From Candidatus Caccopulliclostridium gallistercoris (GTDB taxonomy: Bacteria > Bacillota > Clostridia > Christensenellales > UBA1242), in contig DVOJ01000006.1 of the NCBI GenBank assembly GCA_018713725.1, forward strand, positions 1 to 64,000: DNA of 64,000 nt, read 5' to 3'. Both the position numbers and the translations under genes were made by a program. Below the pieces are notes generated by a model. That model ran no database searches. It worked only from the letters and a program-made list of their open reading frames with translations, and was not told where the DNA came from. Positions 1-64,000 of this stretch are shown here, piece after piece (the stretch's first letter is position 1; the number at the start of each line of letters is the position of its first letter).

Positions 1-30
1 TCAACAAATTAAAAACAATCAATGTTACTC

Positions 31-181
31 TTCGAAGAAATTACTTCGCACGAGAGTAACGGCAAAACTCCCAGCGTAAGCGGAGTTTTCGTCTGGCCGT
101 TAAACTGAAAATTTGCGGCCGACAAGCGAAGCTTTTGAAGCAAAGCTTCAAAACGAGCCCAAAAGGCCGACAAATTTTCAT
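31..181. repeat. Family D palindromic repeat next to tRNA-Glu
   Basis: This stretch has the elements of repeat family D: a TTCGAAGAAAT...CTTCGCACGAGAG entry arm, a stem built around an AACTCCCAGC/GGAGTTTTCG inverted repeat, and a tail reading ACTGAAAATTTGC...CAAATTTTCAT. It runs directly into the first base of tRNA-Glu. No gene is visible in it. Related copies lie near 4.6, 32.2, 32.5, 50.2, 55.2 and 59.1 kb. Confidence 0.6.
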
Positions 182-256
182 GGTCCCGTGGTCAAGCGGT
201 TAAGACATCGCCCTTTCACGGCGGTATCAGGGGTTCGATTCCCCTCGGGATCACCA
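182..256 (+). tRNA. tRNA-Glu (TTC)
   Basis: The sequence folds as a cloverleaf with acceptor strands GGTCCCG and CGGGATC. The anticodon loop CCTTTCACGG gives anticodon TTC, and the T arm reads GGGGTTCGATTCCCC. The 3' CCA is encoded. An intrinsic terminator follows 10 bases downstream, so the tRNA appears to be a single-gene transcript or the last gene of a unit that begins before the window. Confidence 0.95.
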
Positions 257-266
257 AATAAAAAAG

Positions 267-301
267 ATATCTCTAAGGCTTAACTTAGAGATATTTTTTT
301 A
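267..301 (+). terminator. Intrinsic terminator of tRNA-Glu
   Basis: A perfect 11-bp stem (ATATCTCTAAG at 267-277 with its complement at 284-294), a 6-base loop and a run of T. Confidence 0.9.
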
Positions 302-578
302 TAAAAATATATAGCTTTTAGAACTTTTCAAACCAGCGAAGACCTGCTCCGCCGCATTCCCGCAAAGACGCGCCCCAACGCCGTCATCCTGAGCGAAAGA
401 AAAAATTCTTATTCTTTAATTTCGGGGTCCCCAAAAACGCTTTGATTTTTGGGGAAAGGAAAAGCCGCGGAGCGACAAGCGTAGTTACGAATAGTAACTC
501 GCCTAGCAGAGCGTGCTTTGACGCGTTGAACGAATCTCCTCCCGTGACCCGACACAGATAAAATGCGGAATAATAAAT
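302..578. repeat. Gene-free gap with family A ends around a family C repeat
   Basis: No coding signal is seen here. Bases about 383-405 match the inner end of family A (CGTCATCCTGAGCGAAAG) and bases about 525-557 match a form of its outer end (CGAACGAATCTCC). Between them, 424-518 is a family C copy: GGGGTCCCCAAAAA paired with TTTTTGGGG, then a GCCGCGGAGCGAC segment ending near GCTTTGACGCG. The same C sequence recurs at 43119-43222 and 56221-56330. Confidence 0.6.
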
Positions 579-983
579 TTAAAGCATTATAAAAATTAGT
601 GCAATAGTAAAAATTAAACAAATAGCAAGGCTTACTAAACTTATTATTAAACTTATATTGCCTATTTTATTGCCGTTTAACTTTCTTTGATACACTGCAA
701 AAGTTATGCTAGTTAAAGTGCAACTTAAAAACCCTACAAGTGCAATCGCGTAAAACACAATGGAACCGAAAAAGGAAGTTATTGGCGCTGTGCCTTCCGC
801 TGTTACGTTGGCAGCTGTTACAGTTCCTCGGCTCACAAATACTAAAACTGCCACTAAGCCTATTACGGATAAAATTATAGACTGAATTCCGAGCCTTTTA
901 CTTTTTTCCTTTTGGTCTTCGCCGGAAGCAATAATCATGTAATATTGTGCCCTTGCCCCAAATAGTCTTTTAAAAATATTCAA
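579..983 (-). CDS. Small membrane protein of unknown function
   Basis: 134 residues. I do not recognise a family. Three hydrophobic segments are visible, at about residues 33-54, 72-97 and 107-134. A basic loop (YQRKLNGNK) lies between the second and third and a charged stretch (GEDQKEKSKR) precedes the first, so it is very probably an integral membrane protein with the N-terminus inside. It is a single gene on the minus strand: upstream is the leader of a large lipoprotein read the same way, and downstream is only repeat DNA. Its short length and ordinary AT-rich codon use give no hint of function. Confidence 0.6.
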   Translation of the reverse strand: MNIFKRLFGARAQYYMIIASGEDQKEKSKRLGIQSIILSVIGLVAVLVFVSRGTVTAANVTAEGTAPITSFFGSIVFYAIALVGFLSCTLTSITFAVYQRKLNGNKIGNISLIISLVSLAICLIFTIALIFIML

Positions 984-1053
984 TTGTTATTTAACAATAA
1001 CATGTCAATTAAAAAGGCTTGTTAAAATATATATCAACAAACCTATTTTTATG

Positions 1054-3399
1054 TTATAAATTTTGAATAAAGTTTTGAACTATTTTGTAAAGTGCTACTG
1101 GTGTTGTATCGGAAATTTTATTGCAACAATTGTAATACTCCTTGCCATCTATCTGCGCTTTAAAAAGTTCGTCGTCTGCCGTGGCGTAAATATGGAATTT
1201 TAATTTGCCATTTTTACCGTAATATGCGTTAAAATTTAAAATTATTAATTCAGGAATTTTTAAACTACTACTTGAAAACCAAATGTTTTGTATGCTGCCT
1301 AACCCGCTCTCAGAATAGGCAGGAAGCACGTCTATATATTGTCCCTGTAAAATTGCCGTTTGCGAAGATGGGTGGACGTTTTCTTCTACAAACTTGAATA
1401 TCCACTCTTCATCGCCCACATATCTAGAAATATACTCGTCTACTAAGCTTTGACTCTCAGTTTGCAATGCGTAAAATTTGTGTAAATAAGAAATTATTTT
1501 GCTATTGGTTAAATTCTCGCTAAGTTCTCCACTAATTCCACTAGAAGTGTATAGCGTCTCATTTCCAAGTAGCGTTTTATTCTTTTCAAATTCTAGCCTT
1601 GCGCTTTCATCTTGGAAGAATACCACTTCTCTGTAACTTTCTTCAAGAGTGTTCGCCGTGAGCTCAGTAAAATATATGTAGTTATCTTGCTTTTGAATTA
1701 TAATTGGCAAGCCGTCTATATACCCGCTTAAAACTTCGGCGTCTAAGATGTTTTGCTGTAAATCTGCGTTTGCATACACAAGGTCGGCAAAATTTGGACT
1801 AACTGTATTAAACTTTTTTATTGTGTAAGTAACGTAATAGTCGAACTCATAAATAATTCTATCGTTTTCGTCCGTGCCTAAATAATTGTGTCCGGGTATT
1901 AAATACGGCGGAAATTCCCAGCTATTTGTTTCAGGATTATAAACTAAATGCCCGTTTTGAATGGCGTCTATCAAAACTTCTCTGTTATCCGTTTCTTTAA
2001 AAGTGTAATTATACTGTCTCTCTTCGAACACCTTTAAATTTGTAGCCATTTCGTAAAAATAATTATCAAGGCCTTCTATTTGCTTTCTTATAGTGTATGA
2101 ATTAGACCAATCTACATACAATCCCGCCCCTTGATTTATGAAATCTCTGTAAAGTTCCTTCATTATGTTTTCAATTCCAGCCTTGTACTCAGAGTACGGC
2201 GTATTGCTCGTTGTTTTAAAACCTACTTTAAGCCCTTCATTGTCTAGTCTATCTACAAAAGTCGTTATGTAGTAGCTATCTATAAAGGCATAATTTTTGT
2301 ATGGTATAGAAATACCTAAGTCGCCACTTGCCTTGTTGAACGCTCTTTGAAAATCGTCGTAACTTTCAAAGGTGTTGCCTTCTGGGAAAGCCGCGTTCAA
2401 ATCTATTTCAATTCTATTTCTTGTAGATAGATAAGCGGATATTTGCATATAGCCTTTATTTTCAAACACAGCTAAATGCCAAATGTTGTTAACCATAGTG
2501 TAGGTAAAATAGGAAACATTTGTATGTCCAACACTCTTTTTTACAATGTTTGCAAGTGGCTCGCAGGCGTCTAAATCGCCGGCAACAAAGTTCGCGTCTT
2601 TTAGCTCCTTTTCATAGAAGTTTATCATGTCGCGCGTATAATTTGGCACGTAGATTTGTGTAAGCCCGTCTATTTCGGACACTTCGTAATATTCACTATA
2701 AATGCTTGGAATATATCTATACATAGGAGTTTTTGCATAGTTTAAGTGCGTCCAGCCCGGCCACGTTTCCACAACGTCGCCGAACCTTGTTACAATTTGC
2801 GCGCCATTTAGCTTATTTTTCAAATACACCGGCACGGTTACGTACATTTCCATAGCGGAAACCCTGCTATTATTCCCACTTTGCACGTAAAAAATTTCCA
2901 CGCTATAATACTTGTTTCCGTGTTTTAAAAAGGATTTGTATTCATAAAACACAAGTCCGTCTTGCTCGTTTCTTGTAATCAAATCGTCCACAGAGCGAGC
3001 CTCTGCAAGCTCTGTATTGTAAATAGCTGAAAAATCTGTAAATAAGTACTCGGCATAGTTATAAAACCCAAAATAGTTTACGTTTTCAAACTTGATTGTA
3101 TCCGACTTCATATTGCCAATGTTGTTTTTAGCAAAAGTTACAAAGCTAGCATTTTCAGCAGTGTCCAAACCAAAACCCTGCTCTTTTACATAACTAAAAT
3201 CGTAAGCCACGTTATCAAGCCCCATACTAGAAAGGTTTGTAATAATTTCGTTAGATTCAATTCCCCTTTTCCAGCCGTCTGCGCCAACTTCGTATTTATC
3301 TTCGCAGGAATAATATGTGACTGTGTTTCCGCAGCCCGTAAAACAAAGTGAAACACCGCATAAAAGAAGTGCACTAAACAATAAAGTTATTTTCTTCAT
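1054..3399 (-). CDS. Large surface lipoprotein of unknown function
   Basis: 781 residues. I start it at the ATG at 3399 because GAGGTAG lies 5 bases upstream and the protein then opens with a classical lipoprotein signal: MKK, a hydrophobic core, and a lipobox FTGC with the acylated Cys at about residue 22. An in-frame start 24 codons earlier would spoil this signal. After export and lipidation it would sit on the outer face of the membrane. The mature part is acidic and aromatic-rich and shows no motif I can name. It contains a basic/acidic mix typical of soluble extracytoplasmic domains and no further membrane segment. It is monocistronic as far as can be seen. A substrate-binding or cell-wall role is possible but unsupported. 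Confidence 0.75.
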   Translation of the reverse strand: MKKITLLFSALLLCGVSLCFTGCGNTVTYYSCEDKYEVGADGWKRGIESNEIITNLSSMGLDNVAYDFSYVKEQGFGLDTAENASFVTFAKNNIGNMKSDTIKFENVNYFGFYNYAEYLFTDFSAIYNTELAEARSVDDLITRNEQDGLVFYEYKSFLKHGNKYYSVEIFYVQSGNNSRVSAMEMYVTVPVYLKNKLNGAQIVTRFGDVVETWPGWTHLNYAKTPMYRYIPSIYSEYYEVSEIDGLTQIYVPNYTRDMINFYEKELKDANFVAGDLDACEPLANIVKKSVGHTNVSYFTYTMVNNIWHLAVFENKGYMQISAYLSTRNRIEIDLNAAFPEGNTFESYDDFQRAFNKASGDLGISIPYKNYAFIDSYYITTFVDRLDNEGLKVGFKTTSNTPYSEYKAGIENIMKELYRDFINQGAGLYVDWSNSYTIRKQIEGLDNYFYEMATNLKVFEERQYNYTFKETDNREVLIDAIQNGHLVYNPETNSWEFPPYLIPGHNYLGTDENDRIIYEFDYYVTYTIKKFNTVSPNFADLVYANADLQQNILDAEVLSGYIDGLPIIIQKQDNYIYFTELTANTLEESYREVVFFQDESARLEFEKNKTLLGNETLYTSSGISGELSENLTNSKIISYLHKFYALQTESQSLVDEYISRYVGDEEWIFKFVEENVHPSSQTAILQGQYIDVLPAYSESGLGSIQNIWFSSSSLKIPELIILNFNAYYGKNGKLKFHIYATADDELFKAQIDGKEYYNCCNKISDTTPVALYKIVQNFIQNL

Positions 3400-3527
3400 A
3401 ACTACCTCATTTATAATAATATAGCATAAAATGCTAACAAAATAAAGAAAAAATACTTGCCCAAACGGCACAAACTTTTTTATAAAAACAAAATTCTACT
3501 ACTCACAACAGAATAAAAAGTAAAAAG

Positions 3528-3550
3528 AACTAGCTTGGGCTAGTTTTTTT
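3528..3550. terminator. Bidirectional terminator
   Basis: A 7-bp stem (AACTAGC with GCTAGTT), loop TTGG. It is T-rich on both strands and ends the minus-strand gene at 3559. Confidence 0.75.
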
Positions 3551-3558
3551 GTGTAAGT

Positions 3559-3849
3559 TTAACTCTCTTTCCATTCTTTTATTATTTTTTCTATTTCTTC
3601 TTCTGTCTTGCCTTCTTTTGCTAATTGCTTTCTTTTATGCTCTTCAGCTGCTATCATTGACTCATAATAAAAACCCGGGTCTACATAATTATCTACTGTG
3701 TCGTAATATTCTTTATGACTTTGAACTACTTCTGGTATTTTTTTACCTTCTTCTGTAAGCTCATATCTACCTATAAGCTCATTTCCTTTTTGTGGCACAA
3801 AATAATACCACTCTTCTTTATTCATAAAATATGGTTTTGTTAGTAACAT
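3559..3849 (-). CDS. Small soluble protein of unknown function
   Basis: 96 residues. AAAGGAGATAAGT immediately precedes the ATG, a strong ribosome binding site that makes this short gene credible. The protein is charged, with no signal peptide or membrane segment. The N-terminal half is aromatic (EEWYYFVP) and the C-terminal 35 residues are a predicted charged helix (EEHKRKQLAKEGKTEEEIEK). I do not recognise the family. A bidirectional terminator follows 10 bases after the stop, and the gene appears to be transcribed alone. Confidence 0.6.
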   Translation of the reverse strand: MLLTKPYFMNKEEWYYFVPQKGNELIGRYELTEEGKKIPEVVQSHKEYYDTVDNYVDPGFYYESMIAAEEHKRKQLAKEGKTEEEIEKIIKEWKES

Positions 3850-3940
3850 ACTTATCTCCTTTTAAAATATTTTATTGTAGCCATTTGTTTTTGTCAATTT
3901 TTTTATTAAGAAAAAATTACACGCTTAAATGCTATTCTTC

Positions 3941-4076
3941 TTCGTAGCATTCGCTTCGCTAGGGGAGTACGCGCAAGCGTCAAGAATCGCTACGCTAGGC
4001 AAGTTTCTAACCGCAACTATGCAAATCGCTCCGCGTTCTTTCCTTATTCCCAAGAATTAAAAATTTTTGGGGACCC
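3941..4076. repeat. Direct repeat copy 1 (family C type)
   Basis: About 136 bp, repeated almost exactly at 4311-4446 with only a handful of substitutions. It starts TTCGTAGCATTCGC and ends in the family C hairpin (AAGAATTAAAAATTTTTGGGGACCCC). No coding capacity is supported: an open frame across it exists only because the repeat lacks stops. Confidence 0.8.
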
Positions 4077-4120
4077 CGTAAAAACGTTAGCGGAGTTTGC
4101 GTTTGGGCGGTATTTTTCTT

Positions 4121-4270
4121 CCGCAAAATATAAAATTTTGCGGCAAGGACTCACCGCCTAAAAGTAATCTTTTTGCATCTTTTGTCTTAGCTTGCTGACC
4201 ACCCAGTGTAAAACTACACTGGTCAGCAGCTAAGTCCAAAATATATCAAAAATCTTTACTTTTATGCTAC
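4121..4270 (+). repeat. Family E repeat, uninterrupted copy
   Basis: This begins with the hairpin CCGCAAAATATAAAATTTTGCGG. It contains a second strong hairpin (CAGTGTAAAACTACACTGGTCAG, flanked by CTGACC) and ends near CTTTACTTTTATGCTAC. An inverted copy lies at 50413-50561, and a copy broken by an insertion at 55342-55724. It serves as the empty-site reference for the family B insertion. Confidence 0.8.
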
Positions 4271-4310
4271 CATACGTTTTTAAACTTTATTTAATATTTA
4301 TATTATATGC

Positions 4311-4446
4311 TTCGTAGCGTTCGCTTCGCTAGGGGAGTACGCGCAAGCGTCAAGAATCGCTACGCTAGGCAAGTTGCTAACCGCAACTATGCAAATCGCT
4401 CCGCGTTCTTTCCTTATTCCCAAAAATTAAAAATTTTTGGGAGCCC
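4311..4446. repeat. Direct repeat copy 2 (family C type)
   Basis: The partner of 3941-4076, offset by exactly 370 bases along its length. Differences include A/G at the ninth base and GAGCCC instead of GACCCC at the end. Together with the family E copy between them, the two make an array of about 500 bp with no gene. Confidence 0.8.
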
Positions 4447-4499
4447 TAACAGTCTGAAGTTTTCGTCTGGCGCGTATAAGAAAAAATTACACGCTTAAA

Positions 4500-4738
4500 T
4501 GCTATTCTTCTTCGTAGCGTTCGCTTCGCTAGGGGAGTACCGCCCAAGTTCCCAAGCGTAGCTGGAACTTGCGTTTGGGCGGTATAGAGGGAAAATGCGT
4601 GCCAAAAGGAATAAATATCTTCTTTTTCTTCGTAGCATTCACTTCGCACGAGAGTACGCGCAAAACTCCCAAGCCGTAAGGCTGGAGTTTTCGTCTGGCG
4701 CGTATAAGAAAAAATTACACGCATAAACGGCGATGATT
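4500..4738. repeat. Two family D stem units in tandem
   Basis: The first hairpin (4536-4583) pairs ACCGCCCAAGTTCC with GGAAC...TTGGGCGGT. The second (4656-4706) pairs TACGCGC and AACTCC with GGAGTT and GGCGCGTA. Both follow a TTCGTAGC...CTTCGC entry arm. They represent family D without the family C insert seen at 32.1-32.5 kb. Confidence 0.65.
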
Positions 4739-4744
4739 TTTTAT

Positions 4745-4778
4745 AAAAAAATCACGCCTAAAAGCGTGATAATTTTTT
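4745..4778. terminator. Bidirectional terminator downstream of the tRNA-fMet region
   Basis: Stem ATCACGC/GCGTGAT with A/T runs on both sides. The same hairpin (ATCACGCTTTTAGGCGTGAT) is reused after greA at 58984. Confidence 0.8.
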
Positions 4779-4842
4779 CTGGTTGCGGGGGTAGGATTTG
4801 AACCTCCTCCGCAAATGAGGTTATAAAAGCGAACCCAAAGGT
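4779..4842 (-). repeat. 3' fragment of a duplicated tRNA-fMet
   Basis: Bases 4779-4805 are identical to the 3' end of the intact tRNA 103 bases away (T arm second half, acceptor 3' strand, CCA and one flanking base). The rest is not tRNA. It continues into an unrelated small palindrome and an 11-base inverted piece of the anticodon arm (AACCCAAAGGT). The 5' half is missing, so it cannot fold into a tRNA. It looks like a remnant of a partial duplication or of an insertion at the tRNA 3' end. Confidence 0.8.
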
Positions 4843-4881
4843 ATAAACAAAAAAAGAACGACAATATGTCGCCCTTCTTAC

Positions 4882-4958
4882 TGGTTGCGGGGGTAGGATT
4901 TGAACCTACGACCTTTGGGTTATGAGCCCAACGAGCTGCCGGACTGCTCTACCCCGCG
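4882..4958 (-). tRNA. Initiator tRNA-fMet (CAT)
   Basis: 77 bases with encoded CCA. The anticodon loop GGGCTCATAACCC gives CAT. The first base C faces A at position 72 (5' CGCGGGG against CCCCGCA 3'). This unpaired first position, with a GGG/CCC anticodon stem, is the hallmark of the initiator species rather than elongator tRNA-Met or tRNA-Ile2. Confidence 0.95.
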
Positions 4959-5022
4959 ATATGTGTTTACTCTAACACAGTTTATGCGGTTTGTCAATAG
5001 TTATTACAACTTTTTTGACCTT

Positions 5023-5057
5023 TTGACAAACTTTTTTTGCTTTGATATAATTTTTAT
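5023..5057 (+). promoter_or_regulatory. Consensus promoter giving a probable leaderless mRNA
   Basis: TTGACA (5023-5028), 17-base spacer, TATAAT (5046-5051), then only 6 bases to the ATG at 5058. Transcription would start at or next to the start codon. No ribosome binding site is present. Confidence 0.8.
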
Positions 5058-5897
5058 ATGAAAATTTTAAAAAATTTTTGCACCGCTGTTATACTTTTGC
5101 TTTGCTCTTGTGCTCTTTTTGCGTGCGCGGGAGATAGTACCCCGGTAACTTTAAATTTGAACACCACGCTTGGCGTTTGGTGGTGGGATAATAGGCTAGA
5201 TTCTTCCTATTTAACTTTTGCTACAAATAACGGCGTGGACGAAATTTATTACTATACCAGCTCGTTTGATGAGAACAATAAAAGCTTTATTGAAAGCGCC
5301 GCTGGTTACAATATTTCTGTTTACTGGCTTACAGGCGACTATACCTGGATAGAAAATCCGCAAGATTTTTATAATGAAATGGAAAAATATTTAAGTTTTC
5401 AAGAGTCGAGCGAACATAAATTTGCCGGCGTACACTTAGACGTTGAACCACATCAACATCCAGAGTTTGACGAAAAGCGAGAAGGACTTATTACAAAATA
5501 CGTAGAATTTATTTATAATGTTACAAACCGCTATCCGCAAATTAATTTTGATATAGACATACCCTTTTGGCTAGAAGACGAAATAACGTTTGAAAACGAG
5601 ACAAAAGAAGCCTATAAATTTTTAATGGACTACGCAGATAGAACTTTTATTATGAGTTACCGCGACAGCGCGGAAGGAATAGTTAACGTAGCCAGCGATG
5701 AGCTAAGCTATGCCAGTACCATAAATAAAGAAATATTTTTAGGCGTGGAAACGGGCGAAGAAGAAGACATAGTAACCTTTTTACAGGAAGGAAAAAATTA
5801 TTTATATAATGAATTAAATAATTTAAATAAATTTACAGAATTAAATTATAATGTAAGCATACACCATATAAAAACGTGGAAAAATTTAAAAAATTGA
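5058..5897 (+). CDS. Lipoprotein with a TIM-barrel glycosidase-like core
   Basis: 279 residues. The N-terminal signal ends in lipobox LFACA, with Cys at about residue 23, so the mature protein should be anchored outside the cell. The strand pattern and the motif GVHLDVEPH (about residues 123-131) resemble the catalytic-strand motif of (beta/alpha)8 hydrolases such as GH18-type enzymes, where acidic residues follow a hydrophobic strand. Later strands (FDIDIPFW, TFIMSYRD) fit the same fold. The assignment is by pattern only: substrate and activity are unknown, and it could be a non-catalytic barrel. The start is fixed by the promoter, whose -10 box lies 6 bases before the ATG, so the mRNA is probably leaderless. 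It runs against the direction of its neighbours. Confidence 0.65.
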   Translation: MKILKNFCTAVILLLCSCALFACAGDSTPVTLNLNTTLGVWWWDNRLDSSYLTFATNNGVDEIYYYTSSFDENNKSFIESAAGYNISVYWLTGDYTWIENPQDFYNEMEKYLSFQESSEHKFAGVHLDVEPHQHPEFDEKREGLITKYVEFIYNVTNRYPQINFDIDIPFWLEDEITFENETKEAYKFLMDYADRTFIMSYRDSAEGIVNVASDELSYASTINKEIFLGVETGEEEDIVTFLQEGKNYLYNELNNLNKFTELNYNVSIHHIKTWKNLKN

Positions 5898-5904
5898 AAA
5901 ATTT

Positions 5905-5950
5905 ATAAAAAAACGCATTTTTTTAAGTAAAATATGCGTTTTTTGTTGTT
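5905..5950. terminator. Bidirectional terminator between convergent genes
   Basis: Stem AAAAAACGCAT (5908-5918) with ATGCGTTTTTT (5934-5944). It serves the plus gene ending at 5897 and the minus gene ending at 5981. Confidence 0.85.
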
Positions 5951-5980
5951 TTTTTAATTAATTTTTTATTTATTATTTTT

Positions 5981-6973
5981 TTAATCTATTTTTATACTAT
6001 AAACATTTGGCACTTGTTCGCGAACAAATAATGAATATTTTTTACACGCGGACTCGAAACTAATGTAAACTTTGCCGTCCACGTAATCCAAATCTTCCGT
6101 CATACAAGGCGCGGAGATTTTTTCTTCCAAAACTTCGCTATCTAGTATCCATACGGGCACAATATTGTTGTCTATATATAAATTTGTATCGCTTGGCTCG
6201 GATAGCACGTCTTTATAAACGTAGATTGTGGAGTTCGGTATGGAATAGGACGTAGACAGAACTATCTTTCCGCTATCCGTTATAGTCATGCCTTGAACTA
6301 AATTTGTTACTGAAAGCACTTTATTTGGAACTGTACTATCTAGCCCGGCGAAATTTTCTTCATTAATTGTATAACCAAAAATTACTGCCATGTTTGTACC
6401 GTCTGCGCACTCTATATGGTGGCTAGAATTCGTTTCGTAGTTGCCAGCTCTATAAAACTCACCTATCCATAAAGTGCTACCCACAACAGAGCAATAATCC
6501 GCATTATTGCCAACTTCAAAGCTATCTTTAATAACAACCGCGCCGCCATTTTCTACGTTAAGTGCGTCACTTAAATAGAACGTGTAAACATAACCTTCCG
6601 TTGTTGCAAGCCAAAATAAATTTCCAAATTGTGTAATTCCGCCGGCATGACCAAAATAGTCTTCACCGTTAAATTTTAAAGTAAAATATTTTATTGTTTC
6701 GCCCGCGCTATTTACTAGATACACCCTAGACGGCAAGTTTTCATTTTTCATATATCCGCTAAACGCGTATATATCTTCGCCGCGAACGTAAGTAAAGCCC
6801 TGCTGAGTAAAACCATCTTCTATTCCAGGAATAGCAACACTCTTTTCCGCCCTTGTGTAAAATTCGTCGTAATTATCGGCGTAATAATAAAATAGTGTAG
6901 CAAGGCTTAGTAGTAAAAAAATGCTAGCAAGTACTATGCAAATAATAATAAATACTTTTTTTGTTTTTGTCAT
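5981..6973 (-). CDS. Membrane-anchored extracellular protein, beta-propeller-like
   Basis: 330 residues. A basic N-terminus (MTKTKK) is followed by one hydrophobic segment at about residues 8-30, which acts as a signal anchor. The remaining 300 residues would face outward. They show repeated short beta-strand blocks with Gly/Asp turns and aromatic residues (DIYAFSGYM, NLFWLATTEGYVYTFYL, STLWIGEFYRAG, KVYISFE). This is the rhythm of a beta-propeller, here about five to six blades. I cannot name the family, and no catalytic motif is evident. AAAAAAGGAAAAAAT lies upstream of the ATG. It lies 65 bases upstream of nothing else transcribed with it and ends at the shared terminator with the lipoprotein on the other strand. 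Confidence 0.65.
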   Translation of the reverse strand: MTKTKKVFIIICIVLASIFLLLSLATLFYYYADNYDEFYTRAEKSVAIPGIEDGFTQQGFTYVRGEDIYAFSGYMKNENLPSRVYLVNSAGETIKYFTLKFNGEDYFGHAGGITQFGNLFWLATTEGYVYTFYLSDALNVENGGAVVIKDSFEVGNNADYCSVVGSTLWIGEFYRAGNYETNSSHHIECADGTNMAVIFGYTINEENFAGLDSTVPNKVLSVTNLVQGMTITDSGKIVLSTSYSIPNSTIYVYKDVLSEPSDTNLYIDNNIVPVWILDSEVLEEKISAPCMTEDLDYVDGKVYISFESACKKYSLFVREQVPNVYSIKID

Positions 6974-7037
6974 ATTTTTTCCTTTTTTATTATTTTTTTA
7001 TTAAAAAATATATATTTTTTATTTATTTTAACATTTT

Positions 7038-7391
7038 TTATCTATATAAATCAACTTTTTTGTATTTTTTAAATTTCTTTTTTTCTGCATAAATTAACGC
7101 TTGTAAAATTTCATATTTTAAAGGCGCGCGAACGTTTTTTCTCATTTCAAAGGTATCCACATTTTCTTTAAGCATAATTAAATCGTTAATATGGTCTATG
7201 TAGCCAGCCTTGCCTACGTCGCCAAAAAGCGTTCTTGCTTGAATATCGAATTTTTTTTGTAAATATTTTTCTACGTCGTACGAAAATTTAACTAGCTCGA
7301 AAAAAGTAACATAGTTTATGCCCGTATGCTCCTTTTTTAAAATTAAGAGATTATTTGCAAGGCTATCTCCACTTAAAGTTATATTTTTCAT
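7038..7391 (-). CDS. Small soluble protein of unknown function
   Basis: 117 residues, preceded by AAAGGAGAAAATATTTT. No signal peptide or membrane segment. It is Lys-rich, ending in KKKFKKYKKVDLYR, and appears largely helical. I do not recognise the family. The basic tail could bind nucleic acid or the membrane surface, but that is speculation. It lies 53 bases downstream of the DegV-family gene on the same strand and may share its transcript. Confidence 0.55.
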   Translation of the reverse strand: MKNITLSGDSLANNLLILKKEHTGINYVTFFELVKFSYDVEKYLQKKFDIQARTLFGDVGKAGYIDHINDLIMLKENVDTFEMRKNVRAPLKYEILQALIYAEKKKFKKYKKVDLYR

Positions 7392-7444
7392 AAAATATTT
7401 TCTCCTTTAAAAAAAGTATGCTATAAGCATGCTTTATTATAACA

Positions 7445-8314
7445 CTAATTTATTTCTCTGTAAAGAGCAACAGCTAACGCCCCAGGCCCTATATGGCAAG
7501 ACACGCTTAGTGAAAGCGGGTCGCAGAAAGCTACTTCCACGTCTGGAATTGCTTTTTTAACTTCTTCCACAAATTTACGCGCGTTTTCTTCGTTATGTGT
7601 GTGAGCAAAGCAAAGTTTCATATCCTGCCTTACGTCTTTAAACCTAGTGTTTAGGTCGGCTTTAACGGCATCTATCATTGCTTGGCAAGCCACCTTAACG
7701 CCCATAACCTTTTTAAAAGCGTCTAGTTTTCCACCCTGAATTTGAAGCACGGGCTTAATGTGCAATAGCGTTCCAAGTGCGGCACCGGCAGGCGTTACGC
7801 GACCGCCCTTCTTTAAATATTTAAGCGTGTCCACCATTATGTAAATGCTGGAATCGAACTTGGTATCGGTAAGAATTTGCTTAATTTCCGCACCGCTCTT
7901 GCCGCTCTCTGCCATGTGCTTTGCTTGGAACACGGTAGCTTTAAGCGTTACAGATATGCGCTGATTGTCTACAACAAAAACTTTGCCAGCAAACTTCTCT
8001 TCTTCCGCAAAATTCATTGCACTTTCGCAGCTTTTACTTAGCCCGCTAGACATTGGAATATACACTATTTCGTCGTAGTCCTTTAAAATGTTGTCCCAAA
8101 AATCTTCAAGCGCGCCAAGAGCTGGCTGAGAAGTTTTAACGTCTTCGTTGTTCTTTAATTTTTCATAGAACTCGTCTTGGCTTAAATTTATATCTTCAAA
8201 ATACTCATCGTCGCCAATAGTAAAAGGCATTGGCAATACAAAAATGCCATTTTCCTTTGCTTCCGCCTGAGTAATTCCACTATTTGAATCTGTTGCTATT
8301 GCTATTTTTTTCAT
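7445..8314 (-). CDS. DegV family fatty-acid-binding protein
   Basis: 289 residues, the usual DegV size. DegV/FakB proteins bind a fatty acid in the cytosol, typically to present it to a kinase. Visible family marks are the N-terminal IATDSNSGI segment, the VKTSQP motif at about residue 65 (Thr-Ser that contact the fatty-acid carboxylate), the PMSSGLS block and KVFVVDN. The ATG at 8314 is chosen because GGAG sits 5 bases before it. An ATG 4 codons earlier overlaps that binding site and would add MEIF. No fakA-like kinase gene is in the window, so its partner and ligand cannot be inferred. Confidence 0.9.
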   Translation of the reverse strand: MKKIAIATDSNSGITQAEAKENGIFVLPMPFTIGDDEYFEDINLSQDEFYEKLKNNEDVKTSQPALGALEDFWDNILKDYDEIVYIPMSSGLSKSCESAMNFAEEEKFAGKVFVVDNQRISVTLKATVFQAKHMAESGKSGAEIKQILTDTKFDSSIYIMVDTLKYLKKGGRVTPAGAALGTLLHIKPVLQIQGGKLDAFKKVMGVKVACQAMIDAVKADLNTRFKDVRQDMKLCFAHTHNEENARKFVEEVKKAIPDVEVAFCDPLSLSVSCHIGPGALAVALYREIN

Positions 8315-8368
8315 AAAAATCTCCATAGGTATTTAAGCATATTTTGCTTTTGTTGTAAAGAATTTTTA

Positions 8369-8815
8369 TTATTTTTTCCTTTTTTGTTGAAAAAAGTCTG
8401 TAAGGAGCCTAGAACACTCCTTCTCCATTGTTCCGCCCGAGTAGATAACCTTGTGGTTTAAACGCTTGTCCTTAAATATCAGTTCTAAAAAATCTATATC
8501 AGACGTTTTATCGTACGCGCCAAAGTGGCACTCCGCAATTCTTGCATTTGCTATTGCGCCCGCACACATTGGGCAAGGCTCTAAGGTTACGTAAATTTCC
8601 GCGTTTTCAAGGCGCCAATCTTTTAGCCTTTTACACGCCTTCTCTATTGCCAAAATCTCCGCATGGTTTACAGCATTTTTACTTTTGTTCCTTGTGTTGT
8701 GCGCCTTGGCTAAAATTTTGCCGTCTTTTACAATCACAGCGCCTATGGGCACTTCGCCCTGTTTATATGCCTTCTCTGCCTCCATTAAAGCAAGGTTCAT
8801 GTACACTTCTTTCAT
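8369..8815 (-). CDS. tadA: tRNA-specific adenosine deaminase TadA
   Basis: 148 residues. It deaminates A34 to inosine in tRNA-Arg(ACG), needed to read CGN codons. The zinc site is complete: HAE at residues 51-53 (His ligand and catalytic Glu) and PCPMC at 80-84 with two Cys ligands. The ATG at 8815 is preferred over a TTG four codons upstream because GGGGA is correctly spaced before it. The ATG overlaps the TGA of the upstream CPBP gene (ATGA), so translation is probably coupled. It is the last of three tightly linked minus-strand genes; the family relation to the two proteases is not obvious. Confidence 0.93.
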   Translation of the reverse strand: MKEVYMNLALMEAEKAYKQGEVPIGAVIVKDGKILAKAHNTRNKSKNAVNHAEILAIEKACKRLKDWRLENAEIYVTLEPCPMCAGAIANARIAECHFGAYDKTSDIDFLELIFKDKRLNHKVIYSGGTMEKECSRLLTDFFQQKRKK

Positions 8816-9930
8816 AGCGTTCCCCAAATAAACGTAGAAATTGTAACGCCTATGCTAAGAATAAGTGTAGAGTACAAAAATATCTTTTCCTTAAAGGCAG
8901 GCTTTCTTGTTTGGTGTATGTTGATGCCAATATACTCTACCGGAATTTTTAAAGACACTTCCTTTAAATATGAAGTTTGGCTTTCTGGTTGAACTAATGC
9001 GCCTTCTGCGTTTTCTTGCTTTGCGTACGTTTGAGCGTTTGGTTCGAACTGTTCTTTGAAATCTTTCACAAGGTTTCCTATCCGCTTGCCCGTAGTCTGC
9101 TTAAATAGTAGGTAGATAAGCCAAACTAAAAGGAATATTGCAGCTATTAATACAAGAAGAATTATAAGCATAGCCACAAAGAAGTTAGAGCCCGTTATAG
9201 CCGAGCTAATCTCGCTTAAAAAGTCGCCTAAAAATAAGTTGTTTGCGCCGGCGTAATCTAGGTACACGCTTATGCCGTTATTCATAAAGTGCACAATCAT
9301 AGCCGGGAAAATGCTGTTTGTGGATATTGTTAAAAAGGCTAAAAGCGCGCCTATAATGCTTGCATAGAAGAACTGCTCTATATTTAAATGCATAAGGCCG
9401 AAAAGTAGCGCGGACAAAATTATTGCCTTTTTCATGCCTAAATCTTTAAACCCGCGAAGTAGAAGCCCGCGGTGCGCCACTTCTTCGCAGAACCCCGGAA
9501 GTATGGCAGTGATTAGAAGGTTTACTAAAAACATCCAGAACGGATAGCTTGTGATAATAGTTCCGCCGCCGGTGGAATAGTTGTAGCCGAATAGTTGCAA
9601 TATAAAGCTAAAAAAGGAAGAAACGGCAATATTTAATAGGAACACAAGCACGCCAATGCCAATAGAAATTAGCACGCTTTTAAAGTTTATTTTGTTGAAC
9701 CTAAAATCTTTAAACGTGGTTTTAAAGCTCTGCTTGTTTAAAAGCGTGAACATAACAACGGGCACTAAAAACATAAAGCCTATTTGAATAAGCCCGTTTA
9801 AAATATAGCTTTCCGCGTCGCCTAAAAAGGAAAATAGGTCAACCGCGGTAGAAATTCTTACTAGCACAAATAAAATTATTAAAACGTAGTACGTTAGCCC
9901 TGCGTTGAAAAAATCTGTTCTTGGCTTCAT
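8812..9930 (-). CDS. CPBP family intramembrane protease, copy 2
   Basis: 372 residues with about eight hydrophobic segments. CPBP (CAAX-like/Rce1-like) motifs are visible: CEEVAHRGLLL (EExxxR) near residue 150, MHLNIEQFF near 185, and HFMNNG near 218. These contain the Glu and His residues thought to bind the metal and activate water in the membrane. The C-terminal cytosolic extension of about 100 residues (QEN AEGAL region) is longer than in the core family and ends with another hydrophobic segment. Its ATG overlaps the stop of the upstream paralogue (ATGA), and its own stop overlaps the tadA start. Substrate unknown. Confidence 0.85.
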   Translation of the reverse strand: MKPRTDFFNAGLTYYVLIILFVLVRISTAVDLFSFLGDAESYILNGLIQIGFMFLVPVVMFTLLNKQSFKTTFKDFRFNKINFKSVLISIGIGVLVFLLNIAVSSFFSFILQLFGYNYSTGGGTIITSYPFWMFLVNLLITAILPGFCEEVAHRGLLLRGFKDLGMKKAIILSALLFGLMHLNIEQFFYASIIGALLAFLTISTNSIFPAMIVHFMNNGISVYLDYAGANNLFLGDFLSEISSAITGSNFFVAMLIILLVLIAAIFLLVWLIYLLFKQTTGKRIGNLVKDFKEQFEPNAQTYAKQENAEGALVQPESQTSYLKEVSLKIPVEYIGINIHQTRKPAFKEKIFLYSTLILSIGVTISTFIWGTL

Positions 9931-10892
9931 AGCAAAATTACCCCCAGTCCACTTAGTAAATCTATAATTAAAAACATAGCGCCCAGTATTACGCCCAAAA
10001 TTATAGGCAAGTTAGAGCTTACTTCTCTACTTTCCATAGCAACGTAACTTTCAAGCTGCTCTTCTGTTAGAACTAACTTTTTATCCACATTTTTAAAAAG
10101 TTTTCCAAGAAGCCAAATAATTACAAAAGCCGCCGCCGTGGTAGCTAAACCTATTAAAAGTAGCGCCCAGGTTGGAATAGCTATTTCAAAACTAAAATTC
10201 ACATAGTTTAAAATTACCACAAGCGCATTGTTTACAAAGTGAATTATGATAGGTGCAAGCACGCTGCCCGTTTTTAGCGCAGCATAACTTAAAATTAGCC
10301 CGAATAAAAGCGGGAACACAAACTGCTGCACGGAGCCGTGAATTAGAGCAAACAAAAGTGACGTTATCACCATAGCCGGCACAGCGCCTAGCTTTTTGTA
10401 GCCGTTTAAAATTACGCCCCTAAAAATAAGCTCTTCTAAAATTGCAGGCACGCCGGCAAGAAGAATTATATTTAAAATAAGCCAGCCAAAGTTATCCATA
10501 GGTAGCGGCAACGAGCCCGCTAGATTGTAGCCAATGTCCACCAAAAAGCCGTCTATGCTAGAAATTAGCGGATTTATTCCAAACACGCCAATAACTGCAA
10601 TAAGCACGCAAAGCGCCGCGTTTTTCCAGCCAATGTTAAAGTTTATTTTACTTGCTACTTTATAGTTTATATCTCTATTATATACAAAATACACAATTAA
10701 AAAGCCAATCTGCGCAAGCATAACGGTAAAAATTTGAACTACAATGTTGTTTATTAAATTGTTGTATGCTTCTTCCGTGCCCGCAAAAAAGGTTAAAAGT
10801 ATAACAAAAAGCGCGCCAAGCATTTGCGGCGTTAATATGCTCCAAAGATAAATTTTTCCACTGTCCGTTTTCGTGTAGTAAAATTTTTTCAA
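9927..10892 (-). CDS. CPBP family intramembrane protease, copy 1
   Basis: 321 residues, multi-pass. Motifs are LEELIFRGVIL (EExxxR), LIHGSVQQF and HFVNNA, matching the catalytic layout of the downstream paralogue. The start is a TTG at 10892, with AGGAG 8 bases upstream and no nearby in-frame ATG giving a better signal. It is the first gene of the protease-protease-tadA unit. The two proteases differ most in their C-terminal tails, so they probably arose by tandem duplication followed by divergence. In other bacteria the family acts in peptide maturation or self-immunity. No precursor peptide gene is visible beside this pair. Confidence 0.85.
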   Translation of the reverse strand: MKKFYYTKTDSGKIYLWSILTPQMLGALFVILLTFFAGTEEAYNNLINNIVVQIFTVMLAQIGFLIVYFVYNRDINYKVASKINFNIGWKNAALCVLIAVIGVFGINPLISSIDGFLVDIGYNLAGSLPLPMDNFGWLILNIILLAGVPAILEELIFRGVILNGYKKLGAVPAMVITSLLFALIHGSVQQFVFPLLFGLILSYAALKTGSVLAPIIIHFVNNALVVILNYVNFSFEIAIPTWALLLIGLATTAAAFVIIWLLGKLFKNVDKKLVLTEEQLESYVAMESREVSSNLPIILGVILGAMFLIIDLLSGLGVILL

Positions 10893-10977
10893 AAAATTTC
10901 TCCTAAATTCATGCGCCTAAAATGGCATTTTACTTATGGTATTATATATTATATTCGTTAAAAATCCAAATAATTTA

Positions 10978-12096
10978 CTAGTTTTTTCTTTCCGGCAAAT
11001 GTAAAAGGCTTTTCGCTCTGTCCTTATTTGGCTCGCCTAAATATACCTTATATAAGTTTTTTATCTGCTCGTTATCGTGAGCCTTTCTTATAGAACTTTT
11101 AAGGTCAGTATCAAACAGCCCTTTGGCGCGTTTTTTTACTAGCGGCGTTTTGTCAAAATCTCTAGGATAAAGCGGCATACCCGTGCCGTTCACGCACCCG
11201 CCCGGGCAAGCCATAACTTCTATAAAGTCGAACTTCTCCCCGGCTTTCAACCTATCCAGTAGAATTTTTGCGTTATTAAGCCCGCTTGCAAGCGCCACCT
11301 TTATTTTTCTTGTGTCCAGCTCTATAACGCGCTCCTTAATTCCGTCTAAACCCCTATTTATTTGATAGTCTAGGTGCTTTATAGAATTTTTGTTAAGCCT
11401 TTGGCTAAGCGTTCTTAGCGCGGCTTCAAGCACGCCGCCCGAAGTGCCAAATATAACGCCCGCGCCGGACGCCATGCCAAAAGTGCTATCAAAGGCGGTG
11501 TCTGCTAAGTTTACAAAATCTATATTCCTTTGTTTTAATAGATCGCCAAGCTCGCGCACGGTAAGCACGGCGTCCACGTCTAGCCCGCGGCTTACGTTTA
11601 TGCCGGCTTTTAAGCGCTCTAACCTTTTAGCAAGGCAAGGCATTATACACACAACAAAAAGACTGTCCGGCTCCACGCCCAGCTTTTCCGCGTAGTACGT
11701 TTTGCAGATTGCTCCAAAAATTTGTTGTGGCGATTTTGTAGTGGATAAATTTCCCTTTAATTCTGGATAAAACTTTTCCACATACTTAACCCACGCCGGA
11801 CAGCACGAAGTTAAATGCGGCAAGTTCTTTCCGCTAATAAGCCTATCCGCAAGCTCGGCGGCTTCTTCCATAATGGTAAGGTCAGCGGCGAAATCTAGGT
11901 CAAACACGTCGTCAAAGCCCAAGGTTTTAAGGGCGGTAACAAGTTTACCTTTAAGGTTAAGCCCCACTTCCATGCCGAACATTTCCCCCATAGCCACCCT
12001 AGCGGACGGCGCGCACGCCCCCACAACTCTTAACTTTTTATTATTTATAGCCTTTAAAATTTGTTCTACTGGTTTTTCCTGTTCTTTAATTTCCAT
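10978..12096 (-). CDS. [FeFe] hydrogenase catalytic-domain protein
   Basis: 372 residues with only the H-cluster domain. All three signatures are present: TSCCPAW (residues 96-102), MPCLAKRLE (152-160) and EVMACPGGCVNGTGMP (293-308). The proton-transfer Cys98 and the four ligand Cys (99, 154, 297, 301) are kept. L3 has NGTGMP instead of the common NGGGQP. No N-terminal ferredoxin-type FeS domain is encoded, so electrons must come from a separate ferredoxin. The frame stays open 62 codons upstream into the neighbouring gene. I choose the ATG at 12096 because a terminator lies before it, a promoter ends 7 bases before it, and homology starts there. Maturases HydE/F/G are not in the window. A sensory or regulatory role is an alternative to H2 production. 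Confidence 0.88.
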   Translation of the reverse strand: MEIKEQEKPVEQILKAINNKKLRVVGACAPSARVAMGEMFGMEVGLNLKGKLVTALKTLGFDDVFDLDFAADLTIMEEAAELADRLISGKNLPHLTSCCPAWVKYVEKFYPELKGNLSTTKSPQQIFGAICKTYYAEKLGVEPDSLFVVCIMPCLAKRLERLKAGINVSRGLDVDAVLTVRELGDLLKQRNIDFVNLADTAFDSTFGMASGAGVIFGTSGGVLEAALRTLSQRLNKNSIKHLDYQINRGLDGIKERVIELDTRKIKVALASGLNNAKILLDRLKAGEKFDFIEVMACPGGCVNGTGMPLYPRDFDKTPLVKKRAKGLFDTDLKSSIRKAHDNEQIKNLYKVYLGEPNKDRAKSLLHLPERKN

Positions 12097-12103
12097 GCTA
12101 TTA

Positions 12104-12133
12104 ATTTTAGCAAAAAACCAAATAAAAAGTAAA
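12104..12133 (-). promoter_or_regulatory. Probable leaderless promoter of the hydrogenase gene
   Basis: Read on the minus strand: TTTACT (12128-12133), 18-base spacer, TAAAAT (12104-12109), then 7 bases to the ATG. There is no ribosome binding site. Confidence 0.6.
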
Positions 12134-12138
12134 GGAAT

Positions 12139-12164
12139 TAAAAAGGCATAGTAAAAACTATGCC
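12139..12164 (-). terminator. Terminator of the surface-protein gene
   Basis: Stem GGCATAG/CTATGCC followed on the minus strand by a T run. It separates the surface protein from the hydrogenase gene and supports a separate promoter for the latter. Confidence 0.8.
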
Positions 12165-12232
12165 ATAAACAGTTAAAAATTATATAACCTTTTTTAAACA
12201 CAAAGTAGCTTTCTCTTATCAAACTCTCAATA

Positions 12233-14314
12233 TTAACCCGCGAGATTGAAGAGCAAAGCCGGGCGCGCGGCGTAGAACTCAAGTTTCACATAGCTGCCGG
12301 ACACAGAACCACGGTAGCCCGCGTTGCAGGCGCCGGAGGAGGTGGAACCCGCGGAAGAAGTCCAATATTGGACTGTACCGCCATTTTGCCTAGCTGGCGT
12401 TGTGTAACTGCTCATTGTAGATAGGCATGAATAATTTGCTAACGCAAAATCACTTGGTGAACAGAGCCTTGCCTTATCTTGTACATAACTTGTTATTGGG
12501 CTTGAATCAAAGCCATACTCAGCATTTATATAATCTGCTGATGTTGGTAACCATACCTTTTGGTCTGATAAGGCTGAAGTTATATCTGCTTCATCTACAC
12601 CATTGTATTCTAATTCGCCTTCTGTAAAGTTCCTGCCTGTTACCTTTGCTTGTTCTTCACTTGTTAAAGCTTGATTGTAAAAATATGTTGTTAAGTAGTT
12701 CCTTATAGCGTTATCACTTCTTGCATAGTTATTTATATCTCCATAAGATGTGGTACTAGTTGGATAGAAACTTGTATTAGCACTTAGGGCTAATTCGCTC
12801 AAGAGTACAGCATTTTCCGTTTCTATTTCTGTTGGATTTAACACTCTCCATTGAATTGGTTCTACCTTATACCAAGAAGCTTGATTTGTTACTGTTTCGC
12901 CGTTCATGTAGGTGTATGAACTACTATAAAAATCTGGTGTTTCCATTCTTACATAGGTATTGCCGTCTATGTATGTATACTCTTTGCTTTCCACTAGTAT
13001 TGGTGTAGCATCTTTTGCTGAGGTTGAGCTTGGTAGATTACAATCATTAAAGGTAGTATAAATTTTTCCTGTTTCTACTAGGCTTGCATCATTTGATGAT
13101 AATAACGCTTCTAGTTTTACATTCATAGTGTTACCTACATAACGTTGTGGATATTTACCCATATTTACATAGTTATAGGTATTTCCTTCCCATTCTATTT
13201 GATACATTTTATCATCTGTAAAATCAAAGCTTATACTTACATTTATAGTTGCACTAGTAGCACTTTGGTTTAGCTCTACTACTAGTTCATACACTTGTGT
13301 ATCATTTGGTTGTATGTTTTGTATATACTGAGCATATTCTGTTACTGTATAATTAGTAAATTCATAGGTGTTTACTCCGCCTGCTACTAAGCTTGGTTCT
13401 GGCGTTGTTTGGTTTGCTATTGTAAAATTACCTACTCCCTTTATTCCTGCTTCTGTGTTATTTGTTACTTCCATCCTATATTTAACTGCTTTGTTTGTTT
13501 CCGTTAAACTAGCTTGTAAGCCAGACCATGTAGCGCTTGAACCTGTATTCGCTCCACCTATAAAATTATTACTGCTACTTGGTGCTAATGTCGCATGATT
13601 TTCCCCTGTATATGTTATACCATTTAAGTTTATAGCTTGCTTTTCAGTAAAACTAACATCCATTTCAATTTCGCCAGTAGCTAAACTATTCATAAAGTCG
13701 TTTAAAGTTACTGCTATTTTGTAGCAAGTAGTTCCTGGTGTTGTTTCGTTTGTTCTTGCAGGTATTGTAAAACTATATGTAGGCGAGCCAGTGGCAGTGG
13801 CAGAACTAGAACTTGTTCCTGTATATGTTGTAATAGTAAGCTGACCTTGTTCTACATAGGTTGCTAGTGCTTCGCTTATGCCTTGTACTGTTCCTTGCAC
13901 TTCAAACGGAGAATAGTTTGATACTGTAAATTCGTAAACTACCACTTTATTTGTACTTGTATAGTTTATATCCCCTATTGCCCAAGTGTCTGCTTGTACG
14001 CCGCTTTGGTTTACAAAATATGTTGTAGACGGCTCACCGTTTGGATAGTCCTGCCCACTTGCACGTGGATATGAATACGCTTTAAACGTAGGTTGTCCTG
14101 TTGGCGCGCCTTCTGTAAGCACAGCTGCACTGCTAACATCTGCGCCTTGTTTTAGGCTTGCGTCTACCATTACGTACACGCCGTCAGCGGTAAAGTTTAG
14201 GGTGCTTGTCACATTAAACTTAGCACTAGTTGCCGCCAGCACGCCTACTACAAATAGGCTTAGGCAAAGGCAAAGTGTTGTAACCAAGGCTATTATTTTG
14301 CTTCTTTTTTTCAT
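12233..14314 (-). CDS. Secreted surface protein with a putative variable C-terminal domain
   Basis: 693 residues with AAAGGAGAACATT before the ATG. An N-terminal signal peptide (MKKRSK, hydrophobic core, VLAATSA) is followed by beta-rich, Thr/Ser/Asn-rich repeats resembling TasA/camelysin-like surface proteins. The last ~270 residues match the layout of DUF6273-type domains: WYKVEPIQWRVL, KVWLPTSADY, YWTSS and ARPAL at the end. This fold is related to the C-type-lectin/formylglycine-enzyme fold that diversity-generating retroelements mutate. Residues 650-693 are encoded by DNA with a base and codon composition unlike the rest of the gene (see the separate entry). No LPXTG motif is present, so attachment to the surface is unclear. 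Role by inference: adhesin or ligand-binding surface protein. Confidence 0.8.
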   Translation of the reverse strand: MKKRSKIIALVTTLCLCLSLFVVGVLAATSAKFNVTSTLNFTADGVYVMVDASLKQGADVSSAAVLTEGAPTGQPTFKAYSYPRASGQDYPNGEPSTTYFVNQSGVQADTWAIGDINYTSTNKVVVYEFTVSNYSPFEVQGTVQGISEALATYVEQGQLTITTYTGTSSSSATATGSPTYSFTIPARTNETTPGTTCYKIAVTLNDFMNSLATGEIEMDVSFTEKQAINLNGITYTGENHATLAPSSSNNFIGGANTGSSATWSGLQASLTETNKAVKYRMEVTNNTEAGIKGVGNFTIANQTTPEPSLVAGGVNTYEFTNYTVTEYAQYIQNIQPNDTQVYELVVELNQSATSATINVSISFDFTDDKMYQIEWEGNTYNYVNMGKYPQRYVGNTMNVKLEALLSSNDASLVETGKIYTTFNDCNLPSSTSAKDATPILVESKEYTYIDGNTYVRMETPDFYSSSYTYMNGETVTNQASWYKVEPIQWRVLNPTEIETENAVLLSELALSANTSFYPTSTTSYGDINNYARSDNAIRNYLTTYFYNQALTSEEQAKVTGRNFTEGELEYNGVDEADITSALSDQKVWLPTSADYINAEYGFDSSPITSYVQDKARLCSPSDFALANYSCLSTMSSYTTPARQNGGTVQYWTSSAGSTSSGACNAGYRGSVSGSYVKLEFYAARPALLFNLAG
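12236..12367 (-). other. Putative DGR variable region at the surface-protein C-terminus
   Basis: Codons 650-693. The 120 bases 12241-12360 contain 75 G+C by hand count, against roughly 40-48 percent in the adjoining gene. From the Thr after YW to the Tyr before VKLEF there are 24 codons, and 21 of them end in C or T (mostly Ser, Gly, Ala, Asn, Tyr, Cys, Arg). The other three end in G, and none ends in A. NNY codons are what adenine mutagenesis of AAY template codons yields. No template repeat or reverse transcriptase lies in the window, so this is an inference. Confidence 0.5.
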
Positions 14315-14400
14315 AATGTTCTCCTTTGTTTATTATTTTTAGTTTTGGTCTTTTTATGCAGAGTGTTATTAGTCTATTAGTATTTTATTCTACTAGCCCT

Positions 14401-14430
14401 ATATTACCATAGATTAATACGCTTTGTAAA
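14401..14430 (-). promoter_or_regulatory. Promoter of the surface-protein gene
   Basis: On the minus strand: TTTACA (14425-14430), 18-base spacer, TAATAT (14401-14406). The leader is about 80 bases long and ends in a good ribosome binding site. Confidence 0.6.
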
Positions 14431-14459
14431 ATAATTTTATCTAAATAATTAAGGTTTTT

Positions 14460-14845
14460 AATTACTCCGCAAGCCCGACGGAGATCCTTCGGCTACGCTC
14501 AGGATGACGCAATGGGTTGCACCCATTTGCGTTGCAGCGGAGCAAAGCCTACGAAGAGCCTTTGCAAGTACCTTCGAAGACGCTAGCGAAGGCTTAACCC
14601 CGCTGTCATTCTGAGCAGCGAGCACCCAGCGTTAGCGGTGCGACTATCTGCGAAGAATCTCCTTGCCACCCTAGCTAGCGAGACTCCACCTTATCTTCGG
14701 TAGCCCTTACTTTCGTCACCCTGAGCGGAAGAAATCGTGTTAATTATCATTATTGCTAGACGTCACTTTTTCTTTACTAAATAAGCTAGTTTGCAGTCGA
14801 ACGGGTCTCCGTCGGGCTATACATTTTTGTAATTTCTGCTAGTTT
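14460..14845. repeat. Family A repeat cluster
   Basis: No gene is seen. Bases about 14472-14508 are the short form of family A (CCGACGGAGATCCTTCG...CGCTCAGGATGACG), followed by the small hairpin AATGGGTTGCACCCATT. Bases about 14708-14818 are a long arm in plus orientation. It runs CGTCACCCTGAGCGGAAG, TTGCTAGACGT and finally GTCGAACGGGTCTCC plus CGTCGGGCT, in the order seen in the right arm of the GIY-YIG cassette at 42963-43093. The central part has diverged. Confidence 0.7.
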
Positions 14846-14890
14846 GGGTAAAATGACCTTGCAAATTATTTTTGCAAGGTCATTTTACCC
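14846..14890. repeat. Perfect 20-bp inverted repeat
   Basis: Bases 14846-14865 are the exact complement of 14871-14890, with a 5-base loop TTATT. A run of C follows instead of T, so it is not a normal intrinsic terminator. No gene reads into it closely from either side. Confidence 0.85.
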
Positions 14891-15039
14891 CCCCCCGCAT
14901 TTTTGTCAAGCGAAATTACAGGCTTTTGTGATTTTTTTACTTTTCTTTCCTTCCACCATGCAGCTTGAACAAAAATGCAGGATAAATAGATATTTTTTAG
15001 CGTTAAGTTTAACTTTTTTAAAACTCTTCTAACCATATT

Positions 15040-15345
15040 TGTTTACTCAGTCTTTACTACCCAGATCCTTCGACTGCGCTCAGGATGACGAAAAAGAGAA
15101 ACTCTTTTTCGTTGCAACGGAGCATAACCGTTGCAAGAGTCTTCGAAGGCTCTTCGTAGGCTGTACCCCAACGCTATACAATTTTCTTCTTTTGCCCTAA
15201 CCCGCGGAAGCTACTCGCCCGCGAAGCTTTTGCCCCGTTGCCGTCATTCTGAGCGGACTCTATTTTCAATAAAAATCCCAAATATTGTTCAAAATATTGA
15301 ATATTTTATGCGGCAAAATTCAAAATGTTGAAATTAGTTTAAAAT
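15040..15345. repeat. Family A fragments upstream of the XRE gene
   Basis: A short-form family A copy (GATCCTTCGACTGCGCTCAG, about 15063-15091) is followed by AACTC/GAGTT and GTTGCAACGG/CCGTTGCAAG palindromes and a CGTCATTCTGAGCGG end near 15241-15257. No coding region is supported. The last 30 bases lead into the promoter at 15350. Confidence 0.6.
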
Positions 15346-15349
15346 TTTG

Positions 15350-15385
15350 TTGACAAAAGACTCTCTCCGCAACTATAATTACACC
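15350..15385 (+). promoter_or_regulatory. Consensus promoter giving a probable leaderless mRNA
   Basis: TTGACA (15350-15355), 18-base spacer, TATAAT (15374-15379), then 6 bases to the ATG at 15386. No ribosome binding site. Confidence 0.8.
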
Positions 15386-16333
15386 ATGGACAACTTTTTT
15401 CAAGATAATTTAAAGGAACTAGCAAGCAAAACGTCGCAAAACGAGCTTGCTAAAAAAACAGGATTTTCTTCCGCCAGCATTAGCGGATATATTAGCGGAA
15501 AGAGTGAGCCTTCACTCAAATTTTTGCTTGCCTTAAAAGAGCACTTCGGCATAGACATAGACCGCTTTATAACGGAAAAACTTTCTAACACAAACGTGGC
15601 GAGCAGTAGCACCGTAGACGACAAGTTTGTAGGCAACTATATCGTGTACTACTACGATAGCTCGGTATACAAAGGCAAAGCTAGCAATCTTTCTAAAAAC
15701 ACGCTCAGGTACGGCGTTATTAGCGTGTTTAAGCAAAACAGCGACACAAAAGTGCTAGCAAGCCTTATGAAAGACAAGGAAAACGCAATAATTTTAAAGG
15801 AAAAGCTAGAAGATTGCAGAAATATTGAAGAAATTTTAGACGTTTACAGCAAAGAAGACACCTACACGGGCAGCATAGAGAGCACAAGCACACAGGTGTT
15901 CATATACATAAAAAACACGGGCAACAACGACCAAGGGCTAATCATTTTAAACAATCCGCCTAGCAACAAAACGTATATTGGCGGGCTTGGCACTGTGAAC
16001 AGCGTATCTCGCGGACGCGAACATATGCCGTGCGTGCAATTTATGATAATATCAAGGCACATTTTGCAAATTCCAGACGGTGAAATATACAATTTGCTCG
16101 CGCTTGGCATGGCGGAAATTAACGTAAAGAGCGAAACGGAGCAGCTATATAAGCTCTTTCAAAACCTATCGGAAAACGCGGACAGCTTGACGGAATATCA
16201 AAGGCTAAAAATTTTTGAAGACAGCCTATCTAACACTCTTTTAGACCTTATCGACGCCAACATGTTCAGATTTGCCAAGGTTTCTGGCATGGAAGACGAC
16301 AACTATTATAGAATTATCAGAGACGAGGAATAG
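15386..16333 (+). CDS. XRE-family transcriptional regulator
   Basis: 315 residues. Residues about 5-55 form a Cro/CI-type helix-turn-helix (SQNELAKKTGFSSASISGYI, then SGKSEPSLKFLLALKEHFG). The long C-terminal part has no motif I recognise, and it probably senses a ligand or mediates oligomerisation. I choose the ATG at 15386, 13 codons inside the longest open frame, because a near-perfect promoter ends 6 bases before it and overlaps the upstream codons. It is followed after 4 bases by the HD-TGS gene and surely cotranscribed. Both run against the replication-favoured direction of this arm and are framed by repeat-rich gaps. Confidence 0.85.
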   Translation: MDNFFQDNLKELASKTSQNELAKKTGFSSASISGYISGKSEPSLKFLLALKEHFGIDIDRFITEKLSNTNVASSSTVDDKFVGNYIVYYYDSSVYKGKASNLSKNTLRYGVISVFKQNSDTKVLASLMKDKENAIILKEKLEDCRNIEEILDVYSKEDTYTGSIESTSTQVFIYIKNTGNNDQGLIILNNPPSNKTYIGGLGTVNSVSRGREHMPCVQFMIISRHILQIPDGEIYNLLALGMAEINVKSETEQLYKLFQNLSENADSLTEYQRLKIFEDSLSNTLLDLIDANMFRFAKVSGMEDDNYYRIIRDEE

Positions 16334-16337
16334 CGCC

Positions 16338-17798
16338 ATGGCAAAGGACTACAAAGAAATTTTTTCCAAGCTAATAGCAGACATGAAGCTTAAAAAGTCG
16401 CTTGGAATTGAAAAGGTACAAAAGGCGTTTAAACTCGCGGAAAGTTTGCACGCAGGGCAAAAGCGTAAGTCCGGCGAAGAGTACATTTTGCATCCCGTTG
16501 AAGTAGCGCTCACATTAGAGCAGCACGACTTCGACTCCAACGTGATAAGCGCCGCCCTTCTTCACGATGTTGTGGAAGACTGCGGCTACACTGTGGAAGA
16601 AATCAAGCACGAGTTCAACAGCGAAGTAGCAAACATTGTAGACGCCGTGTCCGCGATTACGGCAAAAAGCCTTAAAGGCGAAGCCGCGGAGCTATTAAAG
16701 CAAGACGAGTTTGCCAAGTTCGATTTAAAAGAAATGAGCTATCAGAAGCTAATAAGCCTTGGCAAAATCAACAAGTACGCCTTCTACATTAAGTTTGCAG
16801 ATAGGCTTAACAACCTTCGCACAATAAGCTGTTTTCCAAGATACAAGCAGGTGGAAAAGGTGCGCGAAACGTTGCGCTGGATACTCCCACTTTTAAAGCT
16901 ATTCCGCGCGTACAAATTCTACAATGAAATTGCAAACGAGTGCTATTGCATTCTAAACGAAGACGACCTAACCAAATTCAACATAATTTACGACGCGTAC
17001 TATTCCTTCAACAAGCGCATATATTCCGAAGTGAAGGAAAGCTTGCTGCTTAGTTTAAACGACTATTTAAGAAAAAACAAAAAGCCCACGGAAAACACGC
17101 AAGTTAAACTTAGAACTTGCACCAAGCTTGAAGTTGTGAACATGATTGAAGACGCGTTCGACATAAAGGAAGTTAAAAACATAAAGCAGAGCCAGTTCAA
17201 CAAGGTGCCTATCACAAAGCTTTACATAATTTTAAACAATTCCATTCCCACGCGCGAAGCTAAGAACATTGTGTTTAACATAATTGAAAACGATTTACAA
17301 GACGTTTTAAAAATTATAGGCTACGAAAAAAATACGCTATTTAACTTCAACTATCTTGTGATGCAGGACAGATTCAGGAACAAATATCAGTTAAAAGTGT
17401 TCAACCTTGCCGACTACGTAACATTTAGAAACGGCAGCACGGACGGCACGGACATAGACCTAGTAGACGAGCACGCAAGCGAAATAGTTACGCGTTACAT
17501 AAAAGTGAAGACGCGCTCCGGCGAAGAGATTTTTATGCCGGAAGGCTCCACCGTGCTAGACTTTGCCTTTAAGATACATAAGGACTTTGGCTTTTCCGTA
17601 AAGTACGCCTTTTTAAACGGCTCGCCGTCCAAGTCTCCAATATACACGCGCCTTGCCGAAGGTGACAAGATAAACTTAGAGATAGCCAAAACGGAAGACG
17701 GGCTAGTTAAGAACATAGCCGAGCTCCGCTGGATAACCTACTGCAAAACAGACACCGCCCAAAAGGCACTGATAAGGCATTTTGAGAAGCTTTTATAA
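16338..17798 (+). CDS. RelA/SpoT-like HD-TGS protein without a visible synthetase domain
   Basis: 486 residues; GAGGA lies before the ATG at 16338. Residues about 25-165 are a (p)ppGpp-hydrolase-type HD domain with the metal ligands in place: H52 (ILHPVEV), H76-D77 (LLHDVVED) and D155 (FADRLNNLRT). Residues 390-451 are a TGS domain (FMPEGSTVLDFAFKIHKDFG). Between them, where Rel enzymes carry the synthetase domain, I see no synthetase motif, only an unassigned stretch of about 200 residues. No ACT domain follows the TGS. It would therefore be a hydrolase, or a regulator, rather than a bifunctional Rel. The tight pairing with an XRE regulator suggests a nucleotide-responsive or toxin-neutralising module; that is inference. 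Confidence 0.8.
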   Translation: MAKDYKEIFSKLIADMKLKKSLGIEKVQKAFKLAESLHAGQKRKSGEEYILHPVEVALTLEQHDFDSNVISAALLHDVVEDCGYTVEEIKHEFNSEVANIVDAVSAITAKSLKGEAAELLKQDEFAKFDLKEMSYQKLISLGKINKYAFYIKFADRLNNLRTISCFPRYKQVEKVRETLRWILPLLKLFRAYKFYNEIANECYCILNEDDLTKFNIIYDAYYSFNKRIYSEVKESLLLSLNDYLRKNKKPTENTQVKLRTCTKLEVVNMIEDAFDIKEVKNIKQSQFNKVPITKLYIILNNSIPTREAKNIVFNIIENDLQDVLKIIGYEKNTLFNFNYLVMQDRFRNKYQLKVFNLADYVTFRNGSTDGTDIDLVDEHASEIVTRYIKVKTRSGEEIFMPEGSTVLDFAFKIHKDFGFSVKYAFLNGSPSKSPIYTRLAEGDKINLEIAKTEDGLVKNIAELRWITYCKTDTAQKALIRHFEKLL

Positions 17799-17829
17799 AA
17801 AAATGTTATAAATAGAGCGAACCCTATTT

Positions 17830-18731
17830 TTGCAACACAAAAATAATATGTGGCGGGTCGCGGGAGGAGATTCATTCGCGGATAGTCGCACCGCTTACGC
17901 TGGGTGCTCGCCGCTCAGAATGACGAGAGCATTGCCTACGAAGACTTCTTCAGCGGATCTATCAGCGACACACTTCCGCCAGTTACCCGCGAAAGCTCTT
18001 CGTAGGCCATGCCCCGTTGCGACGCAAAAGGGCTCTACCTTTTGCGTCATTCTGAGCGAAAGAAATCTTGTTAAACACAGCTAATGCTAGACCTGTGTTT
18101 TATTTAATATTTTGTAATTGTGCAGTCGAACGAATCTCCTCCCGCGACCCGCCATAAATAAAATAGGACTCTCGCTAGCCCTAACCGCAAGGAGATCCTT
18201 CGCAAGAAAAATTTCTGCGTTTTTGGCGGGTTTGCTATTCGCAAACGCTCGCCTTTAACACTTGAAATTTTTCTTTTACGCACCAGACGCAAACTCCGCT
18301 TACGCTGGGAGTTATAATGGGGCCCCCGAAAATTTTTAATTTTTGGGGAAAGGAGAAACTGCGTAACCTTTTAGATAGTTGCGTTTAGCAACTTCTAGGG
18401 TGGAGCAAGTTTCGACGCACTCTCATGCGAAGTCAATGCTTCGAAGAAATTAGGGAGTTCCTCTTTCGGTCGAAATGACGGCTCGGAGCGCGCTGGAAAA
18501 TTAAAAAAAGCGAAGCCCTGCTTTCGTCATTTCGACCGGAAGAAATTTTTGCTTATAAACCTTATTTCACTTAATGCTAGACGTTAAATTTGTTTTGTTG
18601 CCCTAGTTAATATGAAGCGGAGAAATCTCGGCTACTTGTTAATTTAAAGTCTGGCTAATGCTCGCAGCGAAGCGAAGCCTTCGCAAGAATCTTCGAAGGC
18701 TCTCCAACGCACTACCCGCTCTATCTCCCCA
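17830..18731. repeat. 900-bp gene-free block of mixed family A, C and D repeats
   Basis: Seen in order: a GCGGGTCGCGGGAGGAGATTC end; palindromes around CTTCGTAGGC; and a family A long arm at about 18043-18150 (CATTCTGAGCGAAAG ... GCTAGACC ... GCAGTCGAACGAATCTCC). Next come a family D tail and stem (about 18195-18310), a family C copy in plus orientation (about 18322-18440), and a second, diverged family A arm (about 18525-18630). Several frames stay open across these repeats, but they have no start signals and match the same repeats elsewhere. I see no gene. Confidence 0.6.
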
Positions 18732-18756
18732 TAAAAAAAACACCAGAAATCTGGTG
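18732..18756 (-). terminator. Terminator of the coiled-coil protein gene
   Basis: Stem CACCAG/CTGGTG with loop AAAT, followed by eight T on the minus strand. It abuts the stop codon. Confidence 0.85.
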
Positions 18757-19509
18757 CTATTTTTCTATGCCACTGTCAAGAGACTTTTTCGAGTACTTTT
18801 TCTTCTCTTCTTCCGCCGCTCTCTTTGCAAGTTCTTCCGCTTCTCTTTTAGCCTTTGCTTCTTCCGCGTCAAGTTCCTTGTTAACACGCTTTTCTATTTC
18901 TTGAACCTTCGCGCGCGCAAGCTTTTCCTGCTCTAAAATCTGCTGTTGCCTAAATTCTTCAAACTTAATTCTAAGCCTACACGTGCTAAGGAAGTTCTCT
19001 ATTGCTACCGTTTTATTAAAGTTCTTTAAAAAGCTCTCCTTTAAAATTTCCCCGTACACGCTATCTATGTTGTACACGTCTTCGTATAGCGCTAGGCTGT
19101 TCGCTTCGCCAGATTTTAACTCTTCCACCGCCTGACTTAAAAGCTCTATTCTATTATTTAAATATAACACTATTTCGCTGAGTTTATCCTTCATAGCAGG
19201 CTCTGCGCTTTCCATTTCGTTGAGTATGTCCGTTTTTAAGTTCTCTGCATTCTCTATGGCAAGCTTAAAACTCTGCGACACCGCCCTGTTGCCGTTTTCT
19301 AAAAATGGCTCCACGTCTAAACTTTTTCTAGATTTCGCCTTTTCTATTAAATTTCTAGCATAATCTACGTCTAAGGAAAACTGCTCGCCAAAAGGGTTGT
19401 ATCCCTTTTCTTCATACGCCTTCCCTAAGTTTTCATTTATTAAATTTAGCGCGTTGAAAATATCAAACGACTTCTCCTTAGGAGCTACTTCCACCTTTTT
19501 TTCTTCCAT
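18757..19509 (-). CDS. Cytosolic coiled-coil protein of unknown function
   Basis: 250 residues, strongly charged, with no signal peptide or membrane segment. The first half is helical with regular hydrophobic spacing. From about residue 185 to the end it is a classic Lys/Glu/Ala coiled coil ([23 protein letters not shown]). I do not recognise a family; structural or scaffold roles are possible. It has no ribosome binding site: a promoter read on the minus strand ends 6 bases before the ATG, so it is probably leaderless. It is divergent from rubrerythrin, with the two promoters back to back within 120 bases. Confidence 0.65.
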
Positions 19510-19515
19510 ATTTTT

Positions 19516-19544
19516 ATATTAACAAAAGAAAAATTTTAAGTCAA
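19516..19544 (-). promoter_or_regulatory. Probable leaderless promoter of the coiled-coil gene
   Basis: On the minus strand: TTGACT (19539-19544), 17-base spacer, TAATAT (19516-19521), then 6 bases to the ATG at 19509. Confidence 0.7.
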
Positions 19545-19566
19545 TTAAAAAGGTACACTATTTTGT

Positions 19567-19595
19567 TTGCTTTATTTTTAAAAATTTCGTATACT
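19567..19595 (+). promoter_or_regulatory. Promoter of the rubrerythrin gene
   Basis: TTGCTT (19567-19572), 17-base spacer, TATACT (19590-19595). A normal leader with AAAGGAG before the ATG follows, in contrast to the leaderless gene on the other strand. Confidence 0.7.
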
Positions 19596-19625
19596 AATCG
19601 TGTAAAAAATAAAAAGGAGAATTTT

Positions 19626-20159
19626 ATGGAACTTAAAGGAAGTAACACAGAAAAAAATTTAATGGAAGCTTTTGCTGGCGAAAGTCAGGCAAGAAACAAA
19701 TACACATATTATGCATCTAAGGCTAAAAAAGACGGCTACGAAGAAATTGCAGCAATTTTTGAAGAGACAGCAAACAACGAAAAAGAACACGCTAAAATGT
19801 GGTTTAAGTATCTTCAAGGCGGTGCAATAAAAGATACGTATTCAAATCTTCTAGACGCAGCAGCTGGCGAACACGGCGAGTGGACAGAAATGTACGAAAG
19901 AATGGCAAAAGAAGCAGAGCGCGAAGGCTTTACAAAGCTTGCAGCTCAGTTTAAGGGCGTAGCTCAAATTGAAAAAGTTCACGAAGAACGCTACTTAGAG
20001 CTAGCAAAACAGCTTAAAGACAACACTATCTTCAAGAAGACGGATACAGTTATATGGCGTTGCCGTAACTGCGGACACATTCATGTAGGCAGTGAAGCTC
20101 CAAAGGTTTGTCCAGTGTGTGAACACCCACAAGCATACTTTGAAGTTGTAAAGAAGTAA
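19626..20159 (+). CDS. Rubrerythrin
   Basis: 177 residues. It is a cytosolic non-haem di-iron peroxidase of anaerobes that reduces H2O2 with electrons from rubredoxin or NADH-linked partners. Residues about 1-135 form the four-helix di-iron domain, with AFAGESQAR, the [10 protein letters not shown] helix and IEKVHEERY supplying Glu/His ligands. The C-terminal rubredoxin-like domain has the two Cys pairs CRNCG and CPVC. I start at ATG 19626, with AAAAGGAG 7 bases upstream; the longer open frame adds an N-terminus absent from the family. It is a single gene with its own promoter and terminator, consistent with an oxidative-stress response. Confidence 0.95.
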
Positions 20160-20166
20160 AACACAC

Positions 20167-20203
20167 AAAAACACGGCAGGAAATTTGCCGTGTTTTTTTT
20201 AAT
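20167..20203 (+). terminator. Terminator shared by rubrerythrin and the convergent Fic gene
   Basis: Stem AAAAACACGGCA with TGCCGTGTTTTT, ending in eight T. The Fic gene's stop codon lies within the T run on the other strand. Confidence 0.9.
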
Positions 20204-21245
20204 AGTTTTTTGTGTAAAAAGTTGACCTAGCCGAGCCATGTTTTTGAATTTCTTTTAAACCACATAACAATTTCAAATTTTTTTCTATAGTTTTAACATT
20301 TAAAGTTGGACATTTTTCTACAATATCATTTTTAGTAAATTTTCCAATAATATCATTTATAGCACTCTTTACCATGTTTAACGATGTGTTTTTATAGGTT
20401 ATAACTTCAATTCTGTTTTCAAAATCTCTATACGCTGAAACAATTGTTTCAAGCATGTACTTTATAAAAGGCATAGGGTCTTCCTTGCCTTCAAGCCAGC
20501 CTGTTTGCGATTTTTGAAGAGCGTCGTAATACAAATCTTTACTGTCTGCAATTTTGCTCTCTATAGAAATATATTTTCCTAGCATAAAGCCACTTTTATA
20601 TAATAAAAGCGTTGTAAGTAGCCTGCTCATTCTTCCGTTACCGTCTAAAAATGGGTGTACACAAAGAAAGTCGTGTATAAAAACGGGAATTAAAATTAAA
20701 GGGTCAACCCTGTTTTTTGAAATTTCCTTATTATATTCTTCGCAAATTTTTTCTACTGCTTCCGGAGTTTCATAAGGAGCAAGCGGAGTAAAAAGAGTAA
20801 AACTTTCGCCCTTTGAATTCACAGCAGTAATATAGTTTTGAACGCTTTTGAATTTTCCGCCAATTTCAAGTCCTGTACGGTTATAAAGCATTTTATGAAG
20901 CTGTAAAATATAGTTTGGCGTAAGTGGGATAAATTCATAGTTTTCATGCAAAACGCTTAAAACATCTCTGTAACCTGCAATTTCTTCTTCTGCACGATTT
21001 TTAGGCTCGCTTTTTTCTAATAAAAGTTGCTTTAAGCGAGTGTTAGTTGTTTGAATACCTTCAATTCTATTGGAAGCTTCCGTACTTTGAATTTTCGCAA
21101 TTTCAACTATCTTTTTTAGTTCTTTTGGTTTTTGAGATAAAAAAAGTTCTTCCTTACCCTTTGCTTCATGAATCCTTCCAAGCAAAAACATTATTTCTGA
21201 ACTTAACTTTAAATTTTCTAGTTTTGAATAGTCAAATGTTCTCAT
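20199..21245 (-). CDS. Fic family protein (probable AMP transferase)
   Basis: 348 residues. The Fic motif HPFLDGNGRMSR is intact (about residues 193-204), including the catalytic His. An N-terminal inhibitory helix motif SNRIEG (S-x-x-x-E-G, about residues 57-62) makes this a class II Fic enzyme, held inactive by its own Glu. The N-terminal Fic_N-like part and a C-terminal winged-helix-like segment (FTKNDIVEKCPTLNVKTIEKNL) match the common bacterial Fic/DOC regulator layout. The substrate is unknown. The gene is alone, with a strong promoter surrounded by repeated 9-base motifs (next entries), so autoregulation by its own winged helix is plausible. Confidence 0.92.
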   Translation of the reverse strand: MRTFDYSKLENLKLSSEIMFLLGRIHEAKGKEELFLSQKPKELKKIVEIAKIQSTEASNRIEGIQTTNTRLKQLLLEKSEPKNRAEEEIAGYRDVLSVLHENYEFIPLTPNYILQLHKMLYNRTGLEIGGKFKSVQNYITAVNSKGESFTLFTPLAPYETPEAVEKICEEYNKEISKNRVDPLILIPVFIHDFLCVHPFLDGNGRMSRLLTTLLLYKSGFMLGKYISIESKIADSKDLYYDALQKSQTGWLEGKEDPMPFIKYMLETIVSAYRDFENRIEVITYKNTSLNMVKSAINDIIGKFTKNDIVEKCPTLNVKTIEKNLKLLCGLKEIQKHGSARSTFYTKNY

Positions 21246-21246
21246 A

Positions 21247-21361
21247 ATCTCCTACCAATAATTAAGTATCTCCTATATTTTATAAAAAAATAGGAGATTT
21301 GTCAACTTTTATCTCCTATTTTATTAAAATATCTCCTATTTTTTGGCTTAAAATAGGAGAT
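21247..21361 (-). promoter_or_regulatory. Fic promoter with six ATAGGAGAT motifs
   Basis: On the minus strand, TTGACA (21300-21305), a 17-base spacer and TAAAAT (21277-21282). The 9-mer ATAGGAGAT or its complement occurs at 21268-21276, 21290-21298, 21311-21319, 21331-21339 and 21353-21361. A sixth, 8-base match at 21247-21254 serves as the ribosome binding site. 21268-21276 and 21290-21298 are an inverted pair flanking the -10 box. 21331-21339 and 21353-21361 form a second inverted pair that can fold as a terminator-like hairpin behind the upstream operon. Confidence 0.75.
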
Positions 21362-21376
21362 TTTTTTAAATTTCTT

Positions 21377-21718
21377 TCACACCTTTTCTAGTTTGCCCGT
21401 TACAATAACGTCTACATCTAAGTTTAAAAGATTCTTTATGGCTACGTCGCCAATGTTTAGGTTTTGCTTTTTTAGTTTCTTTATCTCTCTTATTCCTTCG
21501 CTAAGTTTTTCTTTTAATATGGCATCTGACGTCTTTAAAGTGTAGGTTACACCGTTAAAAACTACACTTGTGGTTAGCACACGCTTTGGAGCAGTGAACT
21601 CCGTTATGCCGTACGCTTTTCCGCGCGGGCAGCTGTTGCCGCTTACCACTACTTCGCCGTTTATTTCTTCAATTTTTAGCCTGCACCCAATGGGGCAGCA
21701 AATGCATACCGTTTCCAT
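21377..21718 (-). CDS. DUF1667 iron-sulfur-type protein
   Basis: 113 residues. The N-terminal half carries Cys clusters typical of DUF1667: CICCPIGC (residues 5-12) and NSCPRGK (about 28-34), followed by a TSVVFNG segment. Such proteins accompany anaerobic glycerol-3-phosphate-dehydrogenase-type flavoproteins and probably carry an FeS cluster or join electron transfer. It begins 1 base after the upstream flavoprotein stop, so it is the third gene of that operon. No signal peptide. Confidence 0.85.
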   Translation of the reverse strand: METVCICCPIGCRLKIEEINGEVVVSGNSCPRGKAYGITEFTAPKRVLTTSVVFNGVTYTLKTSDAILKEKLSEGIREIKKLKKQNLNIGDVAIKNLLNLDVDVIVTGKLEKV

Positions 21719-21719
21719 A

Positions 21720-22934
21720 TTACTCTCCTATATCCACAAATATATCTCCGGAAATTTGCTCGTAATCTACTTCTATTTCTTGCATCTCGCCCGTGGTTAT
21801 ACCCACACAGAATTTTTTTGCTATAACCTTTCCGCCGCTAGACACCACTATGTTCGTCTTTAAAAAATTTGCGTTCGCGCGCATATAGATTGTGAATTTG
21901 CCTTCCGGCTTTCTATTTACAAGCTCGGGCATGGTGTAAGATATTTTATTTGAAAAATATATCTTATTTTTTGGATATTTTTGCAGTTTTCCAAGCGCGT
22001 GGAGACCTGCGAACTTACCCGCAATTTCCCCTTCTTCCGTGGCATTGTCTGCAAGGTCGTGAATATGAAGCACGTTGCCGGATACAAATATGCCGTCTTC
22101 GCTCGTCTGACGCTCGTCGTCTACTATAACGTATTTTCCGCGCTGTACGCTCTCCGGAAGTAGCGAGTTTTCCGGAATTAAGCCTACGGAGAGCAAAAGG
22201 CAGTCGCACTCCAAAAACTTTTCCGTTTCTTTCTTTATATTTCTGTTTTCGTCCACTTCGGCGTAGTAGATGCCTTCCACGCGCTCCTTGCCCACCACGC
22301 GCGTAACCGTGTGGTTGTAGAGAAGCGGAATATTGAAATCTTCTATACACTGGCGGATATTTCTTCTAAGCCCGGACGAGTGCGGCATAATTTCACACAC
22401 AAGTTTTACTTCCACGCCTTCTAGCGTTAGCCTGCGCGCCATAATTAAACCTATATCGCCGCTGCCAAGTATTACCGCCTTTTTACCCGGAAGTTTGCCA
22501 TAGAAATTTATCATTTTTTGAACGGTGCCCGCAGTGTAAACGCCGGCAAGACGTTTGCCCTTTAAATAGATTTCTCCCGCCGTACGCTCGCGCGCGCCCG
22601 CGGCAAGCACAATTGCGCCGCAGTCTATAACTTCTTGGGAGTTTGGCGTTATTACATACACCTTATTCTTTTGAATGAAGTTTACATAGCTATTTAGCAT
22701 TACGTCTATGCCCTCCCTTTCCACTTCGCGCGCAAGCCTGTCTGCATATTCCGGGCCAGTAAGCTCTTCCTTAAAATGCTTTAAGCCAAAGCCGTTATGA
22801 ATGCATTGGTTGAGTATGCCGCCAAGCCTTGGCTCGACATCAATTAAAAGCACGCTCGCCCCTTGCTCCTTTGCTTTTAGGGCAGCAGACATGCCGGACG
22901 GCCCGCCGCCTATTACTACAACGTCTGTTTTCAT
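21720..22934 (-). CDS. FAD/NAD-dependent oxidoreductase of the glycerol-3-phosphate operon
   Basis: 404 residues. The FAD-binding Rossmann motif VVIGGGPSGMSAA is at residues 5-17, and a second nucleotide-binding motif (VILGSGDIGL) is near residue 150. FVSGNVLH, near residue 290, is the second FAD site. The fold is thioredoxin-reductase/NADH-oxidase-like, but no CxxC redox pair is seen in the usual place. In clostridia this protein stands between a GlpO-like dehydrogenase and DUF1667, as here, and is thought to pass electrons between flavin and NAD or quinone. The ATG overlaps the previous gene by 4 bases; GGGGGAG is upstream. Confidence 0.85.
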   Translation of the reverse strand: MKTDVVVIGGGPSGMSAALKAKEQGASVLLIDVEPRLGGILNQCIHNGFGLKHFKEELTGPEYADRLAREVEREGIDVMLNSYVNFIQKNKVYVITPNSQEVIDCGAIVLAAGARERTAGEIYLKGKRLAGVYTAGTVQKMINFYGKLPGKKAVILGSGDIGLIMARRLTLEGVEVKLVCEIMPHSSGLRRNIRQCIEDFNIPLLYNHTVTRVVGKERVEGIYYAEVDENRNIKKETEKFLECDCLLLSVGLIPENSLLPESVQRGKYVIVDDERQTSEDGIFVSGNVLHIHDLADNATEEGEIAGKFAGLHALGKLQKYPKNKIYFSNKISYTMPELVNRKPEGKFTIYMRANANFLKTNIVVSSGGKVIAKKFCVGITTGEMQEIEVDYEQISGDIFVDIGE

Positions 22935-24283
22935 AACTCCCCCTTTTGCATAATAAAGCTATTTGCGCTTTCCTTCTTCACGTCTTCAAGGTTTAACCCA
23001 GCGTTTTTTGCTAAGAGTTTACAAACTTCAAGCATGCATTGCCCGCCCTGACATCTTCCCATGCCCGCGCGAACACGCCTTTTAACCGCGTCTACCGTGT
23101 GCGCTGGAATAGGAGCATTTATTGCGCGAATAATTTCGTTCTCGCCTATCTTTTCACACCTGCAAACTATTCTTCCCGCAGGCTCGGCGAAGTAGCCTTC
23201 GCGGGCTATCATGGTTTTATCTTTATTCTTTTCGCCGAAAAGCTCTTCTACCACGTACTCCGCTATTGCAGGCGCAGAGCTTAACCCCGGAGAGTTTATG
23301 CCCGCAATTAGCACAACGCTTTCATTTAGCTTACTTTTTTCTACAATAAAATCTTCCCCGCATGAAACTCTTATGCCGGAAAATTGCCTTATATTTTTAT
23401 TTAGCGGCACATTATTAAAAGTGCTTTTAATATACGCTAATATTTTATCTATGCCTTCCGTAGTTGTTTCCGTATTATAGCTTTCTATATCTTCTGCCGT
23501 AGGGCCTAAAAGCACGTTGCCGTCTACCGTTGGTGTGGCAAGTATGCCCTTGCCTAGCGCCGTTGGAAGCGGGAAGATTGAAAGTTTTACAAAGTCCGTT
23601 TTGTCTAAAATTATATACTCGCCGCGCCTAAACTTTAAGGGCTTTTCTTCCACTTTTAAAAGCTTTGAAATTTGGTTAAAGCCCGCGCCCGCTGCGTTAA
23701 TCACCCTTTTTGCCTTTATTGTTTCCGAAGGCGAACTTATTTCAAAATAGCCATTCTTTTCTTGTACGCTTACAGTTTCAAAGTTTAGCTTGCACGTTCC
23801 GCCGTTTATTACGCCTTCTTCGGCTAGCGCTATTGCTAACATATATGGCGAAATTAGCCCTGCGGACTTTGCGTGCAGCGCGTACTTTATATCTTCCTTT
23901 AAATTGGGAGCTAGTTTTCTTAAAGCTTCACCTTCTACTATTTCTAGTTCTTTAACTCCGTTTGCTATGCCACGCGCTTTTAGTGCGTTTAATTTTTCTA
24001 GGTCGTTACCCACAACTAACGCGCCCGTGCGTTTGAAAGGAACTTTTAGATTTTTGGCAAGTTCTTCCGTAAGTTCGTTGCCGCGAACGTTGAAGCGCGC
24101 TTTTAGCGTGCCCGTTTCTGCGTCGAAGCCGGCATGAATAAGCCCACTATTTGCTTTGGTTGCACCTGTGGCAAGGTCTGGCTCGCGCTCTAATAGCACG
24201 CAAGATTTGCCCTTTCTTATAAATTTGTTGAATATTGCCGCGCCTATCACGCCGCCGCCGAAAACTGCATAGTCAAACGTCAT
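22931..24283 (-). CDS. Glycerol-3-phosphate-dehydrogenase-type FAD oxidoreductase
   Basis: 450 residues. An N-terminal DAO-type FAD domain (FGGGVIGAAI at about residues 8-17, then an ATKANSGLIHAG block) fits anaerobic glycerol-3-phosphate or 2-hydroxy-acid dehydrogenases. The C-terminus has a BFD-like [2Fe-2S] domain with Cys arranged as CRC ... GRCQGGQC (about residues 376-415). The likely reaction is oxidation of glycerol 3-phosphate to dihydroxyacetone phosphate in the cytosol, with electrons leaving through the two downstream partners. It is the first gene of the three-gene operon; AAAGGAGAGAAC precedes the ATG. A role in hydroxy-acid oxidation is the alternative. Confidence 0.82.
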   Translation of the reverse strand: MTFDYAVFGGGVIGAAIFNKFIRKGKSCVLLEREPDLATGATKANSGLIHAGFDAETGTLKARFNVRGNELTEELAKNLKVPFKRTGALVVGNDLEKLNALKARGIANGVKELEIVEGEALRKLAPNLKEDIKYALHAKSAGLISPYMLAIALAEEGVINGGTCKLNFETVSVQEKNGYFEISSPSETIKAKRVINAAGAGFNQISKLLKVEEKPLKFRRGEYIILDKTDFVKLSIFPLPTALGKGILATPTVDGNVLLGPTAEDIESYNTETTTEGIDKILAYIKSTFNNVPLNKNIRQFSGIRVSCGEDFIVEKSKLNESVVLIAGINSPGLSSAPAIAEYVVEELFGEKNKDKTMIAREGYFAEPAGRIVCRCEKIGENEIIRAINAPIPAHTVDAVKRRVRAGMGRCQGGQCMLEVCKLLAKNAGLNLEDVKKESANSFIMQKGEL

Positions 24284-24301
24284 GTTCTCTCCTTTATTGC
24301 C

Positions 24302-24375
24302 GCCTTTGCGGAAAGCGCTATGCGCTTTAAAAGGGCTTTGCCCTTTGCGATAGCAAAGCTATCGCCCGCAAAGGC
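24302..24375. repeat. Perfect four-stem cloverleaf palindrome
   Basis: A 10-bp outer stem (24302-24311 with 24366-24375) encloses three perfect 7-bp hairpins: 24312-24318/24322-24328, 24330-24336/24340-24346 and 24347-24353/24359-24365. Almost every base is paired. It starts right after the stop codon of the HelD-like gene and lies just before the ribosome binding site of the flavoprotein operon, both on the minus strand. It is not a tRNA, having neither anticodon nor T-loop consensus. Confidence 0.85.
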
Positions 24376-24376
24376 T

Positions 24377-26371
24377 CTAAATAGTAATAACTACCAACTT
24401 ATGAAGTGCCCTAGTTGCAGCAATGTAATCTGCATTTTTTTCTAGATACGTTTTAGGTTTTCTTCTCACTTGAACTACGGCATCGAACTCTAAGCCCTTA
24501 CAGATTGTTGCTGGAACTATCATCACACCTTCTGGAAGTTCACTTGTGTTGTTAAGAACTAACCTTACACTTTCTAGTTCCGGATTGTTAAAATATAATC
24601 TTTCCGCTTCTTTAATGGTGGGCGTAATTACTGCTATGTGCTTAAAGCCCTTTTCCATACAAAGCCCTAGTTCTGTTTGAATTTCTTGCTTAAAATTTAC
24701 ACTTTGTATTTGTTTAACCGGGTCGCCGTGACGCTTAAAGTTTATTGCGCCCGTAAGGCCTATTAAGTTTTGAGAATATTCCGTAATTTCCACAGTAGAG
24801 CGGTAAGTTTTTGCAAGTTTAACAAGCCTTGCGTTGTTTAATTTTTTTGCAAGGTCGTCTAGATATGCGTGGTTAAGCACCCTTTCAATGCTCTGGTAAA
24901 TATCTCCAAGAATTGTTTTTGGGCAAGGATAGCGTTTTGAAATTAGCTCTAAGGCTATCTCGCCATAATCCTGCATTTCATCTATTACGCAAAACTTGAA
25001 TTCCTTATATTCCTGAGTGCCTAAAATGTAATCTTTTATATATAGAACTGGCGCAACGTCTTCAAAACGTATATAGTTTTGGGCAACGAATATATTTTGA
25101 CTCATGCCGATAGCTTTTAAAAAGGCAAGGTAAATTTCCGTAATGTTGTTTATTTTAAACATACCAAGTAGTACCTTTTTAATTCTAGACGTCACCGCAC
25201 TATTGTTAACGTTTTCGCCTAGCTGGTCTGCCACGTAATCTGCTATCCACTCTATTCTTGTAGCTGGCTTTTTATTATTGTAACGCTCGTTATAAAGCGC
25301 GTTTATTTCTTCCGCCTTTATCTTTCTATCGCCAAGGTTTATATCTTTCGCTTCAAAGCTTAGGCTTACCACGTCGTTTAAAAAGGTCTTTAAGCTCTGG
25401 AAAAATTCCGCACTTTCCTTGTAGCTTACTTCGTTTGCTCTCGCCTGATTTCCTAAAAGTAGGTCGTCGAGCATCTCTGCTCTGCTTTCAAACCAAAGTA
25501 TGCCGTGAAGCTCTTCCTTTGCTATCTCTTCAAAGGTAGTTGTGTAAACGTTCTGCTCGCCAAGCTCTGGCAACACGTCGGAAATGTACCTTGAAAATAG
25601 CGTGCTAGGCGACACTATAACAATATCCTTAGAGCTAAGCCTATTCTTATATAATAGATACGCAACCCTGTGAAGCGCAATAGACGTTTTGCCCGAGCCT
25701 GCCACACCTTGAACAAGTAAATTTTCATAGTCGTTACTACGAATAATTTTATTTTGCTCTTTTTGAATTGTGGAAACAATCTCCTTCATTCTTGTGCCCG
25801 AGCTTTCGCCTAGCACGTCTTGAAGAATGTCGTCGTTTATGGTAACCGAGCTATCAAAGGCAAAAATAAGGTCTTCGCCTTCCACTTTATATTGCCTTTT
25901 AAGTAAAATTTCTCCGCTAATTTCGCCGTCGGGAGCTTGATAGGAAGCTTCGCCTAGCTCGTAATCGTAATAAAGCGAACTAATGGGCGCGCGCCAATCT
26001 AGCACGTACGGAAAACCCTTTTCGTTTTCCACGTATCCTATGCCAATATAGCAGCTTTCTGCTTCCTTTTCTCCGTCTTCTTTAAAATCTATTCTTCCAA
26101 AGTAAGCGCGGCTAAGCTCTTTTTCACATTTAAAGAGGGCGTGCTCTACGCCCGCCTTCTCTAAGTTTAAGTTGTCTAGTAAATTTCTTTGAACGGCAGC
26201 TTCTTGCGCGTCCATGTCGTAAAAGTTGTCCGCTATAAACTTTGATAGTTCATGCGTACGCTCGTTATAGTTATTTAGCGCGCTTTCTAAAAGCTCTAAC
26301 CTTGCCTTTATGGCACTAAACACTTCCTTTAAGTGCGCCTTTTCAAGTTCTAATTCTTTTTCTTCTAACAT
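24377..26371 (-). CDS. HelD-like UvrD-family ATPase
   Basis: 664 residues. Superfamily 1 motifs are visible: Walker A GVAGSGKTSIALHR (222-235), motif II FCVIDEMQDYG, and the late VVQVRRKP-to-AATRALHKL block replacing the usual C-terminal motif VI. The first ~100 residues form a long antiparallel coiled coil, and the DWRAPISSLYYDY segment is typical of HelD (YvgS). HelD binds RNA polymerase, removes stalled enzyme from DNA and recycles it. It is the third gene of an operon, its ATG overlapping the upstream stop by one base (TAATG). It is a little shorter than Bacillus HelD. Confidence 0.88.
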   Translation of the reverse strand: MLEEKELELEKAHLKEVFSAIKARLELLESALNNYNERTHELSKFIADNFYDMDAQEAAVQRNLLDNLNLEKAGVEHALFKCEKELSRAYFGRIDFKEDGEKEAESCYIGIGYVENEKGFPYVLDWRAPISSLYYDYELGEASYQAPDGEISGEILLKRQYKVEGEDLIFAFDSSVTINDDILQDVLGESSGTRMKEIVSTIQKEQNKIIRSNDYENLLVQGVAGSGKTSIALHRVAYLLYKNRLSSKDIVIVSPSTLFSRYISDVLPELGEQNVYTTTFEEIAKEELHGILWFESRAEMLDDLLLGNQARANEVSYKESAEFFQSLKTFLNDVVSLSFEAKDINLGDRKIKAEEINALYNERYNNKKPATRIEWIADYVADQLGENVNNSAVTSRIKKVLLGMFKINNITEIYLAFLKAIGMSQNIFVAQNYIRFEDVAPVLYIKDYILGTQEYKEFKFCVIDEMQDYGEIALELISKRYPCPKTILGDIYQSIERVLNHAYLDDLAKKLNNARLVKLAKTYRSTVEITEYSQNLIGLTGAINFKRHGDPVKQIQSVNFKQEIQTELGLCMEKGFKHIAVITPTIKEAERLYFNNPELESVRLVLNNTSELPEGVMIVPATICKGLEFDAVVQVRRKPKTYLEKNADYIAATRALHKLVVITI

Positions 26372-27306
26372 TAATTCCCTCTTGTAACTTTATCTACTTC
26401 TATTGTTCCGTCTTGGATATTAAACGCATATTTATTTAGCGTGCTACCCCTGTCGGCATCTGAAATGCACGCGAAAGAAGTGTAGCTTATTGTGGATAAA
26501 TCCTTTATAGACGTTGGATTTTGCGTGCCGTTGCTTGCCACCTTTAACCTACCGTTAAAGTTGTTGAACATTATATCTGTGTAGGTATAATTTGGAACGG
26601 AGTTCACGTACTCGCATTCTCTAATTCTTGCAATATAGTAGCCATCGGATAGCGCGTAGTATTCCACTTCAACGCCGTTTAGTGAAGTTGGCGTGTTTTT
26701 AATTTGGAAATAAAAGTAAGAAGAGCCTTGCTCGTAGCGAACTAAATAATTTTTTTCAAATGAGTTTACTGCCGTGTTGGAGTCTTGGAAATTTAAAGCA
26801 ATGTTGTATTCGTTTGCATTTAAACTCTCGTTAAAGGTTATGGTTAAGGTGTAGTCTATAACTATGCCGCCGGCAGACCAATCCATTCTATAATTATAGG
26901 TGTTCTGCTCGTCTAGAAGGCTGGTAGCTAAACGCTCTACTTGGAACACGGATATATTTTTATAAGTTGTGTTATAAAAATGTGACGTATCGTACACGCC
27001 GTTTGTTTCTGCGCCAGATTGCCCAAGGTCGAATATTGGCATTATTAAAAGAATGTCGTCTGAAACGCTTTTATAAGTTTCAAGCCCGCTTGTGAACACA
27101 TTTCTATCCGCCGTTGGCATAGAACCTTCTATTATGTTTTCTTCTACATTTGAAATAAAGGAGCTTTGCCTTGTGGTGATGTCCATGTACTCTTCGTAAA
27201 CTGGGCGAGAGAACGCCTTGCTTGTAAAGTTATAAGCTTCTTCTCCGCAAGCGGTTAGCGTGAAAAGTACAAGTGCTAAACTTAAAACTAAGGTCAATTT
27301 TTTCAT
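26371..27306 (-). CDS. Lipoprotein of unknown function
   Basis: 311 residues. A type II signal peptide ends in lipobox LTAC (Cys at about residue 20, followed by GEEAYN). The mature domain is beta-rich (alternating strands such as YFYFQIKNTP and VEYYALSDGYYIARI) and has no membrane segment. I do not recognise it. It sits between a TPR-like protein and a HelD-like helicase, overlapping both genes (4 bases upstream, 1 base downstream), so the three are translated as one unit even though this one is exported and the others are not. Confidence 0.75.
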   Translation of the reverse strand: MKKLTLVLSLALVLFTLTACGEEAYNFTSKAFSRPVYEEYMDITTRQSSFISNVEENIIEGSMPTADRNVFTSGLETYKSVSDDILLIMPIFDLGQSGAETNGVYDTSHFYNTTYKNISVFQVERLATSLLDEQNTYNYRMDWSAGGIVIDYTLTITFNESLNANEYNIALNFQDSNTAVNSFEKNYLVRYEQGSSYFYFQIKNTPTSLNGVEVEYYALSDGYYIARIRECEYVNSVPNYTYTDIMFNNFNGRLKVASNGTQNPTSIKDLSTISYTSFACISDADRGSTLNKYAFNIQDGTIEVDKVTRGN

Positions 27307-28457
27307 TTTTTACCCCCTTTGGAAGTGCTAGTTTTGTCGGTTTTTGTCGAATTTTTGGGTTTAGACGCACTTTTTGTAGTTTTAGAAGAGTTTTTAGGTT
27401 TAGCTTTTACTACTCTTTCCTTTTCTTCTTTCTCTTCTTTTTTCTCTATAGCTTGCTCTTCGCTTGTCTTTGGAACGTTTGCCATATCTTCTAGGTTATA
27501 CACATAATTTGGATCGTTAGTTACGCTAAGAAGTACAGCTCTAAAATAGTCCTTGCCTTCCGGATTTGCGTAGCCACTCTCTAAATATGCGGTATATCCT
27601 TCGCTAACGGCTGTAAACATCTCTTCTGTTATCATAATAGGAATGTTTATAGCTGTAAGCTTATTTCCAACTTCTTCTCCTGTAAGCTTTGGAAGTTTTA
27701 AGCCAAGGTCTTTAAATTTTTCGTGTAGTTTTTTCTCTGCTATTTCAATTTCTAAGCTATCGGAAAAGCTTGTAGCTGCACGAAGTAAACAATATGCAAT
27801 TTCGTATTCCGATTTTTTCTCGTAGTAATAGCTAAGTTCGGAGTAAATGTTCGCATACTGACCTTGCGTATAGGCGTAGTTAAAGGCATCGAAAAGAATG
27901 TTTTTAAACTTTTCTAAATTCTTTTCCTTTTCAAGCTTTGCTTCTAGCATAAAAAGGTTTATGTTTACAGGGTTAATCTTTCTAAAAAAACCTAAGGTTT
28001 CCCTAGCTTCTTTATATAGCTTCAATTTTATCTCAGCATGGCTGAGTAAGGTTAAAATTTCATTTTTTATAGACGGCTTCCATAAAAAATCTAGATTTGG
28101 GTTTAAATAGGAAAACTTTTTCACTTCTATTTCATTATTAAAATAGTAAATAGGATATTTATCCTTTTTAAGTTCCCAATCTTCCTGACTTTCAAGCACC
28201 TTTAAAATTTCTATGGCGTCTTTATTACGGTCGGCATAGATGTAGTTATCCGCCTTTTCAAGTAGTCTATCTTTGTCTATTTCCGGTTTTTCGTTAAGGC
28301 CGTTATCAAGAAGTATTTGATAGAGCTTTTGCCCTAACTTCTTCACTTCTTCCTTATCCTTTTCACGCCTACCATACTTTGTAATCATGTCCACCAAATA
28401 TGCTTTATCCGTCACAGTTCCGCCAGTAAGTTTGTTTAAAATAGCTTCTGCTCGCAT
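27303..28457 (-). CDS. TPR-like helical protein with a Lys-rich tail
   Basis: 384 residues. I start at the ATG at 28457, with GGAGGGAGCA before it; a GTG four codons upstream overlaps that site. Residues 1-300 are helical hairpins with TPR-like spacing (ADNYIYADRNKDAIEILKVL; AEIKLKLYKEARETLGFFRK). The last ~50 residues are low complexity, rich in Lys, Ser and Thr (SKTTKSASKPKNSTKTDKTS), probably disordered and nucleic-acid- or membrane-binding. No signal peptide. It is the first gene of the unit with the lipoprotein and the HelD-like ATPase. Exact function unknown. Confidence 0.7.
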   Translation of the reverse strand: MRAEAILNKLTGGTVTDKAYLVDMITKYGRREKDKEEVKKLGQKLYQILLDNGLNEKPEIDKDRLLEKADNYIYADRNKDAIEILKVLESQEDWELKKDKYPIYYFNNEIEVKKFSYLNPNLDFLWKPSIKNEILTLLSHAEIKLKLYKEARETLGFFRKINPVNINLFMLEAKLEKEKNLEKFKNILFDAFNYAYTQGQYANIYSELSYYYEKKSEYEIAYCLLRAATSFSDSLEIEIAEKKLHEKFKDLGLKLPKLTGEEVGNKLTAINIPIMITEEMFTAVSEGYTAYLESGYANPEGKDYFRAVLLSVTNDPNYVYNLEDMANVPKTSEEQAIEKKEEKEEKERVVKAKPKNSSKTTKSASKPKNSTKTDKTSTSKGGKK

Positions 28458-28493
28458 TGCTCCCTCCACTTTAACTTTATTTTAACATATATA

Positions 28494-28530
28494 AAAAATA
28501 TTTCCAAATTATTTGGAAATATTTTTCAAA
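28494..28530 (-). terminator. Terminator of the ftsH operon
   Basis: A 15-bp stem (28494-28508 with 28512-28526), 3-base loop, followed on the minus strand by a T-rich run. Confidence 0.8.
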
Positions 28531-28620
28531 GGTTAAATTTTATAAGGCTATATGCCTTTAAGGCAATTTTTTGCGTTTTGCAATTCTTACTTCGTCGCGA
28601 CGTTTTAAAAACCTAAATTT

Positions 28621-29250
28621 TTAAGCTGTAGCTTCTGAGCTCTCTTCTTCCACTTCCACATTTAATATATCCATACATAGCTCATGTAGTGCGCTTGTGG
28701 AAGCAAGTGTAGTAACTCTGTAATATTCCACATCTGCCTGAGTGTCGTCTTCAAAATATAGATATATTCCGCTAAAACCTACGTCGCTAGTAATATAGCA
28801 ATACATTATATTTGTTTGAACTGGCCTTGTGGAGTAGTTCGGATTATTGTAAATTTGCCCGTTTACATACACGTTTTGATATTCGTTATATTCAAAAGTA
28901 ATTTTAAAGCCAGATTCCGGCGTTGTAATGCTACCTTCTCCAATTCCCGTAGCTATTTGGCTTACTATTAGCTCTCCTGCAAATAGCGCAGAAAGCACAC
29001 TTTGCTTAAAGGAATTTCTAAAGCTTGTTACAAGCCTGTTGTAATCTTCTTCCGTTTGACCGGTAAAAGAAGATGACGTTGTGTCGTAGAAGGCAAGTTT
29101 TGTGCTATCTCCTACGTATTCAACCGTTAGCCTATCCGGGTCTTCCATTCTAGGAAGATAGTCCTTTGGAACGATTGCGCAGATAATTAGCGCGGCAGCT
29201 ATTATTCCTATCAAACAGTAACATATTATAAGCGTTATTTTTTTAGTCAT
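28621..29250 (-). CDS. Single-pass membrane protein encoded after ftsH
   Basis: 209 residues. One hydrophobic segment (about residues 5-27) after MTKK acts as a signal anchor, so the rest would face outside. The outer domain has mixed strands and an acidic C-terminal tail (VEVEEESSEATA). I do not recognise the family. It starts 2 bases after the ftsH stop, implying cotranscription and possibly a role as a modulator or substrate adaptor of FtsH, or in envelope quality control. The role is inference from position only. Confidence 0.65.
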   Translation of the reverse strand: MTKKITLIICYCLIGIIAAALIICAIVPKDYLPRMEDPDRLTVEYVGDSTKLAFYDTTSSSFTGQTEEDYNRLVTSFRNSFKQSVLSALFAGELIVSQIATGIGEGSITTPESGFKITFEYNEYQNVYVNGQIYNNPNYSTRPVQTNIMYCYITSDVGFSGIYLYFEDDTQADVEYYRVTTLASTSALHELCMDILNVEVEEESSEATA

Positions 29251-29252
29251 GA

Positions 29253-31532
29253 TTATTCTCCTTTGTCTTCCTTATTCTCGTCTTGTTTTTTAGCCCTAGG
29301 TTTTCTAGGCTTTTTGGCTGAAACGCTGTTTTCTTCTTTGATTTCTTTTGTTTCTTTTTCTTCTTCTGCGGGTTTTTCGTCCGTTTCAGGCTTTTCTTCG
29401 ACCTTAACTTCTTGAACCTCGGCGTATTTTAACTCTTCTTTTTTAGCCTTTTTATCTTTAAGCTCTTGAAGTTTTTTAACGTTTTCTTCCTTTTCCGCCA
29501 CAATCTTTTCGTAGTCTTCCTTACTGATTATGCCGTTCTTTAAGAAGACTTCCGCAGTTTTTACCTTTATTTCACTCTCTTTAACTTTCTTTATTAAATC
29601 GAACTCAGCCTTTGCTTCTTCTTCCTTTTTCTTTCTCTTCTTAATCTCGTTGTTCATGTGCCTTACAATCTGTTCAGTAGATTTTCCAGCAAGAAGCATT
29701 TCAAGTTCGTTCGTGTAAATGGTCTCTTTTTCAATTAGAAGTTTAGCAAGCTCGTGCAAATATTTTTCATTTTCTAAAAGAACTTTTTTAGCGCGCTCGT
29801 AGTTTCTATTCAAAATTTCTTGAATCTCTTCGTCTATTTCGCCTGCCACTTTTTCTGAATAAGTGTTTTTAGCTTGGTAATCACGGCCTATGAAAACTTC
29901 TTCTTCGTCTTCAAAACATCTGAAATTGAACTTTTGACTCATGCCCCATTGTGTTACCATGCGTTTTGCAATTCTTGTAGCAACCTTTATATCGTTAGAT
30001 GCGCCCGTGCTTATGTCACCAAAAACTATTTCTTCGGCAAGCCTACCGCCCATAAGTTCGGCAATCTTGTCGTTAAGTTTGTTTATGCTAACGTGTTGGT
30101 CGTCGCCTTCTGGTTTAGTCATGGTGTAGCCAGCAGCTTGACCTCTTGGAATAATAGACACTTCTTGTACGCCGTCTGTAAATTTAAGTTTACTTGAAAG
30201 TATGGCGTGACCAGCTTCGTGATAAGCTGTAATCTTCTTATCATTTTCTGTTATTATTCTACTCTTCTTTTGCGGACCCATTATAACTTTATTTATGCCT
30301 TCCGTTAGGTCTTCCATTATAATTTTAGGTCTGCCCGCACGCGCTGCTAAAATTGCAGCTTCGTTTAGCATGTTTTCAATGTCTGCACCTGTAAAGCCGC
30401 TTGTAATTCTTGCAAGTGTTTTAAAGTCAATGTTTTCGTCGAGTGGCTTGTTTTTAGCATGAATTCTAATAATTCCTTCTCTGCCCTTAACGTCTGGAAC
30501 GTTAACGTAAACTTGCCTATCAAATCTGCCTGGACGTAAAAGCGCTGGGTCTAGAACGTCGCTTCTATTGGTTGCGGCAAGCACAATAATTCCTTCGTTA
30601 GATTCAAAGCCGTCCATTTCAACTAAAAGTTGGTTAAGTGTTTGTTCTCTTTCGTCGTTTCCACCGCCAAGACCAGCACCACGCTGACGTCCTACGGCGT
30701 CAATTTCGTCTATAAACACAATGCACGGAGCTGACCTTTTAGCTTGGTCAAAAAGGTCACGCACTCTGGACGCGCCCACACCTACAAACATTTCCACAAA
30801 GTCTGAGCCGCTTATGTTTAGGAACGGCACGTTGCTCTCTCCTGCCACAGCACGAGCTAGCAAGGTTTTACCAGTACCCGGTGGGCCTACTAAAAGCACG
30901 CCCTTAGGAATTCTGGCTCCAAGAGCGGTGAATTTTGCCGGATTCTTTAAGAATTCCACAACTTCTTGAAGTTCAGCCTTTTCTTCGTCTGCACCCGCAA
31001 TGTCCTCAAATTTAACCTTAACGTTCACAGATGCTCTTGCCCTAGACTTTCCAAAGCTCATAGCGCCTTTGCCGTTAGAGCTGAACATTTTAAATAAGAA
31101 ATAGATTAATACTACACCTAATATAATATACATAATAGGCATAATGTAATCGAACACGGACGGGCCTTCTGGCATAGGGCTATAAGAAACGTAGGAAGGA
31201 TTTTCCACGTTATTGCCCGCTATATCCGCATTTATTTCCAAAGTTTTATCTAAGAACCTTTGATAGAAAGCCGCATCACAACTTACGTAATAATCGGAAT
31301 TTGTTGGGAAAGCCTCTTCCGGAATTTCAGAGTTTTCCACACGAATATAGATAGTATTACCGTTAACAGCATACCATTCGTCGATTTCATTATTTGTAAG
31401 CATAGAATAGGCTTGGTCGCCAGAGATTCGTTCCCCGTGCGAGCCGGTGTCTATAAAAGCAAACAGTATCACAAGTGCAAGTAAAAGCACTAGTGACAAA
31501 TATAGTATTTTTTTCTTTCCGTTTTTGTCCAA
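29253..31532 (-). CDS. ftsH: ATP-dependent zinc metalloprotease FtsH
   Basis: 759 residues. It is a membrane-bound AAA+ protease that degrades misfolded and regulatory membrane proteins. Two membrane segments (about 9-27 and 129-149) flank an external loop. Walker A GPPGTGKT is at 216-223, Walker B FIDEID near 273-278, the second region of homology RPGRFDR near 333-339, and the zinc site HEAGH at 438-442. The C-terminal ~100 residues are an unusually long Lys/Glu-rich tail ([20 protein letters not shown]...). The start is a TTG at 31532 with GGAGG 9 bases before it. A TTGCTT-17-TAAAAT promoter lies just upstream. Confidence 0.96.
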
Positions 31533-31555
31533 AAAATAATTCCTCCAATCACAGC

Positions 31556-31584
31556 ATTTTAAAACATTTTGAAGTTAAAAGCAA
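31556..31584 (-). promoter_or_regulatory. Promoter of ftsH
   Basis: On the minus strand: TTGCTT (31579-31584), 17-base spacer, TAAAAT (31556-31561). The leader is short. Confidence 0.65.
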
Positions 31585-32091
31585 GTCTTTTAAACCACTA
31601 ATTATTTTATTTTAGTGAATTATAACATATTTATTCGTTATTGCCAAATCTTTTGACGCGCAAAATTTGCAAAAAAGGAAAACTTTTGTAAAATTAAAAG
31701 ATTAGAAAAATCCTTGAAAAAGCACATAAAAAAGCAAAATAATTTTATAAATTTAAAGGCAAAAAGTTAAAAAGTTTAACACTTTAAGTTTTAATAAAAA
31801 TAAGTTAATTTTTAATACATTTTTACGAAATATCGTAAACAATATTTTGATTACAAATCAAGTACTATGCAAATAAAAACAATATAGCGCCAAAAAAGCC
31901 ATTTTTGCGCCTATGTAATATTTATACTAAAAAAATTCTCTCAAAATGACATATTGGATTAAGCCTAGGAAGAACCTTCAAAGGTTCTCCAACAGCTCTA
32001 TCAGGCTCATGCAAACGCTCTGCTCTGCTGCAATAAAAAAGTTTTTTCTTTTTTGTAATCCTAAGTGACAATAAATCTATTTTTTAACTTC
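31585..32091. other. AT-rich gap with a family A fragment
   Basis: About 350 bases of very AT-rich DNA without a convincing gene are followed (about 31970-32080) by a degraded cluster containing AACCTTCAAAGGTTCTCC and CTGCTGCAATAAAAAAG. I see no coding region or structured RNA. Confidence 0.4.
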
Positions 32092-32340
32092 GGAGCATTT
32101 ACTTCGCACGAGAGGGCGTCGAAACTTGCTCCACCTAGAAGTTGCTAAACGCAACTGTCTAAAAGGTTTCGCAGTTTCTCCTTTCCCCAAAAATTAAAAA
32201 TTTTCGGGGACCCCATAATAACTCCCAAGCCGTCAGGCTGGAGTTTTCGTTTGGTCGGTATTAAGAAAAATTTCAAGCATAAAAGGCGACGTTTGCGAAT
32301 AGCAAACCCGCCCAAAGTGCAGAAATTATAAAATAAATTA
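32092..32340. repeat. Composite repeat: family C inside family D, copy 1
   Basis: The D entry arm (ACTTCGCACGAGAGGGCG) is interrupted by a family C copy, from TCGAAACTTGCTCC to TTCGGGGACCCC at about 32218. D then resumes with AACTCCCAAGCC, GGCTGGAGTT, GGTCGGTATT and the tail GAAAAATTTC...GCAAACCCGCCC...GCAGAAATT. Comparison with the plain D copies at 4.6, 55.2 and 59.1 kb shows the C segment as an insert. Confidence 0.75.
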
Positions 32341-32593
32341 ACTGCTTAGACTTCGAAGAAATTTCTTCGCAAGAGAGTGCGTCGAAACATGCTCCACCCT
32401 AGAAGTTGCTAAACGCAACTGTCTAAAAGGTTACGCAGTTTCTCCTTTCCCCAAAAATTAAAAATTTTCGGGGACCCCATAATAACTCCCAGCGTAAGCG
32501 GAGTTTGCGTTTGGCGCGTATACTGAAAAATTTCAAGCGTTAATGGCGAGCGTTTGCGTTTAGCAAACCCGCCCAAAAGCGCAGAAATTTTTC
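32341..32593. repeat. Composite repeat: family C inside family D, copy 2
   Basis: The same order as the preceding copy and nearly identical over the family C part (about 32365-32482). The D tail (GCAGAAATTTTTC) runs into the TGA stop codon of the CvpA-family gene at 32592-32594, so the repeat begins at the end of the coding sequence. Confidence 0.8.
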
Positions 32594-33149
32594 ATAGTAC
32601 CGGATTCTCCGCCGGACTAGTATCCGCAGTAAGCGGTTCAAGAATGTTTTCTTCTAAATAGTCTACTATTGGGAGTGTTATAAAGGAATCGGCTAGCTTT
32701 GGGCGAAGATAATCGTTTACACTTGGAATTTGCATTACACCAGTAAGAATGAAAAGAAGCACAAAACTTATAAGTAAACCCTTAGCAAGCCCAAATAGAA
32801 AACCAAAAAATTTATTTATTCCACCTAAAAACTTAGAATTAAAAATTTTTCCAAGCGTTGCGTTTAAAATAAGCGCTAAAATTTTTAAAAGTACAAAAAT
32901 AATTGCGCCGTATATAAGCAGTGTTATAATTTTAGACGCACCTTCGCCTAGCGTATTTGAAATAGAAGACGCAATTCCAATTGAATTATCTAGCGCGAGT
33001 ATTTGTTCTCTAAGTAGATAGGTGAGTAGTACCGCAAGACCTAACCCCATTAGTGCAGTGAGAGATTTAAAGAAGCCTCTAAATGTGCCAACAATTGCAA
33101 ATAATAGGATTAAAACTATTATAAGTATATCTATGGTAATTCCGTACAT
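32592..33149 (-). CDS. cvpA: CvpA family membrane protein
   Basis: 185 residues with four hydrophobic segments (about 5-25, 30-48, 72-97 and 110-135). The opening MYGITIDILIIVLILLFAIVG, then TFRGFFKSL, is the standard CvpA N-terminus, so I start at the ATG at 33149 although the frame is open 29 codons further up. CvpA homologues are linked to colicin V production and, more generally, to envelope homeostasis; the molecular role is not settled. TATAAT lies 6 bases before the ATG, suggesting a leaderless transcript, although the -35 match is poor and a GGA 12 bases upstream is a weak alternative. The stop codon sits at the edge of a family D repeat. Confidence 0.85.
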   Translation of the reverse strand: MYGITIDILIIVLILLFAIVGTFRGFFKSLTALMGLGLAVLLTYLLREQILALDNSIGIASSISNTLGEGASKIITLLIYGAIIFVLLKILALILNATLGKIFNSKFLGGINKFFGFLFGLAKGLLISFVLLFILTGVMQIPSVNDYLRPKLADSFITLPIVDYLEENILEPLTADTSPAENPVL

Positions 33150-33155
33150 AGTGTA

Positions 33156-33161
33156 ATTATA
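33156..33161 (-). promoter_or_regulatory. Possible leaderless -10 element of cvpA
   Basis: TATAAT on the minus strand, 6 bases before the ATG. The following bases TACACT resemble TACACC at the XRE gene. There is no good -35 hexamer 17-18 bases upstream. Confidence 0.4.
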
Positions 33162-33236
33162 TCCTTTTTTATAGATTTTAATATTTTTTGTGTATTTTTT
33201 ATTGTAAACAATTTTATAGCTAAATATCCTTTGCAT

Positions 33237-33682
33237 CTAGTGTTTTTAACTATTTAAAAATCTTAGTTTTAAACCGTTTTTTAATGTTTTAATGAGTAGT
33301 AACTAATGAGAAAAAAGTGTAAAAAACTGCCTTCTCAGCAAAGATTTTTAATTTTCTAGTTTTCTTTTATTTTTTGGTACAAAGTCAGTTTTAAAGTATA
33401 AAGAGAGATTAAAATTAGTATTTTATTAATATTTTATTTCTTAATATTTCATTGTGATGATATAAGTTCTATTAAAAACATATACAATATTTTATTTTGG
33501 TATAAGTTTTAATAAGATTTTTACAGTCTATTTTTTATTTAATTTAGCAAAAAAATATGGTAGTGCAGTAATATTTTTTTTTATTTTTTGTACTTTTTAA
33601 GTCATTTTTATATTAAAAAATTCTATTAAAACGATTATATTTTAAAAATGTTTTATTTTCTTTAAAACCTTTAACTAAGTAA
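33237..33682. other. AT-rich gap beside the partition region
   Basis: Almost pure A/T with long T and A runs. I see no open frame with a start signal, no RNA gene and no repeat family member. It lies between cvpA and the parS cluster and may simply be origin-proximal spacer DNA. Confidence 0.5.
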
Positions 33683-33698
33683 TGTTTCACGTGAAACA
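33683..33698. promoter_or_regulatory. parS site 1
   Basis: An exact TGTTTCACGTGAAACA, the canonical ParB-binding palindrome. Confidence 0.97.
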
Positions 33699-33862
33699 AT
33701 ATTTTTAAGTTTGTTTTGTTTAAATGATAAATAGTTATAACAAAACCATAATTTAAAAAGCAATATAACTATTAATAGTATTGTTCCTAGCCACGATTAT
33801 ATAACTAGTTATACATTATATAAAGAATTATATTGGTTACATTCTATCGAATTATAACTAAA

Positions 33863-33878
33863 CGTTTCACGTGAAACA
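33863..33878. promoter_or_regulatory. parS site 2
   Basis: CGTTTCACGTGAAACA, one mismatch (first base) from the canonical palindrome. Confidence 0.95.
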
Positions 33879-33919
33879 TTATAGGTTTGTAAAGAGCTTT
33901 AAGACATTTTATAGGTAGA

Positions 33920-33935
33920 TGTTTCACGTGAAACA
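33920..33935. promoter_or_regulatory. parS site 3
   Basis: An exact TGTTTCACGTGAAACA. It lies 3 bases from the parB terminator and 41 bases from the parB stop codon. Confidence 0.97.
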
Positions 33936-33937
33936 TA

Positions 33938-33965
33938 TCAAAAAACCCTTATAAATAAAGGGTTT
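33938..33965 (-). terminator. Terminator of parAB
   Basis: Stem AAACCCTT (33943-33950) with AAGGGTTT (33958-33965), followed by six to seven T on the minus strand. Confidence 0.85.
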
Positions 33966-33976
33966 CAGACGTTTTG

Positions 33977-34915
33977 CTATCTCTTATTAATATCTTTTAA
34001 ATTTTTAAGTGTAAGAGTTTTTGTTTTGGCAAGTTCTATAAGTTCTGCTATTCTATCTAAGTCGTCACGAGAATAGTAATCTATATAAATTCTGCCTTTT
34101 TTATCGTTACCAATTACGGAAACTTTTGTAGAGAAAACCCTTTGCATTTCGTTTACTAATTCTTTAAGTTCTACACTTTGCTCTGTCTTTTGATTGGATA
34201 GTTTTTTAGGATTAAGATAATTCTTAACAGCCTTTTCCAAATCTCTAACAGACATCTTGTTGTCACATGCCATGTTAGCAAACTTTAATTGTTGTGTGTA
34301 ATCGGATACAACTACTAAACATCTGGCATGACCAGCTGAAAGCCTTCCGTTTTCCACAAGTTTTAAAACGTCAGGGTAGAGGGAGAGTAGTCTTAAAAGG
34401 TTAGTTACGTTTGGTCTACTCTTACCAATTCTATCAGCTACAATCTCCTGTGTGAAATTGTATTCGTCCATGAGCTGTTTGATTGCCTTTGCTGCTTCAA
34501 CTGGGTTTAAGTCTTCTCTCTGTAAGTTTTCAATTAAAGCTATTTCTTTAATTTGTTTTTCTGTATAGTTCTTAACAATACATGGAACAAATTCAAGTCC
34601 GGCAAGCTTGGCAGCTCTGTAACGTCTTTCTCCGGCAATTATCATATAGCCGTCGTCTTCTTTGTTTACAACTAGTGGTTGAATGACACCGTGGTTCTTA
34701 ATACTTTGAGCAAGCTCTTCCAGAGCAGTTTGGTCAAAATTCTTTCTCGGCTGGTTTGGATTAGGACGGATTTCTTCAATAGCTATTTCTAAAACTCCGT
34801 CGTTGTTTTCTTTTATATTATCAGCCGTTTTGCTTACAGGTTTTTCTTCCTTCTCGTTTTCTTCGTCGTAGATAGAAAAGAGAGCTTCTAAACCTTTTCC
34901 TAAACCTTTTTTCAT
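33977..34915 (-). CDS. parB: Chromosome partitioning protein ParB (Spo0J)
   Basis: 312 residues. It is a CTP-dependent clamp that loads at parS, spreads along DNA and recruits SMC. Motifs are the N-terminal MKKGLGKGLEALF, the NPNQPRKNF block, the CTP/arginine-rich box GERRYRAAKLAG (about residues 96-107), the IALIENLQREDLNP linker, and the helix-turn-helix QEIVADRIGKSRPNVTNLLR. GAGGAAGT before the ATG lies in the 3' end of parA. It is the second gene of the parAB pair, and its three cognate parS sites lie directly downstream. Confidence 0.97.
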   Translation of the reverse strand: MKKGLGKGLEALFSIYDEENEKEEKPVSKTADNIKENNDGVLEIAIEEIRPNPNQPRKNFDQTALEELAQSIKNHGVIQPLVVNKEDDGYMIIAGERRYRAAKLAGLEFVPCIVKNYTEKQIKEIALIENLQREDLNPVEAAKAIKQLMDEYNFTQEIVADRIGKSRPNVTNLLRLLSLYPDVLKLVENGRLSAGHARCLVVVSDYTQQLKFANMACDNKMSVRDLEKAVKNYLNPKKLSNQKTEQSVELKELVNEMQRVFSTKVSVIGNDKKGRIYIDYYSRDDLDRIAELIELAKTKTLTLKNLKDINKR

Positions 34916-34917
34916 AA

Positions 34918-35736
34918 TTAATTACTTCCTCTTAATTTAAATTTTGTATGTTTAGTTATTTTTTTATAACTATCTTTGTTTCTTTCTAAGAATTCTTCGG
35001 CAAGTTCTAGATATGCTTCTGCGCCTTTTGAGCTTACGTCGTAAAGCATGATAGGTTTACCATGGCTTGGAGCCTCAGCCAAACGAACGTTTCTTGGAAT
35101 ATAAGTTTCATAAACTTTTTTACCAAAGAACTTTAAAATTTCTTGGCTAACTTCGGCTACTAGGTTAGAGCGCTTGTCCTTCATGGTAAGAATTACGCCT
35201 TCTATGTCTAGCTCAGAGTTTAAGTGGTGTTTTACAAGCCTAACCGTGTTCATGAGCTGACTTAAACCTTCTAAGGCAAAGAATTCACACTGGATTGGAA
35301 TTATAATGCTATTAGATGCCGTAAGTGCGTTTACTGTTAGAAGACCAAGAGATGGCGGGCAGTCTATCATTATGTAGTTGTAGTTTGTTATAATTCTAGA
35401 AAGTATGTTTTTAACTATCTTTTCCCTAGAACTCATCTGCACTAGGTCTATTTCCGCACCGGCAAGGTCTACGGTGGCAGGAATGATATCTAGGTTTGGA
35501 ATTAGTGTTTCTAAAATTACTTCCTTAATAGAACAGTCGCCGTCTATAACGTTATAGATAGTTTTTAGCTGAGAACTCTTTTCAATTCCAACGCCGCTAG
35601 TGGCATTTCCTTGCGGGTCCATATCCACAATAAGAACACGTTTTCCCATTAAAGCAATATCGGCAGCAAGATTAATACAAGTTGTGGTTTTTCCAACGCC
35701 GCCCTTTTGATTTGCAAAAGCTATAATTTTACCCAT
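34918..35736 (-). CDS. parA: Chromosome partitioning ATPase ParA (Soj)
   Basis: 272 residues. It is a deviant Walker-type ATPase that binds DNA non-specifically, drives origin segregation and can regulate DnaA. The deviant Walker A KGGVGKTTT is at residues 10-18, Walker A' DMDPQGNATSG near 40, and Walker B IDCPPSLG near 123. There is no N-terminal DNA-binding extension, so it is the short chromosomal type. It starts 2 bases upstream of parB, with GGAG 6 bases before the ATG, and is divergent from dnaA across a 363-bp AT-rich gap. Confidence 0.97.
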   Translation of the reverse strand: MGKIIAFANQKGGVGKTTTCINLAADIALMGKRVLIVDMDPQGNATSGVGIEKSSQLKTIYNVIDGDCSIKEVILETLIPNLDIIPATVDLAGAEIDLVQMSSREKIVKNILSRIITNYNYIMIDCPPSLGLLTVNALTASNSIIIPIQCEFFALEGLSQLMNTVRLVKHHLNSELDIEGVILTMKDKRSNLVAEVSQEILKFFGKKVYETYIPRNVRLAEAPSHGKPIMLYDVSSKGAEAYLELAEEFLERNKDSYKKITKHTKFKLRGSN

Positions 35737-36099
35737 AATTTCTCCATTGTTTTAGAATACAGTTATTTTAACACAATTTACATTTTTAGGCAACAATTTT
35801 AATTGATTTATATATATATTATTTGTATATACTATATATAGAATATATAATATACATATAATTCCAAGAAAAATTTTACTTTGAAATATTTTAAGTTACA
35901 AAAATTCTACAAATTCTGACAAAATTAGCGTAAATTCTACAAAATTTAATAAAAAAACGCGTTTTTTGCCGTTTTTTTCGTGTTTTTTATTCAAATTTTT
36001 AAATTTTCGTGGTATGATAGGAAAAAAGTAAAATGTCATACTTGCTTGATTTTTTTTCTTGTTAGTGATAAAATTTTTTTAAAACTTTAGGAGAAATAT
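35737..36099. other. AT-rich gap between parA and dnaA with the dnaA promoter
   Basis: The direction of transcription switches here. I found no exact DnaA box in this gap; they lie after dnaA instead. A promoter reading towards dnaA is TTGATT (36046-36051), 17-base spacer, TAAAAT (36069-36074). Two long A/T tracts flank GGTATGATAGG near 36011-36021. No gene is seen. Confidence 0.6.
36046..36074 (+). promoter_or_regulatory. Promoter of dnaA
   Basis: TTGATT, 17-base spacer, TAAAAT, then a short leader with AGGAGAAATAT before the ATG. Confidence 0.6.
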
Positions 36100-37464
36100 A
36101 TGGACGAATATGTAAAAAATTGGGAAGCCGTTTTAAACAAACTTGAAATGATGGTGAGCGCAGTATCCTTTGACCTTTGGATTAAGCCGCTTGAACTGCT
36201 TGAATTTAAAAACGGAAGTACGCTAGTGCTTGGGGCTTCTTCCACCACGGCTAAAAATCAAATTTTAAAGAATCATGCGGATAAACTTTCAGAGTGTATA
36301 TTAGACGTCTTTGGTGAAGGCGTGGGCTATGAAATTTTAGACCAAAACGAAAAGCAGGAATATTTGAAGGATACCGTTGTAGTGGAACCCGCAGTGGAAG
36401 CAAGAGAAGAACACCCAAATAAAGGAATGTTCAACTCGAAATACACCTTTGATAACTTTGTAGTAGGCAAGAGCAATCAGTTCGTGTACGCAGCAGCAAG
36501 GGCGGTAGCAGAACACCCCGGTCAAAAATTTAATCCGCTATTTATATACGGCGGCGTTGGTCTTGGAAAGACGCACCTTCTTCACGCAATAGGCAACTAC
36601 ATTCACGAGCATATGCCAGACCTTAAAATAATGTATGCAACGTGCGAGAAGTTTACTAACGATTACATAGAAAGCCTTCGCTCGAATAAAGAAAATGAAA
36701 CGATAGAATTTAGGGAAAAATATAGAAACCTAGACGTTCTAATGATAGACGACATTCAATTCATTTCAAATAAGACAAGCACGCAAGAAGAATTTTTCCA
36801 CACCTTTAACGAGCTTTACCAAAACAATAAGCAGATAATCATATCCTCGGACAGACCACCTAAGGAAATTGCAACGCTAGAAGAAAGGCTTAGTTCTCGC
36901 TTTACATGCGGGCTTATTCAAGACATTCAAAGCCCGGACTTTGAAACTAGGGTAGCAATTCTTAGAAAGAAGAGCCAGCAAGAAAGGTACCTTATAGACG
37001 ACGAAGTTATAGAGTTTATAGCTGAAAAGGTGGACACAAACATTCGTGAAATGGAAGGTCTGCTTGCAAAGGTCTACTTCTTTGCCACCCTTCTTGGCAA
37101 AAAGATTGCTGGAATTGAAGAAGCCAAGGAAGCTTTGAAAGAAACCATTGAAAAGAAGAAGGAAGACTTAAACCCAAATATTATTATAGAGTGCGTGTGC
37201 GACTACTTTAATATTTCCAAGGCGGACATTGTGGGAAAGAAGAAGAGTAAGGAAATAGTGGAACCTAGAATGATTGCAATTTACCTTATAAGCGAACTTA
37301 TAGATATTCCTCTAATTTCCATTGGAAAGTACTTTGGCGGCCGTGACCACACCACTATAATTCACGCAAGGGATAAAATTACAGACCAAGTTAAAAACAA
37401 CATTCGCATGGCAAACACTGTTAAAGACATAGAAAACATGTTCTCTGGCTATGTAAACAAGTGA
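36100..37464 (+). CDS. dnaA: Chromosomal replication initiator DnaA
   Basis: 454 residues. It binds DnaA boxes, forms an ATP filament and melts the origin. Domain I (residues 1-80, WEAVLNKLEMMVSAVSFDLW) mediates DnaB/SirA-type contacts. A short linker and the AAA+ domain begin near YTFDNFVVGKSNQF, with Walker A GGVGLGKTHLLHA (about 148-160) and Walker B MIDDIQFI. The C-terminal helix-turn-helix has the box-binding signature GGRDHTTIIHA. Length and layout are standard. The origin boxes start 6 bases after its stop codon. Confidence 0.98.
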   Translation: MDEYVKNWEAVLNKLEMMVSAVSFDLWIKPLELLEFKNGSTLVLGASSTTAKNQILKNHADKLSECILDVFGEGVGYEILDQNEKQEYLKDTVVVEPAVEAREEHPNKGMFNSKYTFDNFVVGKSNQFVYAAARAVAEHPGQKFNPLFIYGGVGLGKTHLLHAIGNYIHEHMPDLKIMYATCEKFTNDYIESLRSNKENETIEFREKYRNLDVLMIDDIQFISNKTSTQEEFFHTFNELYQNNKQIIISSDRPPKEIATLEERLSSRFTCGLIQDIQSPDFETRVAILRKKSQQERYLIDDEVIEFIAEKVDTNIREMEGLLAKVYFFATLLGKKIAGIEEAKEALKETIEKKKEDLNPNIIIECVCDYFNISKADIVGKKKSKEIVEPRMIAIYLISELIDIPLISIGKYFGGRDHTTIIHARDKITDQVKNNIRMANTVKDIENMFSGYVNK

Positions 37465-37797
37465 ACAACATGTGGATAACTATCAACAATTGGTGGATAG
37501 CTTGTTATTTTGGAAAAAAATCACAAAATTTGAAAGTTCTGTAAAGGCGTTTATCCACATAGAAAAACACGGTGTTGTGGATAAAAATTTTAAGTTGTTC
37601 ACAAAGTTGTCCACAAAAGTTTAATCAATATATTGAAAAAATTTTCTTAATATATTATAATATAAATACTTTAATTAGTATTAAAGCGGGCTATACAATA
37701 TATGGTATACGCAAAAAGTTATCCACATATTCACAGCGCCTAATGTTATTAATACTATTTAAATATTAAAAAAAATAATTAAAAGAAGAGGGGAAAC
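37465..37797. other. Replication origin oriC with DnaA boxes and AT-rich element
   Basis: Exact DnaA boxes lie at 37551-37559 and 37719-37727 (TTATCCACA) and in reverse at 37471-37479 and 37576-37584 (TGTGGATAA). Close variants lie at 37607-37615 (TTGTCCACA) and, in reverse, 37491-37499 (TGGTGGATA). Between the last two boxes, 37617-37680 is nearly pure A/T and is the likely unwinding element. This dnaA-oriC-dnaN arrangement is common in Firmicutes. Confidence 0.93.
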
Positions 37798-38901
37798 ATG
37801 AAAGTTATTTGCGATGGCCTAGAACTTTGCGACGCAGCAATCACAGTTAATAAGGCAATAGGAACTAGAACTACTAATCCAATACTAGAAGGCATTAAAC
37901 TTGTAGCAGAAGACAATACCTTAACTTTAAGCGCTACGGATTTAGAGCTTTCCATTGAGAAGAAGATTAAGGCAGAAGTTAGAGAAGAAGGGGAAACCGT
38001 AGTTCCTGGAAAGTTCTTTTCAGACTTCATTAAAAAGCTTACCGCAGAGAGCATAGAGCTTACGTTAAATGAAAAAAATCAACTTAAAATTAAGTATACA
38101 GACTCGGAAAGTATTCTTCAATGCTATCCAGTGCTTGAATATCCGGGCTTTAAGAAGATTGAAAGCGGCGAGTACTTTGGAATAGAGAAAAAGAGTTTTA
38201 AAGAGCTTATAAATAAAACGCTTTTTGCCGTTGCCGTAGACGATTCTAGACCAATTTTAAAGGGCGTGCTTTTTGAAGTTGAAGAAAAGGAAATTTTGGC
38301 CACAGCGCTAGACGGTTATAGGCTTGCGCACATGAAAAAGGAGCTTAAAGCTAGCACGGTTAAAACGTCGTTTATAGTGCCATCTAGAAGTTTGGCGGAA
38401 ATATCTAAGCTTCTTGACGACAGCGAAGATATTATAAACGTATACATTCAAAAGAACTACATAATGGCGGATTTTGGAGATTGCAAGGTTATAACAAGGC
38501 TGTTAGAAGGCGACTTTATTAACTACAATCAAATTATTTCCACAAGCTTTGAGACCGTTGTAAATATAAATAAAAATCAGTTTGAAGACGCGCTTGAAAG
38601 GGCTTCACTTCTCTCTAAAATAGGTCAAAACAACCTTGTAAAATTCGAGATGTCTGGCGATGTATTGTGCCTTACGTCCAATTCCGAGATTGGTAACATT
38701 AAGGAAAATGTGAACATTGCGCTTCACGGTAAGGACCTTACTATTGCCTTTAACGCAAGATATTTTATAGAAGCGTTAAGGGTACTTTCAGACGAGTTTG
38801 TTACAATAAACTTTAATAGCCCGTCTAACCCATGTATAATAAAACCGCTTCAAGGCGATGATTACTTATTCTTAATTTTGCCGGTTAGAATGATAAATTA
38901 A
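37798..38901 (+). CDS. dnaN: DNA polymerase III beta sliding clamp
   Basis: 367 residues, standard length. It forms the ring-shaped clamp that tethers DNA polymerase III and other clamp-binding proteins. Three repeated clamp domains are evident by length and by the [26 protein letters not shown] and C-terminal [12 protein letters not shown] segments. The ending PVRMIN matches the conserved P-V-R-x C-terminus that shapes the peptide-binding pocket. GAGGGGAAAC precedes the ATG. recF does not follow; it is 25 kb away at the window end. Confidence 0.97.
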
Positions 38902-38910
38902 CAAAATTTG

Positions 38911-38939
38911 TTGACAATAAAAAAAGTTTAGGATATAAT
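38911..38939 (+). promoter_or_regulatory. Promoter of the rpmH-rnpA-yidD-yidC-khpB unit
   Basis: TTGACA (38911-38916), 17-base spacer, TATAAT (38934-38939). It begins 9 bases after the dnaN stop. Confidence 0.85.
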
Positions 38940-39005
38940 CCTTTGCGGACACTGAAATATCCTAAATTTTTTTTAGGTAAAAAAATAAAAAAACGGAGGC
39001 AAAAT

Positions 39006-39140
39006 ATGAAGAGAACTTATCAGCCAAAAAAGCGTCAAAGAAGTAAAGTTCACGGATTCCGCGAAAGAATGAGAACACAGGGCGGAAGAAACGTTATTAA
39101 AAGACGCAGAAATAGAGGCAGAAAAAAATTAGCTGCATAA
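39006..39140 (+). CDS. rpmH: Ribosomal protein bL34
   Basis: 44 residues, almost invariant across bacteria: [21 protein letters not shown], then RMRTQGG and an Arg/Lys-rich tail. It is a component of the 50S subunit. The ATG at 39006 has ACGGAGGCAAAAT before it. The frame is open 21 codons further up, but that part overlaps the promoter leader and is not part of the family. It is the first gene of the unit with rnpA. Confidence 0.98.
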
Positions 39141-39157
39141 CGCTTTAAGAGGTTTTT

Positions 39158-39499
39158 ATGTTAAAGAAAGAAAACCGACTTAAAAAAAATAGACACTTTA
39201 ATTATATCTATAAAAAGGGCGAAAAATTTTTTGAAAAACATTTAAATTTATGCATTTTAAAAACAAAATTTAAGCCCTTTAAAGTGGGCTTTTCAGTATC
39301 AAATAAGATAGGAAAAAGTACGGTTAGAAACAAGGTAAAAAGAAGGCTTAGAGAGATTGTCCGCTTGAACTTTTCTAGCATAAAAGGCACGCATAACTTG
39401 GTGTTTATAGCTAAAGACGGCATAGAAAAATTGAGTTACAAAGAGCTAGAAAATGAAGTAATAAATCTTTTAAAAAAGGCAAACCTTTTCCGTGTATAA
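39158..39499 (+). CDS. rnpA: Ribonuclease P protein component
   Basis: 113 residues. It is the basic protein subunit that helps RNase P RNA bind pre-tRNA 5' leaders. The conserved RNR-type motif appears as VRNKVKRRLREIVR (about residues 51-64), after the hydrophobic FKVGFSVSNKIG strand. It follows rpmH at 17 bases, and its end overlaps yidD by 8 bases. The RNase P RNA gene itself is not in the window. Confidence 0.96.
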   Translation: MLKKENRLKKNRHFNYIYKKGEKFFEKHLNLCILKTKFKPFKVGFSVSNKIGKSTVRNKVKRRLREIVRLNFSSIKGTHNLVFIAKDGIEKLSYKELENEVINLLKKANLFRV

Positions 39500-39767
39500 G
39501 TTTTATAGGATTGTAACTATTCCTATCGATTATTTTTTTATAGGGCTTGTGTGGCTATACAAACTAACAATTTCGCCATTAAAGCCTAAAACTTGTAGAT
39601 TTCAGCCCACTTGTTCCACATATATGATAGAGTGTATTAAAAGTTTTGGGTGCGTTAAGGGAATTTTCCTTGGCCTTAAAAGGCTTTTTAGATGCACGCC
39701 AAACGGAAGGTGCGGTTACGACCCCGTGCCTATAAACCTTAAAGGAGATACAAAATGGCTTTTTTAA
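39492..39767 (+). CDS. yidD: YidD membrane insertion efficiency factor
   Basis: 91 residues. It is a small membrane-associated protein that aids YidC-dependent insertion. Family marks are LVWLYKLTISPL, CRFQPTCSTYMIECIK and the Cys/Gly-rich CTPNGRCGYDPVP. The start is GTG at 39492, inside the end of rnpA, and its stop lies 13 bases inside yidC, so translation of rnpA-yidD-yidC is coupled. Confidence 0.96.
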   Translation: MYKFYRIVTIPIDYFFIGLVWLYKLTISPLKPKTCRFQPTCSTYMIECIKSFGCVKGIFLGLKRLFRCTPNGRCGYDPVPINLKGDTKWLF

Positions 39768-40837
39768 GCTCGTTACTTATAACGGCGCCGTCTGGCGTGT
39801 GGCCAACAATTATAAACGCCTTTGAAGCAGTTGGCAACTACGCTTGGGCTATTATACTACTCACAATTTGTATAAAGCTTGTAATGTCGCCCTTAGACTT
39901 TTTTAACAAAAAGATATCAAGAAAAAACGCACAGATTCAAGCCGTACTTGCGCCAGAAATGGCAAAAATTCAAAAGCAATACGGCCACGATAAGAACTTA
40001 TACAACCAAAAATTAAACGAACTCTATAAAAAGAATAATTTTAATATTTTTGGCTCGTGTATATTCATGCTTGTAAATTTCGTGCTAATTATCGTGATAT
40101 TCTTTACACTTTGGAATAGCTTAAATTCCATGGCAAACTACAAAATTGCAGACCAGTATAATCAGCTAGAAACGGTGTATTATCAAACGTATGACCAAAC
40201 TTCTGGCACAGACGAAGAAAAGGTATCAGCTGCAAACCAAGCCGTTGTAGTAAAATACGACGAGATTAAAGACAGTTGGCTTTGGATTGAAAGCGTATGG
40301 GTAAGCGAAACACCTTGGACGAACTCTATTCCAGACTTTAACGCCTATCTATCCATGATAGGAAATAAAGTGGACATTTTAAATACTGAAACGGGCGAAA
40401 TGGAGAGTGTGAATTTCTCCGACCTAACGGAAACAGAGCAAACGGAAATACAAAATAGATACAACACCGTAATGAATCCGCTTCGCGAGAGTACGGGCAG
40501 AGCAAACGGCTATCTAATTTTAGTAATCCTAGCCGTTGGAACGGCGTTCTTATCTCAGTTCTTAAATGCATACAGAGTAGGTAAAAAGACGAAATCTAGA
40601 AACGGAGATAGTCCAAAAAGTCAAGCTTCAAATAAAATTGTTATGATAATTTTACCTATAATTATGGGTATATTTACACTTTTCTACAACTCGATATTTG
40701 CCCTTTACATCATAACCAGCCAGCTTATATCAATAATAACCACGCCGCTTATAGACTTAATTCTAGATAAGGTAGAAGCTAGGGCTGAAAAGAAGAAGGA
40801 AGCAAAGGTAGTGGTAGATTATAGTAGGAAAAAGTAG
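39755..40837 (+). CDS. yidC: Membrane protein insertase YidC
   Basis: 360 residues. It inserts and folds membrane proteins with or after SecYEG. The core is present: a first segment near 20-45 (AWAIILLTICIKLVMSPL), a cytosolic Lys-rich hairpin (ISRKNAQIQAVLAPEMAKIQKQYG) and later segments near 95-120, 245-265 and 285-330. There is no lipoprotein signal, and an extra external stretch of about 100 residues (121-240) lies between the second and third segments, making it longer than the usual ~260 residues. AAAGGAGATACAAA precedes the ATG. Confidence 0.94.
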   Translation: MAFLSSLLITAPSGVWPTIINAFEAVGNYAWAIILLTICIKLVMSPLDFFNKKISRKNAQIQAVLAPEMAKIQKQYGHDKNLYNQKLNELYKKNNFNIFGSCIFMLVNFVLIIVIFFTLWNSLNSMANYKIADQYNQLETVYYQTYDQTSGTDEEKVSAANQAVVVKYDEIKDSWLWIESVWVSETPWTNSIPDFNAYLSMIGNKVDILNTETGEMESVNFSDLTETEQTEIQNRYNTVMNPLRESTGRANGYLILVILAVGTAFLSQFLNAYRVGKKTKSRNGDSPKSQASNKIVMIILPIIMGIFTLFYNSIFALYIITSQLISIITTPLIDLILDKVEARAEKKKEAKVVVDYSRKK

Positions 40838-40846
40838 GGGTGAAGT

Positions 40847-41647
40847 ATGATAGAATGTGAAGCTACTGGAAAAAACATAGAGCAGGCAATAACAAACGCA
40901 CTTTTCGAGCTTAAAGCCATGCGTGAAGATGTGGATATTAAAATTTTAGACCAAGGCGGATTTTTTAAAAAGGCAAGGGTCTACGTAAAAATTTCCGACG
41001 ACGCAATAGAAAAATATCAAAAGGTTAGAAAGCTTAAAGAAGAAGATAAAAAAGAAGAGATAGCGCGTGAAGAGAAAGAAGAACAGGCAGTAGAAGAGCC
41101 TAAAAAAGTAGAAGAAAAAAGAGAAATAAAAGAAAAACGCGAAGAAAAAATAGAAGAAAATAAAAGTAATGAATTAAACATAGAAAAGTTAAACGAAGCC
41201 GAGCGCGGTAAGAAGTTTATTGAAGGGCTTTTAAATGTACTTAACATAGACGGAAAGGTGCTTGTAGAAGAAAACGAAAGCGAAATTTTCTACGAAATTC
41301 AAGGGGAAAAGGTAAGCTCGCTAATCGGCTTTCGTGGAGACTGTTTAAATTCAATACAATATCTAATTAGCCTAATAAATTCTAAAAATAACAGGCATTC
41401 TAAAAAGGTAAGGCTAGATATAGACGGCTTTAAAGACAAGCGTAAAGCCAGCCTAGAAGCGCTTGCCGAGCGCATAGCTAAAAAGGTTTTAAAAACAAGA
41501 CATTCTTCTAAATTAGAGCCAATGACGGCATACGAAAGAAGGATTATTCACACAGTAATACAGAACTACGAAGAGCTTACAAGTTACAGCACTGGCGAAG
41601 AGCCTAATAGGTATCTAACCATTGCAATTAAAGAAACAGACAATTAA
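40847..41647 (+). CDS. khpB: RNA-binding protein KhpB (Jag/EloR)
   Basis: 266 residues. KhpB partners KhpA in RNA binding and in control of cell elongation. The N-terminal Jag domain (1-52, ending GGFFKKARVYVKIS) is followed by a Lys/Glu-rich linker (about 60-125). Then come a KH domain with SSLIGFRGDCLNSIQYL and a C-terminal R3H domain with EPMTAYERRIIHTVIQ. The order Jag_N-linker-KH-R3H is complete. It ends the rpmH-to-khpB unit, before a terminator. In many Firmicutes mnmE follows, but here mnmE is 17 kb away. Confidence 0.95.
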   Translation: MIECEATGKNIEQAITNALFELKAMREDVDIKILDQGGFFKKARVYVKISDDAIEKYQKVRKLKEEDKKEEIAREEKEEQAVEEPKKVEEKREIKEKREEKIEENKSNELNIEKLNEAERGKKFIEGLLNVLNIDGKVLVEENESEIFYEIQGEKVSSLIGFRGDCLNSIQYLISLINSKNNRHSKKVRLDIDGFKDKRKASLEALAERIAKKVLKTRHSSKLEPMTAYERRIIHTVIQNYEELTSYSTGEEPNRYLTIAIKETDN

Positions 41648-41672
41648 AAACTTCGTGATACTGCAAAATATT

Positions 41673-41707
41673 AAAACACTGTTTAATTTATTATAGCAGT
41701 GTTTTTT
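41673..41707 (+). terminator. Terminator after khpB
   Basis: Stem AAAACACTG (41673-41681) with CAGTGTTTT (41697-41705), followed by T. Confidence 0.85.
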
Positions 41708-41835
41708 AATTCCTTATAAACTTACAAAATTTTTATTTTAAAGTTGACATTTTATCTTAAAAGTTTTAATATAATAAAAGGAAGTTAAAGGGTTTCTTTA
41801 ATTATCTGCTAATTTTTAAAAAAGGAGATTAAAAA

Positions 41836-42057
41836 ATGGCAAAGAAGGGAGATTATTTTGGACTTAGTTACCTTGTAAGCGTTATACTTGCAATTATTCC
41901 AGTTACAGCATGGGTTTGCGGTTTTGTTACAAGATTTATGGAAGGCAAAATCGTAGCAGGTTTAATAAGGCTTATTTTTGGTTTCACTATCGTATGGATT
42001 TTAGACTTGATTTTTATGATAGTGTCTAAGCACATTTTACGTTTAATTCCGGTTTAA
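41836..42057 (+). CDS. Small two-pass membrane protein
   Basis: 73 residues with AAAAAGGAG before the ATG. Two hydrophobic segments (about 11-30 and 38-63) are separated by a short basic loop (TRFMEGK), suggesting a hairpin in the membrane. It resembles small TM2-like or YqaE-like proteins in size only; I do not assign a family. TTGACA at 41744 with a TATAAT at 41770 (spacing 20, longer than ideal) may be its promoter. Its stop codon lies inside the left terminal repeat of the family B element that follows. Confidence 0.6.
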   Translation: MAKKGDYFGLSYLVSVILAIIPVTAWVCGFVTRFMEGKIVAGLIRLIFGFTIVWILDLIFMIVSKHILRLIPV

Positions 42058-42185
42058 ACCATAAAAAAACTTCGCATAGCGTCGTTTACTGTAAAACGAG
42101 CCCAAACAGTCATGTACATTTTGGTACACTCCTGCTTGGGCTCATTTTACGAGCCTAGCTCTGCTCGTTTTTTTATGGTTTAAAC
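42052..42185. repeat. Family B element with perfect 19-bp terminal inverted repeats
   Basis: Bases 42052-42070 and 42167-42185 are exact inverted copies (GTTTAAACCATAAAAAAAC). Inside, GTAAAACGAGCCCAA pairs with TTGGGCTCATTTTAC (one mismatch), and the tip carries TGTAC/GTACA. It is 134 bp with no coding capacity. The left repeat contains the stop codon of the preceding gene. It may act as a terminator, a miniature transposable element, or both. A longer relative is at 55396-55630. Confidence 0.8.
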
Positions 42186-42495
42186 GGCTGTGCGTTCTTA
42201 TTTTTATGCGGCGCCTAGCGGCGTTTCTAAAAAACGGGGTCAGACAGTCACGTACGTCTATGTACGCTCCTACGTCAAAAGCTGCGCTTTAATGAATTTT
42301 GCTAAAAGCAAAATGTCATATTAACGCTTGCTTTTTCCTTCTCCCCAAAAATCAAAGTATTTTTGGGGACCCCGTAAATTTTTGAGCCTTGTATTGCTTT
42401 GTTTTTTTGTGTTTAAACGGCGGTACGTTTGAGCCTTGCTATGCACCACTTTTATGCGGTTTAAACGGCGGTACGTTGTTTAAAGTTTTGAAGGT
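42186..42495. repeat. Degraded family B/C repeat cluster
   Basis: TTTATGCGGCGCC and GGGTCAGACAGTCACGTACG, then GTCAAAAGCTGCGC and GAATTTTGCTAAAAGC. These are shared in the same order with the inner part of the 55.4-kb family B element. A short inverted family C hairpin follows at 42336-42375. GTTTAAACGGCGGTACGTT occurs twice (near 42413 and 42461). No gene. Confidence 0.55.
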
Positions 42496-42627
42496 CCGAC
42501 GGAGATCCGTTCGACTACATAATTGCTTTTATTAAAAAATAATAACTTAAACGTCTAGCAAAAAGCCGTGTTTAACATTTTTTCTTCCGCTCAGGATGAC
42601 GAAGGTAAGGGCTTCGAAGAAAGTTTA
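42496..42627 (-). repeat. Left inverted arm of the GIY-YIG element (family A)
   Basis: In order: CCGACGGAGATCCGTTCGACT; an AT-rich centre with AATTGCTTTTATT; ACGTCTAGCAA; TTCTTCCGCTCAGGATGACG; and CTTCGAAGAAA. The outer and inner ends alone, joined, form the short family A copies near 14.5, 15.1, 45.5 and 56.0 kb. Confidence 0.85.
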
Positions 42628-42635
42628 AAAATTTA

Positions 42636-42664
42636 TTTACTTTATTAATTTGCTTTAATATAAT
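42636..42664 (+). promoter_or_regulatory. Probable leaderless promoter of the GIY-YIG gene
   Basis: TTTACT (42636-42641), 17-base spacer, TATAAT (42659-42664), then 7 bases to the ATG at 42672. No ribosome binding site. It lies just inside the left arm. Confidence 0.7.
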
Positions 42665-42671
42665 ATTAAAT

Positions 42672-42965
42672 ATGAAAATTGGATATGTTTATATTTTATC
42701 AAATAAATATAATAATGTTTTTTATGTTGGAATAACTTCGGATATAAAAAAGAGAATCTATGAACATAAAAATCATATATTTAAAGGTTTTACACAAAAA
42801 TTCAATGTTAATAAAGTTCTGTATGTGGAAAGTACAAAATGTATTACGGATGCAATAAATAGAGAAAAACAATTAAAAAAATGGACAAGAGAAAAGAAAT
42901 TAGAATTAATAAAAAAAATAAACCCAGAATTAAAAGACCTATATAATGATATTTTAAGATCTTAA
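42672..42965 (+). CDS. GIY-YIG endonuclease domain protein
   Basis: 97 residues, a stand-alone GIY-YIG domain of the UvrC N-terminal/YhbQ type. The motif appears as GYVYILSN (residues 4-11) followed by FYVGITSDIKKRIYEHKNH (18-36), giving the two Tyr, the Arg (KKRIYEH) and His of the active site. The Glu on the later helix is in INREKQLKKW (about residues 62-71). There is no extra DNA-binding domain. It is alone between two 131-bp inverted arms and its stop codon falls in the right arm, so gene and repeats form one unit. By analogy with homing-type GIY-YIG enzymes it may nick or cut repeat ends; that is inference. Confidence 0.9.
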   Translation: MKIGYVYILSNKYNNVFYVGITSDIKKRIYEHKNHIFKGFTQKFNVNKVLYVESTKCITDAINREKQLKKWTREKKLELIKKINPELKDLYNDILRS

Positions 42966-43093
42966 ATTTTCTTCGAAGCTCTTACTTTCGTCATCCTGAG
43001 CGGAAGAAAAAATGTTAAAGACGGCTTTTGCTAGACGTTTAGGTTATTATTTTTTAATAAAAGCAATTATGTAGTCGAACGGATCTCCGTCGG
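42963..43093 (+). repeat. Right inverted arm of the GIY-YIG element (family A)
   Basis: The complement of the left arm, with about seven differences. Long solo copies in this orientation lie at about 14708-14818, 18043-18150 and 45245-45345. Confidence 0.85.
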
Positions 43094-43118
43094 GCTGACA
43101 AAAATTTAATTAAAAATA

Positions 43119-43222
43119 GGGGTCCCCAAAAATACTTTGATTTTTGGGGAAAGGAAAAGCCGCGGAGTGATATGCGCAGTTACGATAGTAACTCGCCTAG
43201 CGAAGCGTGCTTTGACGCGTCG
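43119..43222 (+). repeat. Family C repeat
   Basis: GGGGTCCCCAAAAATAC with ATTTTTGGGG, then AAAGGAAAAGCCGCGGAG and AGTTAC/GTAACT, ending GCTTTGACGCGTCGAACGG. Nearly the same as 424-518 and 56221-56330. It lies 26 bases outside the right arm of the GIY-YIG element. Confidence 0.75.
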
Positions 43223-43586
43223 AACGGATCTCCGCCAAGGCTGGCGAAGAGTTAAAGAAAAAATAAAGATTTCTGCCAAAGCAGACAAAATATTATTAAT
43301 TTATATTTCATTATTTTTTATTAATTAAATACCCCTTAAATATTAAAAAAAATCGCGTGTAAAATTTACACGCGAAATGCCTTAAACCCTTTTAATTATT
43401 AATAAAAACACGCGTGTGAAATTCACATGTTTTTGTTAATTTATAGTAATTTTTTGTTAATAATTATTATTTTTAATTCTTGTAATTTTTTTTATTTTAA
43501 ATTCTTCTTGTATTTTATAAATGTTTTATGCTATATTATATTAAACGTGTGAAAATCACACGCGCGGCTTCTTTTTTACAATAGGC
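43223..43586. other. AT-rich gap with three CGTGTGAAATTCACACG-type palindromes
   Basis: Palindromes near 43352-43377 (CGCGTGTAAAATTTACACGCG), 43409-43430 and 43545-43566, set in T-rich DNA. A matching hairpin (CGCGTGTGAATTTCACACGCG) lies at 53464. They may be terminators or protein-binding sites. No gene. Confidence 0.5.
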
Positions 43587-43615
43587 TTGACGAATTTTGT
43601 AAAAAATAGTATTAT
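43587..43615 (+). promoter_or_regulatory. Promoter of the Spo0A-C-like gene
   Basis: TTGACG (43587-43592), 17-base spacer, TATTAT (43610-43615). Confidence 0.6.
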
Positions 43616-43653
43616 CTTTACTGGAAACAAAGGGGTACGTTAAAAGGGGATTT

Positions 43654-43998
43654 ATGAATAAGGAAAAATTTAATGAAGAACAATTAGATTATTTGAACAA
43701 ACTTCTAGACGAACGCGGCTTAAACGTTAAATGGATAGGCAGACAGTATCTTGTAAATGTTGTGGAACTTGTGTTTTTTAATAGTAACTTAATGTTATCT
43801 TTTAATACAAAGGTATTTCCGGAAGTGGCAAAAATTTATGGCACAAAGGACATCAACGTGGAAAAGAGCGTTAGAAACGCAATTTTAAAATCTGAATACA
43901 AAAAGAATAACTACACCACAACAAAAATGTTCGTAATGGATTTAGTTCAAAAATTAAAATTATTTTCTCTTAATGGCTTAGCCGAGTTGACAAATTAA
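43654..43998 (+). CDS. Divergent Spo0A C-terminal-domain-like protein
   Basis: 114 residues, with AAAAGGGGATTT before the ATG. The pattern VFPEVAKIYGTKDINVEKSVRNAI (residues about 54-77) aligns by eye with LYPSIAEKFETSASKVERAIRHAI of the full Spo0A at 56753. The preceding GLNVKWIGRQYLVNVVELV aligns with GIPAHIKGYQFLREAIKMA. So the whole Spo0A-C six-helix domain seems present, without a receiver domain and with the recognition helix changed. It would be a DNA-binding protein outside the usual phosphorelay. It lies alone, 44 bases before the yqeY-like gene. Confidence 0.65.
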   Translation: MNKEKFNEEQLDYLNKLLDERGLNVKWIGRQYLVNVVELVFFNSNLMLSFNTKVFPEVAKIYGTKDINVEKSVRNAILKSEYKKNNYTTTKMFVMDLVQKLKLFSLNGLAELTN

Positions 43999-44042
43999 AT
44001 TGCACTAGATATAATTTCTTAAAACAAGTTTAAGGAGATGTT

Positions 44043-44468
44043 ATGATAGTTGAGGAAATAAAGAAGGCAAACGTTCAAGCGCTTAAAGATAAAAACGTGG
44101 TTTTAAGAAATATTTATAGCGTTGTGCTAAATAAAATTATGCTCGAAAGCATTAAAAAGAGAGAGAAGGGCGAAGAAATAACCGACCCTGACGTTGTTCA
44201 AATTCTTCAAAAGACAATTAAAGAGCTTACGGAAGAAAAGGAAAACTATTTAAAGGTTTCAAACACGGTTGAAGCCGGAAACATAGACGTTCAAATAGAC
44301 TGCCTTAAAGGCTATCTTCCAGAGATGCTATCCGAAGAGAAGATTAAGGAGATAATTTTAGGGCTTGAAGACAAGAGCATTGGCTCTGTTATGAAATTCT
44401 TCAAACAAGAATACAACGGCAAGTGCGACATGAACACAGTTAGAAACGTGCTTGCAAATTTAAAATGA
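44043..44468 (+). CDS. YqeY/GatB C-terminal-like protein
   Basis: 141 residues. The helical YqeY fold is related to the tail domain of GatB that recognises tRNA in amidotransferases. Family features are the alternating Lys/Glu helices, the ITDPDVVQILQKTIKELTEE block and the C-terminal NTVRNVLA helix. AAGGAGATGTT precedes the ATG. The last codons overlap the next gene (ATGA). Function in vivo is not established; tRNA-related chaperone or amidotransferase roles are suggested for the family. Confidence 0.88.
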   Translation: MIVEEIKKANVQALKDKNVVLRNIYSVVLNKIMLESIKKREKGEEITDPDVVQILQKTIKELTEEKENYLKVSNTVEAGNIDVQIDCLKGYLPEMLSEEKIKEIILGLEDKSIGSVMKFFKQEYNGKCDMNTVRNVLANLK

Positions 44469-45163
44469 AAATTTATGCTATATCCGACCTTCACTTGTCC
44501 TTTGGCTCCAACAAGCCAATGGACGTTTTTGGCGAGCAATGGAAGGACTATCTTTTAATTATAAAGGCGGATTGGCAAGAAAGGGTGAAGCCGGAAGACG
44601 TAGTGCTTGTGGCGGGCGATATTAGCTGGGCTATGCGCCTTGAAGACACGGAAGAAGATTTCAAATTTTTAGGCTCGCTAAACGGGCATATTTACATGAT
44701 TAAGGGTAATCACGACTATTGGTGGAACGGAATATCGTCCGTTAGGAAGGTGTTACCTGAAAATGTTACAGCAATTCAAAATGACGCCTTTAAAGCAGGA
44801 GACTACATTATTTGCGGCACTAGGGGTTGGGTTGTGCCAGAAACACCAAATGCCGGCAGCGAAGAAGATAAAAAGATATACGCGCGCGAGCAGATTAGGC
44901 TAGAACTTACGTTAAAGAGCGCGAAAGCACTTCAAAAAAATGGCGAAAAAATTATTTGTATGATGCACTATCCGCCAACGAACAGCGCATGGGACGATAG
45001 CGGCTTTACAAAGCTTTTTGAAGAGTACGGCGTGCAAGCCGTGGTGTACGGGCATTTGCACGGAAAGTATGTGAATAGAGAAAAGGTAAAAGAGAAAAAT
45101 GGTATAAAGTACTACTTAACGTCCTGCGACCAAGTGGGGAATAAGTTAGTGGAGATTGAATAG
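44465..45163 (+). CDS. Metallophosphoesterase
   Basis: 232 residues. The calcineurin-like five-motif set is complete: ISDLHLS (5-11), GDISWA (52-57), GNHDYWW, MHYPP and YGHLHG. The metal-binding Asp, His and Asn residues are all in place. It is cytosolic, with no signal peptide. Substrate unknown; related proteins hydrolyse phosphodiesters or phosphoproteins. The ATGA overlap with the YqeY-like gene indicates coupled translation. Repeat DNA of family A follows, with no clear terminator. Confidence 0.92.
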   Translation: MKIYAISDLHLSFGSNKPMDVFGEQWKDYLLIIKADWQERVKPEDVVLVAGDISWAMRLEDTEEDFKFLGSLNGHIYMIKGNHDYWWNGISSVRKVLPENVTAIQNDAFKAGDYIICGTRGWVVPETPNAGSEEDKKIYAREQIRLELTLKSAKALQKNGEKIICMMHYPPTNSAWDDSGFTKLFEEYGVQAVVYGHLHGKYVNREKVKEKNGIKYYLTSCDQVGNKLVEIE

Positions 45164-45669
45164 AAAAAATTAGACTGTGTCTCGCGTCATAGCGGAGTAA
45201 AGTTTACGAAGAGTCTTCGAAGACTCTTGCAACGCCTAACCTTACTCTCGTCATCCTGAGCGAAAGGAAAGATGTTAAATGTGGATTTTGCTAGATGGTT
45301 TGCTTGAATTTGTAGCTTAGTTTATATGCAGTCGAATGGATCTTGGTACTTATGTTAACTTTTCTTTTATGGCTTGCAGAGTTTTTAAAGTTTTCATTTT
45401 GTTAGGTTTAGCTTTACAAACTCTACGAACCATAATTATAAAAAAACTGCAACAGCAGGATCCTTCGACTCCGCTCAGGATGACGAAAGCGGGGCGCTGG
45501 GGTTTAATGATAGTGGAGTAAGGCTAACGCAATAGCCTTCGAAGGCAAGCGAGCGTAGCACGGTGCTGACAGAGCAATCACAAGAGCCTTCGCGGGTAAG
45601 AGGCATAGCCTTCATTAATAAAAACATAAATTTTACGACAAGATTACTAAACATTTATGGCATCTTTCC
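45164..45669. repeat. Family A repeat cluster
   Basis: A long arm in plus orientation (about 45245-45345) has CGTCATCCTGAGCGAAAG, TTGCTAGATGG and GCAGTCGAATGGATC. A short-form copy at about 45469-45497 reads GATCCTTCGACTCCGCTCAG and GATGACG. TCTTCGAAGACTCTTGCAACG-type palindromes flank both. The ~120 bases between them hold no gene. Confidence 0.65.
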
Positions 45670-45698
45670 TTGATATTTTAATATATTTTTGTTAAAAT
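45670..45698 (+). promoter_or_regulatory. Promoter of the giant CvpA-like gene
   Basis: TTGATA (45670-45675), 17-base spacer, TAAAAT (45693-45698), followed by AAAGGAG and the ATG. Confidence 0.65.
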
Positions 45699-45716
45699 AA
45701 CCGAAAGGAGATTTTT

Positions 45717-48700
45717 ATGAGCGCTGGGCTTATCACTTTAATTGCAAATTTAGTTCTTTTGTTCTTCGTTTTAATGGGCTTTTTAGACGGACTTAGAAAA
45801 GGCTTAAAAAAACAAGCACTTTGGCTTGCCTTCTTTACGGGCGCAATTGTGCTTGCCTTTATCTTTACTCCGCTTATCACAAACGGAATAATTGATATTA
45901 GCTTTAATATCGACGGGCAAAATCAGTCTCTTCGCGATATGATTGTAAACATGATAACGCAGCAGGAAATTGTTGGCGGCTTGTACCAAGAAGGTTCGTC
46001 ATTTGCCGGCATTGTGGATAACTTTCCTGTTATGGTAGCAAACCTTGTAGTGTTTGTGCTAGCACTCTACGTTTTCCTATTCTTAATGTGGATAGCTTAC
46101 CTTATTGTTGCTGCCATTGTGTTTAGAAAGAAGAAAAGCTTAAATGGCAAGGTGTACACAATTAAAGAAGGTCAAGCGGTGGAGCTTATAGATAAAAAAC
46201 CTAAAAAATATAGGCTTTGGGGCGCGCTTATTGGAATAGTTCCGGGCTTTCTTCTCTGCTTCTTTACACTTCTTCCAGTTTCTGGTTTAGTTGGAATTTA
46301 CACGGACGCGTCAAACGCCCAAGTGGTGTATGCAGAAGATAGCGAAACGGCTGTTCAAAAATTGCTTAACGAGTATATCCCAGAAGAGTACAGAGCGTAC
46401 ATCGATGCCTATAATGGCACAATTATAAACGTAGTGGGCGGCGCTATCGGCTTCGACGACTTCTGTTTTAACGGCCTTGCGTCTATGAATGTGAACGGCA
46501 GCAAGATTGTTTTAAGAAATGAAATAGTAACCTTTGCCGAAGTGTACGATTCCGTGGAATTTTTAACCACGCTAGACTTTGAAAACATGGATTGGAAAAC
46601 GTTAAACTTCACAAGGCTTAATAAGGCGGTGGATTTAATATTTGAATCCGAGTTATTTAGAAGTTTAAGCGCAGAAGTTATTCCTTATGCCTTAGATTAT
46701 ATAGAAACTAGCGACGTGTTAGACGGCACAGAATATAAAAGCCAAATTTTAGAACTTACAAACGCGCTTAAAGTTGGCTTTGGCGACAAGGTGGAAGCCG
46801 AAGTTTTAAAAACAGACTTTAAAAGCATTTTAAGCGTTTTTGAAACCATGTGCGAAAGCGGAATTATGGACGAACTTACGGCGGATACAATTGAACTAGA
46901 CGTGGTTTTAGATACTTTAATTGCGGAAAACAATAAAAATCTAAATGATATATTAAATAATTTCTTCCAATCTAACGTAGTTAAAAGCTTGCTTGTGGGC
47001 GCTATAAATATTGGCTTAGACGCCTTTGAAGACACCTTGCCACAAGGCACAAATCTAGATAGGGTAGACGTAAGCAAAGTGGAGTGGTCTACGTTTAGAA
47101 ATGAGATTAACACCATAGTAAATAGCGGTGTTGAAGTGTATAAAGTTTTAAAGGACTCCGAGTACAGTATAGACCAAATTTCCGCGGACTTAAAACTTGT
47201 ATATGAATTAAATTATCAAAATCTAGTTACGCAAGCCTTCAAAATTTTGGACACAGCTAGCACAACTACAATATTTAAAAATACGGTAAACGGCACGAAT
47301 ATCTACGATAACCTTTTAAATGCCGCAAGAGATACCGAACTTGGCACATATTTAAACGTGGACGCCTTGAAGAGCGACAAGAACTTCTCTTGGAACGAGC
47401 TCACGCAGCCAGTTGTGAACCTTTTAAGAGAAACTGAGCCTATTGTGCGTCAGACGGCGGAATTTAGCACGCTTAACTACACAAGTTTAAAGGCGAGCGT
47501 AACCGCGCTGTTCGATTCTAATTTATTCGACGCGGTTAATATGAACGTTTTAGATAAGTTCTCCGATTCCTTTGCTAGCATTGAAGACCAAGACGTAAAA
47601 AATCTTCTAGACGGCATAGTAAGCGACATGAAAGAAAAGGACAGCTTTACCGAGCTTGAAGCAGACGTTATGAGCCTTCTAGACGTGTTCGAAATTTGCG
47701 GAATGGCGGAGCTTTTAGACCAAATGGTAGACGGCAACGTGAACTTTGCCACTGTTGTTAGGAACTTAGGCGAAGAAGTTTCCGGCAAAAAGCAGTACGA
47801 AAGTTTAATTGAAAGCTTCCTATCTTCTCCAATTCTTAAAAACACCTTTATTAGTGCTATGAACGTAGTTGTAGGCGTGGTAGAAGACGGACTTGAAATT
47901 ACTTTAAATAGAATTGAGCCTAAGACGCAAGATTGGAGCGGTTGGGAGAACTTAGAAAGCGGCGTTAAGACAATGTTTGGCGAACTAAGCGAAGTTGTTT
48001 TAGCCTACGAAGGCGAAGAGCTGGTGTTTGATATAACAATGCTAGACGAAAACTTTATCTCTTGCATAGACAACTTTGGCGGCGCGCTAGACGCCTTTGC
48101 AACGCTTCCAGTTTGGAGCTATGAAGGTGGAAATATTTACGACGACATAATTATAGCCCTAGAAAACAAGGAAGGCTTAGGCGAGTTTATAAACTTCGGC
48201 GCAGCTAAACTTGAAAACTTCGTGGGCGGCGAATTTTGGAGCATAGAATTAAACGCTTACAAAACCTCACTTGAAAGGCTTATTAGCAAAACTATAACGC
48301 TTGACGGCGAAGAAAAGAACCTTTTAACAGCCATATTAGACGGCGGCGACATTACGGAAATTGTTAAGACGTTCACCACGGAAGACACGGACGTAACTAA
48401 CGATGTGGACACAATTATGAAGCCGATATTAGAGCGACAGCTCTTTAAAAAGCTAGCCATAATGGTGTTAGACGAACTTAACTTCCAGGTTGAAAAGATA
48501 ACCAACGAGAGCGTTACAGAAGACACATCCACACTTACAAAAATACCTTTTGAAACGGATTTAGCTGCACAAAGCACGGACATTTTAACAGTTATTAAGG
48601 AAGCTATTAAGGCTATAACGCTAGAAAATCCGGAAATTTCAGATTATAGACCGCTTCTAAACGCATTAAAAACAAACGCTGAAAACACCTACAACGGCTC

Positions 48701-49097
48701 TGACGGCGTGTTCAAACAAGTGTATGGCTTACTTGAAGCTTACGTAAATAGCGAAGTTAAGGGCACAATTGCAGACAACTTTGGGCTAAGCCAAGATATT
48801 TTAGACGGCATTGGCGACGTTCCGCTAGACACGCTTTTAGACGTTGCGGAAACGGCTACGGACGTTTTGGATAAAATTTCAAACGGCAACGTTACGGCGG
48901 ACGACGTAAATAGTTTAGTAGACGAACTTACGGGTTCTGACTTAGAAGAGATTGTAACCACAATTGCAGACAACGGCGGCGTTTTAGATAATATTCCGGA
49001 AGAAGTGAAATCTGACGTTAGCGGATATATTGAAAATACGCAAATAGACCAGGGCTTAAAGGACAAAATTTCACAAATTCTTGGAATTGGAGCTTAA
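45717..49097 (+). CDS. Giant membrane protein with a CvpA-like N-terminus
   Basis: 1126 residues. The first ~190 resemble CvpA: a segment at about 5-24, the FLDGLRKGLKKQALWL turn, and further segments near 35-52, 105-135 and 165-190. After that comes an acidic region of more than 900 residues with no membrane segment, presumably outside the cell. It contains an internal duplication. A block around residue 370 (LSVFETMCESGIMDEL ... SNVVKSLLVGAINIGLDAFED) recurs about 282 residues later (LLDVFEICGMAELL ... SSPILKNTFISAMNVVVGVVED). I know no described function. GGAG precedes the ATG; rsmH starts 1 base after the stop. A separate normal CvpA is at 32592. Confidence 0.75.
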   Translation: MSAGLITLIANLVLLFFVLMGFLDGLRKGLKKQALWLAFFTGAIVLAFIFTPLITNGIIDISFNIDGQNQSLRDMIVNMITQQEIVGGLYQEGSSFAGIVDNFPVMVANLVVFVLALYVFLFLMWIAYLIVAAIVFRKKKSLNGKVYTIKEGQAVELIDKKPKKYRLWGALIGIVPGFLLCFFTLLPVSGLVGIYTDASNAQVVYAEDSETAVQKLLNEYIPEEYRAYIDAYNGTIINVVGGAIGFDDFCFNGLASMNVNGSKIVLRNEIVTFAEVYDSVEFLTTLDFENMDWKTLNFTRLNKAVDLIFESELFRSLSAEVIPYALDYIETSDVLDGTEYKSQILELTNALKVGFGDKVEAEVLKTDFKSILSVFETMCESGIMDELTADTIELDVVLDTLIAENNKNLNDILNNFFQSNVVKSLLVGAINIGLDAFEDTLPQGTNLDRVDVSKVEWSTFRNEINTIVNSGVEVYKVLKDSEYSIDQISADLKLVYELNYQNLVTQAFKILDTASTTTIFKNTVNGTNIYDNLLNAARDTELGTYLNVDALKSDKNFSWNELTQPVVNLLRETEPIVRQTAEFSTLNYTSLKASVTALFDSNLFDAVNMNVLDKFSDSFASIEDQDVKNLLDGIVSDMKEKDSFTELEADVMSLLDVFEICGMAELLDQMVDGNVNFATVVRNLGEEVSGKKQYESLIESFLSSPILKNTFISAMNVVVGVVEDGLEITLNRIEPKTQDWSGWENLESGVKTMFGELSEVVLAYEGEELVFDITMLDENFISCIDNFGGALDAFATLPVWSYEGGNIYDDIIIALENKEGLGEFINFGAAKLENFVGGEFWSIELNAYKTSLERLISKTITLDGEEKNLLTAILDGGDITEIVKTFTTEDTDVTNDVDTIMKPILERQLFKKLAIMVLDELNFQVEKITNESVTEDTSTLTKIPFETDLAAQSTDILTVIKEAIKAITLENPEISDYRPLLNALKTNAENTYNGSDGVFKQVYGLLEAYVNSEVKGTIADNFGLSQDILDGIGDVPLDTLLDVAETATDVLDKISNGNVTADDVNSLVDELTGSDLEEIVTTIADNGGVLDNIPEEVKSDVSGYIENTQIDQGLKDKISQILGIGA

Positions 49098-49098
49098 A

Positions 49099-50031
49099 AT
49101 GGAGTTTTACCATAATCCAATAATGTTAAAGGAAGTACTGGAAGGGTTGAATATAAACCCTTCTGGTATTTATTTAGATTGCACGTTGGGCGGCGCTGGG
49201 CATAGCGAAGAAATATTAAAACATTTAAATGCGCACGGACTTTTGATTGGTATAGATAAGGACGACGACGCCATAGCTTACAGCTCGCAAAGGTTAAAGG
49301 GCTATAATAATAAGCTTATAGTAAAAGCGGACTTTAAAGACGTAAAGCGCGTTTTGGACGAGCACAATATAGGCTCAATTGACGGCGCACTAATAGACCT
49401 AGGTATAAGCTCGCACCAAATAGACGACGGCGAGCGCGGCTTTTCCTTTCTTAGAGAAGGAAGGTTAGACATGAGAATGGACAAGACGCAAGAGCTCTCC
49501 GCCTACGAAGTTGTGAACTACTATCCGGAAGATAGGCTTGTAAAAATTTTATACGAATACGGCGAAGAGAGCTTTGCTAAGGCTATTGTTAGAAAAATTG
49601 TGGAGCAAAGAAAAGTTAAGCCCATAGAAACCACGCTAGAATTAAAGGATATAATAGAAAGCGCGCTGCCTAAAAAGGTAATATACAAGAGCGGCGGCGC
49701 TAGTAAAAAGACCTTTCAAGCCATCCGCATAGAAGTGAACGGCGAGCTTGACAGGCTAGATAGCACGCTTGAATATTTAATATCCAAATTAAAGAGCGGC
49801 GGAAGACTAGCCGTGCTAAGTTTCCACTCGCTTGAAGATAGAATAGTGAAGCGTGTGTTTAAAACGGAGAGCACGGACTGCCTTTGCCCAAGCGGTGTGC
49901 CGATATGTGTATGTGGGCACAAAAAGAGCATTCGCTTAATAAACAAAAAGCCGATAATAGCCAGTGCGGAAGAAGTGAAACAAAACCCAAGGTCCGCGCC
50001 CGCAAAACTAAGGGTAGTGGAGAAAATATAA
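49099..50031 (+). CDS. rsmH: 16S rRNA m4C1402 methyltransferase RsmH
   Basis: 310 residues. It methylates N4 of C1402 in the 30S P site. The start FYHNPIMLKEVLEGL and the SAM motif LDCTLGGAGHSEEIL (about residues 22-36) are typical. So are GALIDLGISSHQID, ERGFSFLREGRLDMRMD and the C-terminal LAVLSFHSLEDRIVK. I start at the ATG at 49099, with GGAG upstream; six extra in-frame codons exist but overlap the preceding gene. The usual division-cluster neighbours (mraZ, ftsL, ftsI) are absent here. The stop codon is followed at once by the tail of a family D repeat. Confidence 0.96.
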   Translation: MEFYHNPIMLKEVLEGLNINPSGIYLDCTLGGAGHSEEILKHLNAHGLLIGIDKDDDAIAYSSQRLKGYNNKLIVKADFKDVKRVLDEHNIGSIDGALIDLGISSHQIDDGERGFSFLREGRLDMRMDKTQELSAYEVVNYYPEDRLVKILYEYGEESFAKAIVRKIVEQRKVKPIETTLELKDIIESALPKKVIYKSGGASKKTFQAIRIEVNGELDRLDSTLEYLISKLKSGGRLAVLSFHSLEDRIVKRVFKTESTDCLCPSGVPICVCGHKKSIRLINKKPIIASAEEVKQNPRSAPAKLRVVEKI

Positions 50032-50412
50032 GAAAAATTTCTGCACTTTTGGCGGGTTTTTACACACACCCGCGAAGGCTCTTGCAAAGGCATTGCTTCG
50101 TTGCAACGAAAAAGGGAACAGACCTTTTCCCGTCATTCTGAGAGACAATAAATATTCTTTTACTTCGGAGCGTTTACTTCGCTAGGGGAGTACCGACCAA
50201 GTTCCCAAGCGTAGCTGGAACTTGCGTTTGGTCGGTATTAAGAAAAATTTCAAACGTTAAAGGCGAGTGTTTGCGAATAGCAAACCCGCCTAAAGTGCAG
50301 AAATTTTTCTTGGAGTGGAGAAATCTCGGCTACTTATTTTATTAGAGTCTGGCTAGCTAAGAGAGTTTAAAGGTTCTTAACCGCAATTTTGATACTCAAT
50401 TAGAAATGTAGA
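50032..50412. repeat. Family D repeats after rsmH
   Basis: A truncated D tail (GAAAAATTTCTGCAC, TTTGGCGGG) begins at the base after the rsmH stop. A full inverted copy follows at about 50165-50310: ACTTCGCTAGGGGAG, the ACCGACCAAGTTCC/GGAAC...TTGGTCGGT stem and the tail to GCAGAAATTTTTC. No gene. Confidence 0.7.
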
Positions 50413-50561
50413 GTAGCATAAAAGTAAAGATTTTTGATATATTTTGACTTTAGCTGCTGACCAGTGTAGTTTTACACTGGGCGGTCAGCAAGTTTTGGCA
50501 AAAGATGCAAAAAGATTACTTTTAGGCGGGTGTCCTTGCCGCAAAATTTTATATTTTGCGG
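50413..50561 (-). repeat. Family E repeat, inverted uninterrupted copy
   Basis: The reverse complement of 4121-4270 with few differences, including both hairpins. It ends just before the MarR promoter. Confidence 0.8.
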
Positions 50562-50598
50562 CAATATTATCTTTTCTTTCTCTTTTTTCAAAGAACCT

Positions 50599-50627
50599 TT
50601 GACTTAAAAATTTTTATTATATATAAT
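50599..50627 (+). promoter_or_regulatory. Consensus promoter giving a probable leaderless mRNA
   Basis: TTGACT (50599-50604), 17-base spacer, TATAAT (50622-50627), then 6 bases to the ATG at 50634. No ribosome binding site. Confidence 0.8.
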
Positions 50628-50633
50628 ATACTC

Positions 50634-51005
50634 ATGACTGAACCTGAGAAACTATTTGAATTATATACACTAGCTGACACTCTATGTAGTCAGCCTTCTT
50701 ATGATATGAATTTAAGCACTTTAAAACTATTGTTTATGATAAAAAAATACTCGCCAGCATCTGCAAGTTTACTATTAAGTAAGCTTGGGCTTATTAAAAC
50801 AAACCTTTCCGCCAGTTGCCTAAAACTTGAAACGGAAGGCTATATTATATCTAAAAGGGGAAAGGAAGACAAACGCTCAAGGGTCTACACAATTACGGAA
50901 AAGGGCGAACATGCGCTTAATGCGTACTTTAATTTACTTTCAAAGCTCGTGCGTGAAGACGTGTTCGTGGATAGGGCGCTTGAAGTTTTAAACAAAAAGG
51001 TTTAA
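50634..51005 (+). CDS. MarR-family winged-helix regulator
   Basis: 123 residues. A winged helix spans about residues 20-95: SASLLLSKLGLIKTNLSASC (recognition region), KLETEGYIISKRGKEDKRSRVYTITEKG (wing, with the Asp-Lys-Arg-Ser motif of MarR). The terminal helix would dimerise. Ligand and target are unknown. The start at 50634 is set by a promoter ending 6 bases before it; the longer open frame runs through that promoter and a family E repeat. cysS follows after 27 bases with its own ribosome binding site and may be cotranscribed. Confidence 0.85.
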   Translation: MTEPEKLFELYTLADTLCSQPSYDMNLSTLKLLFMIKKYSPASASLLLSKLGLIKTNLSASCLKLETEGYIISKRGKEDKRSRVYTITEKGEHALNAYFNLLSKLVREDVFVDRALEVLNKKV

Positions 51006-51032
51006 ACTAGAATAAATAATCAAGGAAATATT

Positions 51033-52418
51033 ATGAAAATATACAATTCGCTTACAAGAAAAAAGGAAGAGTTTGTGCCGCTAGATGGTGGCAACGTGAA
51101 GATGTACGCCTGCGGAATAACGGTGTCCGCGGACGCACACATTGGGCACGCCGTGCAAGCAATTATTTTTGATATTATTAGAAAATATCTAGAAAAGCGC
51201 GGATACAACGTGACCTACGCTAGAAATTACACGGACGTAGACGACAAAATTATAGCTAATGCCAACAAGCTTGGCGTGAACGCACTTGAATTTGCACAAA
51301 AGAACATAGAAAAAGTGGAAAAACTTATGGCAGAGCTAAAAGTAACTCCGCCAAACCTTAATTTAAAGGCTACGGAAAATATTGGCAATATAATAGACTT
51401 TATTTCTAAGCTTATAGACAAGGGTTACGCCTATGCCACCCCGGAAGGCGACGTATATTTTTCTGTGGAGAAGGATAAAACTTACGGCAAGCTTAGCAAC
51501 AGAAAGCTTGGCGAAATGATATCGAGCGTTAGAATTGAAAGCGAAGATAATAAACGCTATCCGCTAGATTTTGCCCTTTGGAAGAGTGCAAAGCCCAACG
51601 AAATTTACTGGGACTCCCCTTGGGGTAAAGGTAGGCCGGGTTGGCATATAGAGTGCTCTGCCATGAACTACTATCATTTGGGCGAGCAGATAGACATACA
51701 CGGCGGCGGCAGAGATTTAATTTTCCCGCATCATGAAAACGAAATTGCTCAAACGGAGTGCTTAACGGGTAAACCGTTTGCAAAATATTGGGTGCATAAT
51801 GGGCTACTAAAACTAAACGGTCAAAAAATGAGCAAAAGCCTTGGAAATGTGATTTCCATACAAGAACTTTTAGACAAATATGGCGCGGAAGTTATACGTT
51901 TTGGCATACTTCAAACCAATTATAAAAACGACGTGAATATTACAAACTCGCTTTTTCCAGAAGCAGAAAAGCACTTAATAGAATTCTATAAGGTTCTAAG
52001 CGACGTGGAAAAACTTGGGGTTAAAACGGATAAGGTAAACCCTTCCATAGACCAAGATTTTAACGCCGCCATGGACGACGACTTTAACACGGCAAAGGCA
52101 CTTGCAAACCTTTACGGCTACTTTAAAACTATGAAAGCAAAGCTTGCCGTAAACGACAATAGCGTAGTTGAAGACTATAACGCAATTAAGGCTACGTATT
52201 CGATGCTAGGTTTGTTCACAGAAGCACCAAAAGAATTTTTAAAGGCACATGAAAAGGTGGAAGAAGTGCCGGAAGATGTAAAAGCACTTGCGGAAAGTCG
52301 CTTTCAAGCTAAAAAGGATAAAAACTTTGCCTTAGCCGACGAATTAAGAGAAAAAATTAAGCAAAAAGGCTATCAAGTTTTAGATACAAAAGAAGGCTAC
52401 ACCCTTACAAAGCTTTAA
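51033..52418 (+). CDS. cysS: Cysteinyl-tRNA synthetase
   Basis: 461 residues, full length. It charges tRNA-Cys in the cytosol. The class I HIGH motif appears as AHIGHA (residues 36-41) after YACGITV, whose Cys is a zinc ligand. Further zinc ligands lie in WHIECSAM and FPHHENEIAQTE. The KMSKSLGN motif is at about 267-274. An anticodon-binding helical tail follows. AAGGAAATATT precedes the ATG. No T-box leader fits in the 27 bases after the MarR gene, so T-box control is not seen here. Confidence 0.97.
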   Translation: MKIYNSLTRKKEEFVPLDGGNVKMYACGITVSADAHIGHAVQAIIFDIIRKYLEKRGYNVTYARNYTDVDDKIIANANKLGVNALEFAQKNIEKVEKLMAELKVTPPNLNLKATENIGNIIDFISKLIDKGYAYATPEGDVYFSVEKDKTYGKLSNRKLGEMISSVRIESEDNKRYPLDFALWKSAKPNEIYWDSPWGKGRPGWHIECSAMNYYHLGEQIDIHGGGRDLIFPHHENEIAQTECLTGKPFAKYWVHNGLLKLNGQKMSKSLGNVISIQELLDKYGAEVIRFGILQTNYKNDVNITNSLFPEAEKHLIEFYKVLSDVEKLGVKTDKVNPSIDQDFNAAMDDDFNTAKALANLYGYFKTMKAKLAVNDNSVVEDYNAIKATYSMLGLFTEAPKEFLKAHEKVEEVPEDVKALAESRFQAKKDKNFALADELREKIKQKGYQVLDTKEGYTLTKL

Positions 52419-52497
52419 AAATTTTAAACGCTGTTCAAAATATTAAATTATTTTTAATTTTATTTCAATATATTGAACCTATAAAAAGAATATTAAA

Positions 52498-52531
52498 CAA
52501 AAAGCACGTGATTTTACCCCGCGTGCTTTTA
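52498..52531 (+). terminator. Terminator of cysS
   Basis: Stem AAAGCACG (52501-52508) with CGTGCTTT (52522-52529), followed by a short T run. Confidence 0.7.
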
Positions 52532-52580
52532 TCATATTTTAGTTAAAGCGCTAATAAGATAGAAATATAGGGGGTGGCAC

Positions 52581-52826
52581 TTGCAAAACGTAATAACACT
52601 AACAAATAGGCAAACGTTAAACATTTTAGGGGTAACCAAAGTTAGCGGCGTTAGTCCTAGCGAAGTTATGCTAGAAATGGAAGGCGATAGGCTGCTTATC
52701 ACAGGTGAAGGCATGGAAGTCCAAACGCTAGACGTTGAAAATAAGGTGCTAACAATTCTTGGCAAAATAAACAGCATGAAGTTTTTAGGTGCAAAAGTGC
52801 CGCTACTTAAAAGGATATTTAAGTAA
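52581..52826 (+). CDS. yabP: Sporulation protein YabP
   Basis: 81 residues, beta-rich, matching YabP in length and pattern (LTNRQTLNILGVTKV, SPSEVMLEMEGDRLLITGEGMEV). YabP is a mother-cell sporulation protein, needed with YabQ for cortex formation. The start is TTG at 52581, with GGGGGTGG upstream. Its stop overlaps the yabQ ATG by one base (TAATG). The order yabP-yabQ-divIC is the same as in Bacillus. Confidence 0.92.
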   Translation: MQNVITLTNRQTLNILGVTKVSGVSPSEVMLEMEGDRLLITGEGMEVQTLDVENKVLTILGKINSMKFLGAKVPLLKRIFK

Positions 52827-53197
52827 TGCTAAATGAAACGCTAGCTCAGCCGCTAATATTTTTAATGCTAATTCTGTTTGGCTTTGCAAGCGGAATAATT
52901 TTTGATATCTCTAACTTTATTTTAAAGCTATGTAAAAAGAATAAAGTTTTAAAACATTTTTTAGATTTTTTTGCTTGCATTTCCGTTTTTGGCATCTTTT
53001 TTCTTTGTATATACACTTATAGCTTCGGCGAGCTTAGATTTTATGAATTTTTTGTGTTCTTCGGCTTTTTTAGCTTAGAGCGGTTTAGTCTTGGAAAAAT
53101 AGTTGAAAAAATAATTGAAGCGTGCTATAATACCTTTGTAAAACTAGTAAACAAAATTAATTCAAGGAGAAAACGGCATGACGAAAAGCCTAGCTAA
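52826..53197 (+). CDS. yabQ: Spore cortex protein YabQ
   Basis: 123 residues with three to four hydrophobic segments (about 9-31, 44-66 and 70-83). YabQ is a membrane protein in the forespore outer membrane, required for cortex synthesis. Weak sequence conservation is normal for the family; the assignment rests on topology, size and position between yabP and divIC. It overlaps divIC by 20 bases. Confidence 0.85.
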   Translation: MLNETLAQPLIFLMLILFGFASGIIFDISNFILKLCKKNKVLKHFLDFFACISVFGIFFLCIYTYSFGELRFYEFFVFFGFFSLERFSLGKIVEKIIEACYNTFVKLVNKINSRRKRHDEKPS

Positions 53198-53447
53198 AAC
53201 ACTTTTAATTCTTAGCTCTGTGGTACTACTTGCACTTTTAATAATTGGTATAGTGCAAAGTTTTCAAATGTCTGCTTTAAGAAATCAGGCAAGCCTAGCC
53301 GAGCAGCGCGCGGAAGAAATGCAAACAAAACTTGAAGAAGTGGATAAAGAAATAGAATATAGAGAAAGCGAAGAGTATTACAAGGATTACTACGAGCAAG
53401 AGAAAAAGTACGGAGAAGAAGGGGATAAAATTTATCAAATAGTTTAA
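53178..53447 (+). CDS. divIC: Septum formation initiator (DivIC/FtsB-like)
   Basis: 89 residues. One N-terminal membrane segment (about 8-28) is followed by an external coiled coil (ALRNQASLAEQRAEEMQTKLEEV) and an acidic tyrosine-rich end. This is the DivIC/FtsB layout, which joins FtsL and DivIB in the divisome to activate septal wall synthesis. AAGGAGAAAACGGC precedes the ATG. Position after yabPQ agrees with Bacillus divIC. The hairpin at 53464 probably ends the transcript. Confidence 0.88.
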   Translation: MTKSLAKTLLILSSVVLLALLIIGIVQSFQMSALRNQASLAEQRAEEMQTKLEEVDKEIEYRESEEYYKDYYEQEKKYGEEGDKIYQIV

Positions 53448-53463
53448 AAATTAAAAGTTAGTT

Positions 53464-53491
53464 CGCGTGTGAATTTCACACGCGTTTATTT
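53464..53491 (+). terminator. Hairpin after divIC
   Basis: Stem CGCGTGTGAA (53464-53473) with TTCACACGCG (53475-53484), followed by T-rich sequence. It is the same palindrome as those in the 43.2-43.6 kb gap. Confidence 0.7.
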
Positions 53492-53667
53492 ATAAAAAAA
53501 TTATTAGAATTATTCTAATATTTATTTTTATAAAAATTTTAAAAAATTAAAAATTAAATTCATAAATAAATTTTTTAAAAAAATAATAGCTATAATTAAT
53601 TTTTTAATTTTAGCAAAAAATAAAAAATTATTTTTATTTTAAAAAAAATAATAAAAAATAATTTAAA

Positions 53668-54021
53668 TTAAAAAGCAAAGTTCATTCTATCTGCTATAAG
53701 CATAATAAATTCAGAGTTTGTTGGCTTATAATACGGCTGAAAAATTTCAGCGTCAAATATTTTATTTATATTTACTAGCCTTCCAGAATTGTATCCTACT
53801 TCTATTGCATGGCGAATGTCGCGCTCCACCTTGGAAGCTGAGGTACTGTTCTCCTCAGCCACAAGCGGATAAAGCGTTTTTGTTATGCTGCTAGCTAGTT
53901 TATTATTTTTTACAACGTGAAAAATAGCCTCTCTTAAATACTTATACCCCTTAATGTTTGCAGGCACGCCCACTACTGATATTATATCAGATAAAATTTT
54001 CTCTAATTTTTTATTATCCAT
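53668..54021 (-). CDS. Stand-alone Spo0A C-terminal-domain protein
   Basis: 117 residues covering just the Spo0A effector domain: VVGVPANIKGYKYLREAI, ITKTLYPLVAEENSTSASKVERDIRHAIEVGY and the C-terminal KPTNSEFIMLIADRM. This is close to the full-length Spo0A at 56753, with differences such as VERDIRHAI for VERAIRHAI. With no receiver domain it cannot be phosphorylated like Spo0A, so it may bind 0A-type sites constitutively or compete for them. AAAAGGAAAAAATT precedes the ATG. About 200 very AT-rich bases separate it from the divIC hairpin. Confidence 0.88.
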   Translation of the reverse strand: MDNKKLEKILSDIISVVGVPANIKGYKYLREAIFHVVKNNKLASSITKTLYPLVAEENSTSASKVERDIRHAIEVGYNSGRLVNINKIFDAEIFQPYYKPTNSEFIMLIADRMNFAF

Positions 54022-54265
54022 AATTTTTTCCTTTTAATTTTTAAAATATTTTTTCCCGCCGTTTTTTTAGTGCACTTTTTTTTGGCAGGGTTAGCTTTCC
54101 TTCTCAACATATTGTATAAAATTTAGCTATTTCACGTCCGCGTGACCTACATATAGTAGCATAAAAATCAAAAATGTCAAAAGGATTTTTAAACATTTTT
54201 TACAAAATTAAAATATTTTTACAAAATTCAAAAAAATAATGTAGAAATTTTAGAATTAAATAGAA

Positions 54266-54601
54266 CTAATCAAACTTTTTATCCTTTTTATCGTCGTTTT
54301 GTAGGTATGTTACACAATAGGGCTTTTCGCCAATAGAGTTCACAGTTATACCGTTTGCTTCACAACATTTGTTTTGGTTAAAAAGGCAATTTGCGCAGCA
54401 TTCTATATCTGCCGTTTTGCTTTCGCGCTGTGGGGCATAGTCTGGTGCTCTGTCAAAAATAAACCTAGATGTATCCGGCTCTTCCTTGTTTCCTTTAACA
54501 TAGGTGGAGCAAATTATCTTCTTATTTATTTTAATGCTCTTTGCGGTGCAGGTGTATTTGTGGTTATATAGGCACTGCGTCTTTCTACATCTTAAATCCA
54601 T
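54266..54601 (-). CDS. Cys-rich DUF1540-like protein
   Basis: 111 residues with two similar Cys motifs: LRCRKTQCLYNHKYTCTAKSI (about 3-23) and IECCANCLFNQNKCCEANGI (about 66-85). Each is followed by a further Cys in IICSTY and YCVTY. This C-x(3-4)-C...C...C spacing matches DUF1540, a presumed small metal-binding module, here in two copies. It is acidic and charged between the motifs. No ribosome binding site is evident before the ATG. It is divergent from rplI. Confidence 0.75.
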   Translation of the reverse strand: MDLRCRKTQCLYNHKYTCTAKSIKINKKIICSTYVKGNKEEPDTSRFIFDRAPDYAPQRESKTADIECCANCLFNQNKCCEANGITVNSIGEKPYCVTYLQNDDKKDKKFD

Positions 54602-54641
54602 AAAATAAGTTTTAACTAAAAATTTTTATTTAATCATATCT

Positions 54642-54670
54642 TTGACAAAACTTTTATATTTTGCTATTTT
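54642..54670 (+). promoter_or_regulatory. Promoter of rplI
   Basis: TTGACA (54642-54647), 17-base spacer, TATTTT (54665-54670), then AAGGAG and the ATG at 54688. Confidence 0.65.
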
Positions 54671-54687
54671 ATTTTTAAGGAGTTTTT

Positions 54688-55131
54688 ATGAAAGTTATTT
54701 TAAACAAAGACGTTAAAGGCACGGGCAAAAAGGGCGACGTTGTGGACGTTGCTGACGGCTACGGCAGAAATTTTCTTATTAAAAACGGGCTTGCAAGCCT
54801 TGCTACAAATTCGGCGATAAGCGAAAACAAGGGGCAAAAGGAAGCTGCAAGCTATCACAAGGAACAGGAGCGCCTTGCTGCCGTGAATTTAGCTGAAAAA
54901 ATAGAAGGTAAAACTGTTACCGTATATGTAAAGTGCGGAGAGAACGGCAAGATATTTGGCGCGGTAACGTCTAAGGAAATAAGCGAAGCGCTAGCAAAGC
55001 AGGGCTTCGACATATCTAAGCAAAAGATAGAACTAAAAGAGAGCATAAAAAATCTTGGCGACTTTACAATAAGTGTAAAGTTATATCAAGGAGTTACTGC
55101 TAAGGTGAATGTGGTAGTGTTACCGGAGTGA
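54688..55131 (+). CDS. rplI: Ribosomal protein bL9
   Basis: 147 residues, standard length. The N-terminal rRNA-binding domain ([36 protein letters not shown]) is followed by the long connecting helix and the C-terminal domain ([23 protein letters not shown]). In many relatives dnaB follows; here a 1.6-kb repeat block follows instead. A family D repeat begins within a few bases of the stop codon. Confidence 0.97.
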
Positions 55132-55341
55132 GTGAAAAATTTCTGCGCTTTTGGGCGGGTTTGCTATACGCAAACGCACGCCGCGGGCGCTTGAAATTTT
55201 TCAGTATACGCGCCAAACGAAAACTCCAGCCTAACGGCTTGGGAGTTTTGCGCGTACTCTCTTGCGAAGTGGAGTCTTCGAAGTATAAGTAGCTAATTTA
55301 TTTTATAATTTCTGCGCTTTTGGGCGGGTTTGCGTTACCTT
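55132..55341. repeat. Family D repeat abutting the rplI stop
   Basis: GAAAAATTTCTGCGC from 55136, then GCGGGTTTGC...GCAAACGC, CTTGAAATTTTTC and the stem ACGCGCCAAAC...AACTCC...GGAGTTTTGCGCGT, ending TTCGAAGTATAAGTAGC near 55290. This is a plain D copy without the family C insert. No gene. Confidence 0.75.
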
Positions 55342-55724
55342 CCGCAAAATATGAAATTTTGCGGCAAGAATATACCGCCTAAAAGCAATCTTTTTGGCTA
55401 TATGGCATAAAAACGGCGCATAGCTACGTTTACTGCCAAGCGTGCCCAAACGGTCATTTAGGGAACTAAACTCCCGCCCACGTCAAAAGCTGCGCGCGTT
55501 ATGAATTTTGCTAAAAGCAAAATATCATGTTTTCGCTTGCTTTTTCCTTTCCCCAAAAATTAAAAATTTTCGGGGATCCCAAATTAGTCCTTGTCGAGCC
55601 TTGCTCTGCTTGTTTTTATGTCATATAGCTATATTTTTAGTAAAACTTACTGACCGCCCAGTGTAAAACTACACTGGTCAGCCATTTTGTCAAAATATAT
55701 CAAAAATCTTTACTTTTATGCTAT
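55342..55724 (+). repeat. Family E repeat split by a family B insertion
   Basis: The first part (55342-55395) matches the start of 4121-4270 up to AATCTTTTTG, and the second (about 55640-55724) matches from CTGACCGCCC to CTTTTATGCTA. In the two uninterrupted copies only about 15 bases separate these parts; here 235-245 bases intervene. Confidence 0.8.
55396..55630. repeat. Family B element inserted in family E
   Basis: Terminal inverted repeats are 55396-55414 (GGCTATATGGCATAAAAAC) and 55612-55630, with two mismatches. The inside has GCGCATAGC, TGCCCAAACGGTCA, GTCAAAAGCTGCGC and an inverted family C hairpin (about 55545-55580), in the same order as the 42.1-42.4 kb cluster. It is about 235 bp and codes for nothing recognisable. 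Confidence 0.75.
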
Positions 55725-55789
55725 TGTATTTTTCTTTATTGCTATATGGGATTGTTTTTTTGAGTTTAATTAGTAGCATGACTTTACAG

Positions 55790-56100
55790 AATGCTTCAAA
55801 GTCTCTTGCGAAGGCTTGCTCCGCTGCGACGAAAAAGGCTCTCTTTTTTCGTCATTCTGAGCGGCGAGTGTTTTAACACGACAATCCGCGAAGAATCTCC
55901 TTGCCGCCCGAGCTAGCGAGACTCGTATATGAAGTAGTTAAAAAATTTTATTTACTTTATTTTTAACTCCGCTGGCCCGACGGAGACCCGTTCGACTGCG
56001 CGCTTGCGCGCTCCGCTCAGGGTGACGCAATGGGTTGTACCCATTTGAGTCGCAGCGGGGGGGGTGCCGTTGCAAGAGACTTCGAAGAACATTCTCATAT
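55790..56100. repeat. Family A cluster
   Basis: CTTGCGAAGGCTTGCTCCG, TCGTCATTCTGAGCGGCGAG, then a short-form family A copy at about 55978-56026 (CCGACGGAGACCCGTTCGACT...CGCTCAGGGTGACG). The ATGGGTTGTACCCAT hairpin and a G run follow. The same order is found at 14472-14540. No gene. Confidence 0.6.
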
Positions 56101-56352
56101 TCAAATAAACATTCCTAATCCGAGAGAACTGCAAAGGAAGTGTAGAAAAGAAACAGTTTGGGAGCAACATATAAGGCGTGGTCGAGCTTCGCTTGGGTTC
56201 GCCTTATATGGCGACAAAACGGGGTCCCCAAAAATACTTTGATTTTTGGGGTAAAGGAAAAGCCGCGGAGCGACAAACGAATGGCTTGCGAATAGTAACT
56301 CGCCTAGCGCAGCGTGCTTTGACGCAAGGAAAGGGGTATATTAGGGGAAACC
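56101..56352. repeat. Direct repeat interrupted by family C
   Basis: 56101-56215 (ATTCCTAATCCGAGAGAACTG ... hairpin ATATAAGGCG...CGCCTTATAT, GGCGACA) matches 56552-56667. The continuation GGGTATATTAGGGG is here displaced by a family C copy (56221-56330) and resumes at about 56334. Confidence 0.75.
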
Positions 56353-56551
56353 AATTTTAAATATTTCTACTTTTCTTCGAAGAAATTTCTTCGCAAGAGA
56401 GTGCGTCGAAACATGCTTCACCCTAGAAGTTGCTAAAAGCAACTGTCTAAAAGGTTACGCAGTTTCTCCTTTCCCCAAAAATTAAAAATTTTCGGGGACC
56501 CCCATAAAAACTTCCAAGCGTAAGCTGGAGATTGCGTTTGGTGCGTATTCA
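56353..56551. repeat. Family D arm with family C insert
   Basis: CTTCGAAGAAATTTCTTCGC, AGAGAGTGCG, then family C from TCGAAACATGCTTC to TTCGGGGACCCCC (about 56406-56503), then AACTTCCAAGCG and a D remnant. Closely similar to 32341-32590. Confidence 0.7.
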
Positions 56552-56700
56552 AATAAACATAGTTTAATCCGAGAGAACTGCAAAGGAAGTGTAGAAAAGA
56601 AACAGTTTGGGAGCAACATATAAGGCGTGGTCGAGCTTCGCCCGACTCGCCTTATATGGCGACAGCTTTAATGAAGGGGGTATATTAGGGGGAAACAAAA
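56552..56700. repeat. Direct repeat, uninterrupted copy
   Basis: The empty-site partner of 56101-56352. Bases 56571-56667 match the first copy, and GGGGGTATATTAGGGGG follows after about 12 bases. It ends next to the spo0A terminator. Confidence 0.75.
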
Positions 56701-56702
56701 TT

Positions 56703-56737
56703 AAAAGGCGTTCGAGTAAAAGCTCGACGCCTTTTTT
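56703..56737. terminator. Terminator of spo0A
   Basis: A long stem AAAAGGCGTTCGAG with CTCGACGCCTTTT (one mismatch), with A and T runs on either side. Reads as a terminator in both directions. Confidence 0.85.
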
Positions 56738-56752
56738 GAATTTTGTTGCCCC

Positions 56753-57547
56753 CTAATTCCCGAGGCCTTCCATTAACATCTTATCCGCAACTAGCGCTAT
56801 AAACTCGCCGTTCGTGGGCTTCTCGTTTTGATTGTAGACCTTTAAACCAAATAAGGAGTTTATATTCTCAATTTTGCCCCTGTTCCATGCCACTTCTATT
56901 GCGTGCCTAATTGCGCGCTCCACTTTGCTTGCGCTCGTTTCAAACTTCTCCGCAATGCTAGGATACAACCTTTTTGTTATAGAGTTTATTATGTCTGGTG
57001 TGTCGATAGCCATCTTTATGGCTTCGCGCAAGAATTGGTAACCCTTAATGTGCGCAGGTATGCCTACCGTTATAAATACGTTGGAAATTTTTTCTTCCAC
57101 AATTTTTGTGCGCATGGTCTTGTAATCCTTTTGAAGCACGGCTTTATCTTTACTTGGCTCCTTTAAGCCAAGCACGTCTTCAATTCTACTTTCAAGGTTC
57201 GCCATTTCATAGGGCTTAATCATGAAGTAAGACGCACCTAAGGAAAGCGCTTTGTTTATAAACCCTTCGTGAGACAAACTTGACGTCACTATTATTTTTG
57301 GCATCTTGCTTCCAAGTTTCTCTTTCAAATTTTCCATGAGCACAAAGCCGTCTGAGCCCGCAAGAACTATGTCTGTAATTAGCACGTCTACGGGAGTGTT
57401 TTCAACTTCGGCGAGCGCGGTTTTGCCGTCTTTGCAGCTGTTTACAATTTCATATCTTTTGTTATTTTCAAAGTATTCAATAATTTCCGATGTGGTTTCC
57501 TCTGAGTTATCTGCAATAAAAATTTTAATTTTTTCGTTTTCGTTCAT
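56753..57547 (-). CDS. spo0A: Stage 0 sporulation master regulator Spo0A
   Basis: 264 residues, full length. The receiver domain (1-120) has the phosphorylation Asp59 (VLITDIV), Thr/Ser near 88-90 (VTSS) and Lys111 (MIKPYEM). The acidic metal pocket reads IADNSEE (D13-N14), where most receivers have two acidic residues. The C-terminal effector domain is intact (GIPAHIKGYQFLREAI, LYPSIAEKFETSASKVERAIRHAIEVAW). It controls entry into sporulation from 0A boxes. TGGAGGAAAT precedes the ATG. A single gene, ending at a strong terminator beside the repeat block. Confidence 0.96.
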   Translation of the reverse strand: MNENEKIKIFIADNSEETTSEIIEYFENNKRYEIVNSCKDGKTALAEVENTPVDVLITDIVLAGSDGFVLMENLKEKLGSKMPKIIVTSSLSHEGFINKALSLGASYFMIKPYEMANLESRIEDVLGLKEPSKDKAVLQKDYKTMRTKIVEEKISNVFITVGIPAHIKGYQFLREAIKMAIDTPDIINSITKRLYPSIAEKFETSASKVERAIRHAIEVAWNRGKIENINSLFGLKVYNQNEKPTNGEFIALVADKMLMEGLGN

Positions 57548-57735
57548 ATTTCCTCCAAAAAACTTTTTAATCGCGACAAGGTGATACTAGCACAAAACTT
57601 TTTGAAAACAATATGCAAAATTTTGGCTATTTTCGCGTGTTTTTGCCCTTATTCAAGAATTTTGGCGAAAAATATACAAAACGTCCTCAAAAGTAAACAA
57701 AAAAATTCAATTTTTATTAAAAACAGCTGTTATTT

Positions 57736-58266
57736 TTATTTTTTGTCTAAGTCTTCTTCGTGGAAATCTTTATAGCCTAGGCTTTTGTAGTCCACTTCAT
57801 TATTTTGCCTTTGTGGCTTGCATTCTTGGATAGTGTCTTGCCTAAAACTATCTTTTTGGCTATTATATCTAGAATAATCTCTTGGGAAACCTTGGCTCAT
57901 GTAGCCTGAATCTTCTCTGTTGTTTGTGTCTAAATAGTCGCGCCCAGCTTCCGTGTTCGTGTTTCTACGCTCGTAGTTTTCAGAGTAGTCGCGCCCAGCT
58001 TCCGTGTTTGCCAGCGTAGACTCTTTTCTTAAAACGTCTTTTTTCTTATCAAAGCCGTCGTCGTTTATTTTAATTCTGCCCTTGCCGCGAAAAGCTTGAA
58101 TTACTATCCAAATGGCAGCTATGCCTATAAAAAAGTAGATAATTCTAGAAAACATACTGGCTTGGGAGCCGAAAAGTCCGGCAACAAAGTCGTATTGCAG
58201 CGCGCCTATTGAAAGCCAGTTCAGCGCTCCGAGCAGCACAAGAACAAAGGAAATAAACGTAATCAT
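57736..58266 (-). CDS. DUF378 membrane protein with a long polar tail
   Basis: 176 residues. The first ~60 are a DUF378 (YuzA-like) domain with two membrane segments: LVLLGALNWLSIGAL and ARIIYF-type IYFFIGIAAIWIVIQAF. The remaining ~115 residues are an unusual polar, probably disordered tail rich in Asp, Arg, Tyr, Gln and Asn. It contains the repeat NTEAGRDY twice (ANTEAGRDYSE and NTEAGRDYLD), matched by a 22-base DNA repeat near 57939 and 57985. GGAGGGTTT precedes the ATG. DUF378 has no known function; the tail could be a protein-interaction region. Confidence 0.8.
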   Translation of the reverse strand: MITFISFVLVLLGALNWLSIGALQYDFVAGLFGSQASMFSRIIYFFIGIAAIWIVIQAFRGKGRIKINDDGFDKKKDVLRKESTLANTEAGRDYSENYERRNTNTEAGRDYLDTNNREDSGYMSQGFPRDYSRYNSQKDSFRQDTIQECKPQRQNNEVDYKSLGYKDFHEEDLDKK

Positions 58267-58354
58267 AAACCCTCCAAATTCAAAATTTCATGAATATTGT
58301 GCGCAAAATTGAATAATATATGCTAGGAAATTTTTAAAAATATTAACAAATTTC

Positions 58355-58383
58355 TTGACAATAAAATATAATAAGTCTATAAT
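58355..58383 (+). promoter_or_regulatory. Promoter of greA
   Basis: TTGACA (58355-58360), 17-base spacer, TATAAT (58378-58383). The leader is about 115 bases and holds the hairpin CTAGTTAAAGTTTTTAACTAG (58392-58412). Confidence 0.8.
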
Positions 58384-58506
58384 GTCGATTGTCTAGTTAA
58401 AGTTTTTAACTAGGCTATTAAATTTTAACTTATAGGCATAAAAAGCTTTATCGCGAAGTTTTTTTACAGCCTGAAGTTATTTTTTATTATTAGGAGGGCA
58501 AAGAAT

Positions 58507-58977
58507 ATGTCAGCAACATTTTTAACACCAGAAGGAAAAAAACAATTAGAAGAAAAATTAGAGTTTTATAAAACAAAAAAACGTCCGGAAATTTCTGCTA
58601 AAATTGGCATTGCAAGGGAATACGGCGACCTTAGCGAAAACGCAGAATACGATGCAGCCAAGGAAGAGCAAGCACAACTTGAATCTGAAATTCTTGAAAT
58701 TGAAAACAAACTTAGAAACGCGGTTATTATAAACACAAGCAAGCTTGCTACGGATAAAGTGAGCATTGGTAGCATTGTTAAAATATACGACGAAGAGTTT
58801 GACGAAGAAGTTGAATACAGAATTATAGGTTCAACGGAAAGTGACCCACTTAACGGCCTTATCAGCAATGAAAGCCCAGTAGGCAGAGCGCTTATAGGCA
58901 AGAAGGTTGGCGACGAAGTGGAAGTAGAAACTCCGGCTGGAATAAACAAGCTTAAAATATTAGAGATAAGAGTATAG
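58507..58977 (+). CDS. greA: Transcription elongation factor GreA
   Basis: 156 residues. It rescues backtracked RNA polymerase by stimulating transcript cleavage. The N-terminal coiled coil carries [22 protein letters not shown], with the two acidic residues (Asp and Glu of GDLSENAEY) that reach the active site. The C-terminal FKBP-like domain reads [23 protein letters not shown] and [33 protein letters not shown] precedes the ATG. It is a single gene with a strong promoter, a leader of more than 100 bases, and a terminator. Confidence 0.97.
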
Positions 58978-58983
58978 AAAATT

Positions 58984-59010
58984 ATCACGCTTTTAGGCGT
59001 GATTTTTTTT
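58984..59010 (+). terminator. Terminator of greA
   Basis: Stem ATCACGC/GCGTGAT, loop TTTTAG, then eight T. Identical in its stem to the terminator at 4745-4778. Confidence 0.9.
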
Positions 59011-59029
59011 GCAAAAAACAAGAGTCTGG

Positions 59030-59310
59030 CTAGCGCGGGTCACGGGAGGAGATTCTTCGCAAGAAAAATTTCTGCGCTTTTGGGCGGGTTTGCTAAGCGC
59101 AAACGCACGCCGCGGACGCTTGAAATTTTTCAGTATACGCACCAAACGCAAACTCCAGCCTAACGGCTTGGGAGTTTGGTGCGTACTCTCGTGCGAAGAA
59201 ATTTCTTCGAAGTCTAAGTAGCTAATTTTTAAATTATTCTGCACTTTTGGCGGGTTTGCTAAACGCAAACGCACGCCGCGGACGCTTGAAATTTTTCAGA
59301 AATCTCAGCC
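59030..59310. repeat. Family D repeats between greA and mnmE
   Basis: A full plain copy (about 59045-59215): GAAAAATTTCTGCGC, GTTTGC/GCAAAC, CTTGAAATTTTTC, the stem ACGCACCAAACGC...AACTCC with GGAGTTTGGTGCGT, then CGAAGAAATTTCTTCG. A second, truncated tail follows (about 59240-59300). GCGGGTCACGGGAGGAGATTC at the left matches ends at 530 and 18130. No gene. Confidence 0.75.
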
Positions 59311-59339
59311 GCTTAAATTTTCTATTTTGCAATAATATA

Positions 59340-59369
59340 TTTACTATTATTTTTATTTTGTGCTATAAT
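59340..59369 (+). promoter_or_regulatory. Probable leaderless promoter of mnmE
   Basis: TTTACT (59340-59345), 18-base spacer, TATAAT (59364-59369), then 6 bases to the ATG at 59376. No ribosome binding site. Confidence 0.7.
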
Positions 59370-59375
59370 AAGCTC

Positions 59376-60698
59376 ATGAAACCTATTGTGGCGGTGTCTA
59401 CTCCGGTGGGGGCGGGCGCAATTAGCATTGTGAGAATGAGCGGCGACGGCGTGCTGGATATTGCACGCAGGCTTTTTTCATGCAAAGAAGATATTACCCC
59501 AAGAAAAGTTATTTTGGGCACCTTTTCCTATAACGGTATAAATGAAAAATGCCTTCTTGTTTACTTTAAAGCGCCACACTCCTATACCGGCGAAGATATC
59601 GTGGAGTTTCAGTGCCACGGCGGAGAGTTACTCACTCGCGAAGTATTGAACGCGCTTATAAATAACGGCGCGAGACTTGCTGAAAACGGCGAGTTCACAA
59701 AGCGTGCGTTTTTAAATGGCAAGGTTAGCCTAGATAGCGCAGAAGGAATTATAGACGTAATAAACGCGGGCACGGAAGCTGAGCTTAAAGCGGGCTACAA
59801 CCTTATGAGCGGAAAACTTTATCAAGAAGTGAAGGCTCTTCAAGATAAAGTTACGGACGAGCTTGCAAGTGTGGACATGACGCTAGACTATCCGGAACAC
59901 GACGACGAAGGGGAGACGCTGGAACACACGAAGAGCGTACTAAAAGAAGTAGAGAGTAAGATTCATGCTCTGCTTGCCACAGCGGGTACGGGCAAACTTA
60001 TTAAGTCCGGCATAAACGCGGCAATTGTGGGCAAGCCAAATGTTGGGAAAAGTAGCCTTTTGAACGCGCTTCTTGGCGAAGATAGGGCAATAGTTACAGA
60101 CGTTGCCGGCACCACACGTGACACTATTACGGAAAGCATAGCCTACAAGGGCATTAAAATAAACTTTGTGGACACGGCGGGCGTTAGAGATAGTGAAAAC
60201 GTTGTGGAAAAAATCGGAATAGATAGGTCTAAGCGCGCAATAGACATGGCGGACATAGTGCTGCTTGTTTTAGATAGCTCAGAAGAGCTTACAGACGAAG
60301 ATAGGGAGCTTTTAGACCTTACCAAGAGTAAACCGCGAATACTCGTTTTAAATAAGAGCGACAAGAAAAAGGCACTTAATTTAAAGGAAAAATACGTTTT
60401 GGTAAGTGCAAAAGATGGCGTAAATATAGAAGAGTTAAAGGAAGAAATTTTTAACGTGTTTGCGGGCGGAAAAATAGATACGTCCGGCTTAATTCTTACA
60501 AACGTACGCCACATTGAAGCCTTGAACGCGGCGCTAGAAAAGTGTAGGCAGGGAATAAGCGCTTGTGAAATTCACACGCCGGATATAGTTAGCTTTACGC
60601 TAAAAGAGCTTTGGCAGGAGCTAGGAAAAATTACGGGAGAAACGGAAACTGAGAGCATCATAGATGCAATCTTTTCCAAATTTTGTTTAGGAAAATGA
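59376..60698 (+). CDS. mnmE: tRNA modification GTPase MnmE
   Basis: 440 residues. With MnmG it makes the 5-carboxymethylaminomethyl group on wobble U34. The N-terminal folate-binding domain starts [22 protein letters not shown]. The G domain has [16 protein letters not shown] (P-loop, about 217-232), [13 protein letters not shown] and NKSD. The C-terminal catalytic Cys motif reads CLGK. I start at the ATG at 59376: the frame is open 43 codons upstream, but through a repeat and the promoter, and the -10 box ends 6 bases before this ATG. The stop overlaps mnmG (ATGA). Confidence 0.97.
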
Positions 60699-62566
60699 AA
60701 AGAGAGTATTTTGATAGCATAGTTATAGGTGCGGGGCATGCTGGTTGCGAAGCAGGCCTAGCTCTTGCGCGCCTTGGAAATAAAACTCTTCTTTTAACTT
60801 TGAATCTAGACGCCGTAGCGTTTTTAGCGTGCAACCCGTCTATTGGCGGCACGGCAAAGGGGCACTTAGTTTGCGAAATAGATGCGCTTGGCGGCGAGAT
60901 GGGAAAGAATATAGACGAAACGCTCATTCAGCTAAGAATGCTAAACCGCGGAAAAGGCCCGGCAGTGTATAGCCTTCGCGCGCAGGCGGATAAGGAAAAG
61001 TACCACGCCAGAATGAAGCGTGTTTTAGAAGAGCAGGAAAACTTAACGCTTAAACAGGGCGAAGTTACAAAAATCTTTACTAAAAACGGCAAAATTGTGG
61101 GCATAAAAACGGCAGTTGGGGAAACGTTTAGCTGTAAAAGCATTGTAATTTGCACGGGCGTGTATTTAAAAAGTAGAATAATTATAGGCGAGTACACAAA
61201 AAACAGCGGCCCGAACGGCTTTGCTCCGGCTAACGAACTAACTAAAAGCCTAGCGGATTTAGGCTTTGAAATACGCCGCTTTAAAACGGGAACACCGGCA
61301 AGAATTAACGGCAGAAGCATAGATTTTTCTAGCTTAGAAGTTCAGTACGGCGAAGAAGATATTCAAAATTTTAGCTTTATGACGAACCATAAACCTAAGA
61401 ATAAAACGGTGTGCTACCTAACGTACACTAACCAAAAGACGCACGAAGTTATATTAAAGAACTTATCGCGCGCGCCGTTATATTCAGGTATAATCAAGAG
61501 CACGGGACCGCGCTACTGCCCGTCTATTGAAGATAAAATTGTGCGCTTTAAAGATAAGGAGCGCCACCAAATTTTCTTAGAGCCAGAAGGGCTAGACACA
61601 AACGAGTTCTATATTCAGGGCGTCAGCACGTCGCTGCCTGTGGACGTTCAAGAAGATATGTATCACACAATTAAGGGCTTAGAGCACGCAAGCATCATGC
61701 GCAACGCCTACGCCATAGAGTATGACTGCATTAATCCGCTAGAACTCTATCCAACCTTACAAGCTAAAAAGGTAAAGGGCTTATTCTTTGCTGGGCAAGT
61801 AAACGGTACTAGCGGCTACGAAGAGGCGGCGGCGCAAGGCATAGTTGCGGGAATAAACGCAAGCGCGTATAACGCAGAAAAGGACATGCTTGTTTTAAAG
61901 CGCAACCAAAGCTACATTGGCGTGCTAATAGATGACCTAGTTACAAAGGGCACGAACGAGCCGTACAGAATGATGACGTCACGTGCGGAGTATAGATTAT
62001 ATCTTCGCCAAGACAACGCAGATTTAAGGCTAACGGAAATTGGAAGAAAGTTTGGGCTAGTGGACGACAAGCGCTATAAAAAATTTAAGCAAAGGGTGAA
62101 GAAATTAAACGAAGCGCGTGAGCGACTAAAAATAAAAATAAAATTAGATGAAAAATTAAAAAAATTCTTAAAAAATAATAATGAAAATATTCCCGTTCAA
62201 AGCTTAACCGTGCACGATTTAATTAAAAGAAATAATATAGACGCCTTTAAATTAAATCAAGAATTTAATGTTTTTGAAGGCATAGAAAATTCAATAATTA
62301 ACACAATAAATATAGAAGTAAAATACGAAGGATATTTAAAACAGCAGGAAGACGATATTAAAAAATTAGAGCGCGAAGAAAGCTTAGAAATTCCTGAAAA
62401 TATAGACTATTTAAATATAAAGGGTCTTCGCCTAGAAGCAAGGCAAAAGCTAGATAAAATAAGGCCAAAAACCATATCTCAGGCGTCCAGAATTTCTGGC
62501 GTTTCTCCGGCGGATATATCCGTTTTAATAATTTATTTAAAGTTGAGGGAAAATGGAAAAAATTAA
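60695..62566 (+). CDS. mnmG: tRNA modification FAD enzyme MnmG (GidA)
   Basis: 623 residues, full length. It is the FAD- and NADH-using partner of MnmE. The FAD motif [19 protein letters not shown] is at residues 9-27, the conserved [22 protein letters not shown] at about 47-68, and Cys motifs lie further on. The helical C-terminal domain, ending [23 protein letters not shown], binds MnmE and tRNA. The ATG at 60695 overlaps the mnmE stop. A TTTAGGAAAA just before it can serve as a weak binding site. It overlaps rsmG by 14 bases. Confidence 0.97.
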
Positions 62567-63239
62567 ATTATTTGAAAAATATAATTTAAATTTAACAGAA
62601 GAAAAATTAAATAAATTAAATATTTTTTATTCTGAATTAATTTTTTATAATAATTCCTTTAATTTAACCGCCATAACGGAAGAAAATGAAGTATTTATTA
62701 AACATTTTTTAGATAGCATTTTCCCCGAATTTCTAATAGAAAAAAATTCTAGCGTTATAGATATTGGCGCGGGCGCGGGCTTTCCTAGCATACCACTTAA
62801 AATATATAGACCAGACCTAAACGTTACCATGATAGATAGCCTAAATAAGCGCGTAAATTTTTTAAACGACGTTATTAAAAAATTGGAGCTAGAAAACATC
62901 TCCGCCTTTCACGCGCGAGCGGAAGACTTTGCTAAAACAAGTAGGGAAAGTTTTGATTACGCCGTAGTGCGCGCCGTGGCTAAAATTCCAACGCTTATAG
63001 AGTACGCTTTTCCACTTTTAAAGGTGGGCGGAAGGCTTCTCTGCTATAAGGGCGGGGACGTGGAAGAAGAGTTAAAGCAGTCTGAAAACGCGCTTAAAAT
63101 TCTTGGCGGGGTAGTAGAGCGCGTGGAAAAGTTTAACTTAGAAGGAAATTCCAGAACAATAGTTTTAATTAAAAAGCTCGAGCACACGCCAAGTAAATAT
63201 CCTAGAAGCAAAAATTTGCCAAAATTAAAACCACTATAA
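62553..63239 (+). CDS. rsmG: 16S rRNA m7G527 methyltransferase RsmG (GidB)
   Basis: 228 residues. The SAM-binding motif [17 protein letters not shown] (about 69-85) follows the [20 protein letters not shown] block typical of Gid[29 protein letters not shown] completes the Rossmann-type fold. It methylates N7 of G527 in 16S rRNA. The first 50 residues are very AT-rich in codon choice. GAGGG precedes the ATG, which lies inside mnmG. It is followed after 4 bases by recF. Confidence 0.96.
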
Positions 63240-63243
63240 GCCT

Positions 63244-64000
63244 ATGAAAGTTAAAAGTTTAAAGCTGAATAATTATAGAAACTACTCGGGTGTCCAAGTA
63301 GATTTTTCCGACGGCTTAAACATAATTAAGGGTTCTAACGCTCAGGGCAAAACCAATTTAATAGAAGCCATTTATATGTGCAGCATAGGCAAAAGCCTTC
63401 GCGCCAGCAAGGAGCGCCAAACTATCAAGTGGAACGAAGAGCGTGCAAAAATAGAGCTTGAAGTGGAGAAGAAATTTGGTAAAAGCACAATTGAAATAAT
63501 TCTATCTAAAAGCGAAAAGAAAACGGTTAGAATAAATAAAATTCCTATTAAAAAAATAGGCGAACTTATGGGCGAGCTTAATGCCGTGTTCTTTTCGCCC
63601 GACGAGTTAAAACTTATAAAAGAGAGCCCAGAAGACAGGCGCAGATTCATGGACATAAGTATTTCCCAGATGAGCAAGGCGTATTTTTATCTACTATCTA
63701 AGTACGAAAAAATTCTTGCCAACCGTAACAAGCTTTTAAAGCAGGGGTTAGAGCGAGAAAAACTCATCGACACGCTTTCCATTTGGAATGAGCAGCTTGC
63801 GCGCGCGGGCAGCAAAATTATTTTAAGTAGAATACATTTTTTAGAAAAGCTTGCGCCCTACGCCGAGCTTAGCCATAAATATTTAACGTCGGACGCGGAA
63901 ACTCTTGCGCTTGAATACACAGGCTTAAAGGGTGAAACGGAAGAAGAGATAAAGCAAAAATTTTTGGAGGCGCTAGATAAAAGTTTGGAAAAGGACTTAA
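63244..64000 (+). CDS. recF: DNA replication and repair protein RecF (cut by window end)
   Basis: 252 codons are visible; the 3' end lies outside. RecF is an ABC-type ATPase that loads RecA at gaps. The N-terminal KSLKLNNYRNYSGVQVDFSDGLNIIKGSNAQGKTNLIEAI contains Walker A GSNAQGKTN (about residues 30-38). FFSPDELKLIKESPEDRRRFMDISISQ is a further family block. In most Firmicutes recF follows dnaN at the origin; here it follows rsmG, 25 kb to the right. No ribosome binding site lies in the 4-base gap, so translation is probably coupled. Confidence 0.95.
   Translation, partial: MKVKSLKLNNYRNYSGVQVDFSDGLNIIKGSNAQGKTNLIEAIYMCSIGKSLRASKERQTIKWNEERAKIELEVEKKFGKSTIEIILSKSEKKTVRINKIPIKKIGELMGELNAVFFSPDELKLIKESPEDRRRFMDISISQMSKAYFYLLSKYEKILANRNKLLKQGLEREKLIDTLSIWNEQLARAGSKIILSRIHFLEKLAPYAELSHKYLTSDAETLALEYTGLKGETEEEIKQKFLEALDKSLEKDL

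Follow-up and report, generated by a model that had tools for sequence, protein, structure and literature searches.

The window analysed here, a 64,000-nucleotide stretch of contig C16 in a draft genome of 1.12 Mb, carries a small GIY-YIG nuclease gene between inverted repeats. We consider it probable (roughly 0.7) that this is a single instance of a selfish unit with a very wide distribution, namely a GIY-YIG gene bounded by inverted CGTC REPs, and that the nuclease serves these REPs as their dedicated partner. CGTC REPs were described by Di Nocera et al. (2013) as repeats with a CGTC tag, an AT-initiated stem and a short tail; they were reported in five phyla and "apparently lack a dedicated transposase" (PMC3733652). 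Their spread is probably the work of the GIY-YIG nuclease, which would fill this long-standing gap: our searches revealed an association between gene and REP in at least 22 phyla and none at the tested paralogues, together with matched REP pairs, a common polarity of gene-less dimers and gene units, and variable occupancy of orthologous sites. Bacterial palindromic repeats include two large superfamilies; the one that still had no enzyme in 2013 now has a specific candidate, which would explain why CGTC repeats occur in so many phyla. The finding also suggests a function for the very common "GIY-YIG nuclease family protein", and that a minimal nuclease domain is able to drive repeat spread. 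With less assurance, we lean towards the broader view that a GIY-YIG nuclease under 100 residues long suffices to spread CGTC palindromes, without any transposase, recombinase or reverse transcriptase; the unit would then be a previously unrecognised kind of mobile element and rank among the bacterial selfish units with the widest phylogenetic range. No description of the link between GIY-YIG genes and CGTC REPs was found in the literature searched, which included later work that cites Di Nocera 2013; the search did not extend to preprints or the majority of subscription journals, and an earlier description cannot be excluded.

A nuclease gene between inverted arms

The gene (42672-42965, + strand; 97 residues, Pfam PF01541 at E=1.4e-17) encodes a putative nuclease whose fold, to judge from the sequence, is clearly GIY-YIG. 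The protein has the superfamily hallmarks (the Tyr residues of GIY and YIG, the Arg, the Glu and the domain profile), and of its catalytic positions Y7, Y18, G20, R28, E65 and N84 never vary among 30 relatives, while H32 hardly does. The gene lies between a left arm (42496-42628, - strand), a long CGTC-type REP with orphan copies elsewhere, and a right arm (42962-43093, + strand) that is its inverted copy, with 127 of 133 aligned positions identical (95%); the TAA stop codon (42963-42965) falls inside the right arm. The first-pass annotation, which had described a stand-alone GIY-YIG gene between inverted arms and ending in the right one, was thus correct on both points. Terminal inverted repeats around an enzyme gene, a feature of insertion sequences and transposons, are present here. 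A phage origin was rejected, there being no relative among 50,697 phage records at E<=1e-5, and so was a reading as an RNA family, Rfam having no match across 40000-47000 of the window.

Read outward from the gene, the arm sequence runs CGTCATCCTGAGCGGAAG...GTCGAACGGATCTC, and the arms show the CGTC tag at one end as CGTCATCC. The conserved ends are GTC-AT...AT-C[TC] rather than the inner CTTCGAAG palindrome, with a pyrimidine before the GTC in most copies. These ends read GTCATCC...GGATCTC both in the left arm (42600-42502, - strand) and in the right (42990-43087, + strand), and their pairing covaries among the window copies, being ATCC/GGAT in the unit, ACCC/GGGT at 14715 and 56026, and ATTC/GAAT at 18046. 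Because the covarying paired ends, the tag and the tail together make up the signature given in PMC3733652, we assign the arms to the known CGTC REP class, as members specific to this lineage. Compared with the usual unit, the window copy is atypical, with long arms (~98 nt from tag to tail, with a weak stem) and tags that face inward, toward the gene, versus the usual outward polarity. A stem of 8-9 bp with a loop of 4-5 nt fits many relatives (e.g., GTCATTCCCGCGAAAGCGGGAATCCA) but not the window arms, and strong single-strand folding of the long arm was rejected, the arm folding no better as DNA than shuffled sequences do (z=-0.81). The window copy may be a rearranged member of the class; the argument for the class rests on relatives.

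The lone arms and shortened forms reported in the first pass were all recovered. Three full-length orphan arms, with blastn E-values of 1e-20 to 1e-11, lie on the + strand at 14694-14815 (E=1.7e-20; compensated ends GTCACCC...GGGTCTC, 14715-14809), 18036-18139 (E=1.3e-13; compensated ends GTCATTC...GAATCTC, 18046-18138) and 45240-45343 (E=6.7e-12; GTCATCC...GGATCTT, 45250-45344). The shortened forms near 14.5, 15.1, 45.5 and 56.0 kb correspond to CGTC REPs on the - strand, namely two of 28 nt at 14481-14508 and 15062-15089, one at about 45460-45484 (left end approximate, tag found) near the orphan arm at 45240, and one at 55983-56026 with compensated ends GTCACCC...GGGTCTC. Further CGTC REPs are found at 14605-14661 (+ strand, 57 nt, GTCATTC...GAATCTC), 17867-17924 (- strand, 58 nt) and 55851-55899 (+ strand), the last having an identical copy at contig positions 64784-64832, outside the window.

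There are two further GIY-YIG copies in the same genome, on C15 (61% identity) and C13 (53%), and the REPs beside all three copies, whose loops are longer or stems mismatched, escaped our strict REP finder. On C15, a gene-less stretch (about L012 1532-1605) retains the leader and start codon of the gene, with identity at 58 of 71 aligned positions, joined to a REP end. Another palindromic repeat, TCCCCAAAAATCAAAGTATTTTTGGGGA, sits on both sides of the window unit (42342-42369 and 43123-43150) and also inside the long CGTC REP of the C13 locus (L011, about 1243-1273), a placement that looks as if REP loops acquire other repeats.

REPs beside GIY-YIG genes across phyla

We surveyed 80 GIY-YIG relatives with up to 10 kb of flank in species-representative genomes, picked by protein alignment alone; these are the top 80 among 560 or more candidates and thus a non-random sample, in whose selection REPs had no part, and they fall in 22 named phyla, 11 loci having no phylum name. 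With a REP defined as GTC-AT plus 3 nt, followed by the reverse complement and AT-C[TC], a CGTC REP was identified within 300 nt of the gene in 72 of the 80 loci and on both sides in 50. Against this, the density measured on these contigs at distances above 1 kb from the gene (0.108 per kb) predicts 0.065 REPs per locus. The paired form AT+stem...stem'+AT with a tail of CC or CT was present in 72/80 loci. When structure and tail were held constant and all 64 possible tags were tried, GTC was the only enriched tag, with 181 hairpins beside genes versus 9 for the runner-up. The commonest unit consists of a REP(+), ~20 nt, the gene from ATG to stop, ~5 nt and a REP(-), with tags outward, tails inward and the stop codon often within or near the REP; loci whose nearest REPs have inward tags are a minority among the 80.

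As a paralogue control we used 249 genomes of the window's phylum, in which profile matches fall into a strong group (E<1e-35) and a weak one (about E=1e-13 or weaker). The weak group is apparently the UPF0213 or COG2827 type, a likewise minimal, single-domain GIY-YIG family to which the solved structures nearest in sequence (PDB 1zg2 and 1ywl) belong. It scores E of about 1e-13 or weaker versus 1e-37 or better for the REP-linked family, and none of 25 weak-group loci had a CGTC REP within 300 nt. Such a REP is present at L128, L130 and L131 of the strong group, and L129 has a nearby ACCC/GGGT variant. In the same phylum, three GIY-YIG matches of equal score (G179:C1 83337, 376730 and 446154) each contain two in-frame TAG codons.

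At the level of whole genomes, REPs follow the gene. Within the window's family, two or more REPs of the searched type occur in five of six gene-positive versus one of 30 gene-negative genomes (Fisher p=9e-5), and among 200 Flavobacteriaceae the gene is present in 16 of 19 REP-positive genomes versus 90 of 200 overall (p=3e-4); these p-values are indicative, since not all REP types are covered (the Flavobacteriaceae pattern misses the TCCT stem type, which undercounts REP-positive genomes) and the genomes are related and often drafts. Arms equally common without the gene, which the first pass had named as evidence against its proposal, were not found outright, with few exceptions such as G034 and G358, which have REPs and no detected gene.

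The two REPs of a unit are often a matched pair. At 22 of 39 loci the left and right REPs have an identical 4-nt stem, versus 5.7 in shuffles, an excess that is modest when shuffling is kept within phyla (mean 14.8, maximum 23), and the two often differ solely at the first stem base, with the partner base changed too. The flavobacterium G365 has eight copies of the gene, and REP types differ among the seven of these loci that we examined, several occurring as matching inverted pairs (e.g., TCCTGC, TCCGCA and TTTCCGC). Moreover, REP type co-diversifies with the nuclease: on the nuclease tree, stem class (xCCx, GCG or CTG-like) changes 14 times, versus 34.0 when labels are shuffled freely and 28.4 (sd 2.1) when they are shuffled within phyla, where none of 500 shuffles was as low as 14. 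Close REP pairs that lack the gene in genome G313 have outward tags in 12 of 13 cases with spacers of 9-29 nt, which is the usual polarity of the gene units, and sequence conservation fades right outside the tag. As gene-less dimers share this polarity, the REP dimer would be the unit minus the gene, as REPINs are to RAYT units. The first-pass idea of an autonomous element with non-autonomous derivatives, resembling REPs and their transposase, is therefore supported and extends far beyond this genome.

Occupied and empty sites

The site of the window unit can be recognized in four congeners (G004, G001, G003 and G005), where the adjacent small gene lies about 250-434 nt from the 43654 gene, with neither the nuclease gene nor a REP between them; the first pass had regarded an arm pair conserved at this exact locus in distant relatives as a counter-argument, and that pattern was not found outright. 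In Azospirillum lipoferum a unit lies between sufB and sufC, a gap that contains neither gene nor REP in five other Azospirillum. In Shinella PSBB067 this gap is taken by a unit of another kind, which shows 44% identity to the L105 query and for this reason is probably a separate insertion, and in a Sphingomonas parapaucimobilis plasmid the gap holds a DUF559-family gene (L256 926-1336). Sphingobium plasmids provide four distinct occupied alleles (seven records) versus four empty ones, two of which keep a solo REP that joins the outer halves of both unit REPs. On the Sphingobium TomTYG72 plasmid (L122), another palindromic repeat fills the GIY-YIG site in the gap between fnrL and a response regulator gene. 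Empty sites were too diverged for a target-site duplication or exact junction to be read at the Azospirillum, Sphingobium and window sites, the region of the near-identical copies in G496 was too repeat-rich for unit ends to be read, and beyond the gene site the Sphingobium plasmids had too few REPs for insertion polymorphism to be compared. Some copies seem to be inherited in place, as a copy directly after an apparent argS is common to G000 (C13:15427-15714, L010) and G004 (C1:101416-101700, L026); this copy seems to have stayed where it was rather than to have moved recently.

DNA cleavage, its substrate (a single-stranded hairpin, a cruciform or a duplex), mobilisation and the copying route are what we infer from these patterns. 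The nuclease would recognise the REP hairpin by its conserved GTC tag, paired AT+stem and AT-C[TC] tail and would cut near the tag, after which repair or replication would copy the unit, or a gene-less REP dimer, into new intergenic sites; orphan REPs and dimers would be gene-less derivatives of the unit. GIY-YIG enzymes are not known to join strands, so host repair would have to supply that step.

The main rival to a nuclease that spreads its own REPs is homing, whereby REPs spread by other means and the GIY-YIG endonuclease cuts REPs or the dimer spacer and is copied in by repair without mobilising them. The two Sphingobium sites that hold a solo REP at the same position fit this idea (deletion between the REPs would fit too), and a gene within a REP dimer would give the identical polarity; the REP-free empty sites of the five Azospirillum and the window's four congeners do not fit. 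Homing enzymes cut uninterrupted sites only, and this limit on cutting also speaks against the idea, as does the way REP presence tracks the gene. Although GIY-YIG proteins include classic homing nucleases (PMC1564403), no other enzyme that moves CGTC REPs has been found (PMC3733652), and on balance we judge homing to be unlikely.

Very much less probable is a host function in which a structure-specific nuclease trims or resolves REP hairpins, the REPs being non-selfish regulatory or processing sites. There are precedents in the structure-specific GIY-YIG repair enzymes Slx1 and UvrC (PMC1564403), in the proposal that REPs influence transcript ends (PMC3733652) and in the description of TnpA-REP as a domesticated transposase (PMC8266576); however, the patchy presence of the gene (12 of 60 relatives), its copy number (at most 14 per genome, in one flavobacterium), its independent insertions and its empty sites better fit a mobile unit. 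That a mobile gene gathers by chance in insertion-tolerant, REP-rich intergenic regions, as insertion sequences known to target REPs (PMC1525189) and the other repeats at some sites might suggest, is already disfavoured and hardly credible given the clear REP excess over the same-contig background, the frequently tight spacing (about 20 nt before the ATG and about 5 nt after the stop), the matched inverted pairs, the co-diversification and the lack of REPs at paralogues.

Relation to known systems

The proposed selfish GIY-YIG unit shares with GIY-YIG homing endonucleases of the I-TevI type its catalytic domain and mobile-gene behaviour, and differs from them in that the gene has neither a DNA-binding extension nor an intron and is flanked by its own inverted palindromes. 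Its closest analogy is to RAYT/TnpA-REP, the HUH transposase that serves GTAG REPs (PMC8266576, PMC3733652): as in those REPtrons and REPINs, a small gene lies between inverted palindromic repeats with one tagged end, gene-less repeats and dimers are many, and enzyme and repeat co-evolve (PMC8266576, PMC3733652). In contrast to RAYT, the enzyme here, shorter than 100 residues, belongs to the GIY-YIG nucleases and bears no relation to HUH transposases, the tag is CGTC rather than GTAG, and the range of phyla is far wider. The window protein matched only GIY-YIG-type profiles and one weak unrelated profile, and the HUH motif and catalytic Tyr of IS200/IS605 are absent from it; by analogy, the nuclease would work like RAYT without being a RAYT. 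The REPs themselves resemble the CGTC superfamily of Di Nocera 2013 in their CGTC tag, paired AT at the stem base, short tail and inverted dimers. To that class, described from five phyla and with no enzyme, our analysis adds longer or weaker-stemmed forms (GTCATTGCGAG..., GTCATTCTGAG...), a range of at least 22 phyla and a candidate GIY-YIG partner.
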